Below, in pieces: positions 1-64,000 of a DNA stretch of 64,000 nucleotides. Position numbers and translations under genes: made by a program. This stretch comes from Halapricum desulfuricans. GTDB lineage: Archaea > Halobacteriota > Halobacteria > Halobacteriales > Haloarculaceae. The stretch lies in contig NZ_CP064791.1 of NCBI RefSeq assembly GCF_017094465.1, positions 744,001 to 808,000 of the forward strand, in the 5' to 3' direction. Numbering within the stretch: position 1 is the stretch's first letter; each line of letters starts with the position of its first letter. The notes under the pieces are model-generated. The model had not been told where the DNA came from and searched no databases. It was given only the letters and a program-made list of their open reading frames with translations.

Positions 1-53
1 CTGTTTTTGGGACAGTCGCGACCGTTTTATTTGTCGGACTCGAACCGTCAGCT

Positions 54-437
54 ATGAGTCTCGAAACGATGGAGTCGGACCCCGTTTTCAACGAGGACGC
101 ACACACCGACACGATCGACACGCTGGCCGAACACGACGAGCTGACCTACATCGTCTGGGGCGGCGACTGGTGTGGGGACTGTCGCGCCCAGCTGCCGACG
201 TTCGGCGCGGCCCTGGAGGCGGCCGGCGTCGACGACGATCGGATCGAGGAGATCCCCGTCGAGAAGCTGGAAGACGGCTCGAAAGCGGGCCCGAAAGTCG
301 AGGCGTACGGCATCGAGTACATTCCGACTGTGGTTGTTCAGCACGAAGACCAGGAGATCGCTCGCTTCGTCGAAGAGGAACCGGTCTCGATACCAGTGTA
401 TCTGGCCGAACGGATTCGCGAGCACTTCGGGGAGTGA
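54..437 (+). CDS. Thioredoxin-family protein
   Basis: A 127-residue thioredoxin-fold protein. A WCGDC redox motif lies at residues 39-43 and a cis-proline segment (YIPTVVV) near residue 95, the expected spacing for the fold. It is cytosolic, with no signal peptide. The likely role is thiol-disulfide exchange or reduction of a peroxidase-type partner; the exact partner cannot be told. The ATG at 54 sits about 25 bases after a TATA-like ttttattt stretch, suggesting a leaderless or short-leader transcript. The convergent neighbour encodes a second thioredoxin-like protein. The long antisense reading frames across this locus are shadows. Confidence 0.85.
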   Translation: MSLETMESDPVFNEDAHTDTIDTLAEHDELTYIVWGGDWCGDCRAQLPTFGAALEAAGVDDDRIEEIPVEKLEDGSKAGPKVEAYGIEYIPTVVVQHEDQEIARFVEEEPVSIPVYLAERIREHFGE

Positions 438-467
438 TTCGAGAGCCTCTCAAGGAGCCGCCTGCGT

Positions 468-2585
468 CTATCCTGACAGCCACTCGATCGCGTCGTCGAC
501 GTCGTTTTTCGGCGGCGAGCACGCGAAGTCCCGGCAGGCGTAGATTGTAGGCTCGCCAGACTGAGCGCTCCGGCCGGCCCAGATCGGCGGGGCCTCGGTC
601 ATCCCGAGTCGATCGAGCCACGCGTCCAGCCCGTCCCCGGTCGGCGGCCGGCGAGTGAGGATCCGCGCCGGCAGATACGTCGTGGCCAGCGCCTCGCGCC
701 AGGCGTCCGGTAGGGCCTCCGCGGCGACAGTGAGTTCCGTCGAGCCGTTCCGATAGCGGTCGGCGGCGAGCGTGAGCGACGCGTGACGGAGCGGGTCGCG
801 CTCGATGGCTTCGGCGTTGGTTTCGAGCACGCTCGAAGCGACCTCGGCAAACCGCTCGTCGTTCCGGAAGTGATCGAGCGCCAGCAGGGTCTCGACGGCC
901 ACGCCGACGCTCGAAGGGGTCGACTGGTCGGACAGCTCCTGTGGACGCGCGATCAGGCGCTCGCCGTCGGCGGGCGTGAAGTACAGCGTCCCCGCGCCGG
1001 CGTCCCAGAATTGCTCGACCAGCGCGTCGCCGAGACCGAGCGCGAACGAAAGGTGCTCGGGATTTCCGGTTGTCTGGTAGGTGTCGAACGCCCCTCGCGC
1101 GAGGAAGGCGTAATCCTCTAGATAGCCGTCGATCCGGACGTCGCCGTCCTTGTACCGGCGGTGCAGGCCGCCGTCGTTGCCGTCCCAGAGGTGCTCGCGA
1201 CAGAACGACAGCCCATTGCTGGCCGTCTCCGCGTACGTCCGATCGAGGACGAGTCCGCCCGCCGCGAGCGCCGAGATCACCAGGCCGTTCCAGCCTGCGA
1301 GGACCTTCTCGTCGCGGCTGGGCCGGGGCCGCCGCTCACGGGTGTCGAAGACCTGCTCACGGGCGGTTTCGAGTCGCCGTTCGACCTCGTCACGATCCAG
1401 TCCGTGGTTCTCTGCCAGATCCGAGATCGACGCGCTGTGGGTCAACACTGTCTCGCCCTCGAAGTTGCCCGCCGCCGTGACGCCGTAGCGGTCGCGGAAC
1501 AGTTCGGCGTCGGTCGAGTCCGCGACGGCCTCACGCACGTCGGCGGGCGTCCAGGTGTAGAACGCGCCCTCCTCGTCGCCGGATTCGGGGTCGTCCGCCG
1601 GCGGACTGCGGGCGTCGAGCGTGCTGTAGAAGCCGCCATCGGGGTGGCGGAGTTCCCGGCGCAGGAACTCGAAGGTCTCGCGAGCGACCGTCGCGTACCG
1701 CTGCTCGCCGGTGAGTTGATAGCCCGAAAGCAGCGCCCGCGGGATCTCGGCGTTGTCGTAGAGCATCTTCTCGAAGTGGGGGACGACCCACTCGCGGTCA
1801 GTCGCGTATCGGTGGAAGCCGCCGCCGACGTGGTCGTAGATTCCGCCCGCGACCATCGCGTCCAGCGCCTCGACGGCCACCTCGCGAAACTCCGCCCGCC
1901 CGGTCCGCTCGTGGGCGCGCAACAGGAGGCGTATCCGACCGGTCTGTGGGAACTTCGGGCCGCTCGACCCGAATCCGCCGTGTTCGCGGTCGGCCCGGGT
2001 GACCGCCGTCTCGGCCGCCGCCGTCAGCATCCCATCGTCCAGTTCGCGCGAGCCCGACGGCGTCGCCATTTCGTCTTCAATTGCTGCGGTCCACTCGTCG
2101 GCGCGCGCTTCGATCTCCTCGCGCTCGTCGGTATACGAGGCCCGGACCTTCCCGAGCAGTTCAAGAAAACCGGGCATTCCGCGCCGTGGTTCCCGCGGGA
2201 AGTAGGTGCCGACGTGAAACGGCCGCTGGTCGGGCGTGAGCCACACCGACAGCGGCCAGCCGCCCCGACCGCTGACGACATGTGCGAGCGTCTGGTACAC
2301 GCTGTCGACGTCGGGGCGCTCCTCGCGGTCGACCTTGATCGGCACGAACTGCTTGTTGAGCACCTCGGCGACGGCCTCGTCTTCGAAGCTTTCCTCGGCC
2401 ATCACGTGACACCAGTGACACGAGGAGTAGCCGATCGACAGGAAGATCGGTCGGTCCCGTTTCCGGGCGGCCTCGAGGGCGGTCTCGTCCCAGGGTTGCC
2501 AGTGGACGGGGTTGTCCGCGTGTTGCTGGAGGTACGGGCTTTCCTCGTCGGCGAGGCGATTGCGAGCGAGCGGGTCGTCGGTCAT
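468..2585 (-). CDS. DUF255 thioredoxin-domain protein (YyaL/SPATA20 type)
   Basis: A 705-residue cytosolic protein with the usual two-part layout of the DUF255 family. The N-terminal thioredoxin-like domain has the family signature CHWCH (C56-x-x-C59), with a PYLQQHADNPVHW stretch just before it. The long C-terminal part resembles an alpha/alpha six-barrel, as in glycoside hydrolases and epimerases. Length matches full-length homologues, so the gene is intact. The biochemical role of the family is not established. It stands alone, convergent with the small thioredoxin gene and divergent from purD. Confidence 0.9.
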   Translation of the reverse strand: MTDDPLARNRLADEESPYLQQHADNPVHWQPWDETALEAARKRDRPIFLSIGYSSCHWCHVMAEESFEDEAVAEVLNKQFVPIKVDREERPDVDSVYQTLAHVVSGRGGWPLSVWLTPDQRPFHVGTYFPREPRRGMPGFLELLGKVRASYTDEREEIEARADEWTAAIEDEMATPSGSRELDDGMLTAAAETAVTRADREHGGFGSSGPKFPQTGRIRLLLRAHERTGRAEFREVAVEALDAMVAGGIYDHVGGGFHRYATDREWVVPHFEKMLYDNAEIPRALLSGYQLTGEQRYATVARETFEFLRRELRHPDGGFYSTLDARSPPADDPESGDEEGAFYTWTPADVREAVADSTDAELFRDRYGVTAAGNFEGETVLTHSASISDLAENHGLDRDEVERRLETAREQVFDTRERRPRPSRDEKVLAGWNGLVISALAAGGLVLDRTYAETASNGLSFCREHLWDGNDGGLHRRYKDGDVRIDGYLEDYAFLARGAFDTYQTTGNPEHLSFALGLGDALVEQFWDAGAGTLYFTPADGERLIARPQELSDQSTPSSVGVAVETLLALDHFRNDERFAEVASSVLETNAEAIERDPLRHASLTLAADRYRNGSTELTVAAEALPDAWREALATTYLPARILTRRPPTGDGLDAWLDRLGMTEAPPIWAGRSAQSGEPTIYACRDFACSPPKNDVDDAIEWLSG

Positions 2586-2723
2586 TACGCGCGGTTCGTG
2601 ACGGTCGGGGTAAATGCCGGCGCAACCGGCAATGGGCGTCGCGAGTGGTTCGACCGTACTGTCTCGGTCGCCCGATAGCTACGAACAGCAACCTTTTACC
2701 GGTCGTGCCGCGGGCTATCGCGT

Positions 2724-4037
2724 ATGACAGAGACCGTGCTGCTGGTCGGCGGTGGGGGTCGCGAACACGCGGTCGCTCGCGCGCTCGCCGACGCCGACTG
2801 CGAACTGTACGCCTGCGCCGGGAACCGGAACCCGGGCATCGCGCGGATCGCTGAGGACTTCGAGACCCTCGATACCACCCATCCGAAGGCCGTGACGACC
2901 TACGCCCGGTCGGTCGAGGCTGATCTGGCCGTCATCGGACCTGAAGCGCCCCTGCAGGCGGGTGTCGCCGACGCGCTCGACGACGCCGGGGTCTACGCGT
3001 TCGGCCCGCGGGAAGACGAGGCGCGCATCGAGACGGACAAGGCCTTCCAGCGGCGCTTTATGCGAGAACACGACATCCCGGGCTGCCCGGACTTCGAGAC
3101 TTTCGAGGACATGGAGGCCGCCTGTGCGTTCATCGACTCCTACGACGGTGACCTGGCGATCAAGCCCGCCGGGCTAACCGGCGGCAAAGGCGTTCGTGTC
3201 ATCGGCGATCAGGTCACCGCCGAGGAGGGCAAGGCGTACCTCCGTGACTCCGAGTACGACCGCGTCGTCCTCGAAGAGCGGCTGGTCGGCGAGGAGTTCA
3301 CCGTCCAGGCGCTGGTCGCCAACGGCGAGGTCCGTGTCACGCCCGCCGTTCAGGACCACAAGCGCGCCTACGAGGGCGACGAGGGGCCGAACACCGGCGG
3401 GATGGGAAGCTACAGCGACGCCACGCTGGAGTTGCCGTTCATGGACCGCGACGACTACATGGACGCGGTCGACATCATCGAAGCCACGGTCGACGCGCTG
3501 GACGGGTACAAAGGTGTTCTCTACGGCCAGTTCATGCTGACCGCCGACGGGCCGAAGGTCGTCGAGTTCAACGCCCGCTTTGGCGATCCCGAGGCGATGA
3601 ACACCCTGCCGGTGCTCAACACGGACTTCCTGGAGGTGCTGACTGGCGCACGGGACGGCGAGACGCTGCCACAGCTATCCTTCGCCCCGAGCGCGACCGT
3701 CTGCAAGTACGCCGTTCCGGCGGGCTATCCGACCGAGCCGGAAGCCGGCGCGAAAGTCACCGTCGACGAGGAGAGCGCTCGCGAGATCGCCGGCGAGTAC
3801 GACGGCGAGGCGCTGCTGTACTACGCCAGCGTCGACGACCGTGAGGACGGTATCTACACCACCACGTCCCGCGCGTTCGCGGTGGTCGGGCTCGCGGAGA
3901 CGATCACCGACGCCGAGGAGATCGCCGAGGCCGTGCTGAACGAGGCCGGCGAGGAGGGGCTGCGCGTCCGCCATGACATCGGCAAGCCGGATCTGGTCCA
4001 GAAGCGGATCGACCACATGGCGGAGTTGCGCGAGTAG
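2724..4037 (+). CDS. purD: Phosphoribosylamine-glycine ligase (GAR synthetase)
   Basis: Second step of de novo purine synthesis: ATP, glycine and phosphoribosylamine give glycinamide ribonucleotide. The 437-residue protein begins with the family N-domain glycine-rich loop (LLVGGGGREHA, residues 5-15). It carries the ATP-grasp motif KPAGLTGGKGV near residue 148 and the NTGGMGSY and EFNARFGDPE motifs. Length is normal for a stand-alone PurD. No other purine genes are adjacent. A pyrimidine-rich TATA-like stretch (accttttacc) lies about 30 bases upstream of the ATG. Confidence 0.95.
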   Translation: MTETVLLVGGGGREHAVARALADADCELYACAGNRNPGIARIAEDFETLDTTHPKAVTTYARSVEADLAVIGPEAPLQAGVADALDDAGVYAFGPREDEARIETDKAFQRRFMREHDIPGCPDFETFEDMEAACAFIDSYDGDLAIKPAGLTGGKGVRVIGDQVTAEEGKAYLRDSEYDRVVLEERLVGEEFTVQALVANGEVRVTPAVQDHKRAYEGDEGPNTGGMGSYSDATLELPFMDRDDYMDAVDIIEATVDALDGYKGVLYGQFMLTADGPKVVEFNARFGDPEAMNTLPVLNTDFLEVLTGARDGETLPQLSFAPSATVCKYAVPAGYPTEPEAGAKVTVDEESAREIAGEYDGEALLYYASVDDREDGIYTTTSRAFAVVGLAETITDAEEIAEAVLNEAGEEGLRVRHDIGKPDLVQKRIDHMAELRE

Positions 4038-4075
4038 TCGGCGGCTTCTTGTCGGTGGGAGTCCAACCGACGAGC

Positions 4076-4624
4076 GTGTCCGAGGACGACCCGTCACGTC
4101 ATGATCGCCTTTCCAGTCGGGCGACGCCCGGTCCGCGAAACTCCCTGCTGCACTGGCCGGAGACGCGCCACCCGCTACGGATCGTGTTCAACTTCCTGGT
4201 CGTCTGGATCGTTCGCTACTCCCCGAGCCTCCGGCTCAAAAACTGGCTGCTCCGGCGGCTCGGTGCGGATATCGGCCGCGGGGTCGCCTGGGCGCTGACG
4301 GCCACACCGGACGTGTTCTGGCCGGAGTTGCTCACAGTGGACGAGGACGCGATCATCGGCTACGACGCGACCGTGCTCTGTCACGAGTACTTACAAGACG
4401 AGGTCCGCACCGGCGAAGTCGTCGTTGGCGAGCGTGCGATGATCGGGGCCGGAGCAGTCGTCTTGCCGGGCGTGCATATCGGCGAGGACGCCCAGATCGC
4501 GGCCAACTCCCTGGTTGATTCCGACGTGCCGGCCGGCGCAACTGTGGCCGGCGTCCCCGCCGAGGTCGTCTCCGAGGGCGAACAGGTTAATGGAAATCCA
4601 GCCCGTAACGGGGGTAATGTCTGA
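4076..4624 (+). CDS. Hexapeptide-repeat acyltransferase
   Basis: A left-handed beta-helix acyltransferase of the LbetaH/maltose O-acetyltransferase superfamily. The C-terminal half shows imperfect hexapeptide repeats (for example MIGAGAVVLPGVHIGEDAQIAANSLV, given in part as GAGAVVLPGVHIG). A hydrophobic stretch, IVFNFLVVWIV, near the N-terminus may anchor it to the membrane. The open frame extends to a TTG at 4049, but the GTG at 4076 gives a more typical acidic N-terminus and is chosen here. It overlaps the site-2 protease gene by eight bases, so the two are probably co-translated. The acyl acceptor is unknown. Confidence 0.8.
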   Translation: MSEDDPSRHDRLSSRATPGPRNSLLHWPETRHPLRIVFNFLVVWIVRYSPSLRLKNWLLRRLGADIGRGVAWALTATPDVFWPELLTVDEDAIIGYDATVLCHEYLQDEVRTGEVVVGERAMIGAGAVVLPGVHIGEDAQIAANSLVDSDVPAGATVAGVPAEVVSEGEQVNGNPARNGGNV

Positions 4625-5720
4625 TCGCCTCTCCGTGGATGGCTACCCTCGACCGGAGGCGCTCGCGAACACCTTCTACGTCTACGAGGTCGACCGCAGC
4701 GACGGCGCAGTGCGGTATTACGGCGAGCCGTTGACGCCGAGAGATCAGGTCGTCGATCGGGTCGCGCCCCTGTTTCGGGAGCAGGGGTATCGCGTCTCAC
4801 TGCGGTACGAAACCGGGGAACACGTCCTCGTCGCCGAGCAGCGCACGATGGGTATCGACGGGATCCCGTGGCTCAACGTCGTCCTCTTCGTTGCGACGCT
4901 GGCGACGACGCTGCTCGCGGGCGCGCGCTGGTATGACCTGCCGATCGCCGAAAACCCGCTTTCGATACTCGAGGCGTGGCCGTTCGCCGTGGCCGTGCTG
5001 GGCGTGCTGGGCGTCCACGAGTTCGGTCACTACGCGCTGAGTCGCCACCACGAAGTGCAGGCGACGCTGCCGTATTTCATCCCGCTGCCGAACGTCCTCG
5101 GCACGCTCGGGGCCGTCATTCGGATGAAAGACCACCTGCCGAGTCGGAAGGCGCTGTTCGACATCGGCGTCGCGGGCCCGCTCGCCGGACTGGTTGCGAC
5201 GGTCGTCGTCACTGCCGTCGGCGTCACGCTGCCGCCGATCGAGGTGAGCTCGGACGCGTTGATCCGACAGGTCGAGCTCGGGTATCCGCCCTTGATCCAG
5301 GTGATTGCGGCCGCACTGGGGGAGCCGCTGGGCTACGAGGATCCGTCGCTGATGGTCAACCCGGTCGTCCTGGGTGGCTGGGTCGGCGCGTTCGTGACGT
5401 TCCTGAACCTCCTGCCGGTCGGGCAACTCGACGGGGCCCACGCCGTCCGGGCACTGATCGGTGATCGCCTCGATCAGGTGCAACTCGCGGTGCCCGTCGC
5501 CCTGTTCGGCGTGGCCGGCTGGCAACTGCTGTTCGGGGACGTTCGCGCGGTGGGGCTGTGGGCGCTGTGGGGCGTGCTCGCGCTGGTGTTGAGCCGGGTC
5601 GGCGGCGCACGACCGATCGACGAATCAGGCGTCGGCCCGACCCGCAAGGCGATCGCGCTTTTGACGCTCCTGCTGGGTGTGCTCTGTTTCACGCCGGCGC
5701 CGATCGTCTTCACCGGCTGA
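4617..5720 (+). CDS. Site-2 protease family membrane metalloprotease (M50)
   Basis: An intramembrane zinc protease of about 367 residues. The first catalytic motif HEFGH (residues 134-138) lies in a hydrophobic segment. The second motif, NLLPVGQLDGAH, follows about 135 residues later in another membrane helix, as in S2P enzymes. Several further membrane segments are visible. The start at ATG 4617 is preferred over 4590 or the open frame from 4515 because the earlier region translates the preceding gene out of frame. Substrates are probably membrane-bound regulators, but none is encoded next to it. It is translationally coupled to the acyltransferase. Confidence 0.9.
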   Translation: MSDRLSVDGYPRPEALANTFYVYEVDRSDGAVRYYGEPLTPRDQVVDRVAPLFREQGYRVSLRYETGEHVLVAEQRTMGIDGIPWLNVVLFVATLATTLLAGARWYDLPIAENPLSILEAWPFAVAVLGVLGVHEFGHYALSRHHEVQATLPYFIPLPNVLGTLGAVIRMKDHLPSRKALFDIGVAGPLAGLVATVVVTAVGVTLPPIEVSSDALIRQVELGYPPLIQVIAAALGEPLGYEDPSLMVNPVVLGGWVGAFVTFLNLLPVGQLDGAHAVRALIGDRLDQVQLAVPVALFGVAGWQLLFGDVRAVGLWALWGVLALVLSRVGGARPIDESGVGPTRKAIALLTLLLGVLCFTPAPIVFTG

Positions 5721-5772
5721 GGTCACTACCGCTTTTCCAACGCTTAAGTAACCGCCGGCCGACCTTCGATCG

Positions 5773-5976
5773 ATGTCCTCGCTGACGCGATGGTTCCGAT
5801 CGAAGCCGTTCGGCCAGCAGATACTGATTCTGGCGCTCGTGTTGGACCCGCTGGGGTTCGCTGCGGGATATCTCCTCGCCCCGTCGGTCGGCCTCGATCC
5901 GCTGATGGGCGGTGTGTACGGGCTCGTCGCTGCAAGTGTCCCGATGTCGATGCACGTGATGCGCGAGGCGTCCTAG
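5773..5976 (+). CDS. Small two-helix membrane protein
   Basis: A 67-residue protein with a basic N-terminus (SSLTRWFRSKPFG) and two hydrophobic segments, roughly residues 17-37 and 45-60. Similar tiny membrane proteins are common in haloarchaea, but I do not recognise a named family. It starts about 50 bases after the site-2 protease stop and may belong to the same transcript. No catalytic motif is present. Confidence 0.65.
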   Translation: MSSLTRWFRSKPFGQQILILALVLDPLGFAAGYLLAPSVGLDPLMGGVYGLVAASVPMSMHVMREAS

Positions 5977-5993
5977 GTCGGGCCGCCGGCTGA

Positions 5994-6359
5994 TCACTCC
6001 GAGCCGTGTTCGTACTCGCGCAACGTCTTGATGTCGACCGTATCCAGAACGGCCTCGTTGGTTGCTTCTAGGACGATCGGCGGTGCGACGCCGGCCTCGC
6101 GGGCCTCCTCCCACCGCGGGAGACAGAGACACCAGTGGTCTCCGGGATCCAGACCGGGAAAATCGAGCCCCGGGCGCGGCGTGATGAGATCGTTGCCCTG
6201 ACGCTTGCTGTACTGCAGGAACTCCTCGGTGACGACCGCACAGACCTCGTGGCGGCCGGGATCGCGTTGGGTCGCCGTACAGTTTCCATCGCGCAGGTAA
6301 CCGGTCGTAGGGTCGGTGCTGCAGGGTTCCAGTGCCGTGCCGAGCACGTTCTGTTGCAC
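5994..6359 (-). CDS. DUF2237 family protein
   Basis: A 121-residue protein matching the DUF2237 pattern: an N-terminal NVLGTALEPCS block, a central DGNCTAT and CAVVTEEFL block, and the hallmark PGDHWCLCLPRWEEA near the middle. Conserved cysteines are consistent with metal or thiol chemistry. No activity has been assigned to the family. It is convergent with the small membrane protein and lies 22 bases downstream of the next minus-strand gene, probably in the same transcript. Confidence 0.85.
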   Translation of the reverse strand: MQQNVLGTALEPCSTDPTTGYLRDGNCTATQRDPGRHEVCAVVTEEFLQYSKRQGNDLITPRPGLDFPGLDPGDHWCLCLPRWEEAREAGVAPPIVLEATNEAVLDTVDIKTLREYEHGSE

Positions 6360-6381
6360 GGCCGCTGTAAGAACCGGATCG

Positions 6382-7098
6382 TCAAGGTCCTTCGGACGTG
6401 TCGAACCGGCGGCCGATCTCCCGCTTGGCCTCGGCGATGACCACCTGCTCGGCCTCCCCCATCGCCCGGATAGCCTCGTCAGTGTACTCGACGGTCAGCG
6501 TCGGGATACCGCGGCCGAGCAACCCGCCGAGACCGCCAAGCACGTCGCCGGGATCGATCGTCGTGGACATCTCGATCGCGTCGGTGTGCTCGCGGACCGG
6601 CCCGGTGATGACGAACCGCTCCTCGACGAGTCGCTCGGCAGTCTCCCGGTCGAGCGTCGATCGGACCGCGTCCCAGAAGTCGTCCTCGGGTGCTTCGATC
6701 AGCGGGACGGCAGCCTCGCCCAGCCTGCGGTGGCGTTCGAGCAGTCCCTCGACGATCGCCTCCCGGCGCTCCGCTGGGACGTCCGAACGGATTCCCCTCG
6801 CGAACGGGTCGCGTTCGAGGATCGATTCCCGGTGGGCGTCGATGTCGGCGTCGCTCTCGGCGAAATCGAGGATCGCGTCGAACTGCGCGACCACGCGCCG
6901 CCGATAGGTGGCGAGCTCCGGCTCGACGACGCGCTTGCGGACGGCATCCGAATCGTTCAACAGATGATCGACGACTGATCCTCCGGGCCCGTCGATGCCC
7001 CGTCTGAGGGCTCGCGCCACGTCGAAGTGCTCGGCGGTGGCCTCGACGGCGTCGTTGACGAACCGATCGAACCCCGCGCGGACGGCTGCTCGGGTCAC
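6382..7098 (-). CDS. Conserved haloarchaeal hypothetical protein
   Basis: A 238-residue soluble, strongly acidic and largely helical protein, without signal peptide, membrane span or zinc motif. I do not recognise a functional family. It precedes the DUF2237 gene by 22 bases on the same strand, suggesting a two-gene operon. The reading frame is uniformly acidic with high GC third positions, unlike the antisense frames, which supports it being a real gene. Confidence 0.7.
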   Translation of the reverse strand: MTRAAVRAGFDRFVNDAVEATAEHFDVARALRRGIDGPGGSVVDHLLNDSDAVRKRVVEPELATYRRRVVAQFDAILDFAESDADIDAHRESILERDPFARGIRSDVPAERREAIVEGLLERHRRLGEAAVPLIEAPEDDFWDAVRSTLDRETAERLVEERFVITGPVREHTDAIEMSTTIDPGDVLGGLGGLLGRGIPTLTVEYTDEAIRAMGEAEQVVIAEAKREIGRRFDTSEGP

Positions 7099-7209
7099 AG
7101 TCGTCCTCGGGACGAGCGCCAGTTGAATGTGTCGCCCCTCTCGACCACAGGACTACCTCACACACTGACCAAACGCCTATTCGCTCGTCGCTGGACGATG
7201 TGAGCGGCC

Positions 7210-7869
7210 CTACCGATCTTCGACCAGTCGCGATCCGACGACGAACGCGCTCGTGAGCACGAGCAACAACTGCTCACCGGAGGCGACGAGCGGGAACGTC
7301 CGCTCGGTCGTCCCGGAGTCCACGCCCGATTCCGACGGCTGCGGGTCGACCCCGGTGTAGTACCGATCGCCTATGTTGTCCGTCGACCCGACCGCGACCC
7401 GGCCACTGTCACCTCCGGTTTCGGCCGGGGTGAGATCCACGAACGTCTGGACGAACCCGTCGCTCGTCGACAGCTGCATCTCGCCGGTGAACTGATAGAA
7501 CTGGTCGTGTACCGGGTACAGGAGATTGACGCCGTTCGTGAACAGGTCCGGGCCGATGCCGGCAAAGAGCACGGCGACAGTCGCGACCCGGGCGACTCGG
7601 GGGCCACCGTCTCCGAACTGCGCTCTGAGCAGCGACCGCTCGCGATAGCGGGTGTCGGCTGCGATCGCGACCGCGAGCAGCGCGGGCACCAGTACCGTGT
7701 GGAACGCGGCCCGGTGGGCGCCCTCGATATACAGCCCGAGGAACGTGTCGAAGTCGATGAGAATCACTGCCCCGAGAACGACCCCGAGCGACCGCAATCC
7801 GAACCGATCACCGAGCAGCGCGGCCGCAACGAGGCCGGCGAGGGCCACGTGGACGAGCGTGGAGACCAT
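7210..7869 (-). CDS. Membrane-bound metal-dependent hydrolase-like (YdjM/DUF457-type) protein
   Basis: A 219-residue integral membrane protein. It opens with MVSTLVHVALAGLVAAALLG and an early acidic motif, IDFDTFLGL, after the second helix, followed by a conserved His (GAHRAAFHT). This pattern resembles the YdjM/DUF457 family of predicted membrane metal-dependent hydrolases. Its C-terminal half has a long extracellular-looking acidic loop and a final helix (LLLVLTSAFVVGSRLV). Substrate and function are unknown. It stands alone on the minus strand. Confidence 0.75.
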   Translation of the reverse strand: MVSTLVHVALAGLVAAALLGDRFGLRSLGVVLGAVILIDFDTFLGLYIEGAHRAAFHTVLVPALLAVAIAADTRYRERSLLRAQFGDGGPRVARVATVAVLFAGIGPDLFTNGVNLLYPVHDQFYQFTGEMQLSTSDGFVQTFVDLTPAETGGDSGRVAVGSTDNIGDRYYTGVDPQPSESGVDSGTTERTFPLVASGEQLLLVLTSAFVVGSRLVEDR

Positions 7870-7920
7870 ACGCCAGCTAGCGTCGCTCCGGCCTAAATCT
7901 GTTCTGTCCGGCTACCCCCC

Positions 7921-8733
7921 TCACGCGCTTTCGTTGGTATCGTCGGTCGCGTTCTGTGTCGTGGTATCGTCGGTCGCGTTCTGTGTCGTGGTATCGTCGG
8001 TCGCGTTCTGTGTCGTGGTATCGTCGGTCGCGTTCTGTGTCGTGGTATCGTCGGTCGTTTCCGCGCTCTCGTAGGTGACGCTGGTCCCCTTCGCGACGGG
8101 CTGGAGCAGGTATCGGTTCGTCCGGCCGCGCTTGACGGGCGTGAAGTCGGCGGTGAAGACCGTTCGCTGGTCCTCGCGCACGTCGAACGCGTGTTTGAAC
8201 TGCAGGGGCGCGTTTCCGGGCGTGTCGATCTCCGCGTCGCCCCCGTCGACCAGCGTGGCCGTGACCTCCGAGACGTCGAGCTGGAGGAACTGATAGGTGC
8301 CGACGGACACCTCCCGCTCGTCGATCAGATCCGAGTTGCCGTCCTGGAGTTGGACGAGGTCGGCCTCCTGTGGCTGCTCGAACTCGTGATACTCCCGGCC
8401 GCCGCTCTCGTCGACGTCTTCCTCGGTCTGTTCGGTGACCGTCTCGTCGGCGTCGGTCGTGTTCCCATCGGTGGTCTCCGTGTCGGTTTCCTGGTCGGCC
8501 GACTCGCCGTCCTCGCCGGGTTTGAGCCAGATCCCCTCGACGGTGACGACACAGGACTCGAAGTCCTCGATGTCGCCGGGCGCGTCCTTGACAGCCGTCG
8601 CGAGCGTCCCAGTCGCGGCACTCGCGCTCTCCGAACAGCCTGCCAGTCCGATCGCACCGGCCAGTCCGACTGCGCCTGTCGCCTTGAGATACTCACGTCG
8701 ATACGTCGATGTCTCGTCTGTCGTGTCTCGCAT
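7921..8733 (-). CDS. DUF4382 domain Tat lipoprotein with C-terminal tandem repeats
   Basis: An exported lipoprotein of 270 residues. A twin-arginine segment (YRREYLKATG) is followed by a lipobox, GLAGCSES, with the lipidated Cys near residue 33. The central domain has DUF4382 features, including a DAPGDIEDFESCVVTVEGI block. An acidic Thr/Asp/Glu-rich insertion lies in the middle, and the protein ends in four copies of a nine-residue unit, DDTTTQNAT. The ATG at 8733 is chosen because it places the Tat motif correctly. Its role on the cell surface is unknown. Confidence 0.85.
   Translation of the reverse strand: MRDTTDETSTYRREYLKATGAVGLAGAIGLAGCSESASAATGTLATAVKDAPGDIEDFESCVVTVEGIWLKPGEDGESADQETDTETTDGNTTDADETVTEQTEEDVDESGGREYHEFEQPQEADLVQLQDGNSDLIDEREVSVGTYQFLQLDVSEVTATLVDGGDAEIDTPGNAPLQFKHAFDVREDQRTVFTADFTPVKRGRTNRYLLQPVAKGTSVTYESAETTDDTTTQNATDDTTTQNATDDTTTQNATDDTTTQNATDDTNESA
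7936..8052 (-). repeat. 27-bp tandem repeat inside the DUF4382 gene
   Basis: About four consecutive near-identical 27-base units (period starts at 7936, 7963, 7990 and 8017, with a partial fifth from 8044) encode the repeated residues DDTTTQNAT at the protein C-terminus. The units keep the reading frame. Such perfect tandem copies are prone to slipped-strand length change, so copy number may vary between strains. Confidence 0.95.
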
Positions 8734-8899
8734 GACGACTGTCCGTATCCCCCGTGGACGCATAAACCGGCAACTCGCTGTCTCCCATTTTGGCCCAATT
8801 TGGACGGATTAAACGTTCTACGTGCGTTTTCCCTTCACGCAACCGTCTGGGATCGGTGCGAAATTACACTCTTCACCGACCCGGAAACAGCCGGCGGTG

Positions 8900-10957
8900 T
8901 CAGAGCTTCTCGGCCTGGCGAGCCTGTTCGGATCGCTGGCTCGTCTGCTCGAGTCGCCTGTCGACCGCGCGGGTCACCGCCGGTGGCAGGTCGTCTCTGG
9001 CTTCGGACAGGCGCGTGCGGACGAGCTCCAGGCGGGTCGTGACGGTGTCGAGGCGGGACTTCGCGGCGGAGCGGTCGCCCGCAGCGGCGTGTTCGGCCGC
9101 CCTGTCGGCGGCCTCGGCGACGGCACCCAGCGCCGTCGCCAGCCCCGTGACGGCGTTCTCGGAGCCGCCCCCTGGTTCGCCCCCGCCGTCGTCCAGGGCA
9201 CTCACCTGGGCTCGCGTCTCTTCGGCCACGTCGGCGACGTACCGGGCCAGCGGTCTCGTTCCGGTGTCGGGCCTGTCGATCCGGATGCGTGCCTCCCGGT
9301 CGGGATTGACGCGGAACGCTCCGACCTCGTCGTCGGCGTCGCGGACTTCCGTCGTGAAGGCACCGCCGCGGTGCACGTAGACGGCGTCGGGACCGGACAG
9401 CGGCGCGTCGTAGATCCGTCCGGCGAAGTCGTCCTCGACGGCGAGCGCCGTGAGATCGGCGTCGGTCCCGTCGGCATCAACCTCGAGTTTCGTCGCGTTC
9501 TCCCGTGCGACCAGCGGGATCTCGCCGTCCGCGCCGGCTATCGTCGTTTCGCCGCCGCCCGGGACCGTGACGGACTCGCTGTGCGGCGCGACGCCGGCCC
9601 CGTTGATCGTCAGGGTGTGCTCGCCGCTCGGGACGTCCTGGAGTGCGACGATCCCCCGGAAGGTCGGGACGGCCTCGGGGTCACTCTCGAAGAGCGCGAA
9701 CGCTTCCAGCGACGGATCGATCGTCGCGAGCCCCTCACCGTCGGGCGCCTCCTCGGCGGAGACGGCGTTCGTCACTCTCGCGATCACCTGATCGACCTCC
9801 GACGGGGCTCCGATAGCGTCGTACCGGTCGGAGAGTGCCTGCCGATGTCTCGATTCGCTGATATCGCTCGCGGGATCGTCGTACCGTTGCCCGTTCCAGG
9901 GGACACCGGTCGTCGTGATGTGGTCCGCGATCGCGTCCTCGGCGAAGTCCGGGATCGCGAACTCGAAGCTCAACTGCGGGCCGGTGAACGCTTCGATGTG
10001 TTCGAGGTCCGCGCTCGGACGGAGGTCGTACGCCACGTCGGCGTCATCGGATTCTCGACCCTGGTGCTCGAAACGCAATCCGGTCTCGCGGTGTGGCAGG
10101 TCACCCGGCGGGGACTGCAGATCGTCGAACGACCGGACTGTCAGCGCGCCGCTCACGAGGTCCGACGCCTCGACGCTGGGGAGCCGATCGTGTTCGTAGA
10201 CGGGTGCGCCGTCGAGTTCCGGCACCACGTACGGCAGCGCGAGCCCCTCGTCCCGTGGGAGTCCATACGCGAACGGGACCGTCGCGACGTCTTCGAGCCC
10301 CTCGATGACGCTGTTGGTGACGTCCGCGATGTCTGCCCCCAGCGGGAACCGCTGGAAGTGCTGTTCGTCCTCGTTGATCGAGAGCCCGCTCGAATGGGAC
10401 CCCAGCTCCGAGAGGATCCGCGGCCGCCGCTCCGGGTCGAGGAACTCGTTGTTCGGGACCGACCGCGAGTGGGAACTGGCGACGTACAGCTGGGGCTCGC
10501 CGGTGTCGGTATCGACGAACACCTGTAAGAGCTCCCAGTCGTGCCAGTGGAAGTTCGTGGTGAACTGATCGAACGCCGAATACAGCCAGTACTGGACGAC
10601 CGCCAACGGGGAGTCTTCGTACTCGATTGCGTGGTAGAACACCGCCGGGTCCGGCGGCTCGCCGTCGGTGTGTACGTACCCCTCGAAGGCGTCGAACCCG
10701 CTGACGACTGTCTCCCCGTCTCGATCGCTCTCGTAGGACCGCGGATCCGTCGGGAACCACTCCTCGTTTCGGTCGAAGTAGATCGTCGGTGCGAACTCCT
10801 CGGCGAGCGAGCGCGCCCGCTCGTCGCCGATCTCCCTCGACGGCCCGTCGTCACCCGACTCCAGCAGCGAACAGCCGGCGATCGAAGCGACTCCAGCGCT
10901 GGCAACACCACCCAGTACTGTCCGGCGATCGAGCGTCGGAATCGCGTCTCTCGGCAC
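8900..10957 (-). CDS. Exported haloarchaeal lipoprotein, Vps62-like N-terminal region
   Basis: A 685-residue secreted protein. A Tat motif (LDRRTVLGG) and lipobox (SIAGCSL, Cys about residue 29) mark it as a Tat lipoprotein. The N-terminal 250 residues contain APTIYFDRNEEWFPT, the tyrosine-rich VVQYWLYSAFDQ, and NFHWHDWELLQVFVD followed by ASSHSR, resembling Vps62/DUF946-type proteins. The C-terminal part has beta-sandwich-like stretches and ends in a helical, coiled-coil-like region. Function is unknown. A large antisense open frame over the same bases is judged a shadow. Confidence 0.75.
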   Translation of the reverse strand: MPRDAIPTLDRRTVLGGVASAGVASIAGCSLLESGDDGPSREIGDERARSLAEEFAPTIYFDRNEEWFPTDPRSYESDRDGETVVSGFDAFEGYVHTDGEPPDPAVFYHAIEYEDSPLAVVQYWLYSAFDQFTTNFHWHDWELLQVFVDTDTGEPQLYVASSHSRSVPNNEFLDPERRPRILSELGSHSSGLSINEDEQHFQRFPLGADIADVTNSVIEGLEDVATVPFAYGLPRDEGLALPYVVPELDGAPVYEHDRLPSVEASDLVSGALTVRSFDDLQSPPGDLPHRETGLRFEHQGRESDDADVAYDLRPSADLEHIEAFTGPQLSFEFAIPDFAEDAIADHITTTGVPWNGQRYDDPASDISESRHRQALSDRYDAIGAPSEVDQVIARVTNAVSAEEAPDGEGLATIDPSLEAFALFESDPEAVPTFRGIVALQDVPSGEHTLTINGAGVAPHSESVTVPGGGETTIAGADGEIPLVARENATKLEVDADGTDADLTALAVEDDFAGRIYDAPLSGPDAVYVHRGGAFTTEVRDADDEVGAFRVNPDREARIRIDRPDTGTRPLARYVADVAEETRAQVSALDDGGGEPGGGSENAVTGLATALGAVAEAADRAAEHAAAGDRSAAKSRLDTVTTRLELVRTRLSEARDDLPPAVTRAVDRRLEQTSQRSEQARQAEKL

Positions 10958-11155
10958 GGTTCATCCCCCGCGCGCTTCCGGGTGCATCTTCGTCTCGGCG
11001 GGAGCGACTCCCGAGTACCTCGACTGTCGCATTGTCCAATATTACACGGTTTTGCCGGGTATATCCCTTGTGGCCGGTTCGCGTAGTCCCGTGTTTCGAC
11101 GAGCGACGAATCTCGGTTCGACAACGCTTATCCAGCGGTAGATCGAACTCCTGAT

Positions 11156-11869
11156 ATGGACGTGGACGCGGACGCGCGCCATCGGTTGGCCGAGCGGATC
11201 GCCGGCGAGATCACGCTCAGCGAGGACACGGGGGCGACCGTTCGGAAGTGGCGGACCGACTTCGAGGTCAGCCAGACGGAACTGGCCGCCGAGCTTGACA
11301 TCTCCTCGTCGGTGATCTCCGATTACGAAAGTGGGCGCCGCACGAATCCCGGGAGCGGCATCATCCGCCGGCTCGTGGAAGGGCTGCTCGCAGTCGACGA
11401 GCGCCGCGGCGGGAGCCGGATCCGCCAGCACGCTCGCGTGCTCAGCGCCGGGTTCGACCGCGAGGTCGTTCACGAACTCAAGGAGTATCCGGCGACGATC
11501 GATATCGACCGCTACTACGACGCGATCGGCGCGACGGAACTGGTCCGCGGCCGCGAGGACACGATCGCGGGCCACACGATCATCGACAGCATCGCGGCGA
11601 TCACGCGCCTCTCCAGCGAGGAGTTTTACCGGCTGTACGGACAGAGCGCCAACCGGGCGCTGGTGTTCTCCGGTGTCACTCGCGGGGAGTCCCCGCTGGT
11701 TGCGATGCGCGTCGTCAACCCGACGCCGAACGTGGTCGTCCTGCAGGGTCTCGATCGCGAGGACGTCTGGGAACACGCGGCCGACCTGGCGCGGGTCGAC
11801 GGGTTCTCGCTGGCAGTACTGGACGCTGACCTGGAGACGACGCTGCAGCGACACCGGGAACTGCCCTGA
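11156..11869 (+). CDS. XRE-type transcriptional regulator
   Basis: A 237-residue DNA-binding protein. A Cro/C1 helix-turn-helix lies at about residues 37-60 (VSQTELAAELDISSSVISDYESG). The rest is a conserved archaeal ligand or dimerisation domain with a C-terminal alpha/beta segment (NVVVLQGLDREDVWEHA). The layout matches the archaeal family of putative XRE regulators with a C-terminal sensory domain. It is divergent from the Vps62-like lipoprotein across 198 bases, so it may regulate that gene; this is inference. Confidence 0.85.
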   Translation: MDVDADARHRLAERIAGEITLSEDTGATVRKWRTDFEVSQTELAAELDISSSVISDYESGRRTNPGSGIIRRLVEGLLAVDERRGGSRIRQHARVLSAGFDREVVHELKEYPATIDIDRYYDAIGATELVRGREDTIAGHTIIDSIAAITRLSSEEFYRLYGQSANRALVFSGVTRGESPLVAMRVVNPTPNVVVLQGLDREDVWEHAADLARVDGFSLAVLDADLETTLQRHRELP

Positions 11870-11923
11870 TTCCGGCAAAAGCGCCCGGTCAGAGTGGCTG
11901 AAAAAGACGGATAGTGATCGCGA

Positions 11924-12958
11924 TCAGTCGGCCGGCTGGGGCGTCGCTTGCCCCTCGCTACGGAGTTCCCGGACCGAACTGACCACGACGGCTCCACTGA
12001 CGAGCGTCGCGGCTCCGACGATGATGATCAGACTCACTGTGTCCAGGATCGGCATCTCGACCACGCCGCCGATCTCCCGGACGGCGACCGCGATGGCCCC
12101 GAGCAGCAACATGACGCCGAAGTAGACCTTGATCTCCTCTTCTTCGACGATGCTGGTCGCGGCCGCGCCCAGGCGTGCGCCGAACGCGCTCCCGGCGAGC
12201 AGCGGGGCGACGATGGTCAGATCGACCGCACCGTCCATCGCGTAGAGGAAGCTGCCGATCCCGCCCGAGAAGACGATCTCGAACAGGTCGGTACCGACCG
12301 CGACGGGCACGGGCACGCCGACCAGGTAGAACAGTGCGGGCATGCGGATGAACCCGCCGCCGACCCCGAGCAGTCCCGAGAGCAATCCCGTGGCGAACGC
12401 GACCAGCAGGATCATCCACAGCGAGACAGTCACGCCCCCGCGTAGCGACATCATCGGGGGGATCTCGTAGGACTGGATCGTCTGTGCGATCTCGGGTAGC
12501 TCTTCTTCTGACGGCTCCTCGGCTTCGGCGTCGTGGCTGAGCCCGCCGTCGCCGTCCGTGAGTGCGTTTCGGGTGATGAACGCACCGATCCCGCCCAGCA
12601 GCGCGACGTAGGTGACGCTGACGAACGTGTTCGCGACGCCCAGATCCTGCATGAAGTGCAAACCGATCCGGCCGACCTCGATGCCGGCCGTCGTTCCCGC
12701 GATCATGAGCACGCCGAGCTTGTAGTCGACCTGACCCAGATCACGGTGTTTCAGCGTCGCGATCACCGACGTGCCGAAGACGAACGCCAGTCCCGACGCG
12801 ACCGCCACGTCGGTCGGATAGCCCATCACCAGCAACGCGGGCGTGACGAGGAAGGACCCGCCCATACCGAAAAAGCCGAACAGCAGCCCGATCAGTACGC
12901 CGAAGCCGACGAACATCCCGAGCAGACTCACGGCGATGCCGAACAGCTCCATACTCAT
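11924..12958 (-). CDS. Sulfite/sulfur exporter TauE/SafE-family permease
   Basis: A 344-residue membrane protein with about eight hydrophobic helices arranged as two related halves. Each half has the family glycine-rich motif (GLLFGFFGMGGSFLVTPALL, then LLSGLLGVGGGFIRMPAL). The central loop is acidic. The family exports sulfite or organosulfonates, or imports sulfur oxyanions. Its start overlaps the stop of an upstream 49-residue gene (ATGA), and a rhodanese/MBL sulfur-oxidation-type gene diverges from the pair. This is consistent with a sulfur detoxification unit. Confidence 0.9.
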   Translation of the reverse strand: MSMELFGIAVSLLGMFVGFGVLIGLLFGFFGMGGSFLVTPALLVMGYPTDVAVASGLAFVFGTSVIATLKHRDLGQVDYKLGVLMIAGTTAGIEVGRIGLHFMQDLGVANTFVSVTYVALLGGIGAFITRNALTDGDGGLSHDAEAEEPSEEELPEIAQTIQSYEIPPMMSLRGGVTVSLWMILLVAFATGLLSGLLGVGGGFIRMPALFYLVGVPVPVAVGTDLFEIVFSGGIGSFLYAMDGAVDLTIVAPLLAGSAFGARLGAAATSIVEEEEIKVYFGVMLLLGAIAVAVREIGGVVEMPILDTVSLIIIVGAATLVSGAVVVSSVRELRSEGQATPQPAD

Positions 12959-13104
12959 TCACCCCGGAGCAAGCGCGCGATGCGTGGCCCAAAGAGCTGT
13001 TCGAGCGCCCCGTAGCCGACGTATAGCACGATCGCTTCGAGCAGGACGATCCCGATGAGCGCGGCCGCGCCCGCGGGACCGTCGAGCGTTTCAATACCGA
13101 ACAT
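12955..13104 (-). CDS. DUF7512-like 49-residue membrane protein
   Basis: A short gene encoding MFGIETLDGPAGAAALIG... with one strongly hydrophobic helix (about residues 14-34) and a basic C-terminal tail ending RLLRGE. Its TGA overlaps the ATG of the TauE-like permease by ATGA, indicating translational coupling. Small proteins of this kind (DUF7512 in haloarchaeal annotation) often precede TauE-type permeases, so it is probably an accessory subunit. It is easily missed because of its length. Confidence 0.8.
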   Translation of the reverse strand: MFGIETLDGPAGAAALIGIVLLEAIVLYVGYGALEQLFGPRIARLLRGE

Positions 13105-13428
13105 CGCTTCTCACCTCTGGCCGTCGTGTGTAGCACATGGCTCGTTGTTCGCGTAGCCATATCCGTCGACCACTCTTAATGGTTTTGGGATGATCATACA
13201 ATACTATATCCGGTTACCCTACGCATGGGTTCGCATAAGTTATCGCTATCATAGCGGTGCAGAGACGAGACAAAAGAGCCACTGCCCCAATTTATTGGGC
13301 TATTTTTATGTTGGCGGGATTGGCTGGTAAACTCCATCGGTCGGAAGCGCATTTTGACCGTCAATTAGAATTGTGTCTTCTATACAAAACTCTTTTATTC
13401 ATCCCGCCGATACTCGACGACGAGTACA
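13105..13428. promoter_or_regulatory. Divergent control region between exporter and rhodanese-MBL genes
   Basis: A 324-base AT-rich gap between divergent units. Two inverted repeats stand out: cgctatcatagcg at 13244-13256 (6-bp arms) and caattagaattg at 13362-13373 (5-bp arms). A TATA-like ctcttttattc lies about 35-45 bases before the ATG at 13429, so that the second repeat sits just upstream of the promoter. These are plausible operator sites for a sulfide- or persulfide-responsive repressor; no such regulator is encoded alongside. Confidence 0.55.
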
Positions 13429-14619
13429 ATGGACCCGGACGATTTCCCGACACCGGAGGAACCGGTCGACGCGATTGCGCCCGACGAACTCCGCCGTCGC
13501 ATCGAAGACGGCGAGGCAGTCACGATCCTCGACACCCGCGCGAGCGGGGACTTCGAGGAGTGGCACATCGAGGGCGAGTCCGTCGAGATCGAGAACGTGC
13601 CGTACTTCGAGTTCCTCGACGGCGTCGACGAGGCACTGCTCGAGGACGTGCCGGTCGGCGATCCGCTGGTCGTACTGTGTGCGAAAGGCGGTGCCAGCGA
13701 GTACGTCGCCGGGACGCTCGCCGAGGAAGGCCGGGACGTCGCCCACCTCGAAGACGGGATGAACGGCTGGGCGAGCATCTACGAGTCGGTCGAGGTCGAA
13801 GGCTACGACGGGCCTGGAACGCTGGTGCAGTACCAGCGCCCCTCCAGCGGCTGTCTCGGCTACATGGTCTACGACGACGGCGAAGCCGCCGTCATCGACC
13901 CGCTCCAGGCGTTTACCGACCGCTATCTCGACGACGCCGCCGAGCGCGGTGTCGAGTTGACGTACGCGCTCGACACGCACATCCACGCCGATCACGTCAG
14001 CGGCGTGCGAGCGCTCGACGAGGAAGGTGTCACCGGCGTCCTCCCCGAGGAAGCGGTCGACCGCGGCGTCACCTACGCCGACGAACTCCAGATGGCCGCT
14101 GACGGCGACACCTTCGCAGTCGGCGAGGTGACCGTCGAGACGCTGTACACGCCCGGTCACACCACCGGGATGACATCGTATCTCGTCGGCGAGAGCTTCC
14201 TGGCGACCGGCGATGGCCTGTTCGTCGAGAGCGTCGCCCGACCCGATCTCGAAGAGGGCGACGACGGCGCACCCGAGGCGGCCCGTCAACTCTACGAGAC
14301 GCTTCAGGATCGGATTCTCGAGTTGCCCGACGACGTGATCGTCGGCGGCGGACACACGAGCGACGCGGCCGAACCCGCCGCGGACGGTACCTACACCGCG
14401 CCGCTGGGCGACCTCCGCGAGGAGATGGACGCACTCACCTACGACGAGCAAGCGTTCGTCGAGACTGTCCTCGAGGACATGCCGCCCCGCCCCGCCAACT
14501 ACGAGGACATCATCGCCACGAATCTCGGTCAGCGCGAGACTGACGAGGACGAGGCGTTCACGCTGGAACTCGGCCCGAACAACTGCGCCGCGAGCCAGGA
14601 CTCGATGACGGGCGACTGA
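13429..14619 (+). CDS. Rhodanese-metallo-beta-lactamase fusion (persulfide dioxygenase-like)
   Basis: A 396-residue protein. The N-terminal rhodanese domain (residues 15-120) has active-site Cys in VVLCAKGGAS and ends in HLEDGMNGW. The following metallo-beta-lactamase domain has the THIHADHVSG metal motif, then TPGHTTGM and GDGLFVE. This architecture is seen in persulfide dioxygenase/hydrolase fusions that oxidise or move sulfane sulfur. The domain order is rhodanese first, the reverse of some bacterial fusions. It diverges from the TauE-type exporter, which would export the sulfite produced. Confidence 0.9.
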   Translation: MDPDDFPTPEEPVDAIAPDELRRRIEDGEAVTILDTRASGDFEEWHIEGESVEIENVPYFEFLDGVDEALLEDVPVGDPLVVLCAKGGASEYVAGTLAEEGRDVAHLEDGMNGWASIYESVEVEGYDGPGTLVQYQRPSSGCLGYMVYDDGEAAVIDPLQAFTDRYLDDAAERGVELTYALDTHIHADHVSGVRALDEEGVTGVLPEEAVDRGVTYADELQMAADGDTFAVGEVTVETLYTPGHTTGMTSYLVGESFLATGDGLFVESVARPDLEEGDDGAPEAARQLYETLQDRILELPDDVIVGGGHTSDAAEPAADGTYTAPLGDLREEMDALTYDEQAFVETVLEDMPPRPANYEDIIATNLGQRETDEDEAFTLELGPNNCAASQDSMTGD

Positions 14620-14645
14620 GCGGCCTTCCCCTTCCTATCTCTTCA

Positions 14646-15827
14646 ATGGATTTCGCTACACTCGGACTCTTTGTACTCGCTGGCGGCGCGAGCCTGTTCA
14701 TGGCGTGGGTCATCGGCGCGGGTTCCAGCGGTGCGACCCCCTTCGCCCCCGCGGTCGGTGCCAACGCTATCTCGACGATGCAGGCCGCGTTCGTCGTCGG
14801 GATCCTCGGATTCCTGGGGGCGGTCCTGCAAGGCGGGAACGTCACCGAGGCGGTCGGCTCCGGACTGATCCGAGGGGTGGTGCTCACCCCGGAGGCAGTC
14901 ATCCTCGCGCTCGTCACGGCTGCGGGACTGATGGCCGTCGGGATCGCGACGGGCTATCCCATCGCGACGGCCTTTACGGTCACGGGTGCGATCGTCGGCG
15001 CCGGGCTCGCGCTGGGCGGGCTCCCAGCGTGGTCGAAGTACGCCGAGATCGGCCTGATGTGGACGGTCGCGCCGCTGGTCAACGCCGGGCTCGCGTACGG
15101 ACTGGCGAGTCTGCTCCCCCGGGAGGACGTGCCCGAACGGTGGTCCGTCCCGGTCCTCGCCGGGCTGACTGGCGCGGCGGTGTCCCTGCTCGGGTTCGCG
15201 GTGCTGGGGCCGGGCGCGACGAGCCGATCGATCGCTGCGACGGTGGCAGCCATCGGTCCGGTCGATGGTTCGATCGGTGTCGTCGCAATCGAAGTGGCCG
15301 TCGTCGGGGTGTTCGCGCTCGCGTCGGCACTGGTCGTTCGCGCCTGGATCGGGGCCGACCAGCAGCGCGGCCTCCAGCGATACCTGCTCGTGCTGGGGTC
15401 GCTCGTGGCCTTCTCGGCCGGCGGCAGCCAGGTCGGGCTGGCGGTCGGCCCGCTCGTTCCGCTGCTCGAAACTGTCGACCTCTCGCTGTTCGCGGTGCTC
15501 GTCGGCGGTGCCGTCGGCATGCTCGTCGGCTCCTGGACCGGCGCGCCGCGGATGATCAAGTCCCTCGCACAGGACTACGCCTCGCTGGGCCCGCGACGGT
15601 CGATTTCGGCACTCCTGCCGACGTTCCTGTTCGCACAGACCGCCGTCGCGCTGGGCGTCCCGATCTCGTTCAATCAGGCCATCGTGACGGCGATCATCGG
15701 CAGCGGCGCGGCCGTCGCCGGCGGTGACGGCGTCAGCCGATCGAAGATGGGGCGCACGCTCGGTGCCTGGGCCGGCTCCTTTCTTTTCGCGCTGGCGATC
15801 GGTTTCGGGACGCTCTCGGTGCTCTAG
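14646..15827 (+). CDS. Inorganic phosphate transporter, PiT family
   Basis: A 393-residue membrane protein with about ten hydrophobic helices. The PiT signature occurs in both halves (GANAISTMQAAFVVGILGF near residue 38 and the C-terminal SFNQAIVTAIIGSGAAV). It lacks an attached PhoU domain, and no phoU gene is next to it. It is a cation-coupled phosphate permease in other organisms. It starts 26 bases after the rhodanese-MBL stop and may share its transcript. Its stop overlaps the 3' end of the convergent DUF790 gene by four bases. Confidence 0.9.
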   Translation: MDFATLGLFVLAGGASLFMAWVIGAGSSGATPFAPAVGANAISTMQAAFVVGILGFLGAVLQGGNVTEAVGSGLIRGVVLTPEAVILALVTAAGLMAVGIATGYPIATAFTVTGAIVGAGLALGGLPAWSKYAEIGLMWTVAPLVNAGLAYGLASLLPREDVPERWSVPVLAGLTGAAVSLLGFAVLGPGATSRSIAATVAAIGPVDGSIGVVAIEVAVVGVFALASALVVRAWIGADQQRGLQRYLLVLGSLVAFSAGGSQVGLAVGPLVPLLETVDLSLFAVLVGGAVGMLVGSWTGAPRMIKSLAQDYASLGPRRSISALLPTFLFAQTAVALGVPISFNQAIVTAIIGSGAAVAGGDGVSRSKMGRTLGAWAGSFLFALAIGFGTLSVL

Positions 15828-17368
15828 CGGTCTCGGATCGTCCCGCCGCTGAGCCCGTCCCACTCGACGCGATAGCCGAGGCGCGAGAGGACCGCGCTCG
15901 CGTCGTCGATCCCGTGCGTCTCGAGGACGGACTCCGCGTCGCCGAGGTCCATCCCCGCCTCGATCTCGCCGGCGAGCGAGTCGAGTACGCCGGGACGGAC
16001 GAGCGTCCGGCCGACCCGCTCGTGCTCGGGGAAAGATTTGGCCTCGATCGCGTCCTCGCTGACCCCGTGTGTCTCGGCGACGGCCGCGAGCGTCGTCACG
16101 TCCGCCTCGGGGGCGAGGCTCGCGGGGAGATCGGCCACGCTTTCGGCAACCAACCCCTCCTCGTAGCGTCGCAGTGCGTTCCGTACGTCTTTCACCCGGA
16201 CTGTCCCCGTATAGGGGATCGCGCGGTGGTCGCGCGCCTCGATCTCTGCGCTCGCGTCACCGGTTTCGGTCAACTGGTCGATGTCCTCGATCTCGCCGAC
16301 CCCGAGTGAGTCGTCGACGGCCACTAGCAGCTCGACGTCCTCCAGCTCCGCCAGGCGGTCGAGCTTCTTCGTGACGTATTCCGGCGTCCAGAAGCCCATG
16401 ATCTCGAAGTACACCCGGAAGTCGGCGTACCGGTAATCGAAGGCGAAATCCGGGATGACGACGTGCGCGCCCGCGGCGAGCGGCTCGGGTTCGCGCACGA
16501 GATCCCAGTCGAGATCCAGCGCCTCGAATCTGGCCGCGAAGTCGGCTTCGACGCCGCTGTCGAAGGTGACCTCGGTGACGGGCTCGTGGTCCGGGACCGT
16601 CACGTCACCGTCGGTGAGGACGAGCCGACGGTCGGTGCCGTCGTCGTCGATCGTCGCGACCAGGCGCCACTGGGCGGTTTTCGCGACGCTGCGAAGCAGG
16701 CGAGCGAAGCGAGTGCCGTAGCGACGCGTCCGCCGGAAGAGCGCGGTCGGGCCGGTCACGACGACCTCTCGGCCGTCGCCGGTCCGCTCGATCTCGTACA
16801 TGAGCCGAAGGCGCTTGACTGCCGAGACCACGGTCTTCGGATCGTCGCTTTCGATCCTGACCTCGGTCGCGTCGAACAGCGCGGTCTGGGCCAGCGAGAG
16901 ATCGTACTGGCGACACAGTGAGTCGGGATCGTAACGTGTCGTGACCTCGGTCAGTATCTGCCGGTCGTCGAGATCCGCATACAGCGACGCTTCGATGTCG
17001 TCCGGATCGACCGCGAGGCGATCGGCTGCCCGCGAGAGCGCGCGTTCGCGATCGCGCTCGGTGACGACGCCGACGCGCTCGGCTGCCTCGAACGCGGCCC
17101 GACGAGCGCGGTCCGGCGGCAGCGGTGCCCGCGTCTCGAACGTCGCCTCGCGATTCAGGAGTTTGGCGAACCCACGGACGAGCTTGAAGTCGGGTGCGTC
17201 GCGTTCGAGGTCGGTTAGCGCCCCGTCGAGTTGCTCGCGCGACTCGCCGACGTGACCCTGGTACGTGCCGATAACGCGGGCCGCAAGGTCGCGGTGATCC
17301 CCGCCGACGAACTGGGGGTGGTAGCCACCACCGGCCCGGGAGACGCGGAGCAACTCCTTCGTGAGCAC
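15824..17368 (-). CDS. DUF790 nuclease (Bax1, XPB partner)
   Basis: A protein of about 514 residues of the DUF790 family, whose archaeal member Bax1 is a structure-specific nuclease that binds XPB helicase. It starts with the family block LTKELLRVSRAGGGYHPQF. A nuclease-like core near residue 330 contains IPDFAFDY followed by VYFEIMGFWTPEYVTKKL (PD-(D/E)XK-like D...E-x-M). The GTG at 17368 is chosen because it starts exactly at the conserved block; upstream in-frame starts reach 17407. Unusually, XPB is encoded about 7.4 kb away rather than adjacent. Confidence 0.85.
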   Translation of the reverse strand: MLTKELLRVSRAGGGYHPQFVGGDHRDLAARVIGTYQGHVGESREQLDGALTDLERDAPDFKLVRGFAKLLNREATFETRAPLPPDRARRAAFEAAERVGVVTERDRERALSRAADRLAVDPDDIEASLYADLDDRQILTEVTTRYDPDSLCRQYDLSLAQTALFDATEVRIESDDPKTVVSAVKRLRLMYEIERTGDGREVVVTGPTALFRRTRRYGTRFARLLRSVAKTAQWRLVATIDDDGTDRRLVLTDGDVTVPDHEPVTEVTFDSGVEADFAARFEALDLDWDLVREPEPLAAGAHVVIPDFAFDYRYADFRVYFEIMGFWTPEYVTKKLDRLAELEDVELLVAVDDSLGVGEIEDIDQLTETGDASAEIEARDHRAIPYTGTVRVKDVRNALRRYEEGLVAESVADLPASLAPEADVTTLAAVAETHGVSEDAIEAKSFPEHERVGRTLVRPGVLDSLAGEIEAGMDLGDAESVLETHGIDDASAVLSRLGYRVEWDGLSGGTIRDR

Positions 17369-17439
17369 AGTCGAGGTTCGGACAGCCACGCCCATAAGCG
17401 ATGCCAAGGCACTTGGCGGTCGCCGGTAACTGATCGATC

Positions 17440-17868
17440 ATGGGGAGGACCAGACGTGCGGTACTGACCGCGTTCGCCGGAGCCGTTACCGGTGGCTGTC
17501 TGTCCCGCGAACCGGACCCGCCGCCGCGCACGACCGTTACTGAGCAGACGCCACCGGCGGCAGACGGTATCGACACGTCGACGCGCACGCCCGAGGTCGT
17601 CGACCAGCAGGTCAGTCGCGGGTCGGACGGCAACGTCAGCATCGACGCGACGATCCGAAACGACGCTCCGTCAGGGTTCGAGGGGTACCTGCTGGCCGAA
17701 CTCGATTCTCAGGGTCGGACTGTGAGCTCCCAGACCCGCTTCGAGGTCGAGCCGCTCAGCGAACGGACGGTCTCGCTGACCGCCCCGCTCGACTACGAGA
17801 CATTTGACGCGGATCCGGGTCTCAGACTGTCCGTCGGGACCGAGCCGATTTCGACGACAACCGCGTGA
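17440..17868 (+). CDS. Small Tat/Sec lipoprotein with a FxLYD-like beta domain
   Basis: A 142-residue exported protein. RTRRAVLTAFAGAVTGGCLS gives a twin-arginine-type signal and lipobox with Cys at about residue 20. A Thr/Pro-rich linker leads to a beta-sandwich domain with VSIDATIRNDAPSGFEGYL, as in surface proteins that carry FxLYD-like domains. I cannot assign a function. It is divergent from the DUF790 gene and 98 bases before the HalX regulator. Confidence 0.75.
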   Translation: MGRTRRAVLTAFAGAVTGGCLSREPDPPPRTTVTEQTPPAADGIDTSTRTPEVVDQQVSRGSDGNVSIDATIRNDAPSGFEGYLLAELDSQGRTVSSQTRFEVEPLSERTVSLTAPLDYETFDADPGLRLSVGTEPISTTTA

Positions 17869-17965
17869 CAGTCGTCCAGCTGTACGATACCTGCGGCCCC
17901 GCATGCGGCCGGATCGCGACCCACAGTGATATGTATTTGGAGGGTAAATAATCCGCAGAGAGCTG

Positions 17966-18550
17966 ATGTCAGATCCCGACGCACCCGTCGTGCTCATCGT
18001 CGAAGACGAACCGGACGTCGCCGAGACGTATAATCTCTGGTTACAGGACGGATACGAGGTCCGCGTGGCCCAGAACGGCGACGAAGCTCTCGACATGCTC
18101 GATGAGGACGTCGACGTGGTCCTGCTGGATCGTATGATGCCCGGGCTGTCCGGGGACGAGGTCCTCTCGCGGATCCGCGAGAGCGGCTACGAATGCCGGG
18201 TCGCCATGGTAACGGCGGTCGAACCGGACTTCGACATCCTCGAGATGGGGTTCGACTCGTATCTCACGAAGCCGATCCGCAGCGAGCAACTGCACGAGAC
18301 GGTCGAGAACCTGCTCGAACGGTCGGCCTACGACGGACTCCTCCAGGAATATTATTCGCTGGTCGAAAAGCAGGCGACGCTGGAGGCGACAAAGAGCAGC
18401 GCCGAACTCGCCGAGAGCGACGACTACGAGGAACTGACCGAGCGAATCGACGAGTTGCGGGACGACCTGTCACAGACGCTGGGGGGTATCGAGGACGACG
18501 ACGATTTCATCGCGACTCTGAGGGGGCTCGGCAATGGCGACGAACACTGA
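17966..18550 (+). CDS. HalX-type response regulator
   Basis: A 194-residue two-component receiver protein. The receiver domain has the acidic pair at EDEP (residues 13-16), phosphoacceptor D55 (VVLLDRMMPG), a Thr at MVTA and Lys at YLTKPI. The C-terminal HalX domain is the helical region from about residue 125 (GLLQEYYSLVEKQATLE). HalX lacks an evident DNA-binding fold, so output is likely by protein contact. The last 17 bases overlap the next gene, a KaiC-like ATPase, which may be its partner. Confidence 0.92.
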   Translation: MSDPDAPVVLIVEDEPDVAETYNLWLQDGYEVRVAQNGDEALDMLDEDVDVVLLDRMMPGLSGDEVLSRIRESGYECRVAMVTAVEPDFDILEMGFDSYLTKPIRSEQLHETVENLLERSAYDGLLQEYYSLVEKQATLEATKSSAELAESDDYEELTERIDELRDDLSQTLGGIEDDDDFIATLRGLGNGDEH

Positions 18551-19220
18551 TCAAACCGGGACAATGTACGATCTCACCAACGTACTCGATATCGACGCAC
18601 TGGCCTCGGTCAGGCCCGGTTCCACGATTCTCATCTCGGGACCGGCCATGACTGGGAAGGAGGCACTCGCATACGACATGCTGGCGGACGGCGTCGAACA
18701 GAACGAGGGCGCGGTGATCGTTTCGACGGGCGATCGGGCCGACAGCGTCGTCGCGGACTTCAGCGAGCGGACCGGACAACAGTCGTTTCCGCTGGGTGTG
18801 ATCGACTGTGTCTCCGATGCGTCCGGCGGCGAGACGACCGACAGCGGCGTCTACACGCATCACGTCTCCTCGCCCGGTGATCTGACGGGTATCGGGATCG
18901 GGATCACCAAAGCCCTGGAGGGGCTCCACGAGAGCGGCGTCGAGAACGGCCGCCTCGCTCTCTCGTCGCTGTCGACGATGCTGACCTACACCGACCGCAA
19001 GACCGTCTTCAAGTTCTGTCACGTTCTCTCCTCGCGGCTGGACGCGGCGGGCTATCTCGGGCTGTTCACGATCGATTCGGGTGCACACGACGATCAAACG
19101 CTGCAGGTCATCAAGCAGGCCTTCGACGGAATGATCGAGATCCGCGAACGGGACGGCACGCGCGAAGCGCGAGTCGTCGGGCTGACGTCTTCGCCCTCCG
19201 ATTGGGAGCCCCTACAGTAG
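18534..19220 (+). CDS. KaiC/RecA-like ATPase (HTR-like, DUF7504 type)
   Basis: A 228-residue RecA-superfamily protein. The Walker A-like loop is GPAMTGKEAL near residue 36, and the strand-rich core contains GAVIVSTGD and LALSSLSTMLTY. Related haloarchaeal proteins sit beside signalling genes and are thought to be regulatory ATPases rather than recombinases. It overlaps the HalX regulator, so the two are translationally linked. An internal ATG at 18564 would remove ten residues and is an alternative start. Confidence 0.8.
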   Translation: MATNTDQTGTMYDLTNVLDIDALASVRPGSTILISGPAMTGKEALAYDMLADGVEQNEGAVIVSTGDRADSVVADFSERTGQQSFPLGVIDCVSDASGGETTDSGVYTHHVSSPGDLTGIGIGITKALEGLHESGVENGRLALSSLSTMLTYTDRKTVFKFCHVLSSRLDAAGYLGLFTIDSGAHDDQTLQVIKQAFDGMIEIRERDGTREARVVGLTSSPSDWEPLQ

Positions 19221-19643
19221 CTGGTCGATAAAGTTGACCCAGCGGCGATTGCTTTCGACGTATTCCTCGTGTGCGTGCTGTTTGAGATCGGGTTCACGGA
19301 GACTCTTTAGTGCGGAGATCGCCCGATCGAGCCCGACGATCGCATCGGCCAGTTCCTCGGCCTCGTCGGGTGAGACCTCCTCCGTTCGGAGTCGGTTCTT
19401 GAGTCGATCACGCTCCCGGTTGAGCGTCGCGCGGACCTCCTGGACGCTCTCGCGTTTTTCCGGCGGGACGACTCCCTGTTTTTTCGTCTCCCAGACGAAC
19501 GACCGCAGCGCGATCGTCTGGCCGTCGATCGTCACCTCCTCGGGGATCTGTTCGCCGATCGTCGCGCCGCGTTTCGAGATCCGATCGAGGAGTTCCGATC
19601 GACGCTCCTCGGAGACGACCTCGCCGTCTGTCTCGCTGGTCAT
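19212..19643 (-). CDS. DUF5788 family protein
   Basis: A 143-residue helical, charged protein matching haloarchaeal DUF5788: an RISKRGATIGEQIPEEVTI block, LRSFVWETKKQG, then a long predicted coiled coil rich in Arg/Glu and a terminal HAHEEYVESNRRWVNFI. Function is unknown. Its 3' end overlaps the convergent KaiC-like gene by nine bases. Confidence 0.85.
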   Translation of the reverse strand: MTSETDGEVVSEERRSELLDRISKRGATIGEQIPEEVTIDGQTIALRSFVWETKKQGVVPPEKRESVQEVRATLNRERDRLKNRLRTEEVSPDEAEELADAIVGLDRAISALKSLREPDLKQHAHEEYVESNRRWVNFIDQLL

Positions 19644-19757
19644 ACCTGTACTGGACGGCCTGGCAAAGCCAGTCTTTCGGTTCTCCCCGTCTCGAGATGC
19701 GACCTCGTCGCAGGCTGGATAGCAGGTATTATCTCTCCGCCGGTATCGAACGTGGGT

Positions 19758-20501
19758 ATGGACGTTCGCTTACTCGATGCGACCGACGATCCCGAGGAAC
19801 TGATCTGCCAGGCGGCGCGCAACGACTACGCCTCGGAGTTCATCGCCGACCAGTCCTTCGAGGAGGTCATGTCGACGATCGACGGCGACTCCCTCGAGGA
19901 CAAACAGGAGACGCTGCTCACGCACCTGTTGGAGCACGGTCACTTCGGGCCCTTCGAGCATCCCCACGCCACCTTCGCCATCGAAGGGGTCAGCCGCTCG
20001 TGTATGGCCCAGATCACCCGCCACCGCCACGTCACCTTCGACATTCAGTCGATGCGCTACGTCTCCTTCGACGATGTGGATCCCGAGGCAGTCCGCGAGG
20101 GGGAACTCGTCGTCTATCCCCCATCCGCCACGGATCCTGACTGGGTCGGACGCAACCAGGACACCGGCCCTGTCGACGAAGAGACCGTCGAAAAGCGCGA
20201 GGAGATCTTCGCCGACACCGTCGCCAATGCCGTCGAGTCCTATCAGGACCTGCTCGAACTCGGCATGCCGCCCGAGGACGCCCGCTTTGTCCTCCCGATC
20301 GGCACGAAGGTCAACATCGTGATGACAATGAACCCCCGTATGTTGATGCATATCGGCGATATGCGGGCCGCTGCCGACGCTCAGTGGGAAATTCGGGAAA
20401 TGACCGAGCAGATTCTCGACCTGGCCGAGGAGTGGGCGCCGATCACATTCGAGTACTACAACGAGCATATGAAAAATCGCAAGAACCGGCTCGCACCTTG
20501 A
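19758..20501 (+). CDS. thyX: FAD-dependent thymidylate synthase
   Basis: Flavin-dependent conversion of dUMP to dTMP. The 247-residue protein carries the ThyX signature RHRHVTFDIQSMRY (RHRxxSxxxxSxRY class, here with Thr) near residue 93. It also has the N-terminal HGHFGPFEHPHATFAI block that binds FAD and nucleotide. The ATG at 19758 is preferred to the GTG at 19752. Length is normal. There is no adjacent dihydrofolate reductase, as expected, because ThyX does not produce dihydrofolate. Confidence 0.95.
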   Translation: MDVRLLDATDDPEELICQAARNDYASEFIADQSFEEVMSTIDGDSLEDKQETLLTHLLEHGHFGPFEHPHATFAIEGVSRSCMAQITRHRHVTFDIQSMRYVSFDDVDPEAVREGELVVYPPSATDPDWVGRNQDTGPVDEETVEKREEIFADTVANAVESYQDLLELGMPPEDARFVLPIGTKVNIVMTMNPRMLMHIGDMRAAADAQWEIREMTEQILDLAEEWAPITFEYYNEHMKNRKNRLAP

Positions 20502-20541
20502 CGATCAGCCTTCGGCCGTCGTCACCGGCCTGCAGTCGCCG

Positions 20542-20850
20542 CTACCAGCCCGTTTTCGTCGTGTAGACCTCGTATTCGCCGGTCTCGTCGATCCCCATGA
20601 TCGCCCAGTCGTAGTTCGGCTGTCGGCGTCGCAGTTGTCGTTCGAGCTCCCTGCAGTTGCCCTCGCGCGTCACGAAACACCGATACCGTCCGGAGGACGG
20701 CACCTCGGCCGGTTCGGCCATCGGCGTCACGTGGACGCGACGCCACTTGCGCTCGGCCGTGATCTCGTCGCCGTCGCTCGACACCGTGTACCCCAGGTCG
20801 TCGAAAATCGACCGCGCCTGCGAGTCGAGACGTGTGCTAACAGTCCCCAT
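20542..20850 (-). CDS. DUF7116-like haloarchaeal small protein
   Basis: A 102-residue acidic/basic mixed protein with no membrane segment (MGTVSTRLDSQARSIFDDLG at the start; CRELERQLRRRQPNYDWAIMG late). It matches a small family found only in haloarchaea. No catalytic motif is apparent. It is convergent with thyX, separated by 40 bases. Confidence 0.75.
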   Translation of the reverse strand: MGTVSTRLDSQARSIFDDLGYTVSSDGDEITAERKWRRVHVTPMAEPAEVPSSGRYRCFVTREGNCRELERQLRRRQPNYDWAIMGIDETGEYEVYTTKTGW

Positions 20851-20922
20851 TCGGGACTGACTACTCCGGCCAGTATATTAAGTGTTGACACGTGACAGCT
20901 CCTGGATAGAACTGACAGTCAA

Positions 20923-21921
20923 TCAGAACGTTCCATCGGTTCTCAATTGATCGACGACCTCACGCACGCGCTGTGCGTCGTCTTTGTCGACGACGAGCGT
21001 CCGGTCGTCGAAACTCGCGATGACCAGGTCCTCGACGCCGACGGCACTGACGTGGCCGTCAGTAGCGATGACGTTGTTCGAGGCATCGAGGGTGAGCGAC
21101 TCGCCCAGTGTCACGTTGCCGTCGTCGTCGGGTTCGAGCACGCGTGCGAGCGCGTCCCAGCTTCCCAGGTCGTCCCACCCGTACTCGGCGGGCACGACGG
21201 CCACGTTCGGGGCGGACTCCAGCACGGCGTAGTCGACGCTGATCGACGGGACGGCCTCGAACCCTCGCTGTGGGTCACCGCCGTCGAGGGCATCCACCAG
21301 CGGTTCGAGTTCGGTGTCGCCGGCGGCGTCGAGAAACGCGTCCGGCGTCCACGCGAAGGTCCCGCTGTTCCAGTAGTAGCCGCGCTTGCGGTATCGCTCG
21401 GCGGTCTCTCGATCGGGTTTCTCGGTGAACGACGTGACTTCGTAGAACTCATCGCGGTCGGGTCCCGGTTCGATATAGCCGTAGCCGGTCGCCGGCCGGT
21501 CCGGCTCGACACCGATCGTGACCAGCCGTTCGGTGTCGGTCGCGACGCGACAGGCCCGGCGCGCCGTTGGCTCGAATTCGCCGGTGATGCGGTGGTCGCT
21601 CGGCAGCGCGAGCATGGCGCACGGTCCCAGTTCCTCGCGAACGCGGTGGGCAGCGTAGGCCAGCGCCGGGCCGGTGTCCTTCGGCGCTGGCTCGGTCAGC
21701 ACCGTTGCGGACGGAACGAGTTCTTCGACGTCGGCGGCGAACGACGGCCGGGTGAGGACGTACACCCTGTCGGCGAAGCCGGCGCGCTCGACGGTCGCTT
21801 CGAGCATCGACTGCTCGTCACCGAACGAGAGAAACTGCTTGGGTCGGTCTCCGCGGGTCGCCGGGTACAGACGCGTTCCGGTGCCGCCGGCCAGCACGAC
21901 GGCCGCAATCGGTCGGTCCAT
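20923..21921 (-). CDS. Mannose-1-phosphate guanylyltransferase / sugar nucleotidyltransferase
   Basis: A 332-residue nucleotidyltransferase. The N-terminal signature AAVVLAGGTGTRLYPATRGDRPKQFL binds the nucleotide. A PKDTGPALAYAAHRV block and the ITSFTEKP-type motif (TSFTEKPDRETAERY), then GYYWNSGTFAWTPDAFLDA, identify the GDP-mannose pyrophosphorylase family. The start at 21921 directly precedes the signature. It lacks the C-terminal isomerase domain. It would supply GDP-mannose for surface glycosylation; no glycosylation genes are adjacent. Confidence 0.88.
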   Translation of the reverse strand: MDRPIAAVVLAGGTGTRLYPATRGDRPKQFLSFGDEQSMLEATVERAGFADRVYVLTRPSFAADVEELVPSATVLTEPAPKDTGPALAYAAHRVREELGPCAMLALPSDHRITGEFEPTARRACRVATDTERLVTIGVEPDRPATGYGYIEPGPDRDEFYEVTSFTEKPDRETAERYRKRGYYWNSGTFAWTPDAFLDAAGDTELEPLVDALDGGDPQRGFEAVPSISVDYAVLESAPNVAVVPAEYGWDDLGSWDALARVLEPDDDGNVTLGESLTLDASNNVIATDGHVSAVGVEDLVIASFDDRTLVVDKDDAQRVREVVDQLRTDGTF

Positions 21922-22033
21922 GCCCGCCTGTCCTCGCCCGACGGGTAAAGAACGCACGGCGACAGACGGCAGGTCGATATATGTGGCTGGGCGAGAAACG
22001 TTCGAACGAGCCGGTCGATCCGGCGTGATCCCA

Positions 22034-22183
22034 ATGACCTACACACTCGAAATCAGCGACGATCTCAAAGAGCGCCTCGACGCCCACACGGACGAGGGCC
22101 AATCCTACGAGGAGTTCATTGAGGAACTGGTCTCGGTTTACGAGACCGAAGGTGCGTTCCTCCAGGAAGGATACTCGGAATAG
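22034..22183 (+). CDS. Small DUF7557-like protein
   Basis: A 49-residue soluble acidic protein, MTYTLEISDDLKERLDAHTD..., with a C-terminal EEFIEELVSVYETEG helix. It resembles the RHH-like or antitoxin-like mini-proteins of haloarchaea (DUF7557 in current annotation). It lies between the divergent guanylyltransferase and the convergent DUF7091-like gene. No toxin partner is visible. Confidence 0.75.
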   Translation: MTYTLEISDDLKERLDAHTDEGQSYEEFIEELVSVYETEGAFLQEGYSE

Positions 22184-22193
22184 AGCGGACCAG

Positions 22194-22475
22194 TTACCAC
22201 GTCTCGATGCGACCCTCGCGGATGTCCTCGCGGCAGCCCTCGCAGTCGGGATGGCCGCTCTCGAAACACGACGGCGTTCCGTCGCTGTCGACCGGGACGG
22301 CCCGACGCTCGGCGTAGCGACGGCAGACGAGACGCGCGTTTCCCTCTTCATCGACCGGGAGATCGACGGCCGCAGCGTTTCGCGCTCGCTGGTAGGCCGC
22401 GCGGGCCTGTGCGAACTGCTGACCCGCTGACCGGACCCTCGTCCGCAGGAACCGTGCGAGCCGATCGTCGTCCAT
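22194..22475 (-). CDS. DUF7091-like zinc-binding small protein
   Basis: A 93-residue protein, basic at the N-terminus, with a cysteine pattern VCRRY...CFESGHPDCEGCREDI that suggests one metal site near the C-terminus. It matches a haloarchaeal family of unknown function. It is convergent with the 49-residue gene, with a ten-base gap. Confidence 0.75.
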   Translation of the reverse strand: MDDDRLARFLRTRVRSAGQQFAQARAAYQRARNAAAVDLPVDEEGNARLVCRRYAERRAVPVDSDGTPSCFESGHPDCEGCREDIREGRIETW

Positions 22476-22659
22476 ACCGCCCGTTCAGGGCGGCCGCTGG
22501 AAGTCTGTTCCGGAATCGTCAACCGTGCCGGCGACTGTCGTATCCCGGTGAGCGACTGCTGGGTCGATTCACTTTCACCGTGGTCGCCGAGGGTTTATCA
22601 GCGATGACGACCAACTGCCAGATGTCTCCCATCGAAAACACAGCGGAGACAGTGAGAAC

Positions 22660-23595
22660 ATGACTGATTTGCGTACCCAAGCGGAAGAGATACACGAGCA
22701 GTTTTCCGACCAGCTCGACATTACGGTCGAGGACGTCGAGGAGCGCCTCGATACGCTGGTCAACGAATACAAGGTCCCCGTCGAAGAGGCACGCCGGAGC
22801 GTTACTAACGGCTACCTCGACGAGGCCGACATGGAGCGCGACGACCTCGGCGGCGGTGGAGGCGGCAACGAGCGCGTCGAGATCGCCGACATCGACACGG
22901 CCGAGCAGTGGGTCGACCTCACCGCGAAGGTGACCGACCTCTGGGAACCCCGGAGCGACTCGATCGCACAGGTCGGGCTCCTGGGCGACGAGTCCGGGAC
23001 GATCAAGTTCACCAAGTGGGCCAAATCCGACCTGCCGACCCTCGAAGCGGGGCAGGTCTACGACCTGGGCAACGTCGTCACCGACGAGTACCAGGGCGAC
23101 TACTCGGTGAAACTCAACCGGACGACGACGATCGAGGAACTCGAAGAAGACATCGAGGTCGGCGACGATACCGTCACTGTCGAAGGCGCACTGGTCGACA
23201 TCCAGAGCGGCAGCGGCCTGATCAAACGCTGTCCGGAAGAGGGGTGCACGCGCGTCCTCCAGAACGGCCGCTGCAGCGAGCACGGCGAAGTCGAGGGCGA
23301 GTTCGACCTGCGGATCAAGGGCGTACTCGACGACGGCAACGAGGTCCAGGAGATCATCTTCGATCAAGAGGCCACCGAAGAGCTGACCGGGATCGAACTC
23401 CAGGAGGCCAAGGACATGGCGATGGACGCCCTGGACACGACGGTCGTCGCCGACGAGATGGAGACCGACACGCTGGGTCGGTACTACCGGGTCACCGGTC
23501 CGACCCTGGGGCGGTACGTCCTGGTGAACGATCTGGAAGTCCTGGACGATCCGGTCGATGCGGAAAGCGCGCTGATCAAAGCGAGGTCGATCTGA
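22660..23595 (+). CDS. rpa3: Single-stranded DNA-binding replication protein A
   Basis: A 311-residue RPA. A helical N-terminal segment (residues 1-60) and a glycine linker (residues 64-69) precede two OB-fold-like regions (about 85-155 and 165-290). The second contains a zinc site formed by C191, C196, C205 and H208. This is the layout of Haloferax RPA3. It binds single-stranded DNA in replication and repair. The stop is followed one base later by the ATG of its partner gene, as in the rpa3-rpap3 operon. Confidence 0.9.
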   Translation: MTDLRTQAEEIHEQFSDQLDITVEDVEERLDTLVNEYKVPVEEARRSVTNGYLDEADMERDDLGGGGGGNERVEIADIDTAEQWVDLTAKVTDLWEPRSDSIAQVGLLGDESGTIKFTKWAKSDLPTLEAGQVYDLGNVVTDEYQGDYSVKLNRTTTIEELEEDIEVGDDTVTVEGALVDIQSGSGLIKRCPEEGCTRVLQNGRCSEHGEVEGEFDLRIKGVLDDGNEVQEIIFDQEATEELTGIELQEAKDMAMDALDTTVVADEMETDTLGRYYRVTGPTLGRYVLVNDLEVLDDPVDAESALIKARSI

Positions 23596-23596
23596 G

Positions 23597-24196
23597 ATGA
23601 GTTCGGCACCCACCCGCGAAGTCGCGCGACGCGTCTTCGCACGCGAGTTCAACGACGCGACGTATTCGTTCAAGGAGAGCGACGACGACCGGGCGCCGCT
23701 GTACGTCCTACTGCCGACGGGCGAGCGGGCCAACCGGATCTTCGTCGTCGGCACCCTGACCGAGACCGAGGACGTCGGCGAGGACAGCGAGTACTGGCAG
23801 GGACGGATCGTCGACCCGAACGGGGACACGTTCTTCGTCTACGCCGGCCAGTATCAGCCCGACGCGGCCGCGATGCTGCGCGAGCTGGAGCCGCCGGCCT
23901 ACGTTTCGGTCGTCGGCAAGCCCCGCACCTACGAGACCGACGAGGGCGACGTCAACGTCTCCGTCCGGCCCGAATCCATCACGAGCGTCGACGAGACGAC
24001 CCGCGACCGCTGGGTCGTCGAGACGGCCGAGCGCACGCTCGATCGCATCAAGCGCTTCGAGTCCGACAGTGCCTACGAGTACGCCGAGATGGCTCGCGAG
24101 GAGTACGAACTGCCGGTCGAGAACTACCGCCGGTCCGCCCTCGAAGCGCTGGAAACCCTCGAAGACGAGGAGACGGCGACCGAAGCCAGTCCCTAG
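23597..24196 (+). CDS. RPA-associated protein (COG3390)
   Basis: A 199-residue protein that begins with the family block REVARRVFAREFNDATYSFK and carries an OB-like core (RIFVVGTLTETEDVG ... YWQGRIVDPNGDTFFVYAGQY). In haloarchaea this family is always paired with an RPA subunit and forms a complex with it. Here it follows rpa3 by one base. Its 3' end overlaps the convergent VOC gene by four bases. Confidence 0.9.
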   Translation: MSSAPTREVARRVFAREFNDATYSFKESDDDRAPLYVLLPTGERANRIFVVGTLTETEDVGEDSEYWQGRIVDPNGDTFFVYAGQYQPDAAAMLRELEPPAYVSVVGKPRTYETDEGDVNVSVRPESITSVDETTRDRWVVETAERTLDRIKRFESDSAYEYAEMAREEYELPVENYRRSALEALETLEDEETATEASP

Positions 24197-24609
24197 GTCT
24201 CCAGCAGTTCGACGAGATTCCCGTCCGGATCACGGACGAACAATATTTTCGTCCCGCTTTCGGTCGTCTGTGGCTCGCTGAGCGTCGGCACGTCGTCCGG
24301 AAGCCCCTCGTAGACGCCGTTCAGATCGTCGACGGCGAGACCGAGATGCGTCGCGCCCGGCTCGTTGAGCGAACCGTTCGTCTGTGACTCGCCGGTCGGC
24401 TCGTAGCTGACCAGTTCGATCCGGGCGTCGCCGGCGTCCAGGTGGACGAACTCGGCGCTGGCTCCGGGCACGTCGACGCCAGTCGCGAATGCCTCGCCAC
24501 CGACGGCAAACTCCGCGAGCACCTCAAGATCAAGTACGTCGCGATAGAAGGCGACGCTCGCTTCGAGATCCGAGACCGTGATGCCGTAGTGGTGTGCTGT
24601 CGGGTCCAT
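24193..24609 (-). CDS. VOC-family (glyoxalase-like) protein
   Basis: A 138-residue vicinal-oxygen-chelate protein. It shows two beta-alpha-beta-beta-beta units, starting HHYGITVSDLEASVAFYRDVL and ending FVRDPDGNLVELLET. The candidate metal ligands are His (HHYG), Glu (ARIELVSY), His (THLGLAV) and Glu (NLVELLE), the positions used by glyoxalase I-like enzymes. The substrate cannot be inferred. Confidence 0.85.
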   Translation of the reverse strand: MDPTAHHYGITVSDLEASVAFYRDVLDLEVLAEFAVGGEAFATGVDVPGASAEFVHLDAGDARIELVSYEPTGESQTNGSLNEPGATHLGLAVDDLNGVYEGLPDDVPTLSEPQTTESGTKILFVRDPDGNLVELLET

Positions 24610-24731
24610 ATCCGAGACGGGGGCGGCGACCGGCTAAACGGCGTCGACATCGGTCCGACTCGGTTCGGTTGTGACTGTTCCGGTCGCTTCGAGCGGTCGA
24701 TTTATGCTCCCGACCGGCCAACGCCGAATCG

Positions 24732-26066
24732 ATGGCGCCGCGGCTCACCTACGAGGACGGGACGATCAGGATCGACGGTATCGTCCCGGACCTCCCCTTT
24801 GTCGAGCGCGATCCGCGGACGGAAACGGCTAGGGCGCCGGCGTTTCGGTATCCGGAACTGCGGGCGTGGCTCGACGGGCGAGGGATCGAGTACGCGGACG
24901 AGGTCTTCGACACGCAGTCGGTCGCGTTCGAGACGGCCTACGAACTTCGGGACTACCAGCGCGACGCTCTGGAAGCCTGGCGCGACGCCGACGACCGCGG
25001 CGTCCTGGAGCTGCCGACCGGGAGCGGCAAGACGGTGATCGCAATCGCGGCTCTCGCGGCGCTTGCGGTCCCCACGCTGATCGTCGTCCCGACGATCGAT
25101 CTCCTGGAGCAGTGGCGCGAGGAGCTGTCCCGGGAGTACGACGGACCGGTCGGGCAACTGGGTGGCGGGACACAACGTATCGAACCGATCACGGTGTCGA
25201 CGTACGACTCGGCGTATCTCCGGGGCGCGGAACTGGGCGACCGTTTCGAGTTCGTCGTCTTCGACGAGGTGCATCATCTCGGCGGAGAGGGATATCAGGA
25301 AATCGCTCGGCTGCTCGCGGCCCCTGCCCGAATGGGACTGACGGCGACGTTCGAACGGCCGGACGGCGCACACGAGTCGGTTGCAGACCTCGTCGGCCCT
25401 CGCGTCGTCGGGATCGATCCCGAGGAACTGGCCGGTGATCATCTGGCGGCGTACGATATCAAACGGATCGAGGTCGCACTGACGCCCGAAGAGCGCGAGG
25501 TGTACGAGCGCCACCAGGGGACGTTCACGGACTACCTACAACAGTCCAACATCCAGCTTCGCAGCGGCGAGGACTACCGTAAACTCGTGATGCGGTCGGG
25601 AACGGATCCGGCCGCCCGCGAGGCACTGCTGGCCAAACAGCGGGCGCGGGAGGTAATGATGAACGCCGACCGGAAACTCGAGGTCCTGGCGGACCTGCTG
25701 GACCGGCACGCTGAGGACCGGATTATCGTCTTCACGGCGTTCACGGATCTGGTCTATCGACTCTCCGAGCGGTTCCTGTTGCCGGCGATCACCCACGAGA
25801 CGGGTGCCGACGAGCGCCGGGAGATCCTGCGGGCGTTTCGCAATGGGACGTACTCACGGATCGTCACTGCGAATGTACTCGACGAGGGGGTGGACGTGCC
25901 GGACGCGAACGTGGCCGTCCTCCTCTCGGGCAGCGGGAGCGAGCGTGAGTTCACGCAACGACTGGGACGCATTCTGCGGCCGACAGCGGACGGTTCGCGG
26001 GCGTTACTGTACGAGGTCGTCACCGAGGAGACGGCCGAACAGCGAGTCGCGAGTCGGCGCCGATAA
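24732..26066 (+). CDS. xpb: XPB-like superfamily 2 DNA helicase
   Basis: A 444-residue archaeal XPB/Rad25-type helicase that unwinds DNA in repair and pairs with Bax1. It has an N-terminal damage-recognition-like segment (LTYEDGTIRIDG...), YELRDYQRDALEAW (Q-motif region), Walker A LPTGSGKT (94-101), DEVHH as motif II, GLTATFERPDG as motif III, and motifs V-VI in VLDEGVDVPDANVAV and QRLGRILRP. The DUF790 partner is encoded on the opposite strand 7.4 kb upstream. The rpa3 operon lies between them, giving a repair-rich neighbourhood. Confidence 0.9.
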   Translation: MAPRLTYEDGTIRIDGIVPDLPFVERDPRTETARAPAFRYPELRAWLDGRGIEYADEVFDTQSVAFETAYELRDYQRDALEAWRDADDRGVLELPTGSGKTVIAIAALAALAVPTLIVVPTIDLLEQWREELSREYDGPVGQLGGGTQRIEPITVSTYDSAYLRGAELGDRFEFVVFDEVHHLGGEGYQEIARLLAAPARMGLTATFERPDGAHESVADLVGPRVVGIDPEELAGDHLAAYDIKRIEVALTPEEREVYERHQGTFTDYLQQSNIQLRSGEDYRKLVMRSGTDPAAREALLAKQRAREVMMNADRKLEVLADLLDRHAEDRIIVFTAFTDLVYRLSERFLLPAITHETGADERREILRAFRNGTYSRIVTANVLDEGVDVPDANVAVLLSGSGSEREFTQRLGRILRPTADGSRALLYEVVTEETAEQRVASRRR

Positions 26067-26112
26067 CGCCGCCATCGATACGCACAAGCGGCTCCTGGGT
26101 GTACGATCACGT

Positions 26113-26691
26113 ATGATACCGAACCTCGCGGCCGGCGAACAGGTCTTCACGAGTAACGTCTTTCTCGTCACCGGCGAGCGGACCGTCCTGGTCGACGTCG
26201 GGAACGACTTCGACGTCTGTGGGGCCGTGCGCGAACACGTCGAAGACATCGACGCGGTCGTCCTCACACATACCCATCCCGACCACGTCGGGAACCTCGA
26301 CAGCGTCGTCGAGACGTTCGACGTCGACGTCTGGGGCTACGATCCCGACCAGCCTGGCGTCGACCACGCTATCGCGGACGGCGAGACCGTCCAACTCGGC
26401 GACGACGCCTACACCGCGCTCCACACGCCGGGGCACAAAGACGACCACCTCTGCTTTTTCGCTCCGGGATCGGGAATCCTGTTCGCGGGCGATCTGATCT
26501 TCGCCAACGGCGGCTTTGGCCGTACGGATCTCGCGGAGGGTGATCGAGAGTTGTTGATCGAGAGCATCGAACGGGTCCGGGAGACGGTCGACGAGACGCT
26601 CGGGGAGATGCATTGCGGGCACGGCCCGAGCGTCGACAGCGATCCCTACGAACATGTCGAGCTCGCGGCGCAGGCGGCCAGGTTCGGATAG
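26113..26691 (+). CDS. MBL-fold metallohydrolase
   Basis: A 192-residue metallo-beta-lactamase-fold protein. Metal motif THTHPDHVG is near residue 54; TPGHKDDHLC and AGDLIF provide further ligands, and HCGHGP closes the site. The ATG at 26113 precedes the first strand (AAGEQVFTSNVFLVTG). The open frame upstream to 25804 translates the XPB gene out of phase. It may act as a glyoxalase II-like or other hydrolase. It is 46 bases after xpb. Confidence 0.85.
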   Translation: MIPNLAAGEQVFTSNVFLVTGERTVLVDVGNDFDVCGAVREHVEDIDAVVLTHTHPDHVGNLDSVVETFDVDVWGYDPDQPGVDHAIADGETVQLGDDAYTALHTPGHKDDHLCFFAPGSGILFAGDLIFANGGFGRTDLAEGDRELLIESIERVRETVDETLGEMHCGHGPSVDSDPYEHVELAAQAARFG

Positions 26692-26693
26692 CG

Positions 26694-27503
26694 CTACGAA
26701 CCCGCAGCCGAAAGCAGCGCGTCGTACGCCGGGTCGTAGGCCTCGGCGATTGCGGCCGGATCGTCCCGGACCGCGGCGGAAAGCGGCGGCAACGCGACTG
26801 TCTCGACCGGATCGATCAGGTCCGTGACGTCCGTCACGCGCTCTTCGAGCGTGCCACGGTCCGGACCGGGCGAACCGCCGGCGATTGAACACCCTTTGTC
26901 GTAGCGGCGGCCGTCGTAGATCCGCACCCGCCGCGGCTCGACGACGGCGACGGCGTCGTGATCGAGTTCCGGCAGCGGCCGGGCGATCGCTCCGTAGGAC
27001 TCGACGACTGAGAGTGGCCGGGCCTCGATCTCCGCCCGCAGATCGGCCTGGGCCGGCTGGTGGTGTCGTTCCATCGCGTCGTTGAACGCCGCGAGCGACT
27101 CGACGGCGATCGCGGATTCGACCGGGAACGACTCGCGGACGACGTCGGGGATCGTCGTCGTCCCGTTGACGACGTAGGTGTCCCCGGCCCGGTCGAGGAG
27201 GAACTCGCGGCCGTCCTGTTCGAGCACGCCGCCGACGCCGCCCGGCGTGGGCCGCCAGAGACGGTGGACGGCGTTGATATCGGGCGGCGACACGCCATCG
27301 GAGGCCGCAGCCGCGAGCTTTCGCGCGTCTTTGCCGTAGAGCGCGTCGTCCTCGGCGGCCGCCAGCACGTCGTCGTGACTGTACCAGAAGTCGTTGCCGG
27401 CCCGGGGCTTGTAGCCGGTGGCGCCGGTCCGTTCGACCAGTCCGACTGAGAAGGTCGTCTTCCCGGCGTCGAGTTGCTCGGAGCCGGCGACGAGCAGGTT
27501 CAT
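26694..27503 (-). CDS. P-loop ATPase, dethiobiotin-synthetase-like fold
   Basis: A 269-residue protein with an N-terminal P-loop, AGSEQLDAGKTTFSVGL, that resembles the DTBS/MinD-type phosphate-binding loop. It is followed by GYKPRAGNDFWYSHDDV. The family is widespread in haloarchaea as a putative ATPase without a known substrate. Its ATG overlaps the stop of the DUF5827-like gene by four bases (ATGA), so the two form an operon. The C-terminal region is Asp/Ala-rich. Confidence 0.75.
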   Translation of the reverse strand: MNLLVAGSEQLDAGKTTFSVGLVERTGATGYKPRAGNDFWYSHDDVLAAAEDDALYGKDARKLAAAASDGVSPPDINAVHRLWRPTPGGVGGVLEQDGREFLLDRAGDTYVVNGTTTIPDVVRESFPVESAIAVESLAAFNDAMERHHQPAQADLRAEIEARPLSVVESYGAIARPLPELDHDAVAVVEPRRVRIYDGRRYDKGCSIAGGSPGPDRGTLEERVTDVTDLIDPVETVALPPLSAAVRDDPAAIAEAYDPAYDALLSAAGS

Positions 27504-27769
27504 GCTTCGGCGAGGCCGTAGTGGCCGGGTTCGGCGTCGCCGGCCGGTTCGGCGAAGACGAACTCCGAGCTGTACTTCAGCATCCACGGGATCGCCCAGT
27601 CGAGCAGGACGTTTTCGGTCTCGACGTCCAGTTCGGCGTCCGGATCGACGCCCTGGAGCAGGCGCGCGACCTCGTAGATCGTGTACATCTTCTCGGGATC
27701 GAGGACCTCGCTCGGCTCTCGGAACTCGAGCGGTCGCAGATCGTCGAATTCGGATCGGTCTCTGGGCAT
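27500..27769 (-). CDS. DUF5827-like haloarchaeal protein
   Basis: An 89-residue acidic protein with a YTIYEVARLLQGVDPDAELDV core and a hydrophobic DWAIPWMLKYSSEFVF segment. It matches a small haloarchaeal family of unknown function. Its stop overlaps the start of the P-loop ATPase gene, implying co-translation. It is divergent from sepF across 170 bases. Confidence 0.8.
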   Translation of the reverse strand: MPRDRSEFDDLRPLEFREPSEVLDPEKMYTIYEVARLLQGVDPDAELDVETENVLLDWAIPWMLKYSSEFVFAEPAGDAEPGHYGLAEA

Positions 27770-27939
27770 ACACCCGCTTCGGTCGAGCGACGCCTAAACC
27801 TCTCGAAACGGAACGACCGAGACAACCTACTGTCGGAGCAGGCCGAGGCGGTTCACTAGTCGCTGCGGGATCGCGCCGCAGGGAGACACGGGCGACTGTG
27901 GACGTAAAACCTATTGTGGCAGGCGCCGCTGGATGGTAT

Positions 27940-28299
27940 ATGGGACTGATGAGCAAAATCCTGGGGGAGTCCGGATCGTCCAGGCGAACCGACGACTACG
28001 TCGAACTCAGCGCCGATGACTTCGAAACTGACACGGCCGACGCTGACACCACAGTGCGGATCGCACGCATCAGCGATCAGCAGGACGTGATCGATATCAA
28101 AGACGCCGTCTACGACGGTGACATCGTCATCGCGGACATCACGCGACACACGACCCAGGACCAGACGATGGAACACATCACGGACGAACTCAAGCAGGTC
28201 GCCGGCGAGGTCGGCGGCGACATCGTCCAGAAAGACGACGACCAGTTGATCATCACGCCCTCGGGCGTGGCGATCAGCCGCGAGCGACTCGGGCGGTAG
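27940..28299 (+). CDS. sepF: Cell division protein SepF
   Basis: SepF anchors FtsZ to the membrane in archaea. The 119-residue protein starts with an amphipathic membrane-binding helix (MGLMSKILGES), followed by an acidic linker, then the SepF domain (VRIARISDQQDVIDIKDAVY ... VIADITRHTTQDQTMEHI). It ends with the conserved ITPSGVAISRERLG. Start ATG at 27940 is chosen; 27949 is a possible alternative. An ftsZ gene is present about 32 kb away in the same window (59906-61057), with the mobile element lying between them. Confidence 0.92.
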   Translation: MGLMSKILGESGSSRRTDDYVELSADDFETDTADADTTVRIARISDQQDVIDIKDAVYDGDIVIADITRHTTQDQTMEHITDELKQVAGEVGGDIVQKDDDQLIITPSGVAISRERLGR

Positions 28300-28469
28300 T
28301 CCGTCTGCTGATCGTTGTTCGGATAGTGATTCCCAATTCGGGATAGCGGGCGAATATGGCGCCACTCGCATATTCGTCACTTTCTCCCGACTGTTCATCC
28401 CGCAGTTTCGGTGACCCACCAGACCGGAGACAACATAGCGAGAGGCTGGGTTTCTCGCGATCCCGATAT

Positions 28470-29276
28470 TCAGATCGGGGAGTTCAGCGTACCGAAATAC
28501 ACCTGCCACGCGAGGGCGGATTTCGCCACGAGACTCAGCAGAATGTACATCTTTTCGCCGAAGAGGTAGTCTCTCCACCGCGAAATTTCCAGATACTGCA
28601 GCGCCATATTCAGCGCAAAGAGGTTGAAGAAGACGAAGATCGAGACGTAGATGTAGATGACGAACTCGGGGAACTCACCGCCGCTGGCCGTCACTGTCCC
28701 GATAAAGGTGATCGCGATGACGATCCAGGGCACGATCCCGGCGATGACGCCGACCCAGTACGGCATCCAGTCAGTTTCGGTGGTCGACTCGTTGCGCTGT
28801 TCCATCAGGAGTCCGCTGAGGTTCATTACGGCGACGAGTCCGAACAACGCGACGAGCGTTCCGAGATCCCAGACACCGGCCAGCATACCGATGACGACGA
28901 TCATCAGCGAGGCGCTCACAGCGTACTCATACCAGCGGTAGGGATTCATCCCCCGGTCGAGATACTCGACGTACCGGTCGTACAACACGGTCGCGATGGC
29001 GGTATGCGCGAACGCGGAAATGAACAGGAAGCCGGCCACGAGCAGCGGGAGGTTCGCGTCGATAAACGAGACTGTGGTCGGAAAGATGGTCTCGGTTTCG
29101 GCGTTGAAACCGTATCTCGTCCGTGTGATCGGCCACAGCACCTTGTCGGCCAGGATCACCATCGCCAACCCTTGCAGAAAGTGGAGGATAGCCATAACAC
29201 CGTTCCACAGACGGAGCCGAGTGTCTCGTGCAGACGTCCGATTGTCTCCGAGCGCGGTCGTACCTGGCGCAGACAT
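28470..29276 (-). CDS. Heliorhodopsin
   Basis: A 268-residue seven-helix retinal protein of the heliorhodopsin family. The retinal Schiff-base lysine is K252 in SLVAKSALAWQ. The counterion candidate is E117 in RWYEYAVSASLM, and conserved histidines are H32 (AILHFLQG) and H91 (AFAHTAIA). N-terminus-inside topology is typical of the family. Heliorhodopsins do not pump ions; they are thought to be light sensors or regulators of partner membrane proteins. No retinal-synthesis or obvious partner gene is adjacent. It borders the IS605-relic region. Confidence 0.95.
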   Translation of the reverse strand: MSAPGTTALGDNRTSARDTRLRLWNGVMAILHFLQGLAMVILADKVLWPITRTRYGFNAETETIFPTTVSFIDANLPLLVAGFLFISAFAHTAIATVLYDRYVEYLDRGMNPYRWYEYAVSASLMIVVIGMLAGVWDLGTLVALFGLVAVMNLSGLLMEQRNESTTETDWMPYWVGVIAGIVPWIVIAITFIGTVTASGGEFPEFVIYIYVSIFVFFNLFALNMALQYLEISRWRDYLFGEKMYILLSLVAKSALAWQVYFGTLNSPI

Positions 29277-29359
29277 AAATCAACTAAAACAGCGCGTGGC
29301 AATATCTCTGTTGGTGGTTGTGGCTGTCGTTGATTGCTATCTTGATTCAGCGAGAGAAT

Positions 29360-29473
29360 CCCGCCGTCGACGGCGCTTCGCGCCGTCTGCTCGTGGCGTC
29401 TTCGACGCCACGCTGTCGTCGGCCTGTGGCCGACTGCCTAAGGAATCTTCGATTCCTCTCTGTTCACGGCGGG
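29360..29473 (+). other. Compound hairpin A (outer stem with four inner hairpins)
   Basis: An 8-bp outer stem (cccgccgt at 29360-29367, acggcggg at 29466-29473) encloses four perfect hairpins: 29369-29387 (7 bp), 29392-29412 (9 bp, ttc loop), 29418-29434 (7 bp) and 29441-29457 (7 bp, ttc loop). The fold resembles a multibranched RNA or a transposon end. Confidence 0.8.
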
Positions 29474-29777
29474 CGTGAATCGCGTCCACTTCAGGACTCA
29501 TTTACCACGCTTTCTTCACCCTGAGATTTATATTTCTTGCATACATAGTATAACATACACCGAGGCGGTCTGACCGCCCAAGTAAACGGATAATATCGGA
29601 TTCAGGGAATCTACATTCGAAGGAATCCCCCTTCGGGTCGCTGGATTCCCAAAGTGCGGTAACTCCGAATCCTTTTAGGATAGGAGTAACGGCGGTCTGG
29701 CCCCGCCAGGAGACCGGTCATACCGACCAGTCTGCAAACCAGTAAATCTCCCAACGCTTGCGGTGCGGTTCGGGAAG

Positions 29778-29844
29778 CCTCGCCGTCGTCGGGCGTAGCC
29801 CGACTGCCTGAGGGATCTTCTATCCCTCTCCGTTCACGGCGAGG
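29778..29844 (+). other. Compound hairpin B (shorter relative of A)
   Basis: A 9-bp outer stem (cctcgccgt at 29778-29786, acggcgagg at 29836-29844) encloses hairpins at 29788-29804 (7 bp) and 29811-29827 (6 bp). It matches the outer stem and last two hairpins of structure A, with paired base changes that keep the stems intact. Confidence 0.8.
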
Positions 29845-29861
29845 AGGAGGTCACCAACGTC

Positions 29862-30254
29862 TCAGTACGTCTCGACGTTGACTCCGAGCGCTGCGAAGTC
29901 CCCGACGTTGTCGGTGAGGACAGGTTCGTCGTAGATGTCAGAGACTGCCGCGACCATTGGGTCGACTTTGTCGATGCCGCTTTCACCGTCAGCTTGCTGG
30001 TCGGCCCGCGCGAGTAGCTGTCCGGCGCGATGGGCTATCGTCTCGTTCTGTTCGACGACCGGATACATCCGGAGCGCGTTCCTGACGTTCCGCCGTTCGT
30101 CTTCGTCGCCGAACTCGACACCGTACGAGAGTTCCATAACGACCGGTGAAGGAACCCGCCGAACGGTCTTCGTCTCGGAGAGTTCGATGCCTTTCTCGAA
30201 CGCCCCCTCGCGACCGTCGAAGAGATCGATCAGGAACGACGTATCGAGGATCAC
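29862..30254 (-). CDS. PIN-domain ribonuclease toxin, VapC type
   Basis: A 130-residue PIN nuclease. It starts MILDTSFLIDLF with the first catalytic Asp at D4. Further acidic residues follow at VMELSYG, in KVDPMVAAVSD and in LTDNVGDF, giving the usual four-acid metal site. VapC toxins cleave tRNA or rRNA when freed from their antitoxin. The start overlaps the stop of the antitoxin gene by four bases (ATGA). Confidence 0.9.
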   Translation of the reverse strand: MILDTSFLIDLFDGREGAFEKGIELSETKTVRRVPSPVVMELSYGVEFGDEDERRNVRNALRMYPVVEQNETIAHRAGQLLARADQQADGESGIDKVDPMVAAVSDIYDEPVLTDNVGDFAALGVNVETY

Positions 30255-30481
30255 TCGAACCGCTCCCGGAGTTTGTGTTTCTCTTCGGCATCCGTCTCGT
30301 GCTTGTTTTCGAGACGATCTCGCATAGTCATTGCCGTTTCTGACGAGAGTATCCCGGCGACGTCTTCGGGCTGAGGCCCCCCAATGAGCCGGCGGAGCGT
30401 CTCTTCCATTGTCTCGTTTTCGCGCTTGTGAGCCTTCACGAACTCGTGGAATTCCTCGGAGATACGAACTGATTTACTCAT
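30251..30481 (-). CDS. VapB-type antitoxin
   Basis: A 76-residue protein starting MSKSVRISEEFHEFVKAHKR, an AbrB/RHH-like antitoxin N-terminus, followed by a helical, acidic C-terminal tail that would wrap the toxin. The ATG at 30481 is used; the longer open frame to 30619 starts in non-coding sequence. It is directly upstream of, and overlaps, the PIN toxin gene, and the pair is probably autoregulated. Confidence 0.85.
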   Translation of the reverse strand: MSKSVRISEEFHEFVKAHKRENETMEETLRRLIGGPQPEDVAGILSSETAMTMRDRLENKHETDAEEKHKLRERFE

Positions 30482-30660
30482 ATACCGTATACTCGGATAT
30501 ACGCATTGATCAATCTTCGGCTGCTGTTCGGACTGTCGTTCGAGAGAGCAAGCTCTTCCCTGATGACGAGACGCGAAGCGTCTCGAACCACTTGACCCCG
30601 AGTACTTCACCGTGGCCACAGATAGATGCCCTTAGCGATGCTGTCCACAGTGAAAATGGC

Positions 30661-30675
30661 GGCCTCGGCACTCAT
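30661..30675 (+). repeat. Left copy of the 15-bp border repeat (candidate attL core)
   Basis: The sequence ggcctcggcactcat is identical to 54325-54339. Flanking bases also match partly (aatggc before, gg after). It lies between the VapBC pair and the DUF262 gene. Confidence 0.6.
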
Positions 30676-30768
30676 TGGATAGCAGTCTACCGGTAGAGAA
30701 TCGCACGACGTGAGCCGGATACTGCTGGAAAAATTAGTGGTGAATGCGGGAGAGTCTGGCCGCGGGAG

Positions 30769-32514
30769 TTACAGCGACCAGATGTCGGCGGCCAGTTCGG
30801 CGAGGTCGTCCGTGCGGTCCTCGATCTGGTTGGTCTTCCAGTCGATGTGCTGACCCCGGAGTTCGCGGGTCATCTCGTACTGGGTGCTCTTGTACTCCTC
30901 CGTCGTCCGCTTGGTCTCCCACGGATCGTTCTGGACTGCGGCGTTCGGGAGTTTCTCGAGCAGCGTCACGTTGCCGAGCATCTCCGCGTAGACGCACTCG
31001 AACTCGTCTTGGTCGACGTTGAGGTAGGGCTCCCAGCCTGACTGGTACCGACCGACGGTGAACGCCTTCCGAGGCGCGATGTGCTCGACGCTACCGGTGT
31101 GACGACTACCGCCCCATGTCCCCGTCGAACCTGACCGGTAGTGCTCGTGCTCGAGCACGTTCAGGAAGTACCGCGTCTCCTTCCCGGCGTTCCAGTTCTT
31201 GTTACTGCTGAGCTTGTCGATGAACTCGACGTCCGTGGGCTCGATCTCTTGGAGCTGGGAGTGGATGTAGTCGACGCTGTTCGGCTCGTCCCAGGCGTTG
31301 ACCGCCAGGTCGATGTAGACCTGGAACGCCTGTGGCGTCTTGGCCTCGGACTTGTGCCGGCGGAATGCCAGCTTCTCCACGTCGACCGCGAGGCGTTCGA
31401 GTTCGCGGTCAGAGAGTCCCTCGAGGACGGCTCGGGTGAGGAGCACCGCCGTCGGACGCGCTCCAATCTTGTCGAAGATGCGGTCGAGGTGGGTGTTGAT
31501 CTCGGCGCTGGCACTCCCGACCTCCGCCTTCACGACGTCGCTGTACGTCTGGACGTACTCGCGGAGTTCGACGACCCACTCGTACAGCGAGAGGCCGTGC
31601 GGGGAGAGCCCTCCGTTGATCAGCTTGTCGATGGTGGGGACGATGTCGCTCTCGCCTATCTTCGTCCCGGTACCCCACGCCGGCGCGGCGATGAGCACGT
31701 AACGGACCGCTCTCGCCGGCCGGAGGTCCTCGAGCACATCCTGGAGCTTCAGCCACTCCTGGAAGACCGCCTGGGGGTCCTCGTCGGGGTCGCTTGCCGC
31801 TTTCCTCAGTACCCGTGCCTTGGCGGTGTCTACCGGGCTCAGGTCCGCTCCTCGGGACTGGTCCGAGAACACCTGGTACGGGGAGTAGGCGTCGCTGAAC
31901 TGGACGGTGTCCATGATCAGACCACGCATGAGGTTGTCGACCAGGTCCTCGAGGTCGGACTTGTCCTCCACGCGGGCTTCCATCTCCTCTCGGATGACCG
32001 TGCTGGCGTGCGCTAGAATCTCGTGTGCGACTGTCTGCGTTGGGTCGTCGAGGAGGTTCGCGAACGCCGAGTCGTCGGGCACCGTGAGGTGCATCTTCCG
32101 CGAGAGACCGTCGCGGGTGCGCGTCTCCAGGTACGTCGACTCGAGGTGGGTGGCCGCGCTGTCGTCACCGAACTGGTTTCGGTACAGATCGACCGCGTGC
32201 GCGAGCACGATCTGGGCGGTACCCATCCGTTGCTGCCCGTCCAGAACACTCAGACGGGTCGCACCGGACCCGAAGGGGTTGTCATTAATCGTCGTCAGCT
32301 TGAGCGTCCCGAGGTAGACGCCCTCGGGCCGTGCTGACGCTTCGTCGATCTTGTCGAAGAACTCACGGATCTGCTTCTCCTCCCACGTGTACAGCCGCTG
32401 GAGCTCGACGTCCTCCTCGAGTTCCATCGTATAGATGACGTTCCGAGAGAACATCTCGTGGAAGGAATCGACTCCCGGCGCGATTCCGTGGTTGCTCCCG
32501 CTATCGATTGCCAT
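30769..32514 (-). CDS. GmrSD-like DUF262/DUF1524 type IV restriction nuclease
   Basis: A 581-residue protein. The DUF262 (ParB/sulfiredoxin-like) N-domain has LQRLYTWEE at about 39-47 and the hallmark DGQQR at 92-96, which in GmrS uses NTP. The C-terminal DUF1524 part has an HNH-like site in VEHIAPRKAF, followed by LGNVTLLEKLPNAAVQNDPW. Fused GmrSD proteins cut DNA carrying modified cytosines. The ATG at 32514 precedes the conserved domain; the upstream open frame to 32640 is low-complexity. It is the leftmost gene of the element. Confidence 0.85.
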   Translation of the reverse strand: MAIDSGSNHGIAPGVDSFHEMFSRNVIYTMELEEDVELQRLYTWEEKQIREFFDKIDEASARPEGVYLGTLKLTTINDNPFGSGATRLSVLDGQQRMGTAQIVLAHAVDLYRNQFGDDSAATHLESTYLETRTRDGLSRKMHLTVPDDSAFANLLDDPTQTVAHEILAHASTVIREEMEARVEDKSDLEDLVDNLMRGLIMDTVQFSDAYSPYQVFSDQSRGADLSPVDTAKARVLRKAASDPDEDPQAVFQEWLKLQDVLEDLRPARAVRYVLIAAPAWGTGTKIGESDIVPTIDKLINGGLSPHGLSLYEWVVELREYVQTYSDVVKAEVGSASAEINTHLDRIFDKIGARPTAVLLTRAVLEGLSDRELERLAVDVEKLAFRRHKSEAKTPQAFQVYIDLAVNAWDEPNSVDYIHSQLQEIEPTDVEFIDKLSSNKNWNAGKETRYFLNVLEHEHYRSGSTGTWGGSRHTGSVEHIAPRKAFTVGRYQSGWEPYLNVDQDEFECVYAEMLGNVTLLEKLPNAAVQNDPWETKRTTEEYKSTQYEMTRELRGQHIDWKTNQIEDRTDDLAELAADIWSL

Positions 32515-32734
32515 GACAATCACCTCGGGAGCGCGCGATGTGGTTGGCTGTCTGTGCCGGACTGCCCCTGCGGGAGGGGCGCCGGCGAACGGGTGCCGAC
32601 GAGTGGACCCGTTCCGTTTCCGTCTCGTATGGATGTTCACCGCTGCCGGTCAGCTGGCGAACATCGCTTCGCATTTCTTCCATGCGTTGGGTGTTCGAAC
32701 GTTGGCGGTACACCCAGGACAGAAACGCTGAAGA

Positions 32735-32887
32735 GCTTGGGCACTGTATTCGCGCCCAAGCCCCAGGTCGGCTGTCGCTGGGGTGACCCTCCGGACCAGA
32801 CCAGTGTAACCGGACGTGGTCCGAAGGGAGCGATCCTGGAGGGACGTGCCAGCGTCCCTCCCCGTCTCCGATTCTCGGTGAGCCGAG
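32735..32887 (+). ncRNA. Candidate structured RNA: five consecutive hairpins
   Basis: Perfect stems lie end to end: gcttgggc/gcccaagc (32735-32761, 8 bp), cccag/ctggg (32762-32782, 5 bp), cggacca/tggtccg (32792-32823, 7 bp), ggagggacg/cgtccctcc (32838-32861, 9 bp) and ctcgg/ccgag (32874-32887, 5 bp). It does not fit tRNA, SRP RNA or RNase P RNA motifs. Orientation is a guess. Transcription is not shown by the sequence alone. Confidence 0.4.
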
Positions 32888-32947
32888 GGCATCGTCGACG
32901 TATACGCCCGTTGGTCTGTCGGCGGTAAAAGTCTTACTGTCTATACT

Positions 32948-32964
32948 GGTGAGAATTTCTCACC
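32948..32964. promoter_or_regulatory. Operator-like inverted repeat
   Basis: The sequence ggtgagaatttctcacc has perfect 8-bp arms around one base. It lies 166 bases before the GHKL gene and 434 bases upstream of the divergent DUF262 gene. A related half site (ttctcact) occurs near 33052. A dimeric repressor site is the simplest reading. Confidence 0.45.
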
Positions 32965-33130
32965 ATGAGAAATTAGCGTGTATTTCCGGACATGTCGCTT
33001 CGGACCCTCGCCCTGGATAGATGCAACGCGGTTGCGCCGGGGTAACGTAATTCTCACTGTGGGAATATCGAACCAATATAAGTGTTCAACCCTCAAAAAG
33101 ATTATCACCGTAGAGTTCGGAGTAGTCGGT

Positions 33131-35248
33131 ATGACACCCGACAGCGGGGACTCTTCCGAGATCTCTACTATTGACGTCGCTCCGTCGGGCCGAATCGTCG
33201 AAACCCTTGCCCGCCGAGAGGCCATCCCCAGCGTCAAGGAGCAGGTCGATAATGCCATCGACGCCGCGCGCAGGCACAATTACCTCATCGAGCAACAGTC
33301 CGAGAGCGTCGGAGAGAAGATTACAGACGCACGGATTGAAATCGAGTTTCCCACCACTGACGACGAGGAACAAGATGACGCCGGCGAGGAACAGGCCGAA
33401 GTCGAGGAGGAAAGTGGTGACTCACAAGACCGTGATAATCAACCCGAAGAAGAGCCCTACATAGAAATTTGGGATAACTGTGGGGGCCTTTCCGAAGACC
33501 GGCACGCGATTGTTCTGCGGCCCGGAACGTCTGCGAGCGAGGAGGCTGAAGATCTCCCGCAACTTCCTGACGCGATTGGATGGGCGGGTGTCGGTGCCAT
33601 CAGAGGTGCGATGTCACTCGGACATACCGTCACCTTTGCAAGCCGCCGCGAAGGCGAGGAGATGGGCCACAAGGCGACGGTAACGCTCGACAACTACACG
33701 AGCGACGAGACGGAAATCCCACTAGAACCTTATGAGATGGAGGAGGGAACCTCGTTCATCCGCATCGAGGATCTCACCATCGCTCTCGAGGAGGACTTCG
33801 GTGAAGACGGAGCCGAACTCATCGAGGAACTCGCGTCGACGTACTCGCTTTTCCTCGGTGGGGAATTCCCCGGTGTTCGAGAAGAGGACGGCCTCGAGCC
33901 CGACATCGATCTCGATCTGTACGTCAATGATACTCTGGTGAACGACCGGGTCCAGGCCAAAGACTACGACTGGGCCTTCGTCCCGATGGATGATCTCCAC
34001 CCGCGCACAATCCGGGGATACGAGGTTAACCCCGAGAAGTTCGACGGCATCTCTGAGAGGCTTCGGGTCGATTTCACTGTTGGTCTTCTACGAACCAAAG
34101 ACAGCAGCAAGATGGGGTTGACCCTCTACGCGAACCGACGAAAAATTCTCGACGCAGAAACTGAGAAAGGACTGAACCGACAGTTCAATTTCAACTCATT
34201 TAATCCTGTTACCCAGGGCCGATTATGTATTCTTGTGTCGATCAGAAGCGTCGAAGAACCATCCGATATCCCGACCACTGACGAGAAAGATACTCTAAAC
34301 TTCGACTATACCACGACCAAGGAAATCCTGAAAGCGGTTGGCCGGCTGGGAGTGGAGTACCAGCGCCATTCGATGAGTAAGAAACTCCCTGTACCAATCA
34401 CCAAAGCGTATCCTCGTGGTCACCCGCAGGCGAGTAACGGCGGCGAGATTGAGGACCACAATTACTCAAGTGATCCAAATGATCTGGAGGACGTTGGTCG
34501 AAAGAATATCACCGACAAGCCAGGCCAACCTGCTGAATCTGGACGATACAACGATTTCGTGGAGTACCCGCGCGTTCGAGATATCATCAATACGCACGCG
34601 GAGCTGGGAATTTGGTGCCCAACAGTCCTATCTCCTGAATATCGCCCTGCCTATGTAGGGATCACTGAGGAAATCGCCGAGGAGTATGATATCGAGCCGA
34701 CAAAGGGCTATTACGAAGGTCAGTTCGACGAACTCCATGACGATCCCTACTGGCTCGAGGACCCCATCGAAGTTACCGATGGCCCGGGTGAGGAGTATGA
34801 TACGGAAACTAAAATGGAGTATCTCACCGAACTCGCGCGGTTGCACGCCCGCGAAAATGTCTACTATACTGGCCTGCCAAAGTTTGAGGACCCATTCTAT
34901 AAAGAACAACTCGTGACTGCAGGTGCGTCGCTCGATGAACTTGAAGCAATCGACAAGTTGCCAGAAGAACTTCAACCCGAATCGCCGAAAAAGCCTGAAG
35001 AGCCTGACGAAGAAGACGAGGAGACAGAGAGTGAGGATAGGAGAGGGGTCATTTCAGAAACTACAATCGATTATATCCTCACTACAGAACAGAGATCCAG
35101 AATCGAAGACCAACATCTTCCTTCAGACTACGAGTCTCTCGAAGAGGCTGATGAAGAAGCAATCGCCCAAATCCTCAGATCCGTACTCGAAGAGACTGAG
35201 GAAGCAGAAGAAAAGCTACAAAGTATACAAAATATGATACAAACATAG
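33131..35248 (+). CDS. GHKL (MORC/MutL-like) ATPase, putative defence protein
   Basis: A 705-residue protein with a GHKL ATP-binding domain: N-box VKEQVDNAIDAA (35-46), G1 box EIWDNCGGLS (112-121) and G2 region IGWAGVGAIRGAMSLG (149-164). A very acidic insertion (about residues 76-108) sits between the first two. The middle resembles the S5-like transducer domain of MORC/MutL/Hsp90 proteins. The C-terminus is acidic and helical. ATG 33131 is chosen, as earlier in-frame codons cross the promoter region. GHKL ATPases recur in restriction-like systems as DNA clamps. The nearest partner is the convergent PD-(D/E)XK gene. Confidence 0.75.
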   Translation: MTPDSGDSSEISTIDVAPSGRIVETLARREAIPSVKEQVDNAIDAARRHNYLIEQQSESVGEKITDARIEIEFPTTDDEEQDDAGEEQAEVEEESGDSQDRDNQPEEEPYIEIWDNCGGLSEDRHAIVLRPGTSASEEAEDLPQLPDAIGWAGVGAIRGAMSLGHTVTFASRREGEEMGHKATVTLDNYTSDETEIPLEPYEMEEGTSFIRIEDLTIALEEDFGEDGAELIEELASTYSLFLGGEFPGVREEDGLEPDIDLDLYVNDTLVNDRVQAKDYDWAFVPMDDLHPRTIRGYEVNPEKFDGISERLRVDFTVGLLRTKDSSKMGLTLYANRRKILDAETEKGLNRQFNFNSFNPVTQGRLCILVSIRSVEEPSDIPTTDEKDTLNFDYTTTKEILKAVGRLGVEYQRHSMSKKLPVPITKAYPRGHPQASNGGEIEDHNYSSDPNDLEDVGRKNITDKPGQPAESGRYNDFVEYPRVRDIINTHAELGIWCPTVLSPEYRPAYVGITEEIAEEYDIEPTKGYYEGQFDELHDDPYWLEDPIEVTDGPGEEYDTETKMEYLTELARLHARENVYYTGLPKFEDPFYKEQLVTAGASLDELEAIDKLPEELQPESPKKPEEPDEEDEETESEDRRGVISETTIDYILTTEQRSRIEDQHLPSDYESLEEADEEAIAQILRSVLEETEEAEEKLQSIQNMIQT

Positions 35249-35250
35249 CT

Positions 35251-35276
35251 CACCATCTGCTAAATTTTGCGTAGGG
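35251..35276 (+). repeat. 3'-flank motif, copy 1 (after the GHKL gene)
   Basis: The block caccatctgctaaattttgc, followed by gtaggg, starts three bases after the GHKL stop. Of its first 22 bases, 20 match the block that follows the McrC-like gene at 44129. It may be a terminator or a recombination boundary. Confidence 0.6.
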
Positions 35277-35383
35277 TCGAGATCTATTGTGTAGTTTATT
35301 CGACGAAGTCCTCGGTACGATTCTTGATGTGGTCGGGTTTCCAGTCTGTGTCCTACCTGCGGAGCAGACGGTCCGACGAACAG

Positions 35384-36625
35384 TCATTCTTCACTGTAAT
35401 CTGGATAAAATAACTCTCTATTCTCTCTCCACGAAAGTCGGAACGCAATCGACAAGTAGTCGAGTATCTCTTTCAGGAAAGCAGATCCATCGCCCTGATA
35501 CTCTACTCTCCAACCAAATAGCAGTCTTTGATATCCGTCATCTGCGCTAAGCCCCTCCTCTGTTAGTGTCGCCTCAATCTCCTCTGGGCTGTGGTGCTCG
35601 TTCGATATGCCCCAGCTCTCCCAAAACGAAAATAGCGACAGGTTGTGCTCTCGGACTAAGGAGACAAATTGCTCACTTGATTCGAGTAGCTTCTGTCTGT
35701 GCTGTTCGTTTTCATTCGGACGAAAATGGAACCCGACCTCAACTGCGGAGCCAAGTAAGTTGAGATGGACACCTGGATATCCAGATGATGTCCCCCTCCC
35801 CTCTGGATGATCGTCGAATCCTTTTGGAACGAAAGGCACCATCATATTTTCTGGCGCTAGCGGGTTACGCGAGTTTGTGAGGGAATGGAGTGATTTGCTA
35901 CCACCCCAGTGGTATATTTCCATTCTTCCTGAGGAGTAGCGTTCGAGGCCGATTTCGGGAGCTAAACGATCCAGATCTTGGATGAGTCCAACTAATTGGT
36001 CCTGTTGATTGATGAACCGATCGACTAGTTCATCATCGAATTCAACTAGCTCTGAGAATTGCTGGCCGTATCCCTCGTCACTAAGTGCCCGTTCCAGTTG
36101 ATCAACGAGCGGTTCATGTTGCGGCTGGAGCTTATCACGATCTAATTCCTCCAGTCGCTCAAGGAATTGATTCCAACTAATCCAGCGAATGTCGACCGAG
36201 AGGTCGTCCTCGCCAAGCCGTCTTTTGGCATCAGCGATTACGTCGGGTTCTCTACTATGATCTGTGACAACCACAAGAACGACGGGTTCGTCCGTTGCAA
36301 CTCGCGACAGCTCCATCCCCTCGTTATAAAGCTGATTCGAGCCGAGAGTGGCTCCCTTTTTTGACTCATACCCGACGAGAAGATTGCCGTCGTCTCGGAA
36401 AACCCAGTCGAGTTCCCGTTCAGACTGGGAGTCTATTTTCCCCTGCGCTGTTAGAAGTTGAGTGTCATCACTGAATACTCGGTCATCGCCAATTTCGGAA
36501 CCGTGAACCGCGTTCAGAAGCTCTGGGCCGTATCGTAGCGATTCGTCCAATAGTCCGGCGACCAGATCGTTCTGGGCGACTTCGCTCCCGTTGATAGAGC
36601 GGAGATACCGTGGAGATCGTCCCAT
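35384..36625 (-). CDS. PD-(D/E)XK-superfamily nuclease-like protein
   Basis: A 413-residue protein. The N-terminal domain shows the restriction-nuclease core: D73 in ELDWVF, then E87-S-K89 in VGYESKKG on the next strand, with an alpha/beta continuation (VVLVVVTDHS, IRWISWNQFLERL). The C-terminal half is a separate beta-rich domain (VHLNLLGSAVEVGFHFRP ... FGWRVEY) of unknown role. It lies last in a minus-strand run after the EEP nuclease gene (81-base gap) and is convergent with the GHKL gene. It probably cleaves DNA under control of a neighbouring ATPase. Confidence 0.7.
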   Translation of the reverse strand: MGRSPRYLRSINGSEVAQNDLVAGLLDESLRYGPELLNAVHGSEIGDDRVFSDDTQLLTAQGKIDSQSERELDWVFRDDGNLLVGYESKKGATLGSNQLYNEGMELSRVATDEPVVLVVVTDHSREPDVIADAKRRLGEDDLSVDIRWISWNQFLERLEELDRDKLQPQHEPLVDQLERALSDEGYGQQFSELVEFDDELVDRFINQQDQLVGLIQDLDRLAPEIGLERYSSGRMEIYHWGGSKSLHSLTNSRNPLAPENMMVPFVPKGFDDHPEGRGTSSGYPGVHLNLLGSAVEVGFHFRPNENEQHRQKLLESSEQFVSLVREHNLSLFSFWESWGISNEHHSPEEIEATLTEEGLSADDGYQRLLFGWRVEYQGDGSAFLKEILDYLSIAFRLSWRENRELFYPDYSEE

Positions 36626-36706
36626 AACAAGTGCGACTTTGTGTCGCTACAGAATAAGTATACATCCAAGTTGCCAATTCTGTCCTACCTCGTACTTGCA
36701 ATAAAG

Positions 36707-37840
36707 TTAGTCGGTTTGTTGCTCTACGCACCATTCGTATAGCTCTTCCTTGAGTTCATCCGAAGTATTACCGAATATCATCCCGAGTCTCCATCCTAGA
36801 TTCTCCCAAGTGAGCTGGTCTAAGACGTTGTCCTGCATTTCAGCACCGTCGACTGCTTTGTTCCAGCCGACCTTGAAACGTCCTCGACGATAGTTGGCAT
36901 CAGGGTCGACCATCCGAATATCGTCCTCGTAGCTGAGGCCATTATGCGAGGGTGAGGGATTCGGTGAATCCTCGTTTTCATCTACAGGAGGTTCGTAGAC
37001 GCTTCGTTCGATCTCCTCGATGTCTCTGTGTAGGCCCTCTTTCGGTGTGAACACAACCTCAAGCGGTGAATGGTCTGAGAGGTTGTCGTACTCGTGAAGG
37101 TAGGACGCTTCTGCGGCGTTGAGCAGTTCGCTCGCAAAAACGTGATCAAACCGTCGTGGAAATTCGTTACCGCGGTTCTTCGCCACCCAACTGTATGCAT
37201 CATCGCCATAGCCGCTGACTTCACGATAGACATCAGTGAGATCATAGTCTGCTAAGTCTACCATGACACTCCGCTCAGAGGAAATCCAGTCTTCGTCACT
37301 CCCCCAGACGGTCACTTCGCCATCGCCGCTTTCCTCCTTTGGAGAGTTGAAATCGCCACAGAGGAACCGATAGTCTGGTGGATTCTCCTTTGCGAGTTGA
37401 TCGTAAATTGCATCGAACATCTCGGTTTTCGTCTCGCCGAATTGGCTCCCAGGAAGCACGTGAACAGTGTGGCCTTCTATGCGACCAAAAGGCGTGAAGA
37501 ATTCTGCAGAGAGAGCTTGGTGCTTGTACGGCATTTCGAACGTTTCGGGAGGGAGAACGCGAAACGGCCAACGACTTGCAAATACACATCCAGAACTGTT
37601 CCCAGGTTCGTCGAAGCGGAAATCATGACTATGAGCGGTATATTTGAATCCGTTTTCTCGAAGAATCTGATGTGGTTGACGGCTCGCTTTCACACCTACC
37701 TCTTGCAAGGCGACGATATCGGGAGTCCGATCACGGAGGGCGGTTAGCTGATTTTTGAAACGACTGATCGAAGATCGCTCCACATTCCACGAAATGAGTT
37801 TCAGTTGAGGAGCAGGCGCGGTATGATTCATTTCTGACAT
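36707..37840 (-). CDS. Endonuclease/exonuclease/phosphatase (EEP) family protein
   Basis: A 377-residue metal-dependent phosphodiesterase of the DNase I/exonuclease III fold. Key motifs are ISWNVERS (N19), VALQEV (E47), CGDFNSP, RFDHVFAS and the catalytic LSDHSPLEVVF. The EEP domain covers about residues 12-265. The remaining 110 residues (RRGRFKVGWNKAVDGAEM and beyond) form an extra domain I do not recognise. It starts 30 bases after the KAP NTPase gene ends, so the two are probably one transcript. DNA, RNA or signalling nucleotides are all possible substrates. Confidence 0.85.
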   Translation of the reverse strand: MSEMNHTAPAPQLKLISWNVERSSISRFKNQLTALRDRTPDIVALQEVGVKASRQPHQILRENGFKYTAHSHDFRFDEPGNSSGCVFASRWPFRVLPPETFEMPYKHQALSAEFFTPFGRIEGHTVHVLPGSQFGETKTEMFDAIYDQLAKENPPDYRFLCGDFNSPKEESGDGEVTVWGSDEDWISSERSVMVDLADYDLTDVYREVSGYGDDAYSWVAKNRGNEFPRRFDHVFASELLNAAEASYLHEYDNLSDHSPLEVVFTPKEGLHRDIEEIERSVYEPPVDENEDSPNPSPSHNGLSYEDDIRMVDPDANYRRGRFKVGWNKAVDGAEMQDNVLDQLTWENLGWRLGMIFGNTSDELKEELYEWCVEQQTD

Positions 37841-37870
37841 CGTGATTCTAGGGTTATGCTGCTACTTTTG

Positions 37871-40003
37871 TTATGATCGGGTTCCGAGGGTCCAAACCTC
37901 AAATGAACTGGGATCTTTCCCGTTTTCCAGCAACTCCATTCCCTGTTGGAAAGTCTCTACAACGTGTTTTTCCTTAGAATCCAGAGAGCTTTCTTCTATC
38001 TCAGAGAGTCGGCCTTTGATTTCATCAAGGTCGGCAAACGAATCTAGCCATCTCGGATCGAGGTATTCAATTTCAGTACTTCCCGAGCGACCAGTGAGAA
38101 CGAAGTTTCCAACAAATCTTATGAGGCCTTCTTCATCATCGGTGACATTGTTTGCCCATTCCTCAGGTTTGTCCGATGGCGACCATTCACTCCAATTCTC
38201 TACTACCGTACCGATACGTGGTGTACCAAGGCCAAATTGGGGTTCAGTGAGGAGTTCACGTTCCTCGGCGAGTTCTTCAAACCGTCTAACTGCAGCTGTT
38301 TTCAACTCTTCAACTTGGTCTCTATCAAGCATCTTTTCGCTATCTTCGATCTCGTCACCATCCACCTCACCATGCTCCCGAAGTAGCTTGTTGACTGTAT
38401 AATAGAGAAGATAGGGAGAATCAGACTCAGCGAACGAAGATTTGAGCAATTCTAGTCGATCGTCTTTGTCTTCAATTTGTCCGAGAATCTCCCATATGAT
38501 CCGAATGATAAAGCCTCTACTACCGTCATCCAGCGCGTTTTTAGAAGGATCAACAGTGGTTAAGTAATCCCCGACTCTGTACAGCGATTTAACCATTGCC
38601 GCTTCGTCGTTGATATCTTCTGTTCGCTTTGATATTCGTTTAAGAAAATTGTTAGCCTTCGATCGTTCCCCGTTTTCCTCGGCTAGTTCCTCGAGCCGCT
38701 CTGTTAGTGTTTCAGCATCATCTGTAATCGCCAAAATGGCCACTATCTCCTCCGAGGACAATTCTCCCTTCGGGAGAGTCTGCCGGAAATAGTAGGGAAA
38801 TATCTCAGGATGGCAGATTCTTCTACGTTTTCGATAAGTGTCACTATGCTCAGTATATCTCACGCGAACATCCGTATCAATACGGGGAAAAAGATACTCT
38901 AAGATTGATTTCAACGGCTCTTCATTGACTTCTGTTTCCTCCCATAGATCGGCGTGATTTTCATCAGCAGTATGAGAAAGCGTTCGTTTTCTCACGAACC
39001 GGTCTGGGTTCGAACGTATCTCTTCATAGACTGGACTAAAATAGAGTCTTACTGTTTCAAGAGCAACTAGATCAACGAAATTAACCTCATCTTCCAAACC
39101 TAAATGGGTGGTATATACTGCATTTGATAAGCGCACCGCATCCCTCGGCGTATCTATCAGTGGTTGAATACCCTTACGATAAACCTCCTGCCAGTGACTT
39201 TGGTCGAAGTATAGATCACTGCTATGGAGTATCTCATCGAGTCTTTCGGTAAGGAAGAAATGGAGTGCGTTTTCTTCGGGAAGAGGGACTTGTTGTGGTA
39301 ACTGGATAATTTTGTCAAGATATTCCTTACCATCGTTGACTCCCTGATTACTTTCTAGTGCCTTTGTTACAACATCTTGGTCAAACGCAAGAACGTAGAT
39401 GATATTAGGAAAGTCTGCTACACTTTTCACCAACCGAAACATCTGTCGGATTTCTTCCTGAGTCAACCGGTCAATATCGTCGATGAAAACAACGATCTGC
39501 TGGTTTTCCTCTTCGAGAGCGTCCGAGATATCTGCCTTGAGTTCATCAAGATCTGGAGGATCTGTTTCGAGTAGATTTGCTAGACCTTCAGCTGGTTTTT
39601 CTGTCGGAATGCCAACAGTGGATAGCGGTATTTTGGAAAATCCTCGAGCGTAGTCTGACAGTTTGTTCCGTATTTCCTCAAAGTTGTCGTCCATTTCCAG
39701 CCCAGCGCTAAGTTGCGAGAAGAATTTCTGAATTAGATCGGACTGGCCAGAGAACCACCATGGATTGAATCTAACTATAATCGGAGGCTCGTCCTTTTGA
39801 CGAAGTTCGTGTTCGATGAAATTGATTATCGTGCTCTTCCCTGACCCCCACTGACCATAGATGCCGACGACGAACTCGTCCGATGGAATATCAGAATAGA
39901 TCGCGTTAGAGATCTTCTCCGCGAAGTCAGCGTATCCGAGTTGGTCCTCTTCGGGGTCGTCAAGAGCAGAATCCGATAGCAACTGGGGGGTGTCCTGGGT
40001 CAC
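37871..40003 (-). CDS. KAP-family P-loop NTPase
   Basis: A 710-residue STAND-like KAP NTPase. Walker A is GQWGSGKS (50-57). The KAP signature RFNPWWFSGQ follows at 78-87, and Walker B is IVVFIDDIDRL (170-180). I see no clear membrane hairpin, which many KAP proteins have. The C-terminal 400 residues are helical and lack a recognised effector domain. KAP NTPases are known in phage exclusion and other defence loci. It is first in a run with EEP and PD-(D/E)XK nuclease genes and diverges from the McrB-like gene over 157 bases. Confidence 0.85.
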   Translation of the reverse strand: MTQDTPQLLSDSALDDPEEDQLGYADFAEKISNAIYSDIPSDEFVVGIYGQWGSGKSTIINFIEHELRQKDEPPIIVRFNPWWFSGQSDLIQKFFSQLSAGLEMDDNFEEIRNKLSDYARGFSKIPLSTVGIPTEKPAEGLANLLETDPPDLDELKADISDALEEENQQIVVFIDDIDRLTQEEIRQMFRLVKSVADFPNIIYVLAFDQDVVTKALESNQGVNDGKEYLDKIIQLPQQVPLPEENALHFFLTERLDEILHSSDLYFDQSHWQEVYRKGIQPLIDTPRDAVRLSNAVYTTHLGLEDEVNFVDLVALETVRLYFSPVYEEIRSNPDRFVRKRTLSHTADENHADLWEETEVNEEPLKSILEYLFPRIDTDVRVRYTEHSDTYRKRRRICHPEIFPYYFRQTLPKGELSSEEIVAILAITDDAETLTERLEELAEENGERSKANNFLKRISKRTEDINDEAAMVKSLYRVGDYLTTVDPSKNALDDGSRGFIIRIIWEILGQIEDKDDRLELLKSSFAESDSPYLLYYTVNKLLREHGEVDGDEIEDSEKMLDRDQVEELKTAAVRRFEELAEERELLTEPQFGLGTPRIGTVVENWSEWSPSDKPEEWANNVTDDEEGLIRFVGNFVLTGRSGSTEIEYLDPRWLDSFADLDEIKGRLSEIEESSLDSKEKHVVETFQQGMELLENGKDPSSFEVWTLGTRS

Positions 40004-40160
40004 ACTTGCTGGTTAATTGATTCTAACCGCTAATACAATATGGGGTCGATAAGAGAGTCAGTCTAAACTCAACACGTGAGACGACAAACTAAGTCATCTA
40101 TCTCTTAGGGGAATATCTTCACACCACACCTTTTTGCCATGATGACGAGACGCACAAATA

Positions 40161-42755
40161 GTGACTGAAAAACACGATTCCATAATCACCTTGCCTGGAG
40201 GAGTCGAGAATTATGCCGAAACGCTCCACCAAGCACTCTCTTTCGTGGAGGCTGAATCACCAACTCGTGAGGAATTTGCTGATTGGATTCTCGAAAACTT
40301 CCCCCAAATGTCGAGCCAGGGGTCTGCCGAGGACAAAGGTCGCCTTCTTGGCCGAATGGGCGTTGCCGAAGTTGAAGATGATCAATTGCAGCTCACTGAG
40401 TTGGGCAACCAGCTGCTGAATAACCCGCCACAAGAAAATGTAGAACCTTATTTTGAGACTCTGACGGATCACTATATCGGCTTTGAGACTCTACTACAGG
40501 CTCTGAAGCAGCAACCGGTATCGATTGAGAAACTACGAGACGTCCTCAATGCAGTTCACGACAAGGATTGGGAGTCGATCTATCAAGCCGAATATCGAGT
40601 AAACTGGTTGCGGAGTCTCGGCATAGTTGAGAAAGACCAAGATAAGGTACGGCTCACATCGCGTGGTCAGGATATTGCAGAGGAGTATCCTTCATTAGAT
40701 ATCGACATCAGCGACCTATCCGAACCTACGATCCAAGCGCCTACTAACGGCCCTGATCCGCAGTCGAATATAGGTCTCGAGGAGTTCGACGACGACGTCA
40801 CCTATTACTGGGTGAACCAGAGCAATGCCGCCGAACGTGAGGGTAACTATCTTCGATCGAGCGACACGTACTATACTCGGGATTTAACGAAGTTGAACCC
40901 CGGTGACGTACTCATCCACTATTGGGAGGGTGGAGTTCGGGCCTACTCGGTCGTGCAAAATGAGGCATATAAAATCTCAGGGGAAGAACTCGAAGGAGCA
41001 GACGACGAAGAGACATACTGGCGTGTCGATATAGACCTCCACTCCCTCGAACCTATCCGTGACATCGAAACCATAGCGCCTGTTCTCCGACGAGACGATA
41101 TTAAACAAGGCCGGGAGAAATACGCGATCAATGCGACTGGGGTCCAATCATGGTATCTCTGCAATCTCACCCCTGCTGCGGCCGAATACCTCCTTAGCAC
41201 CTATCCTGATGAACCGAGCGAGACAGAACCAGACAAAGGTCGATATTTTTGGGTGACAGCTAACCCTGAGATTTGGGCGCCTGAGAACATCGCCGACTCC
41301 GATGGAGAAGAAGGTCGTGTTTTCTTTGAAGCTCACAATTCGCGAGGGAACAAGCGGCGTATCTACGATGGATTTGAACGCGCCGATCCGGGAGATGAAG
41401 TTGTCTTCTACGAGTCGGCTCCAACCCAGGAAATCGTGGCCCTTGGAACGGTCGTCCAGGAGCTTCACGAAGAGGATGGTGCAACCGGTATAACAATCGA
41501 ATACGACCGATCAGTTGAAGGAATCAGTTGGAATGACCTGACTGCAGTCGGTGAACTCGAGGATTCCGCGCCGATTCGACAGAATGCTCGTGGTAGTATC
41601 TTTGAGCTTGAGCAAAATGAGTATGAGACGATTCTGGCACTCGAGCCCGAGCCGCCAGGCCAGGAAGATGTCGAACGACTCCGCAATCGTCTTTCTCTGC
41701 CGAGTATATCGACCTCAATTCCGGACGGCTTGTATTTCGATGATGAAACACGGCTGACGAGAGAAATTGAAGCAGCACTCAACGCTGGTAAGCACATTAT
41801 TTTCACCGGACCCCCAGGTACTGGTAAGACCAAACTCGCCACTCACGTCGCCAAACTCGCAACCGGGTATGATGCTGTGGATGACTATCGGTTTACGACT
41901 GCGACCGCTGACTGGACGGCCTTCGACACGATCGGGGGATATGTTCCCAACCGAGACAAACACGGACAGGAACTGCTGTTTGAACCTCGTCTGTTCCTCC
42001 AGTGCTTCCGGGATGCGACAGGCGTGAAAAACGAGTGGCTCGTTATCGACGAGCTCAACCGAGCAGATATCGACAAGGCGATGGGACAATTGTTCTCAGT
42101 GCTTTCAGGGGACTCCACTGAGCTTCCATACGAGCGTGACGAGGCCATTGCAGTAGAATCGCTGGGGGAAGATGCCGACGATGAAACGCTCGAGGATATT
42201 GTTTCTTCTTCGGATACGTTCCCTGTCACACCGGCGTGGCGTTTACTTGCGACCATGAACACCTACGACAAGGCATCGCTCTACGAACTATCGTATGCGT
42301 TCATGCGACGGTTTGCGTTCATACATGTCGGGGTTCCAAATCTCGAAGACGATGAAGATAAGCTTCGGACTTCATTGTTGCTACCGAACGGTGACGAGAA
42401 CTTTGCGTCGGCATGGACTGGACAATCACCCGATTTGGAACCTCCATTGGAGAAGTGGGGAGAAGAGCTGACTGAGATTTGGTACCGGGTCAATGAAGAG
42501 CGAGCCATCGGACCAGCGATCGTTCATGACATGGTCCGATATATCGCTAACTATGATGGCCGGGCTCCGCCTGAGGAAGCGTTTACAAGCGCGATTACTA
42601 CCCATGTCTATCCGCAGTTAGAGGGTCTCCGACAGGAAAAACAGCGGAAAATCATCGAAGGTCTCTGTAGTGGTGATGTTCCGGTTAGTCCAGACCGTCT
42701 CTGGTACCAGGCTAATGACTTCTTAGGGCTCCCTGATACCCGCGATAATGAGTAA
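40161..42755 (+). CDS. McrB-like AAA+ GTPase with two EVE-like domains
   Basis: An 864-residue motor/reader subunit of a modification-dependent restriction system. Residues 1-190 look like tandem winged-helix segments. Two EVE/PUA-like domains follow: YYWVNQSNAAEREG (from 215) and RYFWVTANPEIW (from 361), the fold used to read modified bases. The McrB-type AAA+ domain has Walker A GPPGTGKT (550-557), Walker B WLVIDELNRAD and the McrB sensor ATMNTYDKASL. The GTG start at 40161 fits a leaderless transcript; the next in-frame ATG is 50 codons later. It overlaps the McrC-like gene by eight bases. Confidence 0.88.
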   Translation: MTEKHDSIITLPGGVENYAETLHQALSFVEAESPTREEFADWILENFPQMSSQGSAEDKGRLLGRMGVAEVEDDQLQLTELGNQLLNNPPQENVEPYFETLTDHYIGFETLLQALKQQPVSIEKLRDVLNAVHDKDWESIYQAEYRVNWLRSLGIVEKDQDKVRLTSRGQDIAEEYPSLDIDISDLSEPTIQAPTNGPDPQSNIGLEEFDDDVTYYWVNQSNAAEREGNYLRSSDTYYTRDLTKLNPGDVLIHYWEGGVRAYSVVQNEAYKISGEELEGADDEETYWRVDIDLHSLEPIRDIETIAPVLRRDDIKQGREKYAINATGVQSWYLCNLTPAAAEYLLSTYPDEPSETEPDKGRYFWVTANPEIWAPENIADSDGEEGRVFFEAHNSRGNKRRIYDGFERADPGDEVVFYESAPTQEIVALGTVVQELHEEDGATGITIEYDRSVEGISWNDLTAVGELEDSAPIRQNARGSIFELEQNEYETILALEPEPPGQEDVERLRNRLSLPSISTSIPDGLYFDDETRLTREIEAALNAGKHIIFTGPPGTGKTKLATHVAKLATGYDAVDDYRFTTATADWTAFDTIGGYVPNRDKHGQELLFEPRLFLQCFRDATGVKNEWLVIDELNRADIDKAMGQLFSVLSGDSTELPYERDEAIAVESLGEDADDETLEDIVSSSDTFPVTPAWRLLATMNTYDKASLYELSYAFMRRFAFIHVGVPNLEDDEDKLRTSLLLPNGDENFASAWTGQSPDLEPPLEKWGEELTEIWYRVNEERAIGPAIVHDMVRYIANYDGRAPPEEAFTSAITTHVYPQLEGLRQEKQRKIIEGLCSGDVPVSPDRLWYQANDFLGLPDTRDNE

Positions 42756-44127
42756 CGCGCTCTCACGAGATGAACTCGAAGATGCAATCCTCGAGGAATT
42801 ACTCACCTATCTGCAGTCAGGGAATCTCAATACGGAAGTCGTTACTGACGCAATTGTACCCACTGAATTAGGGATAAGCGAATGGGAACGGTTACAGCGA
42901 CTTCACTTCTGCCTTGCCCCACCAATAGTTGAGTTCTGCGAGTCTGTCTGGGACGATCTACGAGGAGTGAAAACCGTTACTGACCGTGAACGGAACGAGA
43001 TTCGTGGAGCGATCCAAGGACAGGTTGACTGGGGTCAGACGATTCAGACCCGAGCTGAAACTGGATTTAGTGATCGCTCAAAGTTTGTCTGCTCTGCTCC
43101 TGTTTCGGAATATGACATACCTGAGAATCGCGTGCTGAAACGGCTACTTTGGGAAGTCGAACGGACTGCTGACGTACTGCGAGATATCGATCAACCTTGG
43201 AGACGTACTCGATGGGACGATACAGAGCTTGACCGTTTCCAGCGGCGCTATCGCCGTAATATTCATCTCAGCCGGATGCCTCCCGGGGAGGATTGCAGGA
43301 TTACGGGACGCGATCTCACGGCTGCTCGCCAGGCACGGACAGAGATGTACCGGACGGCGGCTCGCTGGCTTGCCGTGCTCCAAAAGTTGCGAGACGAGGA
43401 GTATGCTGACCCAGATGTACAGACAATCCTTTCTGACTCACTCGTCCTACCAGCCACAGATGCTCGGTTGCTGGAGCTGTATACCACATTCCAAGTTATT
43501 GAGGCTCTGCAGGAAGTTGTCCCTAAACTCTCACTCCAACCCATCGAGAGTGGGGAATCGCCTGTTGCTAAGCTCGCAGATGAGGAGGATTCGATATGGC
43601 TGAATGTGTATCACGATCAGACTGGCAATCTAACGTTTCACGAGCCGTTACCCGAAGGCGTCGAATCACGGCTTCCAGCGGACCCCTCTTACTTCCGTGA
43701 CCACGTGGCATCCCAGGTCGCCTATAAGCAGGCAGTTGGCCGAATGAGTGATTCGAGTCCTCGCCTGGCGCTGTATAACGGTCGGCCGGATGTCGTCGTT
43801 GAAATCCGGACCAGTCGTGACGATGACCCTATAGCCGTAATTCTCGGGGAGGTCAAGCAAACGGCCCGTCAAAACACATTCCGCGAGGGACTCAAGGAGC
43901 TAATTGGCTACTGGCATCACGGTCGGGCAGCGCAAGAACGGCTGGCATCTCCAGAAGGTCCAGTCACGGTAGGGTTCGTTACAACCAACGGTTTGGAATC
44001 ACGGCGGAGTGCTGGTCCCTGTTTTCATATTGACGTTGAGGCGAGCTTCCAGCAGCTGTTAGAGCCACTACTTCGGCTCAATCTCCTGCCACAGCAGGAG
44101 TCCGCACATAGCGTCTCGGCTCGATAA
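42748..44127 (+). CDS. McrC-like PD-(D/E)XK nuclease subunit
   Basis: A 459-residue partner of the McrB-like protein. The C-terminal nuclease core has GRPDVVVEIRTS followed by AVILGEVKQTA, giving the D...E-x-K pattern. The N-terminal portion (residues 1-300) is helical, with EYDIPENRVLKRLLWEV, as in DUF2357/McrC-type proteins. It overlaps mcrB by eight bases, so the subunits are co-translated. Cleavage would be triggered when McrB recognises modified DNA. Confidence 0.8.
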   Translation: MSNALSRDELEDAILEELLTYLQSGNLNTEVVTDAIVPTELGISEWERLQRLHFCLAPPIVEFCESVWDDLRGVKTVTDRERNEIRGAIQGQVDWGQTIQTRAETGFSDRSKFVCSAPVSEYDIPENRVLKRLLWEVERTADVLRDIDQPWRRTRWDDTELDRFQRRYRRNIHLSRMPPGEDCRITGRDLTAARQARTEMYRTAARWLAVLQKLRDEEYADPDVQTILSDSLVLPATDARLLELYTTFQVIEALQEVVPKLSLQPIESGESPVAKLADEEDSIWLNVYHDQTGNLTFHEPLPEGVESRLPADPSYFRDHVASQVAYKQAVGRMSDSSPRLALYNGRPDVVVEIRTSRDDDPIAVILGEVKQTARQNTFREGLKELIGYWHHGRAAQERLASPEGPVTVGFVTTNGLESRRSAGPCFHIDVEASFQQLLEPLLRLNLLPQQESAHSVSAR

Positions 44128-44128
44128 C

Positions 44129-44154
44129 CACCACCTGCAAAATTTTGCGTCAGG
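44129..44154 (+). repeat. 3'-flank motif, copy 2 (after the McrC-like gene)
   Basis: The block caccacctgcaaaattttgc, then gtcagg, starts two bases after the stop. It contains the perfect 12-bp palindrome gcaaaattttgc (44137-44148). It matches the block after the GHKL gene at 35251. Confidence 0.6.
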
Positions 44155-44217
44155 TACAGTCGACCCTTCGATAGTGATAAGAAGTTAGACATATTATATT
44201 GAATCGAGGATTGACAG

Positions 44218-44286
44218 ATGACAGATACATCTGAATTCCCACAATGGCATCGAAATCAAGCCGAAGATAAGAGGGTTCGAGAATAG
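44218..44286 (+). pseudogene. Duplicated 5' fragment of the integrase-operon regulator gene
   Basis: A 22-codon frame, MTDTSEFPQWHRNQAEDKRV..., whose first 20 bases (gatgacagatacatctgaat, from 44217) are identical to the start of the regulator gene at 45152-45171, and which then diverges. Its TAG abuts the ATG of the next gene. It looks like a remnant left when cargo was inserted, or possibly a short leader peptide. Confidence 0.5.
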
Positions 44287-45051
44287 ATGGTTGCATTAGA
44301 ACGTGAGCAGGTAGAGGGAATCGCCAACGACTGTTACGTTGATATCTACATTGCTGGCAATCTTTCCAACGGTTGGTGGCCCTGGCGGATGCAGCATGTC
44401 AATGAATCAGGTCCGAGTCACGTCGATAGGTGTGAGAGTTACATTCTCGATAGCTCGTATCGCGATAGGAATGTTGGTAACAGGGACGTGTTCGATCGAG
44501 CCCACGAACTTGGGGCCGATATGGTCGTCTTGGCTGACGTTCTCCACGATATGGAGTCAACCGTCGACGCCGTCCGGGATGGGTTGAATTTACTGGATAA
44601 CCATCCCTGTGAGGCTGACCCGATTATTCCCCTACAGCCGCCGCATAGCGAGTGTTATCGGCGACTCGAAGGGCTAGCTGACAGGTATGCGATTGGCGGC
44701 GTCAACACTGCAAGCACGCGTGAAAAGGTCGAAGCAGCCGGGGCCGTTCGTAATATAGCTGGACAAGATATCTGGCTACACGGACTCGGCTATGGTCTGG
44801 AAACACCTCAACCTCGATATGGATGCAATACATTAGTGTACGCTCTGAACGAGAATCCCGGCTTGCTTGACTCGCTGGATTACTCGACTCCAATCCAGAA
44901 CGCGCTAAATCAACCCATCAGCTCCGGAGATCACCGTACTATTCCTTCGAATGTCTATGCTGGATACGTGGTTCTGGAAGCTGCTCGACTGCTTTCTCCT
45001 TCGACACGGGTCGTGTCTGATGCCGAAAACCCCACCCCACTCGCATGGTGA
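44287..45051 (+). CDS. Unknown protein, possibly tRNA-guanine-transglycosylase-like
   Basis: A 254-residue protein I do not firmly recognise. YILDSSYRDRNVGNRDVFDRA, ADMVVLADVLHDMEST, DPIIPLQPPHSECYRRLEGL and AIGGVNTAS look like successive strands of a TIM barrel. They are reminiscent of TGT/DpdA proteins (the DS motif, the Asp-rich segment, then GG-V). DpdA-type proteins insert 7-deazaguanines into DNA, but no other deazaguanine genes are present. It starts immediately after the duplicated regulator fragment and lies 101 bases before the regulator-integrase operon. Confidence 0.55.
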   Translation: MVALEREQVEGIANDCYVDIYIAGNLSNGWWPWRMQHVNESGPSHVDRCESYILDSSYRDRNVGNRDVFDRAHELGADMVVLADVLHDMESTVDAVRDGLNLLDNHPCEADPIIPLQPPHSECYRRLEGLADRYAIGGVNTASTREKVEAAGAVRNIAGQDIWLHGLGYGLETPQPRYGCNTLVYALNENPGLLDSLDYSTPIQNALNQPISSGDHRTIPSNVYAGYVVLEAARLLSPSTRVVSDAENPTPLAW

Positions 45052-45091
45052 CACTCGGGTCAGGAGTGCCAATTCCTGCATCGAATGAGCA

Positions 45092-45108
45092 ACCGGTAGT
45101 CTACCGGT
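45092..45108. promoter_or_regulatory. Perfect inverted repeat before the integrase operon
   Basis: ACCGGTAG-T-CTACCGGT has perfect 8-bp arms. It lies 45 bases before the regulator start and contains TCTACCGGT, the motif also found just inside both element borders (30686 and 54308). It may be an operator or an integrase arm-binding site. Confidence 0.55.
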
Positions 45109-45152
45109 GGTATTAATCCTCTGACAATATGATTATGAATTGGAGAGTAACG

Positions 45153-45659
45153 ATGACAGATACATCTGAATCCTGGCGGGAGCAGGGTGAGAACATGGGT
45201 CTCAATGAAGAGACGGCTCGCATCGAACTGTACTGCAACTATCGGGACAAAGAAACATGGCAAGAAGAAGCCGACGTCGAGAATTACAGCAGTCTCAACA
45301 AGTATCTCCGCGATATGATTAATCTCGGTCGTGTGTACCGCAAAGAGGGGACTCAAGGCCGACAAGACGCTGACGATAGGGTTCAGGAACTCGAAGCCCA
45401 AATCGAAACGCTCCAACGAGAGTTGGCTAACCAGGAACCGGAGACCATCGGCCCTGACGTCGTTGATAACGCCCTCATTGAAACGCTACTCGGCGAGCAG
45501 TACCAGACCGTCGAAGAGATTCTCGAACAGTTGACCGCGAATGAGAACCTCCAAGCGAATCTCAAGAAACCAGTCGAAGACGCACTCTATGACTTGGCTG
45601 GCGACGGCCGTGCGGAGTATCAGGAAGGCTGGGGCTGGCGGCTTGGCGGTGAACAATGA
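45153..45659 (+). CDS. Small coiled-coil regulator upstream of the integrase
   Basis: A 168-residue protein. The N-terminal part (RIELYCNYRDKETWQEEADV ... SLNKYLRDMINLGRVY) resembles an RHH/MetJ-Arc DNA-binding unit. It is followed by a coiled coil (VQELEAQIETLQRELANQ) and a winged-helix-like C-terminus. The ATG at 45153 has a GGAG ribosome site seven bases upstream, which favours it over 45129. Its stop overlaps the integrase start (ATGAG), as is usual for such regulator-integrase pairs in haloarchaea. It is likely to act on excision or on the palindrome upstream. Confidence 0.75.
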   Translation: MTDTSESWREQGENMGLNEETARIELYCNYRDKETWQEEADVENYSSLNKYLRDMINLGRVYRKEGTQGRQDADDRVQELEAQIETLQRELANQEPETIGPDVVDNALIETLLGEQYQTVEEILEQLTANENLQANLKKPVEDALYDLAGDGRAEYQEGWGWRLGGEQ

Positions 45660-46591
45660 GCAAACCAAAACGGCACTCCAAGATCTACGAGAACAAGCAT
45701 GACGAGGTGAACGAGTTCCTCCAACGGAAGGAAGACCTCGGACGCAGCCGGAGTACACTGAATGAATACAGTCGCAATCTCCGTGAGTTCTTCAACGACG
45801 AATTTTCTGAGGTAGAGCCAGCTGATGTCGAGGTGCGACACATCGAGGAATATCTTGGTATCCTGAGCGAGCGGGATGTCGCACAGAACACGAAACGGCG
45901 CTATCTCGAATCACTATCTTCGTTCTTCGACTATGCGATGAAGCGACCACGTTTCAACCAGATAACGGGTAATCCAGTCGCGCCCGTCCTCGAAGAACTT
46001 CCAAAGGTGAACCGCTCACGCCCGGACTGTGCGACGTGGGAGAACGCTTGTAAGATTGTTCACGAGATACCCAGCCCCCGTAACCGGACGATAGCCGCCA
46101 TCCTCGCCAAGACTGGCTGCCGCTTACAAGAGGCGCTGGAAATTGAACTTGAAGATCTCCTAATCGATGATGGATTCATTCGGCTCCGGGTTCGGAAGGG
46201 CGGCGGACAAACGGTTGTGCCCGTTGACGAGGAGATGGTTCGGGCGATTGAACGCTACAAGGTGATTCGAACTGACTACGAGACTGCCTATCTGTTCCCA
46301 AGCAATCGAGGAGATCGCCTCTCAAAACAGCCAATTCGAAAACGAATCAAAGAGGGCGCTGTGGAAGCAGGTGTGATGGAACAGGGGGAGGACCGCTTCC
46401 ACCGGAAGTTCACCCCACACACGTTTCGGACCGTGTTTACGACGGCGATGCGGAACGCAGGGATGAGTAATCACGTTCTTCAGTATATTCGCGGCGATAG
46501 CGATAATCAGACGATGGACATCTATACTCGCGTCGACCGCACTACGGCCCGAGAAGAATACCTTGACTGTATCAAATCGCTGAACCTCTGA
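45656..46591 (+). CDS. Tyrosine recombinase / integrase
   Basis: A 311-residue site-specific recombinase. A SAM-like core-binding domain (about 15-110) precedes the catalytic domain. Catalytic residues visible are Arg in TGCRLQEAL, Lys in RVRKGGGQT, His/Arg in PHTFRTVFTTAM, and nucleophile Tyr in MDIYTRVD. The usual second His is in a divergent RGDSDNQT segment. It presumably integrates and excises this element. It is not split, so its attachment site is outside its own coding sequence. Confidence 0.92.
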   Translation: MSKPKRHSKIYENKHDEVNEFLQRKEDLGRSRSTLNEYSRNLREFFNDEFSEVEPADVEVRHIEEYLGILSERDVAQNTKRRYLESLSSFFDYAMKRPRFNQITGNPVAPVLEELPKVNRSRPDCATWENACKIVHEIPSPRNRTIAAILAKTGCRLQEALEIELEDLLIDDGFIRLRVRKGGGQTVVPVDEEMVRAIERYKVIRTDYETAYLFPSNRGDRLSKQPIRKRIKEGAVEAGVMEQGEDRFHRKFTPHTFRTVFTTAMRNAGMSNHVLQYIRGDSDNQTMDIYTRVDRTTAREEYLDCIKSLNL

Positions 46592-46817
46592 ACTCAAGAG
46601 ACGGATTACACCTCATGTCTGTTCTACGGGTCGTGAGGAGTCTCTCTACGATGTCACCCACTACCGAGATGATTGAATCTCCTTTCGACTGCACTTGGCC
46701 TGATACGGCCTCACCTTGTTCTCCTCTCGTTGGTCGGATTGCATCGCCAGATTGTTTGAGTGATGGGCTAGTGACAGCGGATATATTACTGCCCCGTATA
46801 GATTCTATCGAGCGACA

Positions 46818-46913
46818 ATGAAGGAAGGCAGGAAGGTGAGCCCGGAGGGAAGCCCCGGCTGGCTCGCCCAGGAGGTTCGGACTCATGAATCACTACGAGA
46901 GCAAGGAGAATAA
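46818..46913 (+). CDS. 31-residue leader-like ORF overlapping the primase start
   Basis: A short frame encoding MKEGRKVSPEGSPGWLAQEV..., which overlaps the first 29 bases of the primase gene in another frame. Its sequence is hydrophilic and lacks low-complexity bias. A hairpin-like gagcccggag/ccccggctggctc region lies within it. It may be a translated leader that couples to primase synthesis. It could also be fortuitous, so confidence is moderate. The 220 bases before it (46592-46817) show nothing else. Confidence 0.45.
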   Translation: MKEGRKVSPEGSPGWLAQEVRTHESLREQGE

Positions 46914-48171
46914 TTCTGCTGATTGTCATGTCTACCCACGGTTTTCCGAGCCTGGTACTCTTCGAGGATTCACGGTTACGACAGCAAGACCACCATTAGA
47001 GGCTCCCGGTCAAGTTCATACTCGACTAGTTGAGGCTGGTCTACCTGCCGAACGATTCGTGGACCTTCAGGACGGAACGAAAGAGCCGACAGCCAGCCAT
47101 ACTGACCCTGCGAACCAGTTCGGTGCCGAACACGTCGACGGAAACTACGGTATCTTCGCGGGATCGGGACTCATCGTCATCGACGTTGATCACCCCGACA
47201 AGCTTCCCACCTGGATGGTTCAGCTTTTGGCCCAGAATCCCACCTTTGCGGTTTCATCACCACATGGAAGCGAAGCTCGCCGGCACTACTTCTATCGGAT
47301 CGAGGGTACCGTCGAGACGGAGAAGACGTTCCTCAAAGACGAGTGGGGGAGTATCCGACTCAAGGGGGCCTACGCAGTCGGGCCTGGTTCGGTGATCGAT
47401 CACGACGAATACTGTGACGATTGTTCGCTCGCCGGTATCGGGGAATACGAGCCCCGTGCTCGATCGATCGAGACTCTCCAAGCCAACGCGTTCGAACCAG
47501 CACTTCCAGACGAGAGAGCGGAGACGGCTGACTCACGGGCTTCAGTCGAGATTGACATCAACGATCCCGAGTCCCGTATTCAACGAGGCCTCGATACGAA
47601 CGAATATTTCCGTGACCTCTGGACCTGGGCTCGTGAAGGCGGACGTCCTGCGATTGTCGGGTTTCCCGGGAATCGCTCGGCTGCGGAAACGGCGCTCTCG
47701 GCACACCTCAATTTCTGGTTGAGCGGGGATACCGACGCTATCCGTGATGCGTTCAACCGAATCCAACCGCCAAAGTGGTCTGTATCGGGGGAATCGTACC
47801 GACAGAGCGTGTTAGAGCAGGGCGATAACGGGATGTACTACGATCCAAATCCAGAGGGTGGCGGCGTCAGTTGGCATGCTGTCTTCGAGGTGATACTCGC
47901 TCTCTGTTACGAGTATGAGGGACAAGCTCGAACGCGGGCTCTGGCCGCCAGTGAGGACGTCGAAGTGAGCCAACGACAGGTGGTCAACGTGCTCAATCAA
48001 CTGAAGGAGATGGGATACCTCGACAAACAGCAAGACGAGCAGGACGGCCGGATCGAGTATTGGGTCGTCACCGACATGGAGGGATTAGTAGAGTTCTCAA
48101 ATAGTGACGACCTACTTGAACAGTACAATCCCCGTGATGCTCAACTCGAATGGTGTCGTCGGTATCTATAG
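46885..48171 (+). CDS. Prim-pol type DNA primase/polymerase
   Basis: A 428-residue replication protein of mobile elements. The bifunctional primase-polymerase domain has NYGIFAGSGLIVIDVDHPD (catalytic DVD) and VSSPHGSEARRHYFYR, which matches the S-P-x-G-x-x-H-x-Y core. IRLKGAYAVGPGSV completes the site. The C-terminus carries a winged helix (EVSQRQVVNVLNQLKEMGYLD). No helicase domain is fused. It would prime replication of the excised element, working with the ParB-clamp protein and host polymerases; this is inference. Confidence 0.88.
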   Translation: MNHYESKENNSADCHVYPRFSEPGTLRGFTVTTARPPLEAPGQVHTRLVEAGLPAERFVDLQDGTKEPTASHTDPANQFGAEHVDGNYGIFAGSGLIVIDVDHPDKLPTWMVQLLAQNPTFAVSSPHGSEARRHYFYRIEGTVETEKTFLKDEWGSIRLKGAYAVGPGSVIDHDEYCDDCSLAGIGEYEPRARSIETLQANAFEPALPDERAETADSRASVEIDINDPESRIQRGLDTNEYFRDLWTWAREGGRPAIVGFPGNRSAAETALSAHLNFWLSGDTDAIRDAFNRIQPPKWSVSGESYRQSVLEQGDNGMYYDPNPEGGGVSWHAVFEVILALCYEYEGQARTRALAASEDVEVSQRQVVNVLNQLKEMGYLDKQQDEQDGRIEYWVVTDMEGLVEFSNSDDLLEQYNPRDAQLEWCRRYL

Positions 48172-48428
48172 AAGCATCCTGAATTACCGCTCAAAGTCTG
48201 CCGTCTTAATATATTTCAGCTATCAGCTACCAGAGAGGTTCGAGTCCCGAATCGGTGAAATGGAGCCGCGCTCTCTCCCGGTAACATTTGTTCTGAGAGA
48301 GGCTCGGGAACGGAGATATCCGTCCCGGTGGTGAAGATCTCAAGGTCTCGCCGTGACCTATGACAGTGATTACAAACGTGTCCCCCCACTCACGGTCAAC
48401 ACTCTACCCTGTACAGCGACACGCTGGC
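48172..48428. other. Non-coding spacer
   Basis: An AT-richer stretch between the primase stop and the small minus-strand gene at 48429. Two TATA-like runs (cttaatatattt near 48206) are present. I see no gene, tRNA or clear repeat. Confidence 0.5.
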
Positions 48429-48554
48429 TTACTCGTCGTCTTCGTCTTCCGCGGTGGCCTGTTTCATACCTTCAGCAAGGGCCTCCCCGAAGTCTTCCTC
48501 CATCCACCGTGCTATCTCCTCGTTGCTCGCGTCTTCGTCGGGACGGTCGACCAT
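48429..48554 (-). CDS. 41-residue acidic protein
   Basis: A small gene encoding MVDRPDEDASNEEIARWMEE and a tail rich in Glu and Asp. The amphipathic helix EEIARWMEEDFGEALAEGM suggests a folded helical mini-protein. It lies opposite the HhH protein gene (48651), about 97 bases away. No family is recognised. Its strongly acidic composition, typical of halophilic proteins, supports real coding. Confidence 0.55.
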   Translation of the reverse strand: MVDRPDEDASNEEIARWMEEDFGEALAEGMKQATAEDEDDE

Positions 48555-48650
48555 ACGTGATTTTCAGAACTGTATCCCGATAACATCTGTGTCGAGAACG
48601 GATAGCCCAGTATCAGGGGACCTATCACACGCAGATCTGAAGCAGGTAGT

Positions 48651-49181
48651 ATGGACGCTGACGAGATCCGAGACTGGCGCGACCGTTACGACGAGGTCTA
48701 TGACGACGAACTTCAGGCTATCGAGGCGCGTCTCCACGAGGACCTTACCGACCAACAGTATATCACTCGCGACCAACTCGAAGACGTGGTTCGGTGGAAA
48801 CTGAACGGTATGCCAGGAAGACGTGAACGGAATATCAAGCAGGTACAGACTGTCCCGGATGAGTTCGTTCGACTGGTGAGTGAGGCGGCGTTTCTGGTCG
48901 ACGATCCAGCCCTCCAACTGAAAACGCTGAAATCGATTCCAGGGATCGGTGGTGCAACGGCAACGGTCATACTGATGTTCTACGACCCCGAAACCTACGC
49001 GATCGGTGACCGATATATCGTTCACGAGTTCTTCGGAGAGGACCGAGGTATGCGCGTCACGGACTATCCCGACATCCTCGAAGAACTCCACGACCGCAAC
49101 CCCGGCGGCTTCGACCTCCGAACCGTTGAGAAAGCCTACTATCAGAGATACCGGATCGAGAACGACGTTGGGGACTGGTAA
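48651..49181 (+). CDS. Helix-hairpin-helix DNA-binding protein
   Basis: A 176-residue protein with an HhH motif, LKSIPGIGGATATVIL (about 93-108), followed by FYDPETYAIGDRYIVHEFFG. This resembles the HhH core and following segment of DNA glycosylases, including a potential catalytic Asp in AIGDRY. N-terminal RWKLNGMPGRRERNI matches a conserved haloarchaeal hypothetical family. It lacks an iron-sulfur cluster. It may be a repair or DNA-structure-binding protein. Confidence 0.7.
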   Translation: MDADEIRDWRDRYDEVYDDELQAIEARLHEDLTDQQYITRDQLEDVVRWKLNGMPGRRERNIKQVQTVPDEFVRLVSEAAFLVDDPALQLKTLKSIPGIGGATATVILMFYDPETYAIGDRYIVHEFFGEDRGMRVTDYPDILEELHDRNPGGFDLRTVEKAYYQRYRIENDVGDW

Positions 49182-49271
49182 ACCAACAGACTGCGTAGCG
49201 ACCGGATCTACCTGGAGGGTGTGCTCCGTGGGGAAAGCGACCCGACAAGAAAAGAAATCGCTCTACGCGGC

Positions 49272-49522
49272 TCACTCGGGGGAGAAATAGAAGTCGACGT
49301 CCACGAGCTGACCGTGGGAGTATACGTCCACTTCAGCGGCGCAATATGCCGCTCTACCATCGTTTGAATGGGTCCGAATACGTCAGAGTCGCCCATAGGA
49401 GGCGTGAGTCCGTTCTCCACGGGTTCCCCGTTGACTGAGACCCATTCATCTTCCCTGAACAGGACTTGTCGGAGAACAGCCTCTCCACGTTTTGCTCGGG
49501 ATGATACTAAGGTGGCCGGCAA
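49272..49522 (-). pseudogene. Frameshifted small gene remnant
   Basis: Two minus-strand frames together read as one protein. The upstream frame gives VLFREDEWVSVNGEPVENG and MGDSDVFGPIQ. A different frame then gives THSNDGRAAYCAAEVDVYSH, ending DFYFSPE before a stop at 49272. The switch is near 49360-49375. Both halves are acidic and protein-like, whereas the frame continuing past the switch turns Ser/Thr/Pro-rich. Either the gene is dead or the window has a sequencing indel. No function is known. Confidence 0.6.
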
Positions 49523-49535
49523 TCGAAGTCCCTGT

Positions 49536-49958
49536 ATGAAACCTCCTGCCGATATTGACAGTCTCGAAGAAATGACTCAGCTCCTGACGTCAGAGTATTC
49601 GGTAGATGAAGCAGAGGTTCAGTCAATTCTTGGGCGTGTCATCATTGAATTTGAGCAAGCCGATACCTCCAACCTCAGCGAGGAGGATATTCTCGATTAT
49701 CTTCTTCAGATGACGGTCCGCGAGGTACAGCAAAGAGAACGAGCCCGAGAGCAATATCAAGACGAAGATCAGGTCGATCAGCTGCGGAAGGAGAAGGGTG
49801 GCATCCTCAATAATGAGTATCCGAATAGAGACCCGGAACAGTGGCGTGCAAAGTGTGAAGCCAACTTTTGCCGGTTCGAATCTATGCTAATAGATAACAA
49901 GGTCGATAGGGTGCTGTGTCCCGTCTGTGGGCGAGAGCTCTGGATTGAACCTGCCTAG
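49536..49958 (+). CDS. Hypothetical protein with C-terminal zinc knuckle
   Basis: A 140-residue acidic protein. The first 100 residues are helical (VDEAEVQSILGRVIIEFEQA ... YLLQMTVREVQQRERAREQ). The C-terminus has one Cys pair, LCPVCGRELWIEP, with additional Cys in AKCEANFC that could complete a metal site. ATG 49536 is chosen because the longer frame to 49368 is antisense to the pseudogene. No known family is recognised. Confidence 0.65.
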   Translation: MKPPADIDSLEEMTQLLTSEYSVDEAEVQSILGRVIIEFEQADTSNLSEEDILDYLLQMTVREVQQRERAREQYQDEDQVDQLRKEKGGILNNEYPNRDPEQWRAKCEANFCRFESMLIDNKVDRVLCPVCGRELWIEPA

Positions 49959-50137
49959 AGCCGAGAGGCGAACAAGGTTGCAGAGTCAAGTGACAAGCCC
50001 CTGTGGCTGTGACACTCTCTATAGGATAGCATCAAATAGCGGAATTCGCATATAGTGGGACGGGCTCCCTAGCAGCTGAGTTTTGTAAGGGATTCTAATA
50101 CTTTTTAAGAGGAAACCACATTCAGAAGAGGCGACAG

Positions 50138-50416
50138 CTATCCAATCTCGTCTCGAGGAGGAAGCCAAGCCTCACGTCCTAACTCAGTGATTCGGTACCA
50201 ACGGGCCTTTTCATCTTCATCTGGGTTCACACACTCTACTAGGTCGCGTTCCTGCAACTCAGCAAGTGCTTCACTGACCCGCTGACGGCGGTACCCCTGG
50301 TCATCAGCGATCTCTATTGGACGGGCTTGCTTTCCATCCCACAGATACCACATAGTATTAGCTCTAAATCTTGAGCTGCTGATGAACTCGTAGAGATCAT
50401 CAGTATCAGTGGGCAT
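50138..50416 (-). CDS. Winged-helix transcriptional regulator
   Basis: A 92-residue MarR/PadR-like winged helix: FRANTMWYLWDGKQARPIEI, then the recognition helix YRRQRVSEALAELQERDLVE and a wing (ARWYRITELG). It is divergent from the ParB-clamp gene across 120 bases, so it probably represses that gene and itself. The preceding spacer, 49959-50137, shows no gene. Confidence 0.8.
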   Translation of the reverse strand: MPTDTDDLYEFISSSRFRANTMWYLWDGKQARPIEIADDQGYRRQRVSEALAELQERDLVECVNPDEDEKARWYRITELGREAWLPPRDEIG

Positions 50417-50536
50417 CAGTTGATACCACGTTTGGAGCCTTCTCTAAAATATCAACTGGGGATTGAGCATCACCATCGTAACGGATTTTATAAAATTCGT
50501 AACATTTGATTTACACATCCGGGTCGAAATTCGGGT

Positions 50537-52135
50537 ATGGCTCAAAATGAGCCGCGGAACGGCCCGAACGAGAACTGTGCGGAAAGACAAACCACCGGCA
50601 AAATTGCAGGAAAATCCCACTCGGTGACAGTTGAACACTGTGACCCCGAGGCCCTGACACCGCATCCACGAAACGAAGATATCTACGGTGACGGAGCTCC
50701 AGACTGGTTCGTTGAGACGATCGATGAAAACAGCATCGAGGAGCCGATCATGCTCGTCGCCGAGAGTCACCTAGTGGATGAGGATACGGAGGTAGTCATT
50801 AGTGGCCACCGACGCATTGACGCTGCGAAACAGCTTGGACTCGAGGAAGTCCCCGTTATTATTCGCGACCCTTACGAATCGGAATTGGCCGAACGTGAGG
50901 GGCTTATCGAACACAACAAACAGCGGAAGAAGTCGTTCAGTCAGAAGATGCGGGAAGCGAAGGAATTGATTCAGATTGAACGCGAACGTGCCAAGAAGCG
51001 ACAACAGCGGGGCAAGGCTATCGACGACGCGAGGGGTCCTCAAGATTTTGAGGAAGGTGAAACGTACGAACTCGTCGCTGACCGCTTTGACCGGTCGAAA
51101 GGATGGCTTCGATATTCGGTAGAGGTCTGGGACGCGCAAAATAGCGATAATGAAATGATTGCGAATCGGGCAGAGAACCTTGTTGAGCAGATAGACCGCG
51201 GCGAGACGTCTCCCTATAACGCGTATCAGACTATCAAGACCAGACGTAAACAGCTCGACCGAAGTTTATCGACAACCGAGAGCATACAGTTTGATGGAAA
51301 TAGTGTCGATCATGAGGACCACCCACCCGCGCAGGCATCTTGGTTGGTCGACTCGTCTAAGCTGAAGCGAATATTAGAGGTCGGGAGCGTCGGGCTCTTT
51401 GACTGGCTCTATTTGGAGATCTCACCCGGGAGAGTTCAGGTCCTTCAGTCTACGCTTCCCGGCGCAACCGGTAGAGTCGTTTCGTATTGCAGCTTTGGAG
51501 AGGAGTATTTCGAGCAATTCGAGCTTGCTCGTGATGAGTCGCTAAAGGCCTTCATTGACGCAGAGCGCATCTATACGACAGTGGAAAGGGATGATAGCGA
51601 TACCGTCCAACTGAAATTCCGAGCAGACGATACTGATGACTTCGCCACAGGGGTTGAGTTCGTGGGGGACTTACAGTTCTGGAGTCGAACGAATGCCATT
51701 GACGATCAGAGCGAATTAGAAGCGCTCTTGGAGCGAATTCCGGTTGATATCCATAATCGGTTTCATGACCAAGATATCCTTCTGGACTCAGGCGGGAATC
51801 AAGCCTCAACCCGAATCGAGACCCGAGTTAGTGAGGTTATGAATATGATGTGGGTCGTGAACCACACACCGGGAGACGACGACTATCCAGTAACAGTCGA
51901 AGACGGAGAGTTTAGATTCTTCACGGGTGACGAGACCTCATATATGAAGGGGCGACTGGACGCAAACGTATCTGGTCCGGAGGTTTCCAAGAGATTCGAT
52001 TTTGGATTCGACGAGGTCTTTAACACACTATCAGGCAAGGTTGAACTTCAGACTGCACCAGCCGAACAAGCTCTACTAGCAGTCGTTCAGCGCAACGATG
52101 ACCATGTAATCCGCCACGTCATCGCTCCAGCGTAG
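50537..52135 (+). CDS. ParB-like protein with PCNA-like C-terminal domain
   Basis: A 532-residue protein with an unusual layout. Residues 28-130 form a ParB N-domain with the CTP/DNA motif SGHRRIDAAKQLG (GHRR 90-93) and EREGLIEHNKQR. A HTH-like helical part follows to about 240. Residues 268-532 look like a sliding clamp: WLVDSSKLKRILEVGSV and DAERIYTTVERDDSDTVQLKF recall the first clamp domain. STRIETRVSEV and FDFGFDEVFNTLSGKVELQT recall the second, and the end, VIRHVIAPA, resembles the PCNA terminus Y-M-L-A-P-R. No ParA gene is adjacent. The clamp reading is by eye only. Confidence 0.75.
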   Translation: MAQNEPRNGPNENCAERQTTGKIAGKSHSVTVEHCDPEALTPHPRNEDIYGDGAPDWFVETIDENSIEEPIMLVAESHLVDEDTEVVISGHRRIDAAKQLGLEEVPVIIRDPYESELAEREGLIEHNKQRKKSFSQKMREAKELIQIERERAKKRQQRGKAIDDARGPQDFEEGETYELVADRFDRSKGWLRYSVEVWDAQNSDNEMIANRAENLVEQIDRGETSPYNAYQTIKTRRKQLDRSLSTTESIQFDGNSVDHEDHPPAQASWLVDSSKLKRILEVGSVGLFDWLYLEISPGRVQVLQSTLPGATGRVVSYCSFGEEYFEQFELARDESLKAFIDAERIYTTVERDDSDTVQLKFRADDTDDFATGVEFVGDLQFWSRTNAIDDQSELEALLERIPVDIHNRFHDQDILLDSGGNQASTRIETRVSEVMNMMWVVNHTPGDDDYPVTVEDGEFRFFTGDETSYMKGRLDANVSGPEVSKRFDFGFDEVFNTLSGKVELQTAPAEQALLAVVQRNDDHVIRHVIAPA

Positions 52136-52185
52136 CACAACACCCCCAGGGCCAGGCCAGGAACAAACAGATAATCTTTAAAAAT

Positions 52186-52290
52186 CAACTTTCGCTCTCG
52201 GCACGGCTCTATAAGAAGCTCTGGCTAATCGGCGAAAACTGGGACACCGGAGAGCAGGACTACGTGACTCGGGAGATAAATCAGTACTGA
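52186..52290 (+). pseudogene. Orphan C-terminal protein fragment
   Basis: After the ParB-clamp stop, one frame reads LSARLYKKLWLIGENWDTGE and then QDYVTREINQY before TGA at 52288. It looks like the end of a real protein, but there is no start codon in frame after the last upstream stop. It may be debris from a deleted gene. The rest of 52136-52433 shows nothing identifiable. Confidence 0.35.
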
Positions 52291-52433
52291 CTCCTCAGTA
52301 GGTGGGTTTTGCTAAACCCTGTTCGACGAGTAGACTGGGTTGTTGAAGTCGCCTGTTCGCACACTCTTGTTACATCGGTTGCAGATGTGACCTGACCGAA
52401 CTCCGTTGAGGGCCTTCGTAGGATTCGACCGAG

Positions 52434-52664
52434 TTATCCGCGACACTCATCGGGGAAGTCCATCTTGTTCAGGACTTCAACCCCACAGCGGACGCATTTC
52501 AGGTAGTGTTCGATATAGCCGCTACGTGTTCCGTCTCGCTTGTGCGGCTCCGGATGGTGTCCGGGGACCCACTCGCTCTTTCGGATGACTCGATGCTCAC
52601 CGGTCTTCGAGGCTCCATCGTGTTCTGGCGGTACGACCGAAGAATTGAATTTCGATTCGCTCAT
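52434..52664 (-). CDS. Small zinc-binding protein
   Basis: A 76-residue protein ending HYLKCVRCGVEVLNKMDFPD-E-C, a C-x2-C...C pattern with nearby His (PGHHPEPHKRDG) that could hold one zinc. The N-terminal 30 residues look disordered. Similar short zinc-ribbon proteins occur near replication genes of haloarchaeal elements. No function is assigned. Confidence 0.6.
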   Translation of the reverse strand: MSESKFNSSVVPPEHDGASKTGEHRVIRKSEWVPGHHPEPHKRDGTRSGYIEHYLKCVRCGVEVLNKMDFPDECRG

Positions 52665-52981
52665 TTCTGTCCTCCCATATGCGTCAGAATATCGACTCTA
52701 TAAATTCATAATACTGCTTACCTAAAACGCAAGACAGCGTTGGGACTGCCTACTGAGGAACGCCCTGAACCGGCTTTTCCCGGACGCTTGGTATACCCTT
52801 CAGCTGTTGTAACACGTACATCAGGGGGATAACCGGGATTCTATAAGATCCTAACCGCTGAACCGTCGGAAAACACACGGTAGAGAATTCGAGAATCCGC
52901 CTTAATGGCCGTTTCCGTGAGTTCTGGAGAGTCAGGGGAGCAATCAGGCGAATTATAATCCTATAGATAGAATTTTCGCAT
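52665..52981. other. Non-coding spacer with AT-rich promoter-like end
   Basis: No gene is seen. The last 30 bases (ttataatcctatagatagaa, then ttttcgcat) provide a TATA element right before the ATG at 52982. They closely resemble 54261-54304 at the right border of the element. Confidence 0.5.
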
Positions 52982-53293
52982 ATGCCCTGTCCGATATGCG
53001 GAGGTGAAGGCGGTGGGGACGGTGGAACCTATTCGAACCTCGTATGTGACGAGTGCGACGAACGGGCAGTCAATGAGGATGGCGAGGAACCCTGGCACGG
53101 CTGGCCTCCCGGTGAGAAACCAGAATCCGACGATGACGTCATCCAGATGCCACCCGACGATGGCGAGAATCCCGTGTTCATCGACGGTCAGAAATGCTGG
53201 CGACGTTATCGATTCGGAGGTTGGGTCACGATGATGGACGAACACGACTGCGACTCGCTCGAAGAGTTCTACGAGAAGCACGGGATGATGTAG
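52982..53293 (+). CDS. Zinc-knuckle hypothetical protein
   Basis: A 103-residue acidic protein. Two Cys pairs, MPCPICGGEGG and LVCDECDERAV, suggest a treble-clef or zinc-ribbon site in the first 30 residues. The remainder (EDGEEPWHGWPPGEKPESDD and beyond) is Pro/Asp-rich, with a final short helix DSLEEFYEKHGMM. It probably starts from a leaderless promoter directly upstream. No family is recognised. Confidence 0.65.
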   Translation: MPCPICGGEGGGDGGTYSNLVCDECDERAVNEDGEEPWHGWPPGEKPESDDDVIQMPPDDGENPVFIDGQKCWRRYRFGGWVTMMDEHDCDSLEEFYEKHGMM

Positions 53294-53354
53294 ATCGACA
53301 GTCATCCGAGGTAGTGGGGGAAATAGTATATGAATCCCCGAAGAATCCGGTCGT

Positions 53355-53633
53355 ATGTCAACGGCACATGGATTAGCGGAGTGGTTGGAGGATTTCTTTA
53401 ATGAGAAGGATGCGGGTATAGAGGAAATAACCGTAGCCAGAAAGACACTCTATATTGAAGCCGATGTTAGCGTTGACTCTGGCGAAAGCGCCGCGGCAAC
53501 TGCGGCTGCTATGTTTAACGAATCCGGCTGGCCGGATGGGATACAGGAAGTGACTATCAAATTGATAGACGGTGACGACGAAGAGATAATGTCGGTATTT
53601 CCAGAGGAGATACACACCGATGAATTATCCTGA
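53355..53633 (+). CDS. Hypothetical small protein
   Basis: A 92-residue acidic protein with an alpha/beta pattern (GLAEWLEDFFNEK, EITVARKTLYIEADVSVD, EVTIKLIDGDDEE). It has no membrane span or metal motif. It follows the zinc-knuckle gene by 61 bases and may share its transcript. I do not recognise it. The following 118 bases are non-coding. Confidence 0.55.
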   Translation: MSTAHGLAEWLEDFFNEKDAGIEEITVARKTLYIEADVSVDSGESAAATAAAMFNESGWPDGIQEVTIKLIDGDDEEIMSVFPEEIHTDELS

Positions 53634-53751
53634 GACGAAGGAGACAGGGTGCTCCGAGGTCGCCTGTTCAACTAAGATGAATCGATTATCTCGTATAGGA
53701 AACTGCCTGAGGACGTAGAGAACAACGGAAAAATAAATAGTGATCGTTCTG

Positions 53752-54189
53752 TTAGAATGACTCTATTAACATCTCGGCTTCTGTTTTGAACTCATCTACA
53801 CTGCTAGTAACGCCCTGACCTCGTTTCGTACAATCTGCCCGTACTGTTTTCTCATAGTCAGAACCTCGGTCAGAGTCTTCTTCCCTAGCGGTGTCTGCAC
53901 GACGTTTCACAGCCTCGGGAAAATCTAGTCCCTCTTTCATATGATGCAAAACTCCGACGACATTTTTGGCCTGAGCGGTTCCCTCCTTCAGCCTCTTATT
54001 CGGCCAATCCCAGTCAAGCGCAAAATCCTGTAGGTTGTGGCCGCTCTGGCCCCTATCTTCGATCTCTATATTGACTTCATCAATTAGAAGCTCTCGGATG
54101 TAATTTTCCGTATCCATTCGCTCCTTGCCTGCCTCTGTTTGAAGTTCGTAGTATGCTTCATCCGGGAGAGGGACATTAACTCGCTTCAT
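53752..54189 (-). CDS. Ribbon-helix-helix-like regulator
   Basis: A 145-residue protein starting MKRVNVPLPDEAYYELQTEA, a typical RHH strand-helix, with the second helix TENYIRELLIDEV. The remainder is charged and helical and may bind a partner or ligand. It is near the right end of the element and reads away from the border. A TATA-like actt/attt AT-rich run lies just upstream (54190-54240). Confidence 0.65.
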   Translation of the reverse strand: MKRVNVPLPDEAYYELQTEAGKERMDTENYIRELLIDEVNIEIEDRGQSGHNLQDFALDWDWPNKRLKEGTAQAKNVVGVLHHMKEGLDFPEAVKRRADTAREEDSDRGSDYEKTVRADCTKRGQGVTSSVDEFKTEAEMLIESF

Positions 54190-54559
54190 TCGGGAGTATG
54201 TAAGTATGGTACTTACTTATTTCTTACCCTCGCCCGAACAAAGTAGGATTGAGTCCTTCAATTATAATCATATAATCCTATAGAAGACTCAAAGTTTTCT
54301 CGCATACTCTACCGGTGGCAGAATGGCCTCGGCACTCATAGGGATCGTCATCGCCGGGTGTCGAAGCCGGCTCGGAGTCGCGGCTGCTCGCCGCGAACGG
54401 AGCGGCCGGATGCCCCGCGGTTCGACCTCACGAGACCGCGTGGTCGAGACGGGACGGTGCCGGCCGTGAGTCGTCATCGGCCACTCCGACGTTATCGTGG
54501 CAGCGTGATGAGCCCACCGTTCCACGGTGCGGCAATTGTGCAGTCGGTCTTGCTCGCCA
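54190..54559. other. Right border region of the element
   Basis: A 370-base gap. Positions 54259-54304 are AT-rich with the repeated tataatcctataga motif. TCTACCGGTGG lies at 54308 and the border repeat at 54325-54339. From 54340 the sequence becomes GC-rich like the chromosome, and no gene is seen up to the acetyltransferase. Confidence 0.55.
54325..54339 (+). repeat. Right copy of the 15-bp border repeat (candidate attR core)
   Basis: ggcctcggcactcat, identical to 30661-30675. Seven bases before it begins lies the end of TCTACCGGTGG (54308-54318), the inner motif shared with the left border and with the palindrome upstream of the integrase operon. Confidence 0.6.
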
Positions 54560-55069
54560 CTAGAGCGCGTGAAACGGGATCGGATGCCGGACAGTTCCCT
54601 CGACTCCCGAGAGCGAGCCGGGCTTGCACGGCCACACCTGAAACGTCCCGTCGGCTGGATCGAGGTCGCTGTCGAGCCCGAACGCGGCCGCCGATTCGAA
54701 CCCGAACCGTTCGTAAAACGACGGGTCGCCTTCGAGGACGACCGCGTCACAGCCGGTCTGCACGCAGCATCGCATCGCAGTCCGCATCAGATCCGTGCCG
54801 ATCCCCTCGCCCTGCCGATCCGGAACGACCCCAATCGGACCGAGGACGGCGATATCCACCCCGGGAGCCACCGGCAGCTCGGCGTTCGAGACGGCGACGT
54901 ACCCGACTACCGTGCCGTCACGAGCGACCAGCGAGCAATCGGGGCGCAACGCCCCTTCCTCGCGTAACACTTCGACGAGTTCGGCTTCCGTGTCGTCGTC
55001 GAACGCCGCAGTCAATACTGACCGGATCGCGTCGGACGCTGCAGTTGCCGCCGGTTCGATGTCGACCAC
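54560..55069 (-). CDS. GNAT-family N-acetyltransferase
   Basis: A 169-residue acetyl-CoA-dependent acyltransferase, closest in pattern to YhbS-type GNAT proteins. The acetyl-CoA loop is VVPDRQGEGIGTDLMRTAM (Q/R-x-x-G-x-G/A). The preceding strand is VAVLGPIGV, and the C-terminal motif is DPSFYERFGFE. The substrate is unknown. It lies just outside the right border of the element. Confidence 0.88.
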   Translation of the reverse strand: MVDIEPAATAASDAIRSVLTAAFDDDTEAELVEVLREEGALRPDCSLVARDGTVVGYVAVSNAELPVAPGVDIAVLGPIGVVPDRQGEGIGTDLMRTAMRCCVQTGCDAVVLEGDPSFYERFGFESAAAFGLDSDLDPADGTFQVWPCKPGSLSGVEGTVRHPIPFHAL

Positions 55070-55180
55070 ACTGGCGGGTTTCCGCGACAGGTGTATTTGC
55101 GTGTCGATTCAGTCCGGAGGCCGAGAGCAAAACGGGTCGGGAGCGAAACGCGCGTAGCTGCCACCACGCGTTGACATCCT

Positions 55181-55200
55181 CCCACCCCTGAAGGGGTGGG
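55181..55200 (-). repeat. IS605/IS1341 right-end hairpin relic
   Basis: cccacccctgaaggggtggg is an 8-bp perfect hairpin with a tgaa loop. Together with flanking gttgacatcctcccacc on one side and the run to ggaagccc in the reverse direction, it matches the right-end signature of haloarchaeal IS1341 elements, in minus orientation. No transposase is attached. Confidence 0.6.
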
Positions 55201-55217
55201 CTTCCGCTCGCTACGTG

Positions 55218-55670
55218 TCATTCCACGACGACGGCCCCTTTCATTCCGTAGCGTTCGTGCGGCGAACAGTAGTAGGTGTACGTGCCCGTCTCCTGGAAGG
55301 TGTGCTCGAAGGTCAGGCCCGTGCCGATATCGGACCTGAATGTGTCGTCGGTATCGACGACGTTGTGGCTACCGCGGATCCACTCCCAGACGACAGTCGT
55401 ACCCGTCTCGACCTGGATCGCTACCGGGCTGTAGGCGTTGTTGCCGTTGTTGCCTTCAGTACCGACGGCCACTTCGACCTCGTCGCGGCCGGTGAGATCG
55501 AGCATCGACCCGTCGAAGTTCGACGTGTCCGAGAGGTAGGAACTGACTGTCTCAGGGGATGTCACCGTCGGCACGTCGTAGGAGGGAACGTCAGCACTGC
55601 CGGTCGAACAGCCGGCGATCACCGCCGTACTGCCGACGACCGTGAGATACGTACGTCGTGAGAGTGCCAT
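55218..55670 (-). CDS. Halocyanin-like blue copper lipoprotein
   Basis: A 150-residue exported copper protein. SRRTYLTVVGSTAVIAGCS gives a twin-arginine signal and lipobox (C21). The plastocyanin-like domain has the type 1 copper ligands H102 (RGSHNVV), C135, H138 and M143 (YYCSPHERYGMKG). It would shuttle electrons at the outer face of the membrane. ATG 55670 is chosen; upstream codons to 55784 lie in the left end of the IS605 element. The IS lies in its upstream region and could affect its expression. Confidence 0.9.
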   Translation of the reverse strand: MALSRRTYLTVVGSTAVIAGCSTGSADVPSYDVPTVTSPETVSSYLSDTSNFDGSMLDLTGRDEVEVAVGTEGNNGNNAYSPVAIQVETGTTVVWEWIRGSHNVVDTDDTFRSDIGTGLTFEHTFQETGTYTYYCSPHERYGMKGAVVVE

Positions 55671-55858
55671 ACTCAACGGACGTTCCGATCGAAGGTGAGA
55701 CTGTCGCCCCCGGCGAATGTTACACGAGATCGAGGAGAAAGCCGACGACTTCAGTCGTGGGATGAATCCGACCACACACGACACAAACCATCCTCGATAG
55801 CCGACCGAGGGTTGGTGGAGTCAAAGCATATAATATAGATTGACTTCTATCTAATCGT

Positions 55859-56248
55859 ATGCCCCGGGGGTACAGTCGAGAGCGAACGTCGGTTCACAAC
55901 CTCCACTATCACTTTGTGTGGTGCCCGAAGTACCGCAAGCCGGTGCTGACCGACGAGGTTTCCGACCGCCTCGACCAACTCATCGAGGAGAAAGCCGACG
56001 AACTCGACCTCGACATTCTTCGACTGGCAATCCAGCCCGACCACGTACACCTGTTCATCACGGGCACCGCGAAACTCGACCCGAACAAGATCATCCAACA
56101 GGTCAAGGGCTACACCTCGCGGAACCTCCGTGAGGAGTTCGACTTCGGCCTCCCCTCACTGTGGACGCGTTCGTACTTCGTCTCCAGTGCGGGTGAGGTG
56201 TCGAGTCAGACCATCGATGAGTACATCGAAGCACAGACCGGACGATAA
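55859..56248 (+). CDS. tnpA: IS200/IS605 Y1 transposase TnpA
   Basis: A 129-residue HUH single-strand transposase. The HUH metal motif is H62-V-H64 in QPDHVHLFITG, and the catalytic tyrosine is Y122 in DEYIEAQ. YHFVWCPKYRKPVL is the conserved N-terminal block. It cuts and joins single-stranded ends at the terminal hairpins during replication. All catalytic residues are present, so it is probably active. Confidence 0.95.
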   Translation: MPRGYSRERTSVHNLHYHFVWCPKYRKPVLTDEVSDRLDQLIEEKADELDLDILRLAIQPDHVHLFITGTAKLDPNKIIQQVKGYTSRNLREEFDFGLPSLWTRSYFVSSAGEVSSQTIDEYIEAQTGR

Positions 56249-56250
56249 CG

Positions 56251-57423
56251 ATGCGTCGAGAAGTCACCACCACGATACGGGTCAAGCTCCACTCGCTCAC
56301 CGAGCGGAAAGCCCGACTCATCGAACGCGAGTACGGCGCGTTCCAAGATGCCGTTCACGGTGACGACGACGCGAACCTCTACTCCGCCACCAAGCAACAG
56401 GCGGGCAAAGTCCGGTCGAACAAGAACCCGCGAGAGGACACCGACCAACCCGTAGTTCTCCGCAACGACTGCATCACCATCGAACACGACGAGGACACGG
56501 TTCTCTCCTCGTGGTGGTTTAAACTCCCCGTCTACAACCCCGAGAAGGAACAGGGAGATAGCATTTGGGTTCCCGTCCGCGTTCCCGAGAAGGACACGAA
56601 CCTGCTCACCGACGAGTACATCAGTGACTCGGAACTCGTCCACCGGGACGGTGAGTGGTATGTCCATCTCGTCTGCACGCGGTCTGTGGCCGTCGCAGAC
56701 GAGTACGACGACGTTCTCGCCGTCGATATGGGTGCGAAGTGGATAGCTGTCAGCACGTTCCTCTCTGACCGCGACACGCAGTTCCACGGCGCAGAAGTCC
56801 GCCGTGTCCGGGAACACTACAAGCAACTCCGCAAGTCCATCGGGAAGGCGAAGGTTCGCTCGGGAGCGCAGGTCATCGAACGCCTCGGGGACAAGGAATC
56901 CAGAACGGTCGAACACGAACTGCATCAAGTGGTGAACGAACTCGTTGCACGCGCTCGGGAGCGCAACGCAGTCATCGTGTTTGGTGATATGACGGGGTTG
57001 CGATTCGACAACGACGAGGGACGGTACGTGAACGATAAAACCCACAAGATGCCGTATGCGAAGATGGCGAACATCCTCACGTACAAATCTCATCTTGACG
57101 GGCGCGAGTGTATCCCTGTGAACGAGTACGACACATCTATGACGTGTTGGCGGTGTGGGTCGAAGAACACGAGTCGTGAGGTGCAGGGGCGTGTCGAGTG
57201 CCACGACTGTGGACTGGATGACAACGGCGACAAGAATGGTGCGACGAACATCGGCAAACGAGCCGTGGGTAAGGACATTCAGAGCCCGCTATCCACGGTG
57301 GGGGCTGTTGTGGCTCAGCCTGAAACGCAGGTCGTACTCGAAGGAACTAGCGGTGAGATGGAACCTGCGAACTCCCCAGATGACGTGGGCCTAACCCTCA
57401 GTGAGGGAAGCACACGACTTTAG
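56251..57423 (+). CDS. tnpB: TnpB RNA-guided nuclease-family protein, possibly RuvC-II defective
   Basis: A 390-residue TnpB. RuvC-I has D159 in AVDMGAKWIAVS; RuvC-III has D327 in DNGDKNGATNIGKR. The zinc ribbon is C299-x2-C302 and C317-x2-C320. In RuvC-II the segment is VIVFGDMTGLRFDND, where the usual E-D/N-L has Gly (G245) at the expected Glu position. TnpB normally uses an RNA from the element right end to cleave donor sites. Loss of the Glu would make it non-cutting, but a subfamily variation of the active site is possible. Confidence 0.9.
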   Translation: MRREVTTTIRVKLHSLTERKARLIEREYGAFQDAVHGDDDANLYSATKQQAGKVRSNKNPREDTDQPVVLRNDCITIEHDEDTVLSSWWFKLPVYNPEKEQGDSIWVPVRVPEKDTNLLTDEYISDSELVHRDGEWYVHLVCTRSVAVADEYDDVLAVDMGAKWIAVSTFLSDRDTQFHGAEVRRVREHYKQLRKSIGKAKVRSGAQVIERLGDKESRTVEHELHQVVNELVARARERNAVIVFGDMTGLRFDNDEGRYVNDKTHKMPYAKMANILTYKSHLDGRECIPVNEYDTSMTCWRCGSKNTSREVQGRVECHDCGLDDNGDKNGATNIGKRAVGKDIQSPLSTVGAVVAQPETQVVLEGTSGEMEPANSPDDVGLTLSEGSTRL

Positions 57424-57435
57424 TCGTGGGAGAAG

Positions 57436-58302
57436 TCACTGCTCGTTCATCGCTTCGCTAGCCATGTTTCGGCCCTCCGCGTTCAGCGTGACCTCCGTTC
57501 GAGTACGGACTTCGTCGACGGCTCCGATCTCCAGCAGGTGCTGGTAGATTTCCTCGACTTCCTCGACGCTGATCCCGACGAAATCCGCCATCTCGAACGG
57601 CGAGACGCCCGAGTACAGTGCCATGAGGACCTGGCTTTCGGTGTCGGACAGCTCGTGGTCGTCCCCGCGGCGCTCGACGACGTGTTCGAACAGCGTCGCG
57701 AGCACGGTCGTATGTCGGGTGTTGCCCGAGAAGTGGGTCTCGACGCTGCGGCCGTCCTGGTCAGTGTGCTCGACGGCGACGATATCGCGCTGGGAGCCCA
57801 TCACGGTGCCCGTCCGCTCCTCGACCGTCCCGACGTCCTCGACCTCGGCTGTCAGCTGGTCGCCGTCGGGGAACCGCAACCTGAATACGTCCTCCTCGAG
57901 CGCGAACTGCGCTTTCTCCCAGGCGGCCTCGTCCTGGACGACGCCGCCGACGACTGCCGGGTGCTTCGCGAGCACGACGGTCCCACCGAGATTCGCTCGG
58001 CAATAGGTCTCGACGAAGTCGTCCTCACCGGTCGCCGTGACGAGCAGCACTGACGACTCGATGCGGAGTGTGACCGCACCGGCCGCATCGATCTCGTCCG
58101 GCACGACCGAATCGTCCCGAGGGATCGTCACCTTGCCGTGCGGGATCGTCCGTTTCGAGCCGTTTTCCGCGACGACGAGCCGCTTGTTCGTCAACAGCAG
58201 CCGCGAGGACGACCAGGACGGCTGGTCGACGGGCTGGCCGTCCCGCACCACGTAGCAAATGTCGCCAGCCGCGTCGAGGAGTTTCCGTTCGTCGCCGCTC
58301 AT
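57436..58302 (-). CDS. cheF: Archaeal chemotaxis adaptor CheF
   Basis: A 288-residue CheF (DUF439) protein, which links CheY and other Che proteins to the archaellum motor. It starts ERKLLDAAGDICYVVRDGQP and has a PH-like beta-rich N-domain (SSSRLLLTNKRLVVAENG). The C-terminus is a winged helix (TESQVLMALYSGVSPFEMAD and beyond). No other che or archaellum genes are in the window, so it is an orphan copy here. The IS605 element ends at its stop codon without removing any residue. Confidence 0.85.
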   Translation of the reverse strand: MSGDERKLLDAAGDICYVVRDGQPVDQPSWSSSRLLLTNKRLVVAENGSKRTIPHGKVTIPRDDSVVPDEIDAAGAVTLRIESSVLLVTATGEDDFVETYCRANLGGTVVLAKHPAVVGGVVQDEAAWEKAQFALEEDVFRLRFPDGDQLTAEVEDVGTVEERTGTVMGSQRDIVAVEHTDQDGRSVETHFSGNTRHTTVLATLFEHVVERRGDDHELSDTESQVLMALYSGVSPFEMADFVGISVEEVEEIYQHLLEIGAVDEVRTRTEVTLNAEGRNMASEAMNEQ

Positions 58303-58833
58303 AGGTGTCCAGCTCGGAAGCCCACTCCTTCAGGGGTGGGCGGAAGCGCGTCGGCTGCGCTGCCGACCAGTGCGCTCTGGTCGGCGACGGTTTCTCTATC
58401 GACACATTTAATTCCATCCTGTCTGTATCTGATCCTACACTCCGGGGCGGCCAAAACGGACGCCCCGGAGGGGCCGCCGTAGGCCGGCCCCGAACAGCGG
58501 GATGCTGACGACGCCGCTCCGACCGCCGTTTTGGCGGCGCGAAGCGTTCGAGTCCACGCTGAGTTAAAGCGGTGTGTTGACGCCAGCCGCCCCCGACGCA
58601 TAAAGCCCGGCGGGAGTATGCCCGATTGAACAGCACAGTTCAGCCGGGCAGAACCACGGCGTCGTGCGACCCGCCTGTGACACTCCTTGGAGCGAGGGCA
58701 GAAACCGCCACGGGGAAAGCCCTTGACTTCAGTCATGGGTAGCTTACTGGCCCGCCGTTGCACGAACGTAGGCCTTCCAGCGTTTATAAATTCCCATCGT
58801 CTCAGCCAGGTCACCGCGATCAGACACCACGAG
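58303..58833 (+). mobile_element. Hairpin-rich IS605/IS1341 relic, no intact gene
   Basis: A 531-base gap. Right-end-like hairpins lie at 58321-58340 (cccactcc/ggggtggg) and about 58727-58741 (cttgacttcagtcatggg). Between them are strong hairpins: gccgaccag/ctggtcggc (58362-58385, 9 bp), ctccggggcg/cgccccggag (58440-58470, 10 bp) and ccgcc/ggcgg around 58523. A frame ending ETATGKALDFSHG before 58740 may be a TnpB tail remnant. No working gene is apparent. It could also encode a structured RNA. Confidence 0.5.
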
Positions 58834-59826
58834 TCACGACAGCGACGGCGAGAGCACGGACAGCGCGATCCGTCGGACCACCGCGTCAACCAGCGGCTGA
58901 ACGGTCTCGCGGCCGAGTAGCGTCACGGTCACACGGGTTCCGTCTCTCGATATCGTGGCATCGTCGAGGGCATCGCTGATAGCGTTGTCGTCGAGTCGCT
59001 GATCGAGGAGCGCAGGGATCGCTTCGACGTACTCTTTGAGTTGTCTGGCACCGGTCCCGTCGTTGCCAGTCACCTGTACCCTGATACGGGGACGACCGTC
59101 GACAGCCGATAGCGACCCGGCGACGAATCGGATACTGTCGACCACGTCGCGCGCGAACCGTGGCAGCTCCCGCGTGATCGCCGTGATCGTCTCTTCGTCG
59201 GCGTTGCCGGCGTCGATAGCGAACCCGACCGGCCCGGACGGAACCCGTCCGTACGCACGCCGAACCCCGGCCGCGATACCGGCCTTCGAGCCCGCATCGG
59301 TCGCGATGATCGCACCGGTGCCGCCGCCGACGCCGGCGACCGTTCGGCCGTCCGGGAGCGAGCTGACCGTCAGATCGCTCGTCTCGAAGGTGTACGCGGA
59401 GACGCCTTCGACGGTCGTTTCAGTCGGTGTCCGGCCCTGCGATTCGACCGCCGAGACGACGTCGTCGGTGTCCCACGCCGCGTCGATCACGCCGCCACTC
59501 ATCTCTGCCCCGGGTGTGAGAAACGCGGAGGCGGTCTCGACCTCGCGCGGATCGAGCCCGGTTCGTCCGTCGACGGTCTCGGACAGCCCGTCGACATCGG
59601 TCAGGGGGACTGCATCGTCGAGCAGACCACGCAACGGGTCGGATTCGAGGAGTGTCGCCACGTCCACGGTGGCGAACGCCACTGCCCCAGCGGGCACGGG
59701 GCCGACGGACGGAGCGGGATCGGAACCGAGCACGGGGACCCGATCGAGACATCCGGCCGCGGCCACGCCAGCCACTCCTGCCACGCCAGCAAGTACGTCA
59801 CGACGCGACCGTCGGTGCCCGTCCAT
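58834..59826 (-). CDS. Haloarchaeal Tat lipoprotein
   Basis: A 330-residue exported lipoprotein. HRRSRRDVLAGVAGVAGVAA followed by AGC gives a twin-arginine signal and lipobox (Cys about residue 26). The mature part has VGPVPAGAVAFATVDVATLL and a long alpha/beta region rich in Gly, Asp and Val, without catalytic motifs. ATG 59826 places the Tat motif correctly. Function is unknown. It stands alone downstream of ftsZ. Confidence 0.75.
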   Translation of the reverse strand: MDGHRRSRRDVLAGVAGVAGVAAAGCLDRVPVLGSDPAPSVGPVPAGAVAFATVDVATLLESDPLRGLLDDAVPLTDVDGLSETVDGRTGLDPREVETASAFLTPGAEMSGGVIDAAWDTDDVVSAVESQGRTPTETTVEGVSAYTFETSDLTVSSLPDGRTVAGVGGGTGAIIATDAGSKAGIAAGVRRAYGRVPSGPVGFAIDAGNADEETITAITRELPRFARDVVDSIRFVAGSLSAVDGRPRIRVQVTGNDGTGARQLKEYVEAIPALLDQRLDDNAISDALDDATISRDGTRVTVTLLGRETVQPLVDAVVRRIALSVLSPSLS

Positions 59827-59905
59827 ACACCTGAATGCGTCTGCCGGGTACAAGTATCACGCGCCGCGTGCCGAACACAGCGTGTGTTGACCGCCGTGGG
59901 CGGTG

Positions 59906-61057
59906 TTATTCGACGTAGTCGATATCGTCGCCGAGTTGCTGGGCGGCTTTCTCCTGTTCGGCCTCGCTTTTGCCGTAGATCTGCGGGCTGTCGACGCCGG
60001 TCACGACGATCATCGTTTCCATCTTGCCGTCGTGATCCTGGTCGACCGACGCCCCCCAGATGATCCGCGCGTCGGGGTCGATCCGATCGTAGATCTCCTC
60101 GACGACGCCTTCGGCCTCCTCGATGGACATGTCCGGTCCGCCGACGACGTTGACCAGCGCGGAGTTCGCGCCGTCGAACTCCACGTCCAGGAGCGGCGAG
60201 CGCAGGGCAGAACGGATCGAATCCTGGGCCTTGTTCTCGCTGTCGGATTCGCCGAGCCCGATCATGGCGACGCCGCCGTTCTCCATGATCGTGCGAACGT
60301 CGGCGAAGTCGACGTTGACCAGCCCTGGCTTGGTGATCAGTTCAGTCATACCCTTGACCGAGCGCATCAACACGCGGTCACAGATCTTGAAGGCGTCCTG
60401 CAGCGGCATCGAGGGCGCGTAATCGAGCAGCCGATCGTTGGGCACGACGATGACCGTGTCCGAGACCGCCCGCAGTCGTTCGAGGCCCGCGTCGGCGTTC
60501 GCGCGTCGGCGTTCACCTTCCGCGGTGAAGGGGATGGTGACGATAGAGATAGTGAGTGCACCCTGCTCCTGGGCGGCCTGGGCGATCACCGGCGCGGATC
60601 CCGTCCCGGTTCCGCCGCCGAGCCCGGCCGTGACAAAGACCATATCGGAGCCGTCGATCGACTGCTGGATGTCTTCGATGTTCTCCTGGGCGGCCTCCTC
60701 GCCGATCTTCGGGACCGAACCGGCCCCGCGACCGCCGGTCCGCTTGCGGCCCATGAGGATCTTCGTGTCGGCTTTGACCTCGTCGGCGAGGTGCTGGGCA
60801 TCGGTGTTGGCCGCGACGAGTTTCGCGCCGTGGATGCCCTCCTCCATCATGCGCGTGACGGTGTTCCCGCCGGCACCGCCCGTCCCGACGACGGTGATCT
60901 TCGTCTCCAGATCCTCGACGACATCGGCCAGTTCCGCGTCGCTCATCTGCCCGGACGTCGAGACCTCCTGTGACGACGACTCCGTGCTGCCCTCGGAAGC
61001 CGGATCCTGATGCTCTTCGTCGGCTTCCTCCATGGCTTCGTCGATGATCGAGTCCAT
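59906..61057 (-). CDS. ftsZ1: Cell division protein FtsZ
   Basis: A 383-residue tubulin-like GTPase that forms the division ring. The GTP signature is GGGTGTG at 147-153, preceded by [15 protein letters not shown], with the NTDAQ motif and the T7 region [15 protein letters not shown]. An acidic N-terminal extension (residues 1-45) and the ending DIDYVE are typical of haloarchaeal FtsZ1. A TATA-like sequence (gaataaaatagg on the minus strand) lies about 35 bases upstream. The sepF gene in this window encodes its likely membrane anchor. Confidence 0.95.
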
Positions 61058-61227
61058 ATTTAAAGGGGGATTGCAGAGCCACCTATTTTATTCTTTGCAC
61101 CTCGGCTGACGAGCGTCTGACGCATTTTTCGATTGGAGTCGTACGGGAATTTCGGCCAGGAAGGATATTAGGGGGTTTCGGCGCATGACGGATGACGTTC
61201 CGGAATCTGGAAACGAAACGTGGGTGT

Positions 61228-62571
61228 CTACAGCTGAAACCGGGACTCGCGCTCGACGTGGACCACGTCGGGTTCGATCGTCTTGCCGTCGACCTCGACG
61301 GGTTGGCCCGCCGAGAGTTTCCCGAAGGCCGGCCCCTCGGAGATGCCGAGCGTCCGGGCCTTCTCGGGGTCGAACTCCCGTTTGTGGGCGATCACCGCCT
61401 CGGCGGTCAGCTCGACGGACTCGTATTTCGATTCGAGGATCTCGGCGAACGCCTCGACGATTGCCGTGCGATCGCTCTCGCCGATGAGCGCGACCCGATC
61501 GCCGAGTCGCGTCCCGCCCTCGACGGTCTCGAAGGCGACCGCGATCGACTCGACTGCTTCCCGGGCCGCGTCGGGGTCGATGCCCTGTACTTCGTCCCGG
61601 AGCTCCGCGGGGAGGTCGGAAACGACGAACTCGCCGTCGAACTCACCCGCCCGCGTGCCGAGCCGCGTCCCCTCGCCGATCGGCCCGAGCGCGTCTTCGA
61701 TCCGTTCGACCAGCGCCAGCGGGACGCCGGTCGTCTCGCGGACGAACGTCTCGCCGACGACCCGGTAGCCCAGCGATTCGACGGTGGCTTCCAGATCGGG
61801 GCGATCCTCGGCCAGGACGGCGTGGTCGGCGGCGCTGGCCTCGAAGGCCGCTTCGAGTACGTCCCGATGCTCCTCGGGATCGCCCATCGCGTCGATCCCC
61901 CAGTCGGCCCCGATGTGACCGACGGCCCAGTCGGTCTCGCGGACGATCCGCTCGAACCGGGGGACGTAGTGGCCGCCGCCGAACCCGACGACGTGGCGAC
62001 GGGTTCCATCCTCCCGAGGTGCGAGCGGACCGACGCCTCGCAGGTCGAGGATGGCCTTCGCGACCGCCCGGGCCGCGTCGGGATCGTCCCACTGGGGTTC
62101 GTCGCTGCCGACTTCGACGAACATCGACGGGACGCCCACCTCGGTCGGACCGTGGTGAGTACACTCCATGCCGACCTCGTAGCCCTCGGGCGCGTGGTGG
62201 CTCAGCGCTTCAACGACGCGACTGTGCGCGTTCGGGCAGGCTGCCGCGAACGCGCCCGCCTCGCCGCCGTACTCGGCGGGTCCGAAGTTCCCCGTGTGGT
62301 GGGCGGTCAGCAACTGTCCGGTCTCCCCGGAGTGGCGGGAGGCGAAGACCAGCAGGTCGATGTCGCCGAAGGCCTCGGCGACGCGATCCAGTTCGAGATG
62401 GAAGGGGTCGAACTCGCGGAGCTCGACGCCGTCGAGTCGGTACACTGTTCCGCCGCCCTCGCCGTCGGGGCGGGACTCGTCGGTCTCTCGCTCCCAGTCG
62501 GCGACCGCCCGCAGGTGCTCGCCGATGTGGACCGAGGCGCTGTCGGCCCGCGAGACGACGATCCCCAGCAT
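61228..62571 (-). CDS. dtdA: D-aminoacyl-tRNA deacylase (archaeal DTD2/GEK1 type)
   Basis: A 447-residue proofreading enzyme that removes D-amino acids from tRNA. It starts MLGIVVSRADSASVHIGEHL. It carries the family motifs FASRHSGETGQLLTAHHTGN, GMECTHHGPTEVGVPSMFVE and VGFGGGHYVPRF, which hold the conserved histidines. Length is longer than the Pyrococcus form owing to a C-terminal extension common in haloarchaea. Its ATG overlaps the exchanger stop by one base, so the two are in one operon. Confidence 0.93.
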   Translation of the reverse strand: MLGIVVSRADSASVHIGEHLRAVADWERETDESRPDGEGGGTVYRLDGVELREFDPFHLELDRVAEAFGDIDLLVFASRHSGETGQLLTAHHTGNFGPAEYGGEAGAFAAACPNAHSRVVEALSHHAPEGYEVGMECTHHGPTEVGVPSMFVEVGSDEPQWDDPDAARAVAKAILDLRGVGPLAPREDGTRRHVVGFGGGHYVPRFERIVRETDWAVGHIGADWGIDAMGDPEEHRDVLEAAFEASAADHAVLAEDRPDLEATVESLGYRVVGETFVRETTGVPLALVERIEDALGPIGEGTRLGTRAGEFDGEFVVSDLPAELRDEVQGIDPDAAREAVESIAVAFETVEGGTRLGDRVALIGESDRTAIVEAFAEILESKYESVELTAEAVIAHKREFDPEKARTLGISEGPAFGKLSAGQPVEVDGKTIEPDVVHVERESRFQL

Positions 62572-63980
62572 CAGTCCCCTCCCTCGATGGCGACCGGTTC
62601 CTTCCCGACGGCGGTCCGGGCGGCGTTACCGGCTCGGGCGTACACCTCTCCCAGGGCGTGCCGGCGGCGGTAAAACAGCGCGACTCCAAGCAGCAGGTAG
62701 ACTGCGGTGTAGACGTGCAACATCGTGAGACTCGCCGCCTCGGGATGGGGAAGCGAGAGTACGCGCAGGATGAGGAACTCGATGGCGACCTGCGAGATGA
62801 ACAGCGCGAACAGTGCGACGGCCTCGCGCATCGACATCTCGAAGTTGATCAGGATCGACAGCGCGAAGAACGACTGGGCGGCGGTGATCCAGATCTCCGC
62901 GGTCTGTTTGGTGTCGAAGGGAAGCGTTCCGAGCGATCCCAGCCCCAGCGAGTAGATGACTGCGATCGTCCCGATCAGCAGCGTCCACTGGTTGAGTTTC
63001 GAGGAGATCAGGGCGTTGAACCCGGCGGTCGAACGGGCCTTGTTGACGAGCACGGCGACGACGATCAGTTCCGGTGCCTCGCTGGCCAGCGGCGCGATCC
63101 ACTGGATCATGAAGAACTCGGGAACGCCAATAGAGACGCCGATCGCTTCCAGTCCGTGGGCGAACGGCTCGACGGCGATGAAGATCATCAGCCCCGAATA
63201 GACAAACAGCGAGAGGACGATCGGGATCCGCATCGCCCGGCGCTTGGCCTGGAAGTAAGCGGGGACGCCGACCTGTTCTTCGCCGTCCTCGACGTCACCG
63301 CGGACGACGATCCCGATATAGAGGACGTAGAGACTGACCAGCAAGAGCGTATCGAACATGCCGATGCCGCCCGCGAGCGGGACGGCGAAGGCGATGACCG
63401 TCGCGGCCAGCAGAAAGGCGATCTCCGTCGAAAGCCCGCGGTCGATGTGGATGACGTCCGTGAGGAACCCGTCGCGTTTCTCGACGGCGGGATCGCGTGT
63501 CTTGTAGGCCTGCCAGACCGTGTAGAAGGCGATCCCGGCCCAGCCGATGCCGATGAGGATCCGGTTGGCGCCGGTCATGTTCGCGACCGCGAGGTTGGCG
63601 TCGTGACAGGCCTCCCCGAGTTGGGTTCCCATCGACGGCGCCGGGTTACACGCGGCTGTCGTCGCGCCGCCGGCCCCGGCGTTCCAGGCGTACAGCGCGT
63701 CGACGGCGTACTCGGGTGCGACAGCCAGGATCGCGAGCACGGCGATGGCAAAGGCCCGCGGGACGTCCTTTTCGGCCGTCTCGGCCGCCCACGCGAGCAG
63801 GAACGACGCCCCGAGGACGGCCAGTCCCGTAGTAAGGACTTCCAGTCCGGTTTCGAGGTGAATCGGGCTCCCGCCGAAAAGGACCGGTGCAAGGAAGTTG
63901 TACGCGACCGTTCCCGTCCACGGGAGTGTCAGCAAGACGGCCAGACCGACCTGTACGAGGGGATGACGAAGACGGCTCAC
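62571..63980 (-). CDS. Sodium/calcium exchanger-family membrane transporter
   Basis: A 469-residue transporter with about eleven hydrophobic helices. The two inverted exchanger repeats carry the family acidic motifs (VAPEYAVDALYAWNAG in the first, LASEAPELIVVAVLVNKARS in the second) that bind cations. An unusual Cys-containing loop (ACNPAPSMGTQLGEAC) follows the first repeat. It begins with GTG at 63980; the window ends 20 bases later, so its promoter is not visible. It is upstream of and coupled to dtdA. Confidence 0.88.
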   Translation of the reverse strand: MSRLRHPLVQVGLAVLLTLPWTGTVAYNFLAPVLFGGSPIHLETGLEVLTTGLAVLGASFLLAWAAETAEKDVPRAFAIAVLAILAVAPEYAVDALYAWNAGAGGATTAACNPAPSMGTQLGEACHDANLAVANMTGANRILIGIGWAGIAFYTVWQAYKTRDPAVEKRDGFLTDVIHIDRGLSTEIAFLLAATVIAFAVPLAGGIGMFDTLLLVSLYVLYIGIVVRGDVEDGEEQVGVPAYFQAKRRAMRIPIVLSLFVYSGLMIFIAVEPFAHGLEAIGVSIGVPEFFMIQWIAPLASEAPELIVVAVLVNKARSTAGFNALISSKLNQWTLLIGTIAVIYSLGLGSLGTLPFDTKQTAEIWITAAQSFFALSILINFEMSMREAVALFALFISQVAIEFLILRVLSLPHPEAASLTMLHVYTAVYLLLGVALFYRRRHALGEVYARAGNAARTAVGKEPVAIEGGD

Positions 63981-64000
63981 GACCGTGAGTGACAGGGCCG

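What the first reader, a model, noticed from the sequence alone, without database searches (positions are those of the whole stretch)
32735..32887. Run of five consecutive hairpins between two divergent defence genes
Within about 150 bases there are five adjoining perfect stems, one of 9 bp and one of 8 bp, in a 616-bp gap between a GmrSD-like nuclease gene and a GHKL ATPase gene. No known RNA family fits by eye. It could be a structured RNA acting as sensor, guide, antitoxin or trigger, or an element relic. It was found without any protein signal.
Basis: seen in the sequence. Interest (0 to 1): 0.65.

Follow-up and report, generated by a model that had tools for sequence, protein, structure and literature searches.

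The report
Conserved RNA leader before restriction nuclease
The hairpins are real and form a conserved folded RNA just in front of a DNA-cutting defence gene in a few salt-loving archaea; the RNA matches no known family and probably controls, or works together with, that nuclease.

Summary
The hairpins are real and exceed chance, but belong to a larger element: about 184 nt (32892-32709) on the MINUS strand, the strand of the GmrSD-type nuclease gene (30769-32514), and 5' of it. All four members found of one GmrSD clade (tree support 100/100), in two families of haloarchaea, carry it. A covariance model built only from G420 and G282 finds the window at 110.7 bits, E 2e-31. G406 is supported by fold, motif and position, not by the models. 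Across window, G420 and G282, 12 of 40 pairs show two-sided compensatory change; structure adds 33 bits over sequence alone for G420. The RNA goes with GmrSD, not with the divergent GHKL gene, which is absent beside two members. The last stem ends 28-32 nt before the start codon in three genomes (198 nt in the window). No Rfam match; single-copy wherever a model hit it; not coding by substitution pattern. Best reading: a structured 5' leader controlling GmrSD in cis, possibly by binding GmrSD. An RNA that is a working partner of the nuclease is not excluded. Nothing here shows transcription or function.

The parts
32927..32938 (-). promoter-like BRE/TATA site (AGTAAGACTTTT), about 40 nt 5' of the first hairpin
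   Evidence: not distinctive in the window (62 of 100 shuffles as good); a perfect consensus site lies at the like place in G282
32874..32887 (-). P0 hairpin (5 bp here; 7 bp in G420; about 14 bp in G282, different sequence)
32838..32861 (-). P1 hairpin, 9 perfect bp; two-sided changes at 2 pairs across 3 genomes
32787..32828 (-). P2 hairpin, 12 bp plus inner helix; two-sided changes at 8 pairs
32772..32792 (-). conserved P2/P3 junction motif GGAGGGTCACCCCAG and following GACAG strand; GGAGGGTCACCCCAG identical in G420, GGCGGGAGACCCCAG in G406, GAGGGGCACCCCGG in G282
32710..32784 (-).
   Evidence: minimum-energy fold in window, G420 and G282; 6 of 22 pairs with two-sided change
32555..32708 (-). 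window-only extra stretch with further hairpins between P3 and the gene, absent from the other three members
32519..32526 (-). Shine-Dalgarno-like GAGGTGAT before the GmrSD start codon
30769..32514 (-). GmrSD-family nuclease gene (581 aa), DUF262 + DUF1524, both motif sets intact
33131..35248 (+). divergent GHKL-like ATPase gene (705 aa); neighbour, not part of the conserved unit; weak Pfam match only

Best explanation
The hairpins are the conserved part of a structured 5' leader RNA of the GmrSD-type nuclease gene. Transcription probably starts just 5' of P0 and runs through P0-P1-P2-P3 into the gene. The folded leader, whose last stem ends about 30 nt before the start codon in three of four genomes, controls how much nuclease is made, most likely through a protein (perhaps GmrSD itself) or another signal acting on the leader near the ribosome-binding region. 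Shown here by computation: conserved structure, its sense, its link to one GmrSD clade, the spacing. Inferred: co-transcription, control in cis, and what the signal is.
For: Model R3, built from G420 and G282 only, finds the window (110.7 bits, E 2.1e-31) and nothing else credible in 47 loci, 338 kb. R1, built from the window alone, finds G420 (69.8 bits) and G282 (16.2 bits, E 0.0056), each 5' of GmrSD on its strand. Structure raises the G420 score from 36.7 to 69.8 bits; without structure G282 is not found. 94% of cells paired and 12 of 40 pairs with two-sided change, reached by 0 of 500 shuffles; slid versions give 0-3. Whole leaders fold far better than shuffles: window z -5.73, G420 -5.86, G282 -6.46. 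G406: P2 to P3 z -5.99 (0 of 200) with the junction motif. The four genes form a clade, 100/100. P3 ends 31, 32 and 28 nt before ATG in G420, G282 and G406. The best promoter-like site lies 5' of the RNA in all four (three sites tie in the window), perfect in G282. The window gene has an 8-nt Shine-Dalgarno-like site; only 2 of 39 long ORFs in the window have 5 or more. One hit per genome in G000, G282 and G420.
Against: No transcript data. In the window P3 ends 198 nt from ATG, not about 30. The window's promoter-like site is no better than shuffles (62 of 100), G406's is matched by 28 of 100. G282 and G406 lack an exact Shine-Dalgarno match of 4 nt. G406 is missed by R3 and gets 4.2 bits from R1; a differently bounded stretch of it folds no better than shuffles (z -0.32). 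Only three sequences carry the covariation count, on an alignment fitted to the structure. A hairpin over the ribosome-binding-like site seen in G420's fold is not conserved.
Confidence: 0.5

Rival explanations
1. The RNA is a functional partner of the nuclease: it is processed from the leader, binds GmrSD, and holds it inactive (RNA antitoxin), senses infection, or helps choose targets.
For: RNA and GmrSD are the only shared unit in four genomes with otherwise different neighbours; the RNA diverges with the fast-evolving GmrSD (51-63% nt identity; 28-37% aa) although the next gene GHKL is 85% identical at DNA level between window and G420; at about 184 nt the core is large for a simple leader (inference).
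Against: The predicted GmrSD fold is that of DndI, SspE and BrxU with no obvious added RNA-binding domain; near-constant 28-32 nt spacing to the start codon in three genomes favours action in cis; no promoter-like site between RNA and gene outscored those 5' of the RNA.
Confidence: 0.3
2. It is a DNA-level element: a hairpin-rich recombination or replication site, or the relic of a mobile element.
For: The island is of low G+C and holds a tyrosine recombinase; hairpin-rich DNA is typical of such sites (recalled).
Against: The sense strand folds better than the antisense strand in window, G420 and G282, which G-U pairs explain and DNA hairpins would not; single copy in each hit genome; tied to one gene clade at a fixed side and strand.
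Confidence: 0.07
3. The similarity reflects a short conserved protein-coding frame rather than RNA.
For: Window and G420 share an open frame across the core with a similar peptide stretch.
Against: Substitutions fall evenly over codon positions, 19/50, 22/49, 20/49; the corresponding frame is interrupted by stops in G282; compensatory changes in stems.
Confidence: 0.04
4. The RNA is a two-state switch in which the strand CTGGGG pairs either with CCCCAG or within the extended hairpin.
For: Both partners exist in window and G420.
Against: The long-stem fold is lower in energy in all three by 4.3, 6.8 and 10.4 kcal/mol; the alternative helix has no two-sided change among its 6 pairs.
Confidence: 0.09

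Closest known systems
GmrSD-family type IV / modification-sensing restriction enzymes (GmrSD, BrxU, SspE, DndI)
   Same: Both Pfam domains above gathering score, DGQQR and His-finger residues invariant, Foldseek best matches DndI 9jfl (TM 0.61-0.62), SspE 7drs, BrxU 7p9m
   Different: No RNA partner or leader is mentioned for these enzymes in the passages read (PMC10952713, PMC12409362, PMC11662687: passages only); here a conserved structured RNA precedes one clade
Structured 5' leaders / riboregulators
   Same: Conserved fold 5' of one gene, same strand, near-constant spacing to the start codon in 3 of 4
   Different: Matches no Rfam model; a study of Haloferax volcanii calls structured leaders not typical in haloarchaea and finds 72% of coding transcripts leaderless (PMC4983044, passages and one section read)
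ncRNA-plus-effector defence systems (type III toxin-antitoxin, DRT reverse transcriptases, TnpB/IscB with guide RNA)
   Same: A structured RNA encoded next to a single nuclease effector in a defence island
   Different: Effector is a GmrSD fold, not ToxN, a reverse transcriptase or a RuvC nuclease; no tandem repeats in the RNA core. Family features recalled; papers seen only in search listings

Membership tests
GmrSD family (protein) | GmrSD_N (DUF262) and GmrSD_C (DUF1524) domains | tested here: met
   52.3 and 64.9 bits, cut-offs 33.2 and 23
GmrSD family (protein) | DGQQR nucleotide motif and His-Me finger residues intact | tested here: met
   D92-R96, H478, N515, N524 invariant in 23 sequences
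GmrSD family (protein) | overall fold of DndI/SspE/BrxU | tested here: met
   model pLDDT 85.2
GmrSD family (protein) | cleavage of modified or unmodified foreign DNA | not testable with these tools
   needs biochemistry
any Rfam family (4227 models) | score above gathering threshold | tested here: not met
   0 in the window; best sub-threshold hits are chance level
structured 5' leader | conserved structure in sense with and 5' of one gene family | tested here: met
structured 5' leader | co-transcription with the gene and effect on expression | not testable with these tools
   no transcript data; promoter-like sites only
type III toxin-antitoxin | tandem-repeat RNA antitoxin and ToxN-fold RNase (recalled) | tested here: not met
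   no direct-repeat array in the core; GmrSD fold
guide-RNA nucleases (TnpB, IscB) | RuvC-type nuclease partner (recalled) | tested here: not met
   only GmrSD domains found
mobile element / MITE | several copies per genome | tested here: not met
   one match in own genome by DNA and by model in G000, G282, G420

The most novel reading that the evidence does not exclude
A clade of GmrSD-type restriction enzymes works as a ribonucleoprotein: the leader RNA is cut out, binds the enzyme and gates its activity, so that a modification-sensing nuclease is placed under RNA control (antitoxin, infection sensor or specificity factor).
Probability: 0.25. Interest if true: 0.88.

Novelty: new variant of a known kind. 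Interest (0 to 1): 0.62.

Why it matters
It is an RNA family without a match in Rfam, tied to one clade of a well-studied type of defence nuclease, in a group of archaea where structured leaders are thought to be unusual. How such nucleases are kept from harming the host is open for most of them. If the RNA controls the enzyme's synthesis or activity it offers a directly testable answer, and a search handle for more such units.

Tried and rejected
DNA search with the whole gap in 195 relatives gave three genomes: the own one and two with short matches that lie in coding-like sequence. Plasmid search by DNA gave only two chance Rhodococcus matches. A pattern scan of viral contigs for the junction motif gave 11 contigs, none supported by the covariance model. 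Hits of R1 in G372, G304, G489 and G310 lie in or beside unrelated genes. A plus-strand hit in G420 is the palindrome of P1. GmrSD homologues of other clades showed some negative z values (L027 -3.1, L043 -3.2); L043's close relative L075 has no such structure (z +0.7), so nothing conserved there; L027 was not followed. The two-state switch was tested and is not favoured. The coding-frame rival was tested and rejected. Searches of the literature for an RNA tied to GmrSD showed none in their listings; this covers only open-licence PubMed Central papers.

In one search I read three loci without turning them to the gene's strand; the folds printed there for L007, L019 and L021 are not of the leaders and are not used; one search repeats it properly. 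The first literature asks were rejected for a character in a search term; one search repeated the first in fewer words, the second was not repeated and PMC4983044 was read instead. In fold comparisons the strength depends on the ends chosen: for the P2-P3 part alone G420 has z -2.15 (4 of 200) and G282 -2.94 (1 of 200), weaker than the whole leaders. R1's scan of the family of G420 did not report G282 and G406, which lie in that family (stricter filters).

Full report
What was checked. The reported stems are in the sequence. Two perfect hairpins of 8 bp or more in 153 nt occur in 1 of 500 shuffles, and the minus strand folds far better than chance (z -5.30, 0 of 200), the plus strand less so (-3.17). 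The structured stretch is longer: 32555-32892 minus has z -6.44 (0 of 100) against -2.73 for plus. Because 6 of 108 upstream regions in the fetched loci reach z -4 (some of the 6 are the leaders discussed here), energy alone would not carry the case.

Which gene it belongs to. The GmrSD-type gene 30769-32514 (minus) carries GmrSD_N and GmrSD_C domains, conserved motifs of both active sites, and a predicted fold closest to DndI, SspE and BrxU. The other neighbour, 33131-35248 (plus), is GHKL-like on weak evidence (HATPase_c_3, E 0.0038, below cut-off). I searched GmrSD relatives by protein in 146 genomes of the own family (7 with a match at 1e-20), an even sample of 391 genomes of the class (29 at 1e-40), 125 genomes of the family of G420 with the G282 protein (3 at 1e-70), and with a four-sequence profile in 21 genomes of the order (3 at 1e-60) and 170 genomes of the family of G286 (13 at 1e-90). 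The samples overlap and include the own genome in several cases. Three relatives stood apart: G406 (35% identity, E 1e-88), G282 (37%, 1e-87) and G420 (30%, 2e-56). In a tree of 36 rows these and the window form a clade with support 100/100. The tree warns that their branches are long.

The RNA in relatives. Of 33 loci tested (the own one included), the 300 nt 5' of the gene had sense-strand z of -3 or lower in 6: window, L019 (G406), L020 (G282), L021 (G420), and two of other clades, L027 and L043 (15 shuffles each). The last was followed and is not conserved; L027 was not followed. A covariance model from the window alone (R1) found G420 (69.8 bits, E 8.2e-20) and G282 (16.2 bits, E 0.0056) in 43 sources, both directly 5' of GmrSD and in its sense. 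The same alignment without structure (R2) gives G420 36.7 bits and does not find G282 at E 10. A third model, R3, from G420 and G282 only, finds the window at 110.7 bits, E 2.1e-31, all modelled pairs standard, and no other credible place in 47 sources. R3's structure was taken from the window through R1, so this is not fully independent. In genome scans R3 matched 2 of 262 class genomes (own and G282) and 1 of 27 chosen GmrSD-bearing genomes (G420), one place each. G406, in that list, was not matched.

Covariation. On the three-row alignment A11 (identities 50.8, 62.7 and 59.7%) 94.0% of 117 cells pair, 12 of 40 pairs change on both sides and stay paired; no shuffle of 500 reaches this, and sliding the partners by 1-3 columns gives 30-53% paired and 0-3 such pairs. 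P2 carries 8 of the 12.

A better fold for the 3' part. In the window it runs from 32784 to 32710. It also explains why the seemingly unpaired stretch CTTCAG..TTTCTGTCC is conserved between window and G420.

The fourth member. G406 has P2 (12 of 13 pairs), the junction GGCGGGAGACCCCAG and an outer stem CCCAGAACC/GGTTCTGGG; P2 to P3 has z -5.99 (0 of 200). The motif GG-N-GGG-N(2,3)-ACCCC-R-G occurs 14 times in 0.98 Mb of strand scanned (both strands; 20 redundant or short loci left out); 11 are in viral contigs fetched because they contain it, and the other three are window, G420 and G406, each at this place. Against: R3 does not match it, R1 gives 4.2 bits, and a differently cut stretch has z -0.32.

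Context. Window and G420 share a defence island: GHKL region 85%, next pair of genes 74%, a McrB-like gene 87% identical DNA, but GmrSD only 28% protein identity. G282 and G406 show none of these other genes within the roughly 20 kb fetched. So the conserved unit is RNA plus GmrSD, and the RNA diverges with GmrSD.

How it may work. P3 ends 31, 32 and 28 nt before the start codon in G420, G282 and G406; in the window an extra structured stretch makes it 198. Scored against the haloarchaeal consensus quoted in PMC4983044 (BRE CGAAA, TATA TTWT; passages read), the best site lies 5' of the RNA in all four; it is a perfect match in G282 (3 of 100 shuffles as good) and good in G420 (2 of 100), but unremarkable in G406 (28 of 100) and the window (62 of 100; three sites tie there). 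An earlier scan used a matrix written from recall. The window gene has an 8-nt Shine-Dalgarno-like site, unusual for this window (5 or more in 2 of 39 long ORFs). A leader acting in cis is the simplest reading. A working RNA partner of the enzyme is the main rival, favoured by the size of the RNA and its divergence in step with the protein.

Novelty. No Rfam match at gathering threshold in the window nor beyond chance in the gap. Listings of five literature searches show no RNA tied to GmrSD. The paper on Haloferax volcanii start sites states that structured leaders are not typical in haloarchaea (section read). That the order is Halobacteriales is inferred: contig G300:C2 has the length of, and the same GmrSD protein as, a Halobaculum magnesiiphilum plasmid (where L018 and L039 are identical).

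Noticed in passing
window 32947-32974 and 33051-33065: Palindromes built from TGAGAA/TTCTCA (9-bp arms at 32947-32965 and 32954-32974, and a second, imperfect copy) lie between the RNA's promoter-like site and the GHKL gene: operator-like.
   Followed up: no
window 33097-35276 versus L055 12377-14544: GHKL gene 85% identical at DNA level between window and G420 while the adjoining GmrSD is 28% identical as protein: module exchange or very fast divergence at the end of a shared island.
   Followed up: partly
window about 28000-58000: Low-G+C island (45-64% against about 66%) with KAP NTPase (PifA-like, PADLOC E 1.5e-111), EEP-type nuclease, McrB-like AAA with EVE domain, tyrosine recombinase (45656-46591) and Prim-Pol protein (46885-48171).
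   Followed up: no
window 29862-30254 and 30251-30619: VapBC-like pair (PIN toxin, weak VapB antitoxin match) next to the GmrSD gene.
   Followed up: no
window 32555-32708: Extra 154-nt stretch with its own hairpins between the conserved RNA and the gene, absent in the other three members: a window-specific insertion or a second regulatory domain.
   Followed up: partly
L021 3244-3290: In G420 a hairpin (GGTCTC/GAGACC) holds the GGAG ribosome-binding-like site just before the start codon; not conserved in the other members.
   Followed up: partly
L063, L065, L066, L068, L069, L071, L072: 7 of 11 viral contigs with the 15-mer GGAGGGTCACCCCAG share the longer GGAGGGTCACCCCAGACT, so they may be one conserved viral gene; taken as chance.
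   Followed up: no
window 60241-60360 (minus), 52441-52560 (minus), 58441-58560 (plus): Other stretches with folding z of -4 or lower in a coarse 120-nt scan (25 shuffles each).
   Followed up: no
L033, upstream of ORF 3159-3851 (minus): Strongly folding upstream stretch (z -5.2, 20 shuffles) in another genome, not matched by the models.
   Followed up: no

Follow-up and report, generated by a model that had tools for sequence, protein, structure and literature searches.

A gene at 50537–52135 on the forward strand of the 64,000-nucleotide stretch of the Halapricum desulfuricans genome analysed here (hereafter the window) encodes a 532-aa protein that joins a ParB-type domain to a region with the predicted fold of a PCNA sliding clamp. 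We read the product as a PCNA-type clamp encoded by a mobile element, in which the ParB-helix-turn-helix module would address the clamp to the element DNA for prim-pol-initiated replication, and we put the probability of this reading at roughly 55%.

A single reading frame joins the two halves

The gene runs from its ATG to its stop codon as one uninterrupted frame, and both halves claimed in the original prediction, a ParB domain and a PCNA-like clamp, could be identified in it. The ParB-type N-domain and the helix-turn-helix region (aa ~31–243; 50627–51265, forward strand) carry the motifs SGHRR and NKQR. A linker of ~30 aa without a conserved domain (aa ~236–266; 51242–51334, forward strand), at the position occupied in unfused ParBs by a conserved C-terminal domain of ~130 aa, leads to the modelled clamp region (aa 260–532; 51314–52132, forward strand), which starts ~30 aa past the ParB-helix-turn-helix part.

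No second fusion was found among 392 genomes of the order, nor across all the clamp and ParB loci collected. Family-wide searches of 146, 28, 170, 125, and 26 genomes, sets that overlap the 392, detected the clamp or its ParB, with the fusion only in the window. The statement that no protein of this layout had been described agrees with our literature search, which covered few subscription papers: the ParB-type domain and the PCNA-type clamp are each of a known kind, and their union was not found in the literature searched.

The C-terminal half has the predicted fold of PCNA

The clamp half gave no Pfam, NCBIfam, or PDB match by sequence. A Pfam match to Ntox34 (0.1, below the cut-off) was dismissed as chance, and comparison of the clamp profile with the PDB by sequence produced chance matches only. 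PHROG 25687, listed as being of unknown function, matched residues 33–272 of the clamp part (5e-22), and tblastn matched the clamp half to an HVTV-2 gene annotated 'DNA polymerase sliding clamp PCNA' (5e-14). Stand-alone proteins of ~270–290 aa in haloarchaeal genomes were matched as well.

Structure prediction and a fold search on aa 260–532, set beforehand as the check on the clamp claim, matched the PCNA fold. The model, predicted from an alignment of nine family members, had a pLDDT of 86.5 and a pTM of 0.84, and its strands and helices come in the order seen in a clamp monomer. All Foldseek matches listed against the PDB were PCNA (E about 1e-12), the best VIA-align match was Haloferax volcanii PCNA 3ifv (Z 23.6, 228 residues, rmsd 2.3 Å), and the best viral model match was an HVTV-1 protein (TM 0.88). 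When the profile of the clamp family was compared with that of 25 canonical archaeal PCNAs, E was 1.2e-5 over 250 columns with an hhalign probability of only 60%, and the reversed control gave 0.39 over 24 columns. The terminal VIRHVIAPA, proposed to resemble the PCNA C-terminal signature, aligned with the LAPR segment in this comparison. Given the fold matches and the end-to-end profile alignment, the C-terminal half is, as judged from its model and sequence, a divergent PCNA-type clamp.

Between the clamp domains, the connector region exceeds that of PCNA in length, and the window protein lacks the proline of the family's PLAVV segment, so that PIP binding is uncertain; the terminal IAPA is kept. 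The first channel-lining helix carries a net charge of +2 in the window and viral clamps versus −3 in the host's own canonical PCNA, which is encoded elsewhere in the genome (G000:C1:2570410), and three of the four channel helices of the clamp are not basic. Considering that haloarchaeal PCNA itself has no basic channel (PMC2737543) and carries little channel charge (PMC2737543; PMC3404096), the low charge of the other helices is no objection.

A clamp this far from canonical PCNA, with no Pfam match and a long connector region, could also have ceased to encircle DNA. It would then join or block host PCNA rings or bind partners, and the ParB/helix-turn-helix part would control element genes, for which a palindrome by the start codon (described below) suits autoregulation. 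However, family members from viruses, elements, and chromosomes alike retain both clamp domains, from the opening strand through to the C-terminal end, and the viral family member lies within a replisome gene run; we consider such a scaffold or regulator unlikely.

The N-terminal half is ParB-like with an altered CTP pocket

The ParB assignment was confirmed by profile matches. Pfam ParB_N (PF02195) matched aa 58–125 at 4.6e-6, above its curated cut-off, and TIGR00180 matched the N-terminal part at 3.5e-11, although this is under the TIGR00180 cut-off. A profile of the window protein and eight haloarchaeal relatives matched Caulobacter ParB (1.6e-11), B. subtilis Spo0J (2.8e-11), and Noc (4.3e-11) in the PDB. 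The eight relatives of the ParB half, all from other haloarchaea, are 34–46% identical to the window protein. A single-sequence structure prediction of the ParB half was poor and was discarded (pLDDT 53, pTM 0.23), so the fold of this half rests on sequence profiles.

The original prediction had further taken this half to be a CTP-dependent DNA-sliding domain, which the residues do not support. In Caulobacter ParB, CTP binding is lost or weakened by R60A, R103A, R104A, R139A, N136A, G79S, and S74A, hydrolysis and DNA trapping are lost in Q58A and E135A, and hydrolysis is lost in E102A (PMC8367383). When aligned with Spo0J and Caulobacter ParB, the window protein has N for Q58, D or a gap for R60 (phosphate motif 1), T for S74, S for G79, H for E102, and H for E135; the R60 and E135 columns adjoin gaps. 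The only pocket equivalents kept are R103, R104, N136, and R139. Because residues for both CTP binding and hydrolysis are changed, a CTP switch of the known kind appears unlikely from the sequence. The arrangement first proposed, in which a ParB clamp gated by CTP is attached to a PCNA ring, could draw on the remaining GHRR and NxxR motifs and these four kept residues, but the loss of R60 and G79 and the changes at E102, E135, and Q58 affect residues that Caulobacter ParB needs (PMC8367383) and make it highly improbable.

The C-terminal dimerisation domain of ParB is absent from the window protein, and the clamp stands in its place. A motif scan of all window frames of at least 30 aa revealed no ParA-type P-loop, and canonical ParA-based partition is not supported.

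The gene lies in a prim-pol-encoding mobile element

The fusion gene is located in a low-GC island (about 50% vs about 65%) with a prim-pol and a tyrosine integrase, as expected from the earlier placement in a prim-pol-encoding mobile element. The prim-pol has a winged-helix tail (46885–48171, forward strand; PF09250, 4.2e-11), and its relatives adjoin ParB and/or clamp genes in loci L090, L093, L134, and L156. The integrase (45656–46591, forward strand) has relatives in other elements, and its start is overlapped by a gene for a small protein (45129–45659, forward strand) whose place ahead of the integrase is conserved among related elements. A helix-hairpin-helix protein (48651–49181, forward strand) has relatives in elements L090, L131, L094, and L143. 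The divergent neighbour of the fusion encodes a small winged-helix protein (50138–50416, reverse strand) with weak Pfam matches only. No clamp loader gene was seen near the fusion gene.

A 15-bp direct repeat, GGCCTCGGCACTCAT, at 30661–30675 (candidate attL) and 54325–54339 (candidate attR) encloses about 23.7 kb, giving a candidate integrated element of 30661–54339. In one congener (G259), the two flanks of the element site are about 350 bp apart. The candidate attR stands at the start of a block (54324–54384) that is strongly conserved in congeners: across the five other genomes of the genus, 53–66 nt of it show 89–98% identity, against about 74% for the surroundings. ARAGORN detected no tRNA at the insertion site, nor was there an Rfam match; the block may be an unrecognised conserved RNA or a site serving as the attB of the element. 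Motifs resembling CTACCGGTAG occur close to either element end; immediately ahead of the integrase operon (45090–45110), they form a palindrome.

The island also carries defence-type cargo, namely a KAP P-loop NTPase (37871–40003) with a near full-length match to PADLOC PifA (1.5e-111), the nearby AAA_5/McrB-like gene at 40161 and its neighbour at 42748, and a HEC-06-like gene. By eye, a 254-aa protein (44287–45051) resembles a tRNA-guanine transglycosylase/DpdA relative; it has no Pfam match. Two transglycosylase-like ORFs are present in L156 (12740–14740 and 15352–16566).

Common to the related elements are the integrase, the small upstream gene, and either a prim-pol or its winged-helix tail, next to which lies a slot whose content varies. 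The slot holds ParB alone in genome G114, the clamp alone in G196, both in G475 and G102 (the latter with no integrase within the stretch read), and another gene or none in G020, G136, G328, G291, and G227.

Related elements carry ParB and the clamp as neighbouring genes

In three other haloarchaeal loci, a ParB gene belonging to the subfamily of the window ParB is followed on the same strand by a clamp gene belonging to the family of the window clamp. The gap is about 36 nt in G102 (L090) and 1 nt in G160 (L091), and the two ORFs overlap by 1 nt in G475 (L156). Among these loci and the window, three of the four have the same kind of prim-pol and three of the four a related integrase. A search for homologues beside prim-pol genes in other haloarchaeal elements had been proposed at the outset. 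In G102, G114, G196, and G475, a prim-pol relative lies within about 1.5 kb of the ParB gene, the clamp gene, or both. Integrase relatives occur in G114, G160, G196, and G475.

The ParBs of G102, G160, G475, G114, and G309 share a conserved C-terminal domain of ~130 aa, which on our reading of the sequences seems to end in a second helix-turn-helix-like segment. No trace of this domain was found anywhere in the window. Separate adjacent genes in the relatives and a single fused case might suggest that a sequencing or assembly error joined two genes. However, the unfused ParBs have ~130 extra residues before their stop codon; as these are missing from the whole window, a lost stop codon or a frameshift cannot yield the fusion. 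The domain was replaced by the clamp, and an artefact is therefore close to excluded.

In a midpoint-rooted tree with long branches, the clamps of elements and viruses (the window, G102, G160, G475, G196, HVTV-1, HCTV-1, and HCTV-5) split from twelve chromosomal-looking copies with a support of 86/90. The ParBs of these elements split from methyltransferase-fused ParBs with a support of 89/98.

Several further observations were made on these families. The G160 and G475 clamps (L091 11561–12649; L156 8225–9292) are longer (355–362 aa), with an insertion between the two clamp domains. A 76-aa CxxC protein of the window (52434–52664, reverse strand) is 50% identical to that of L091 9673–9912, near the ParB and clamp genes of L091. 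In phage MW202554 (L147), a related ParB-domain gene (573–1853) overlaps a DNA polymerase ORF (1727–2986). Stand-alone, apparently chromosomal copies of the clamp family occur in L013, L014, L018, L019, L092, and L100; one neighbour of the L018 copy resembles a PaaD-type protein, and the L014 clamp had no match in plasmid records.

A candidate site upstream and a possible role in partition

A 26-bp near-perfect palindrome, GTAACGGATTTTATAAAATTCGTAAC, lies at 50478–50503, 33 bp upstream of the fusion ATG, in the gap between the fusion gene and the divergent winged-helix gene. It occurs once within the window, and on inspection the palindromes of the sister loci share no sequence with it. No iterated parS-like array was found near the gene, only weak repeat families of two and three copies. 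By its position, the palindrome is a candidate operator or binding site.

Such a site, together with the ParB-type core and its strong profile matches to Spo0J, ParB, and Noc, would suit a partition device, with ParB bound at a centromere-like site and a clamp ring that either retains ParB topologically on the replicated copies or couples segregation to the replication fork. But no ParA-type P-loop was found in the window, the CTP pocket residues are lost, the conserved C-terminal domain of the unfused ParB relatives is gone, and the gene neighbourhood is replicative. We regard this possibility as doubtful, and replication appears better supported than partition as the role of the fusion.

Proposed role

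Known sliding clamps have no sequence specificity in DNA binding and are put on DNA by loaders. Since related elements carry both parts as neighbouring genes, the clamp of the fusion is probably steered to the element's own DNA. Subunits of the clamp would assemble into a ring that encircles DNA, with the N-terminal ParB-helix-turn-helix modules anchoring this ring, or its individual subunits, on the element's own DNA. After prim-pol priming, the ring could bring polymerase, nucleases, and ligase of the host to the excised element, presumably through PIP-type contacts. Host RFC would probably load the ring, as no loader gene was seen nearby, while HVTV-2 carries one.

This replicative reading is supported by the PCNA fold, the kinship with halovirus replisome clamps, the ParB-clamp gene pairs, the prim-pol/integrase setting, and the trees; we also count in its favour the ParB/polymerase overlap of phage MW202554 and the net +2 of the first channel helix. 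Counted against it are that no loader was seen nearby, the three channel helices that are not basic, the long connector, and the lost PLAVV proline. There is also a mismatch in symmetry between a clamp that forms trimers and a ParB domain that dimerises, and only one instance of the fusion was found. More tentatively, the ParB-helix-turn-helix arms might bind an element site and there position the PCNA ring, or close it, with no dedicated loader involved; the element would then have a processivity platform of its own.

A clamp covalently joined to a DNA-binding module would show in what way a mobile element can draw host replication to itself, and it might also show how clamps are placed without a loader of their own. 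Through the fusion, a divergent ParB subfamily and the PHROG 25687 clamp family gain a functional interpretation as well.

Comparison with known systems

The clamps of HVTV-1/-2 and HCTV-1/-5 (HVTV-2 gp101; PHROG 25687) belong to the same family as the window clamp, with about 28–31% identity, and share its fold (TM 0.88 to the HVTV-1 model) and a replication context. Unlike the fusion, these are stand-alone proteins of 285 aa without a ParB domain, and their genes sit among those for primase, the RFC small subunit, and PolB in what looks like an operon, whereas no clamp loader was seen near the window gene. Haloferax volcanii PCNA (3IFV) has the same two-domain fold (Z 23.6), but the window clamp is only 11–13% identical to canonical haloarchaeal PCNA, and differs in having no Pfam match, a longer connector, and an N-terminal ParB fusion.

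With the ParB/Spo0J/Noc CTPases, the window protein has in common the N-terminal core, the GxRR and NxxR motifs, and the following helix-turn-helix region; it differs in the changed CTP pocket residues, the missing dimerisation domain, and the fact that no ParA was found. Haloarchaeal ParB-domain DNA methyltransferases (L003–L007, L009, L157) have a homologous ParB-helix-turn-helix module fused to a DNA-acting domain, but their partner is, by motif reading, a DPPY-type methyltransferase instead of a clamp. In VP1 of the icosahedral halovirus HCIV-1, PCNA domains likewise lie within a larger multi-domain protein of a haloarchaeal element, although VP1 is a virion protein with two PCNA domains and no ParB domain reported (PMC4958249). 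The ParB-methyltransferase fusions and HCIV-1 VP1 are thus the nearest precedents of the fusion.
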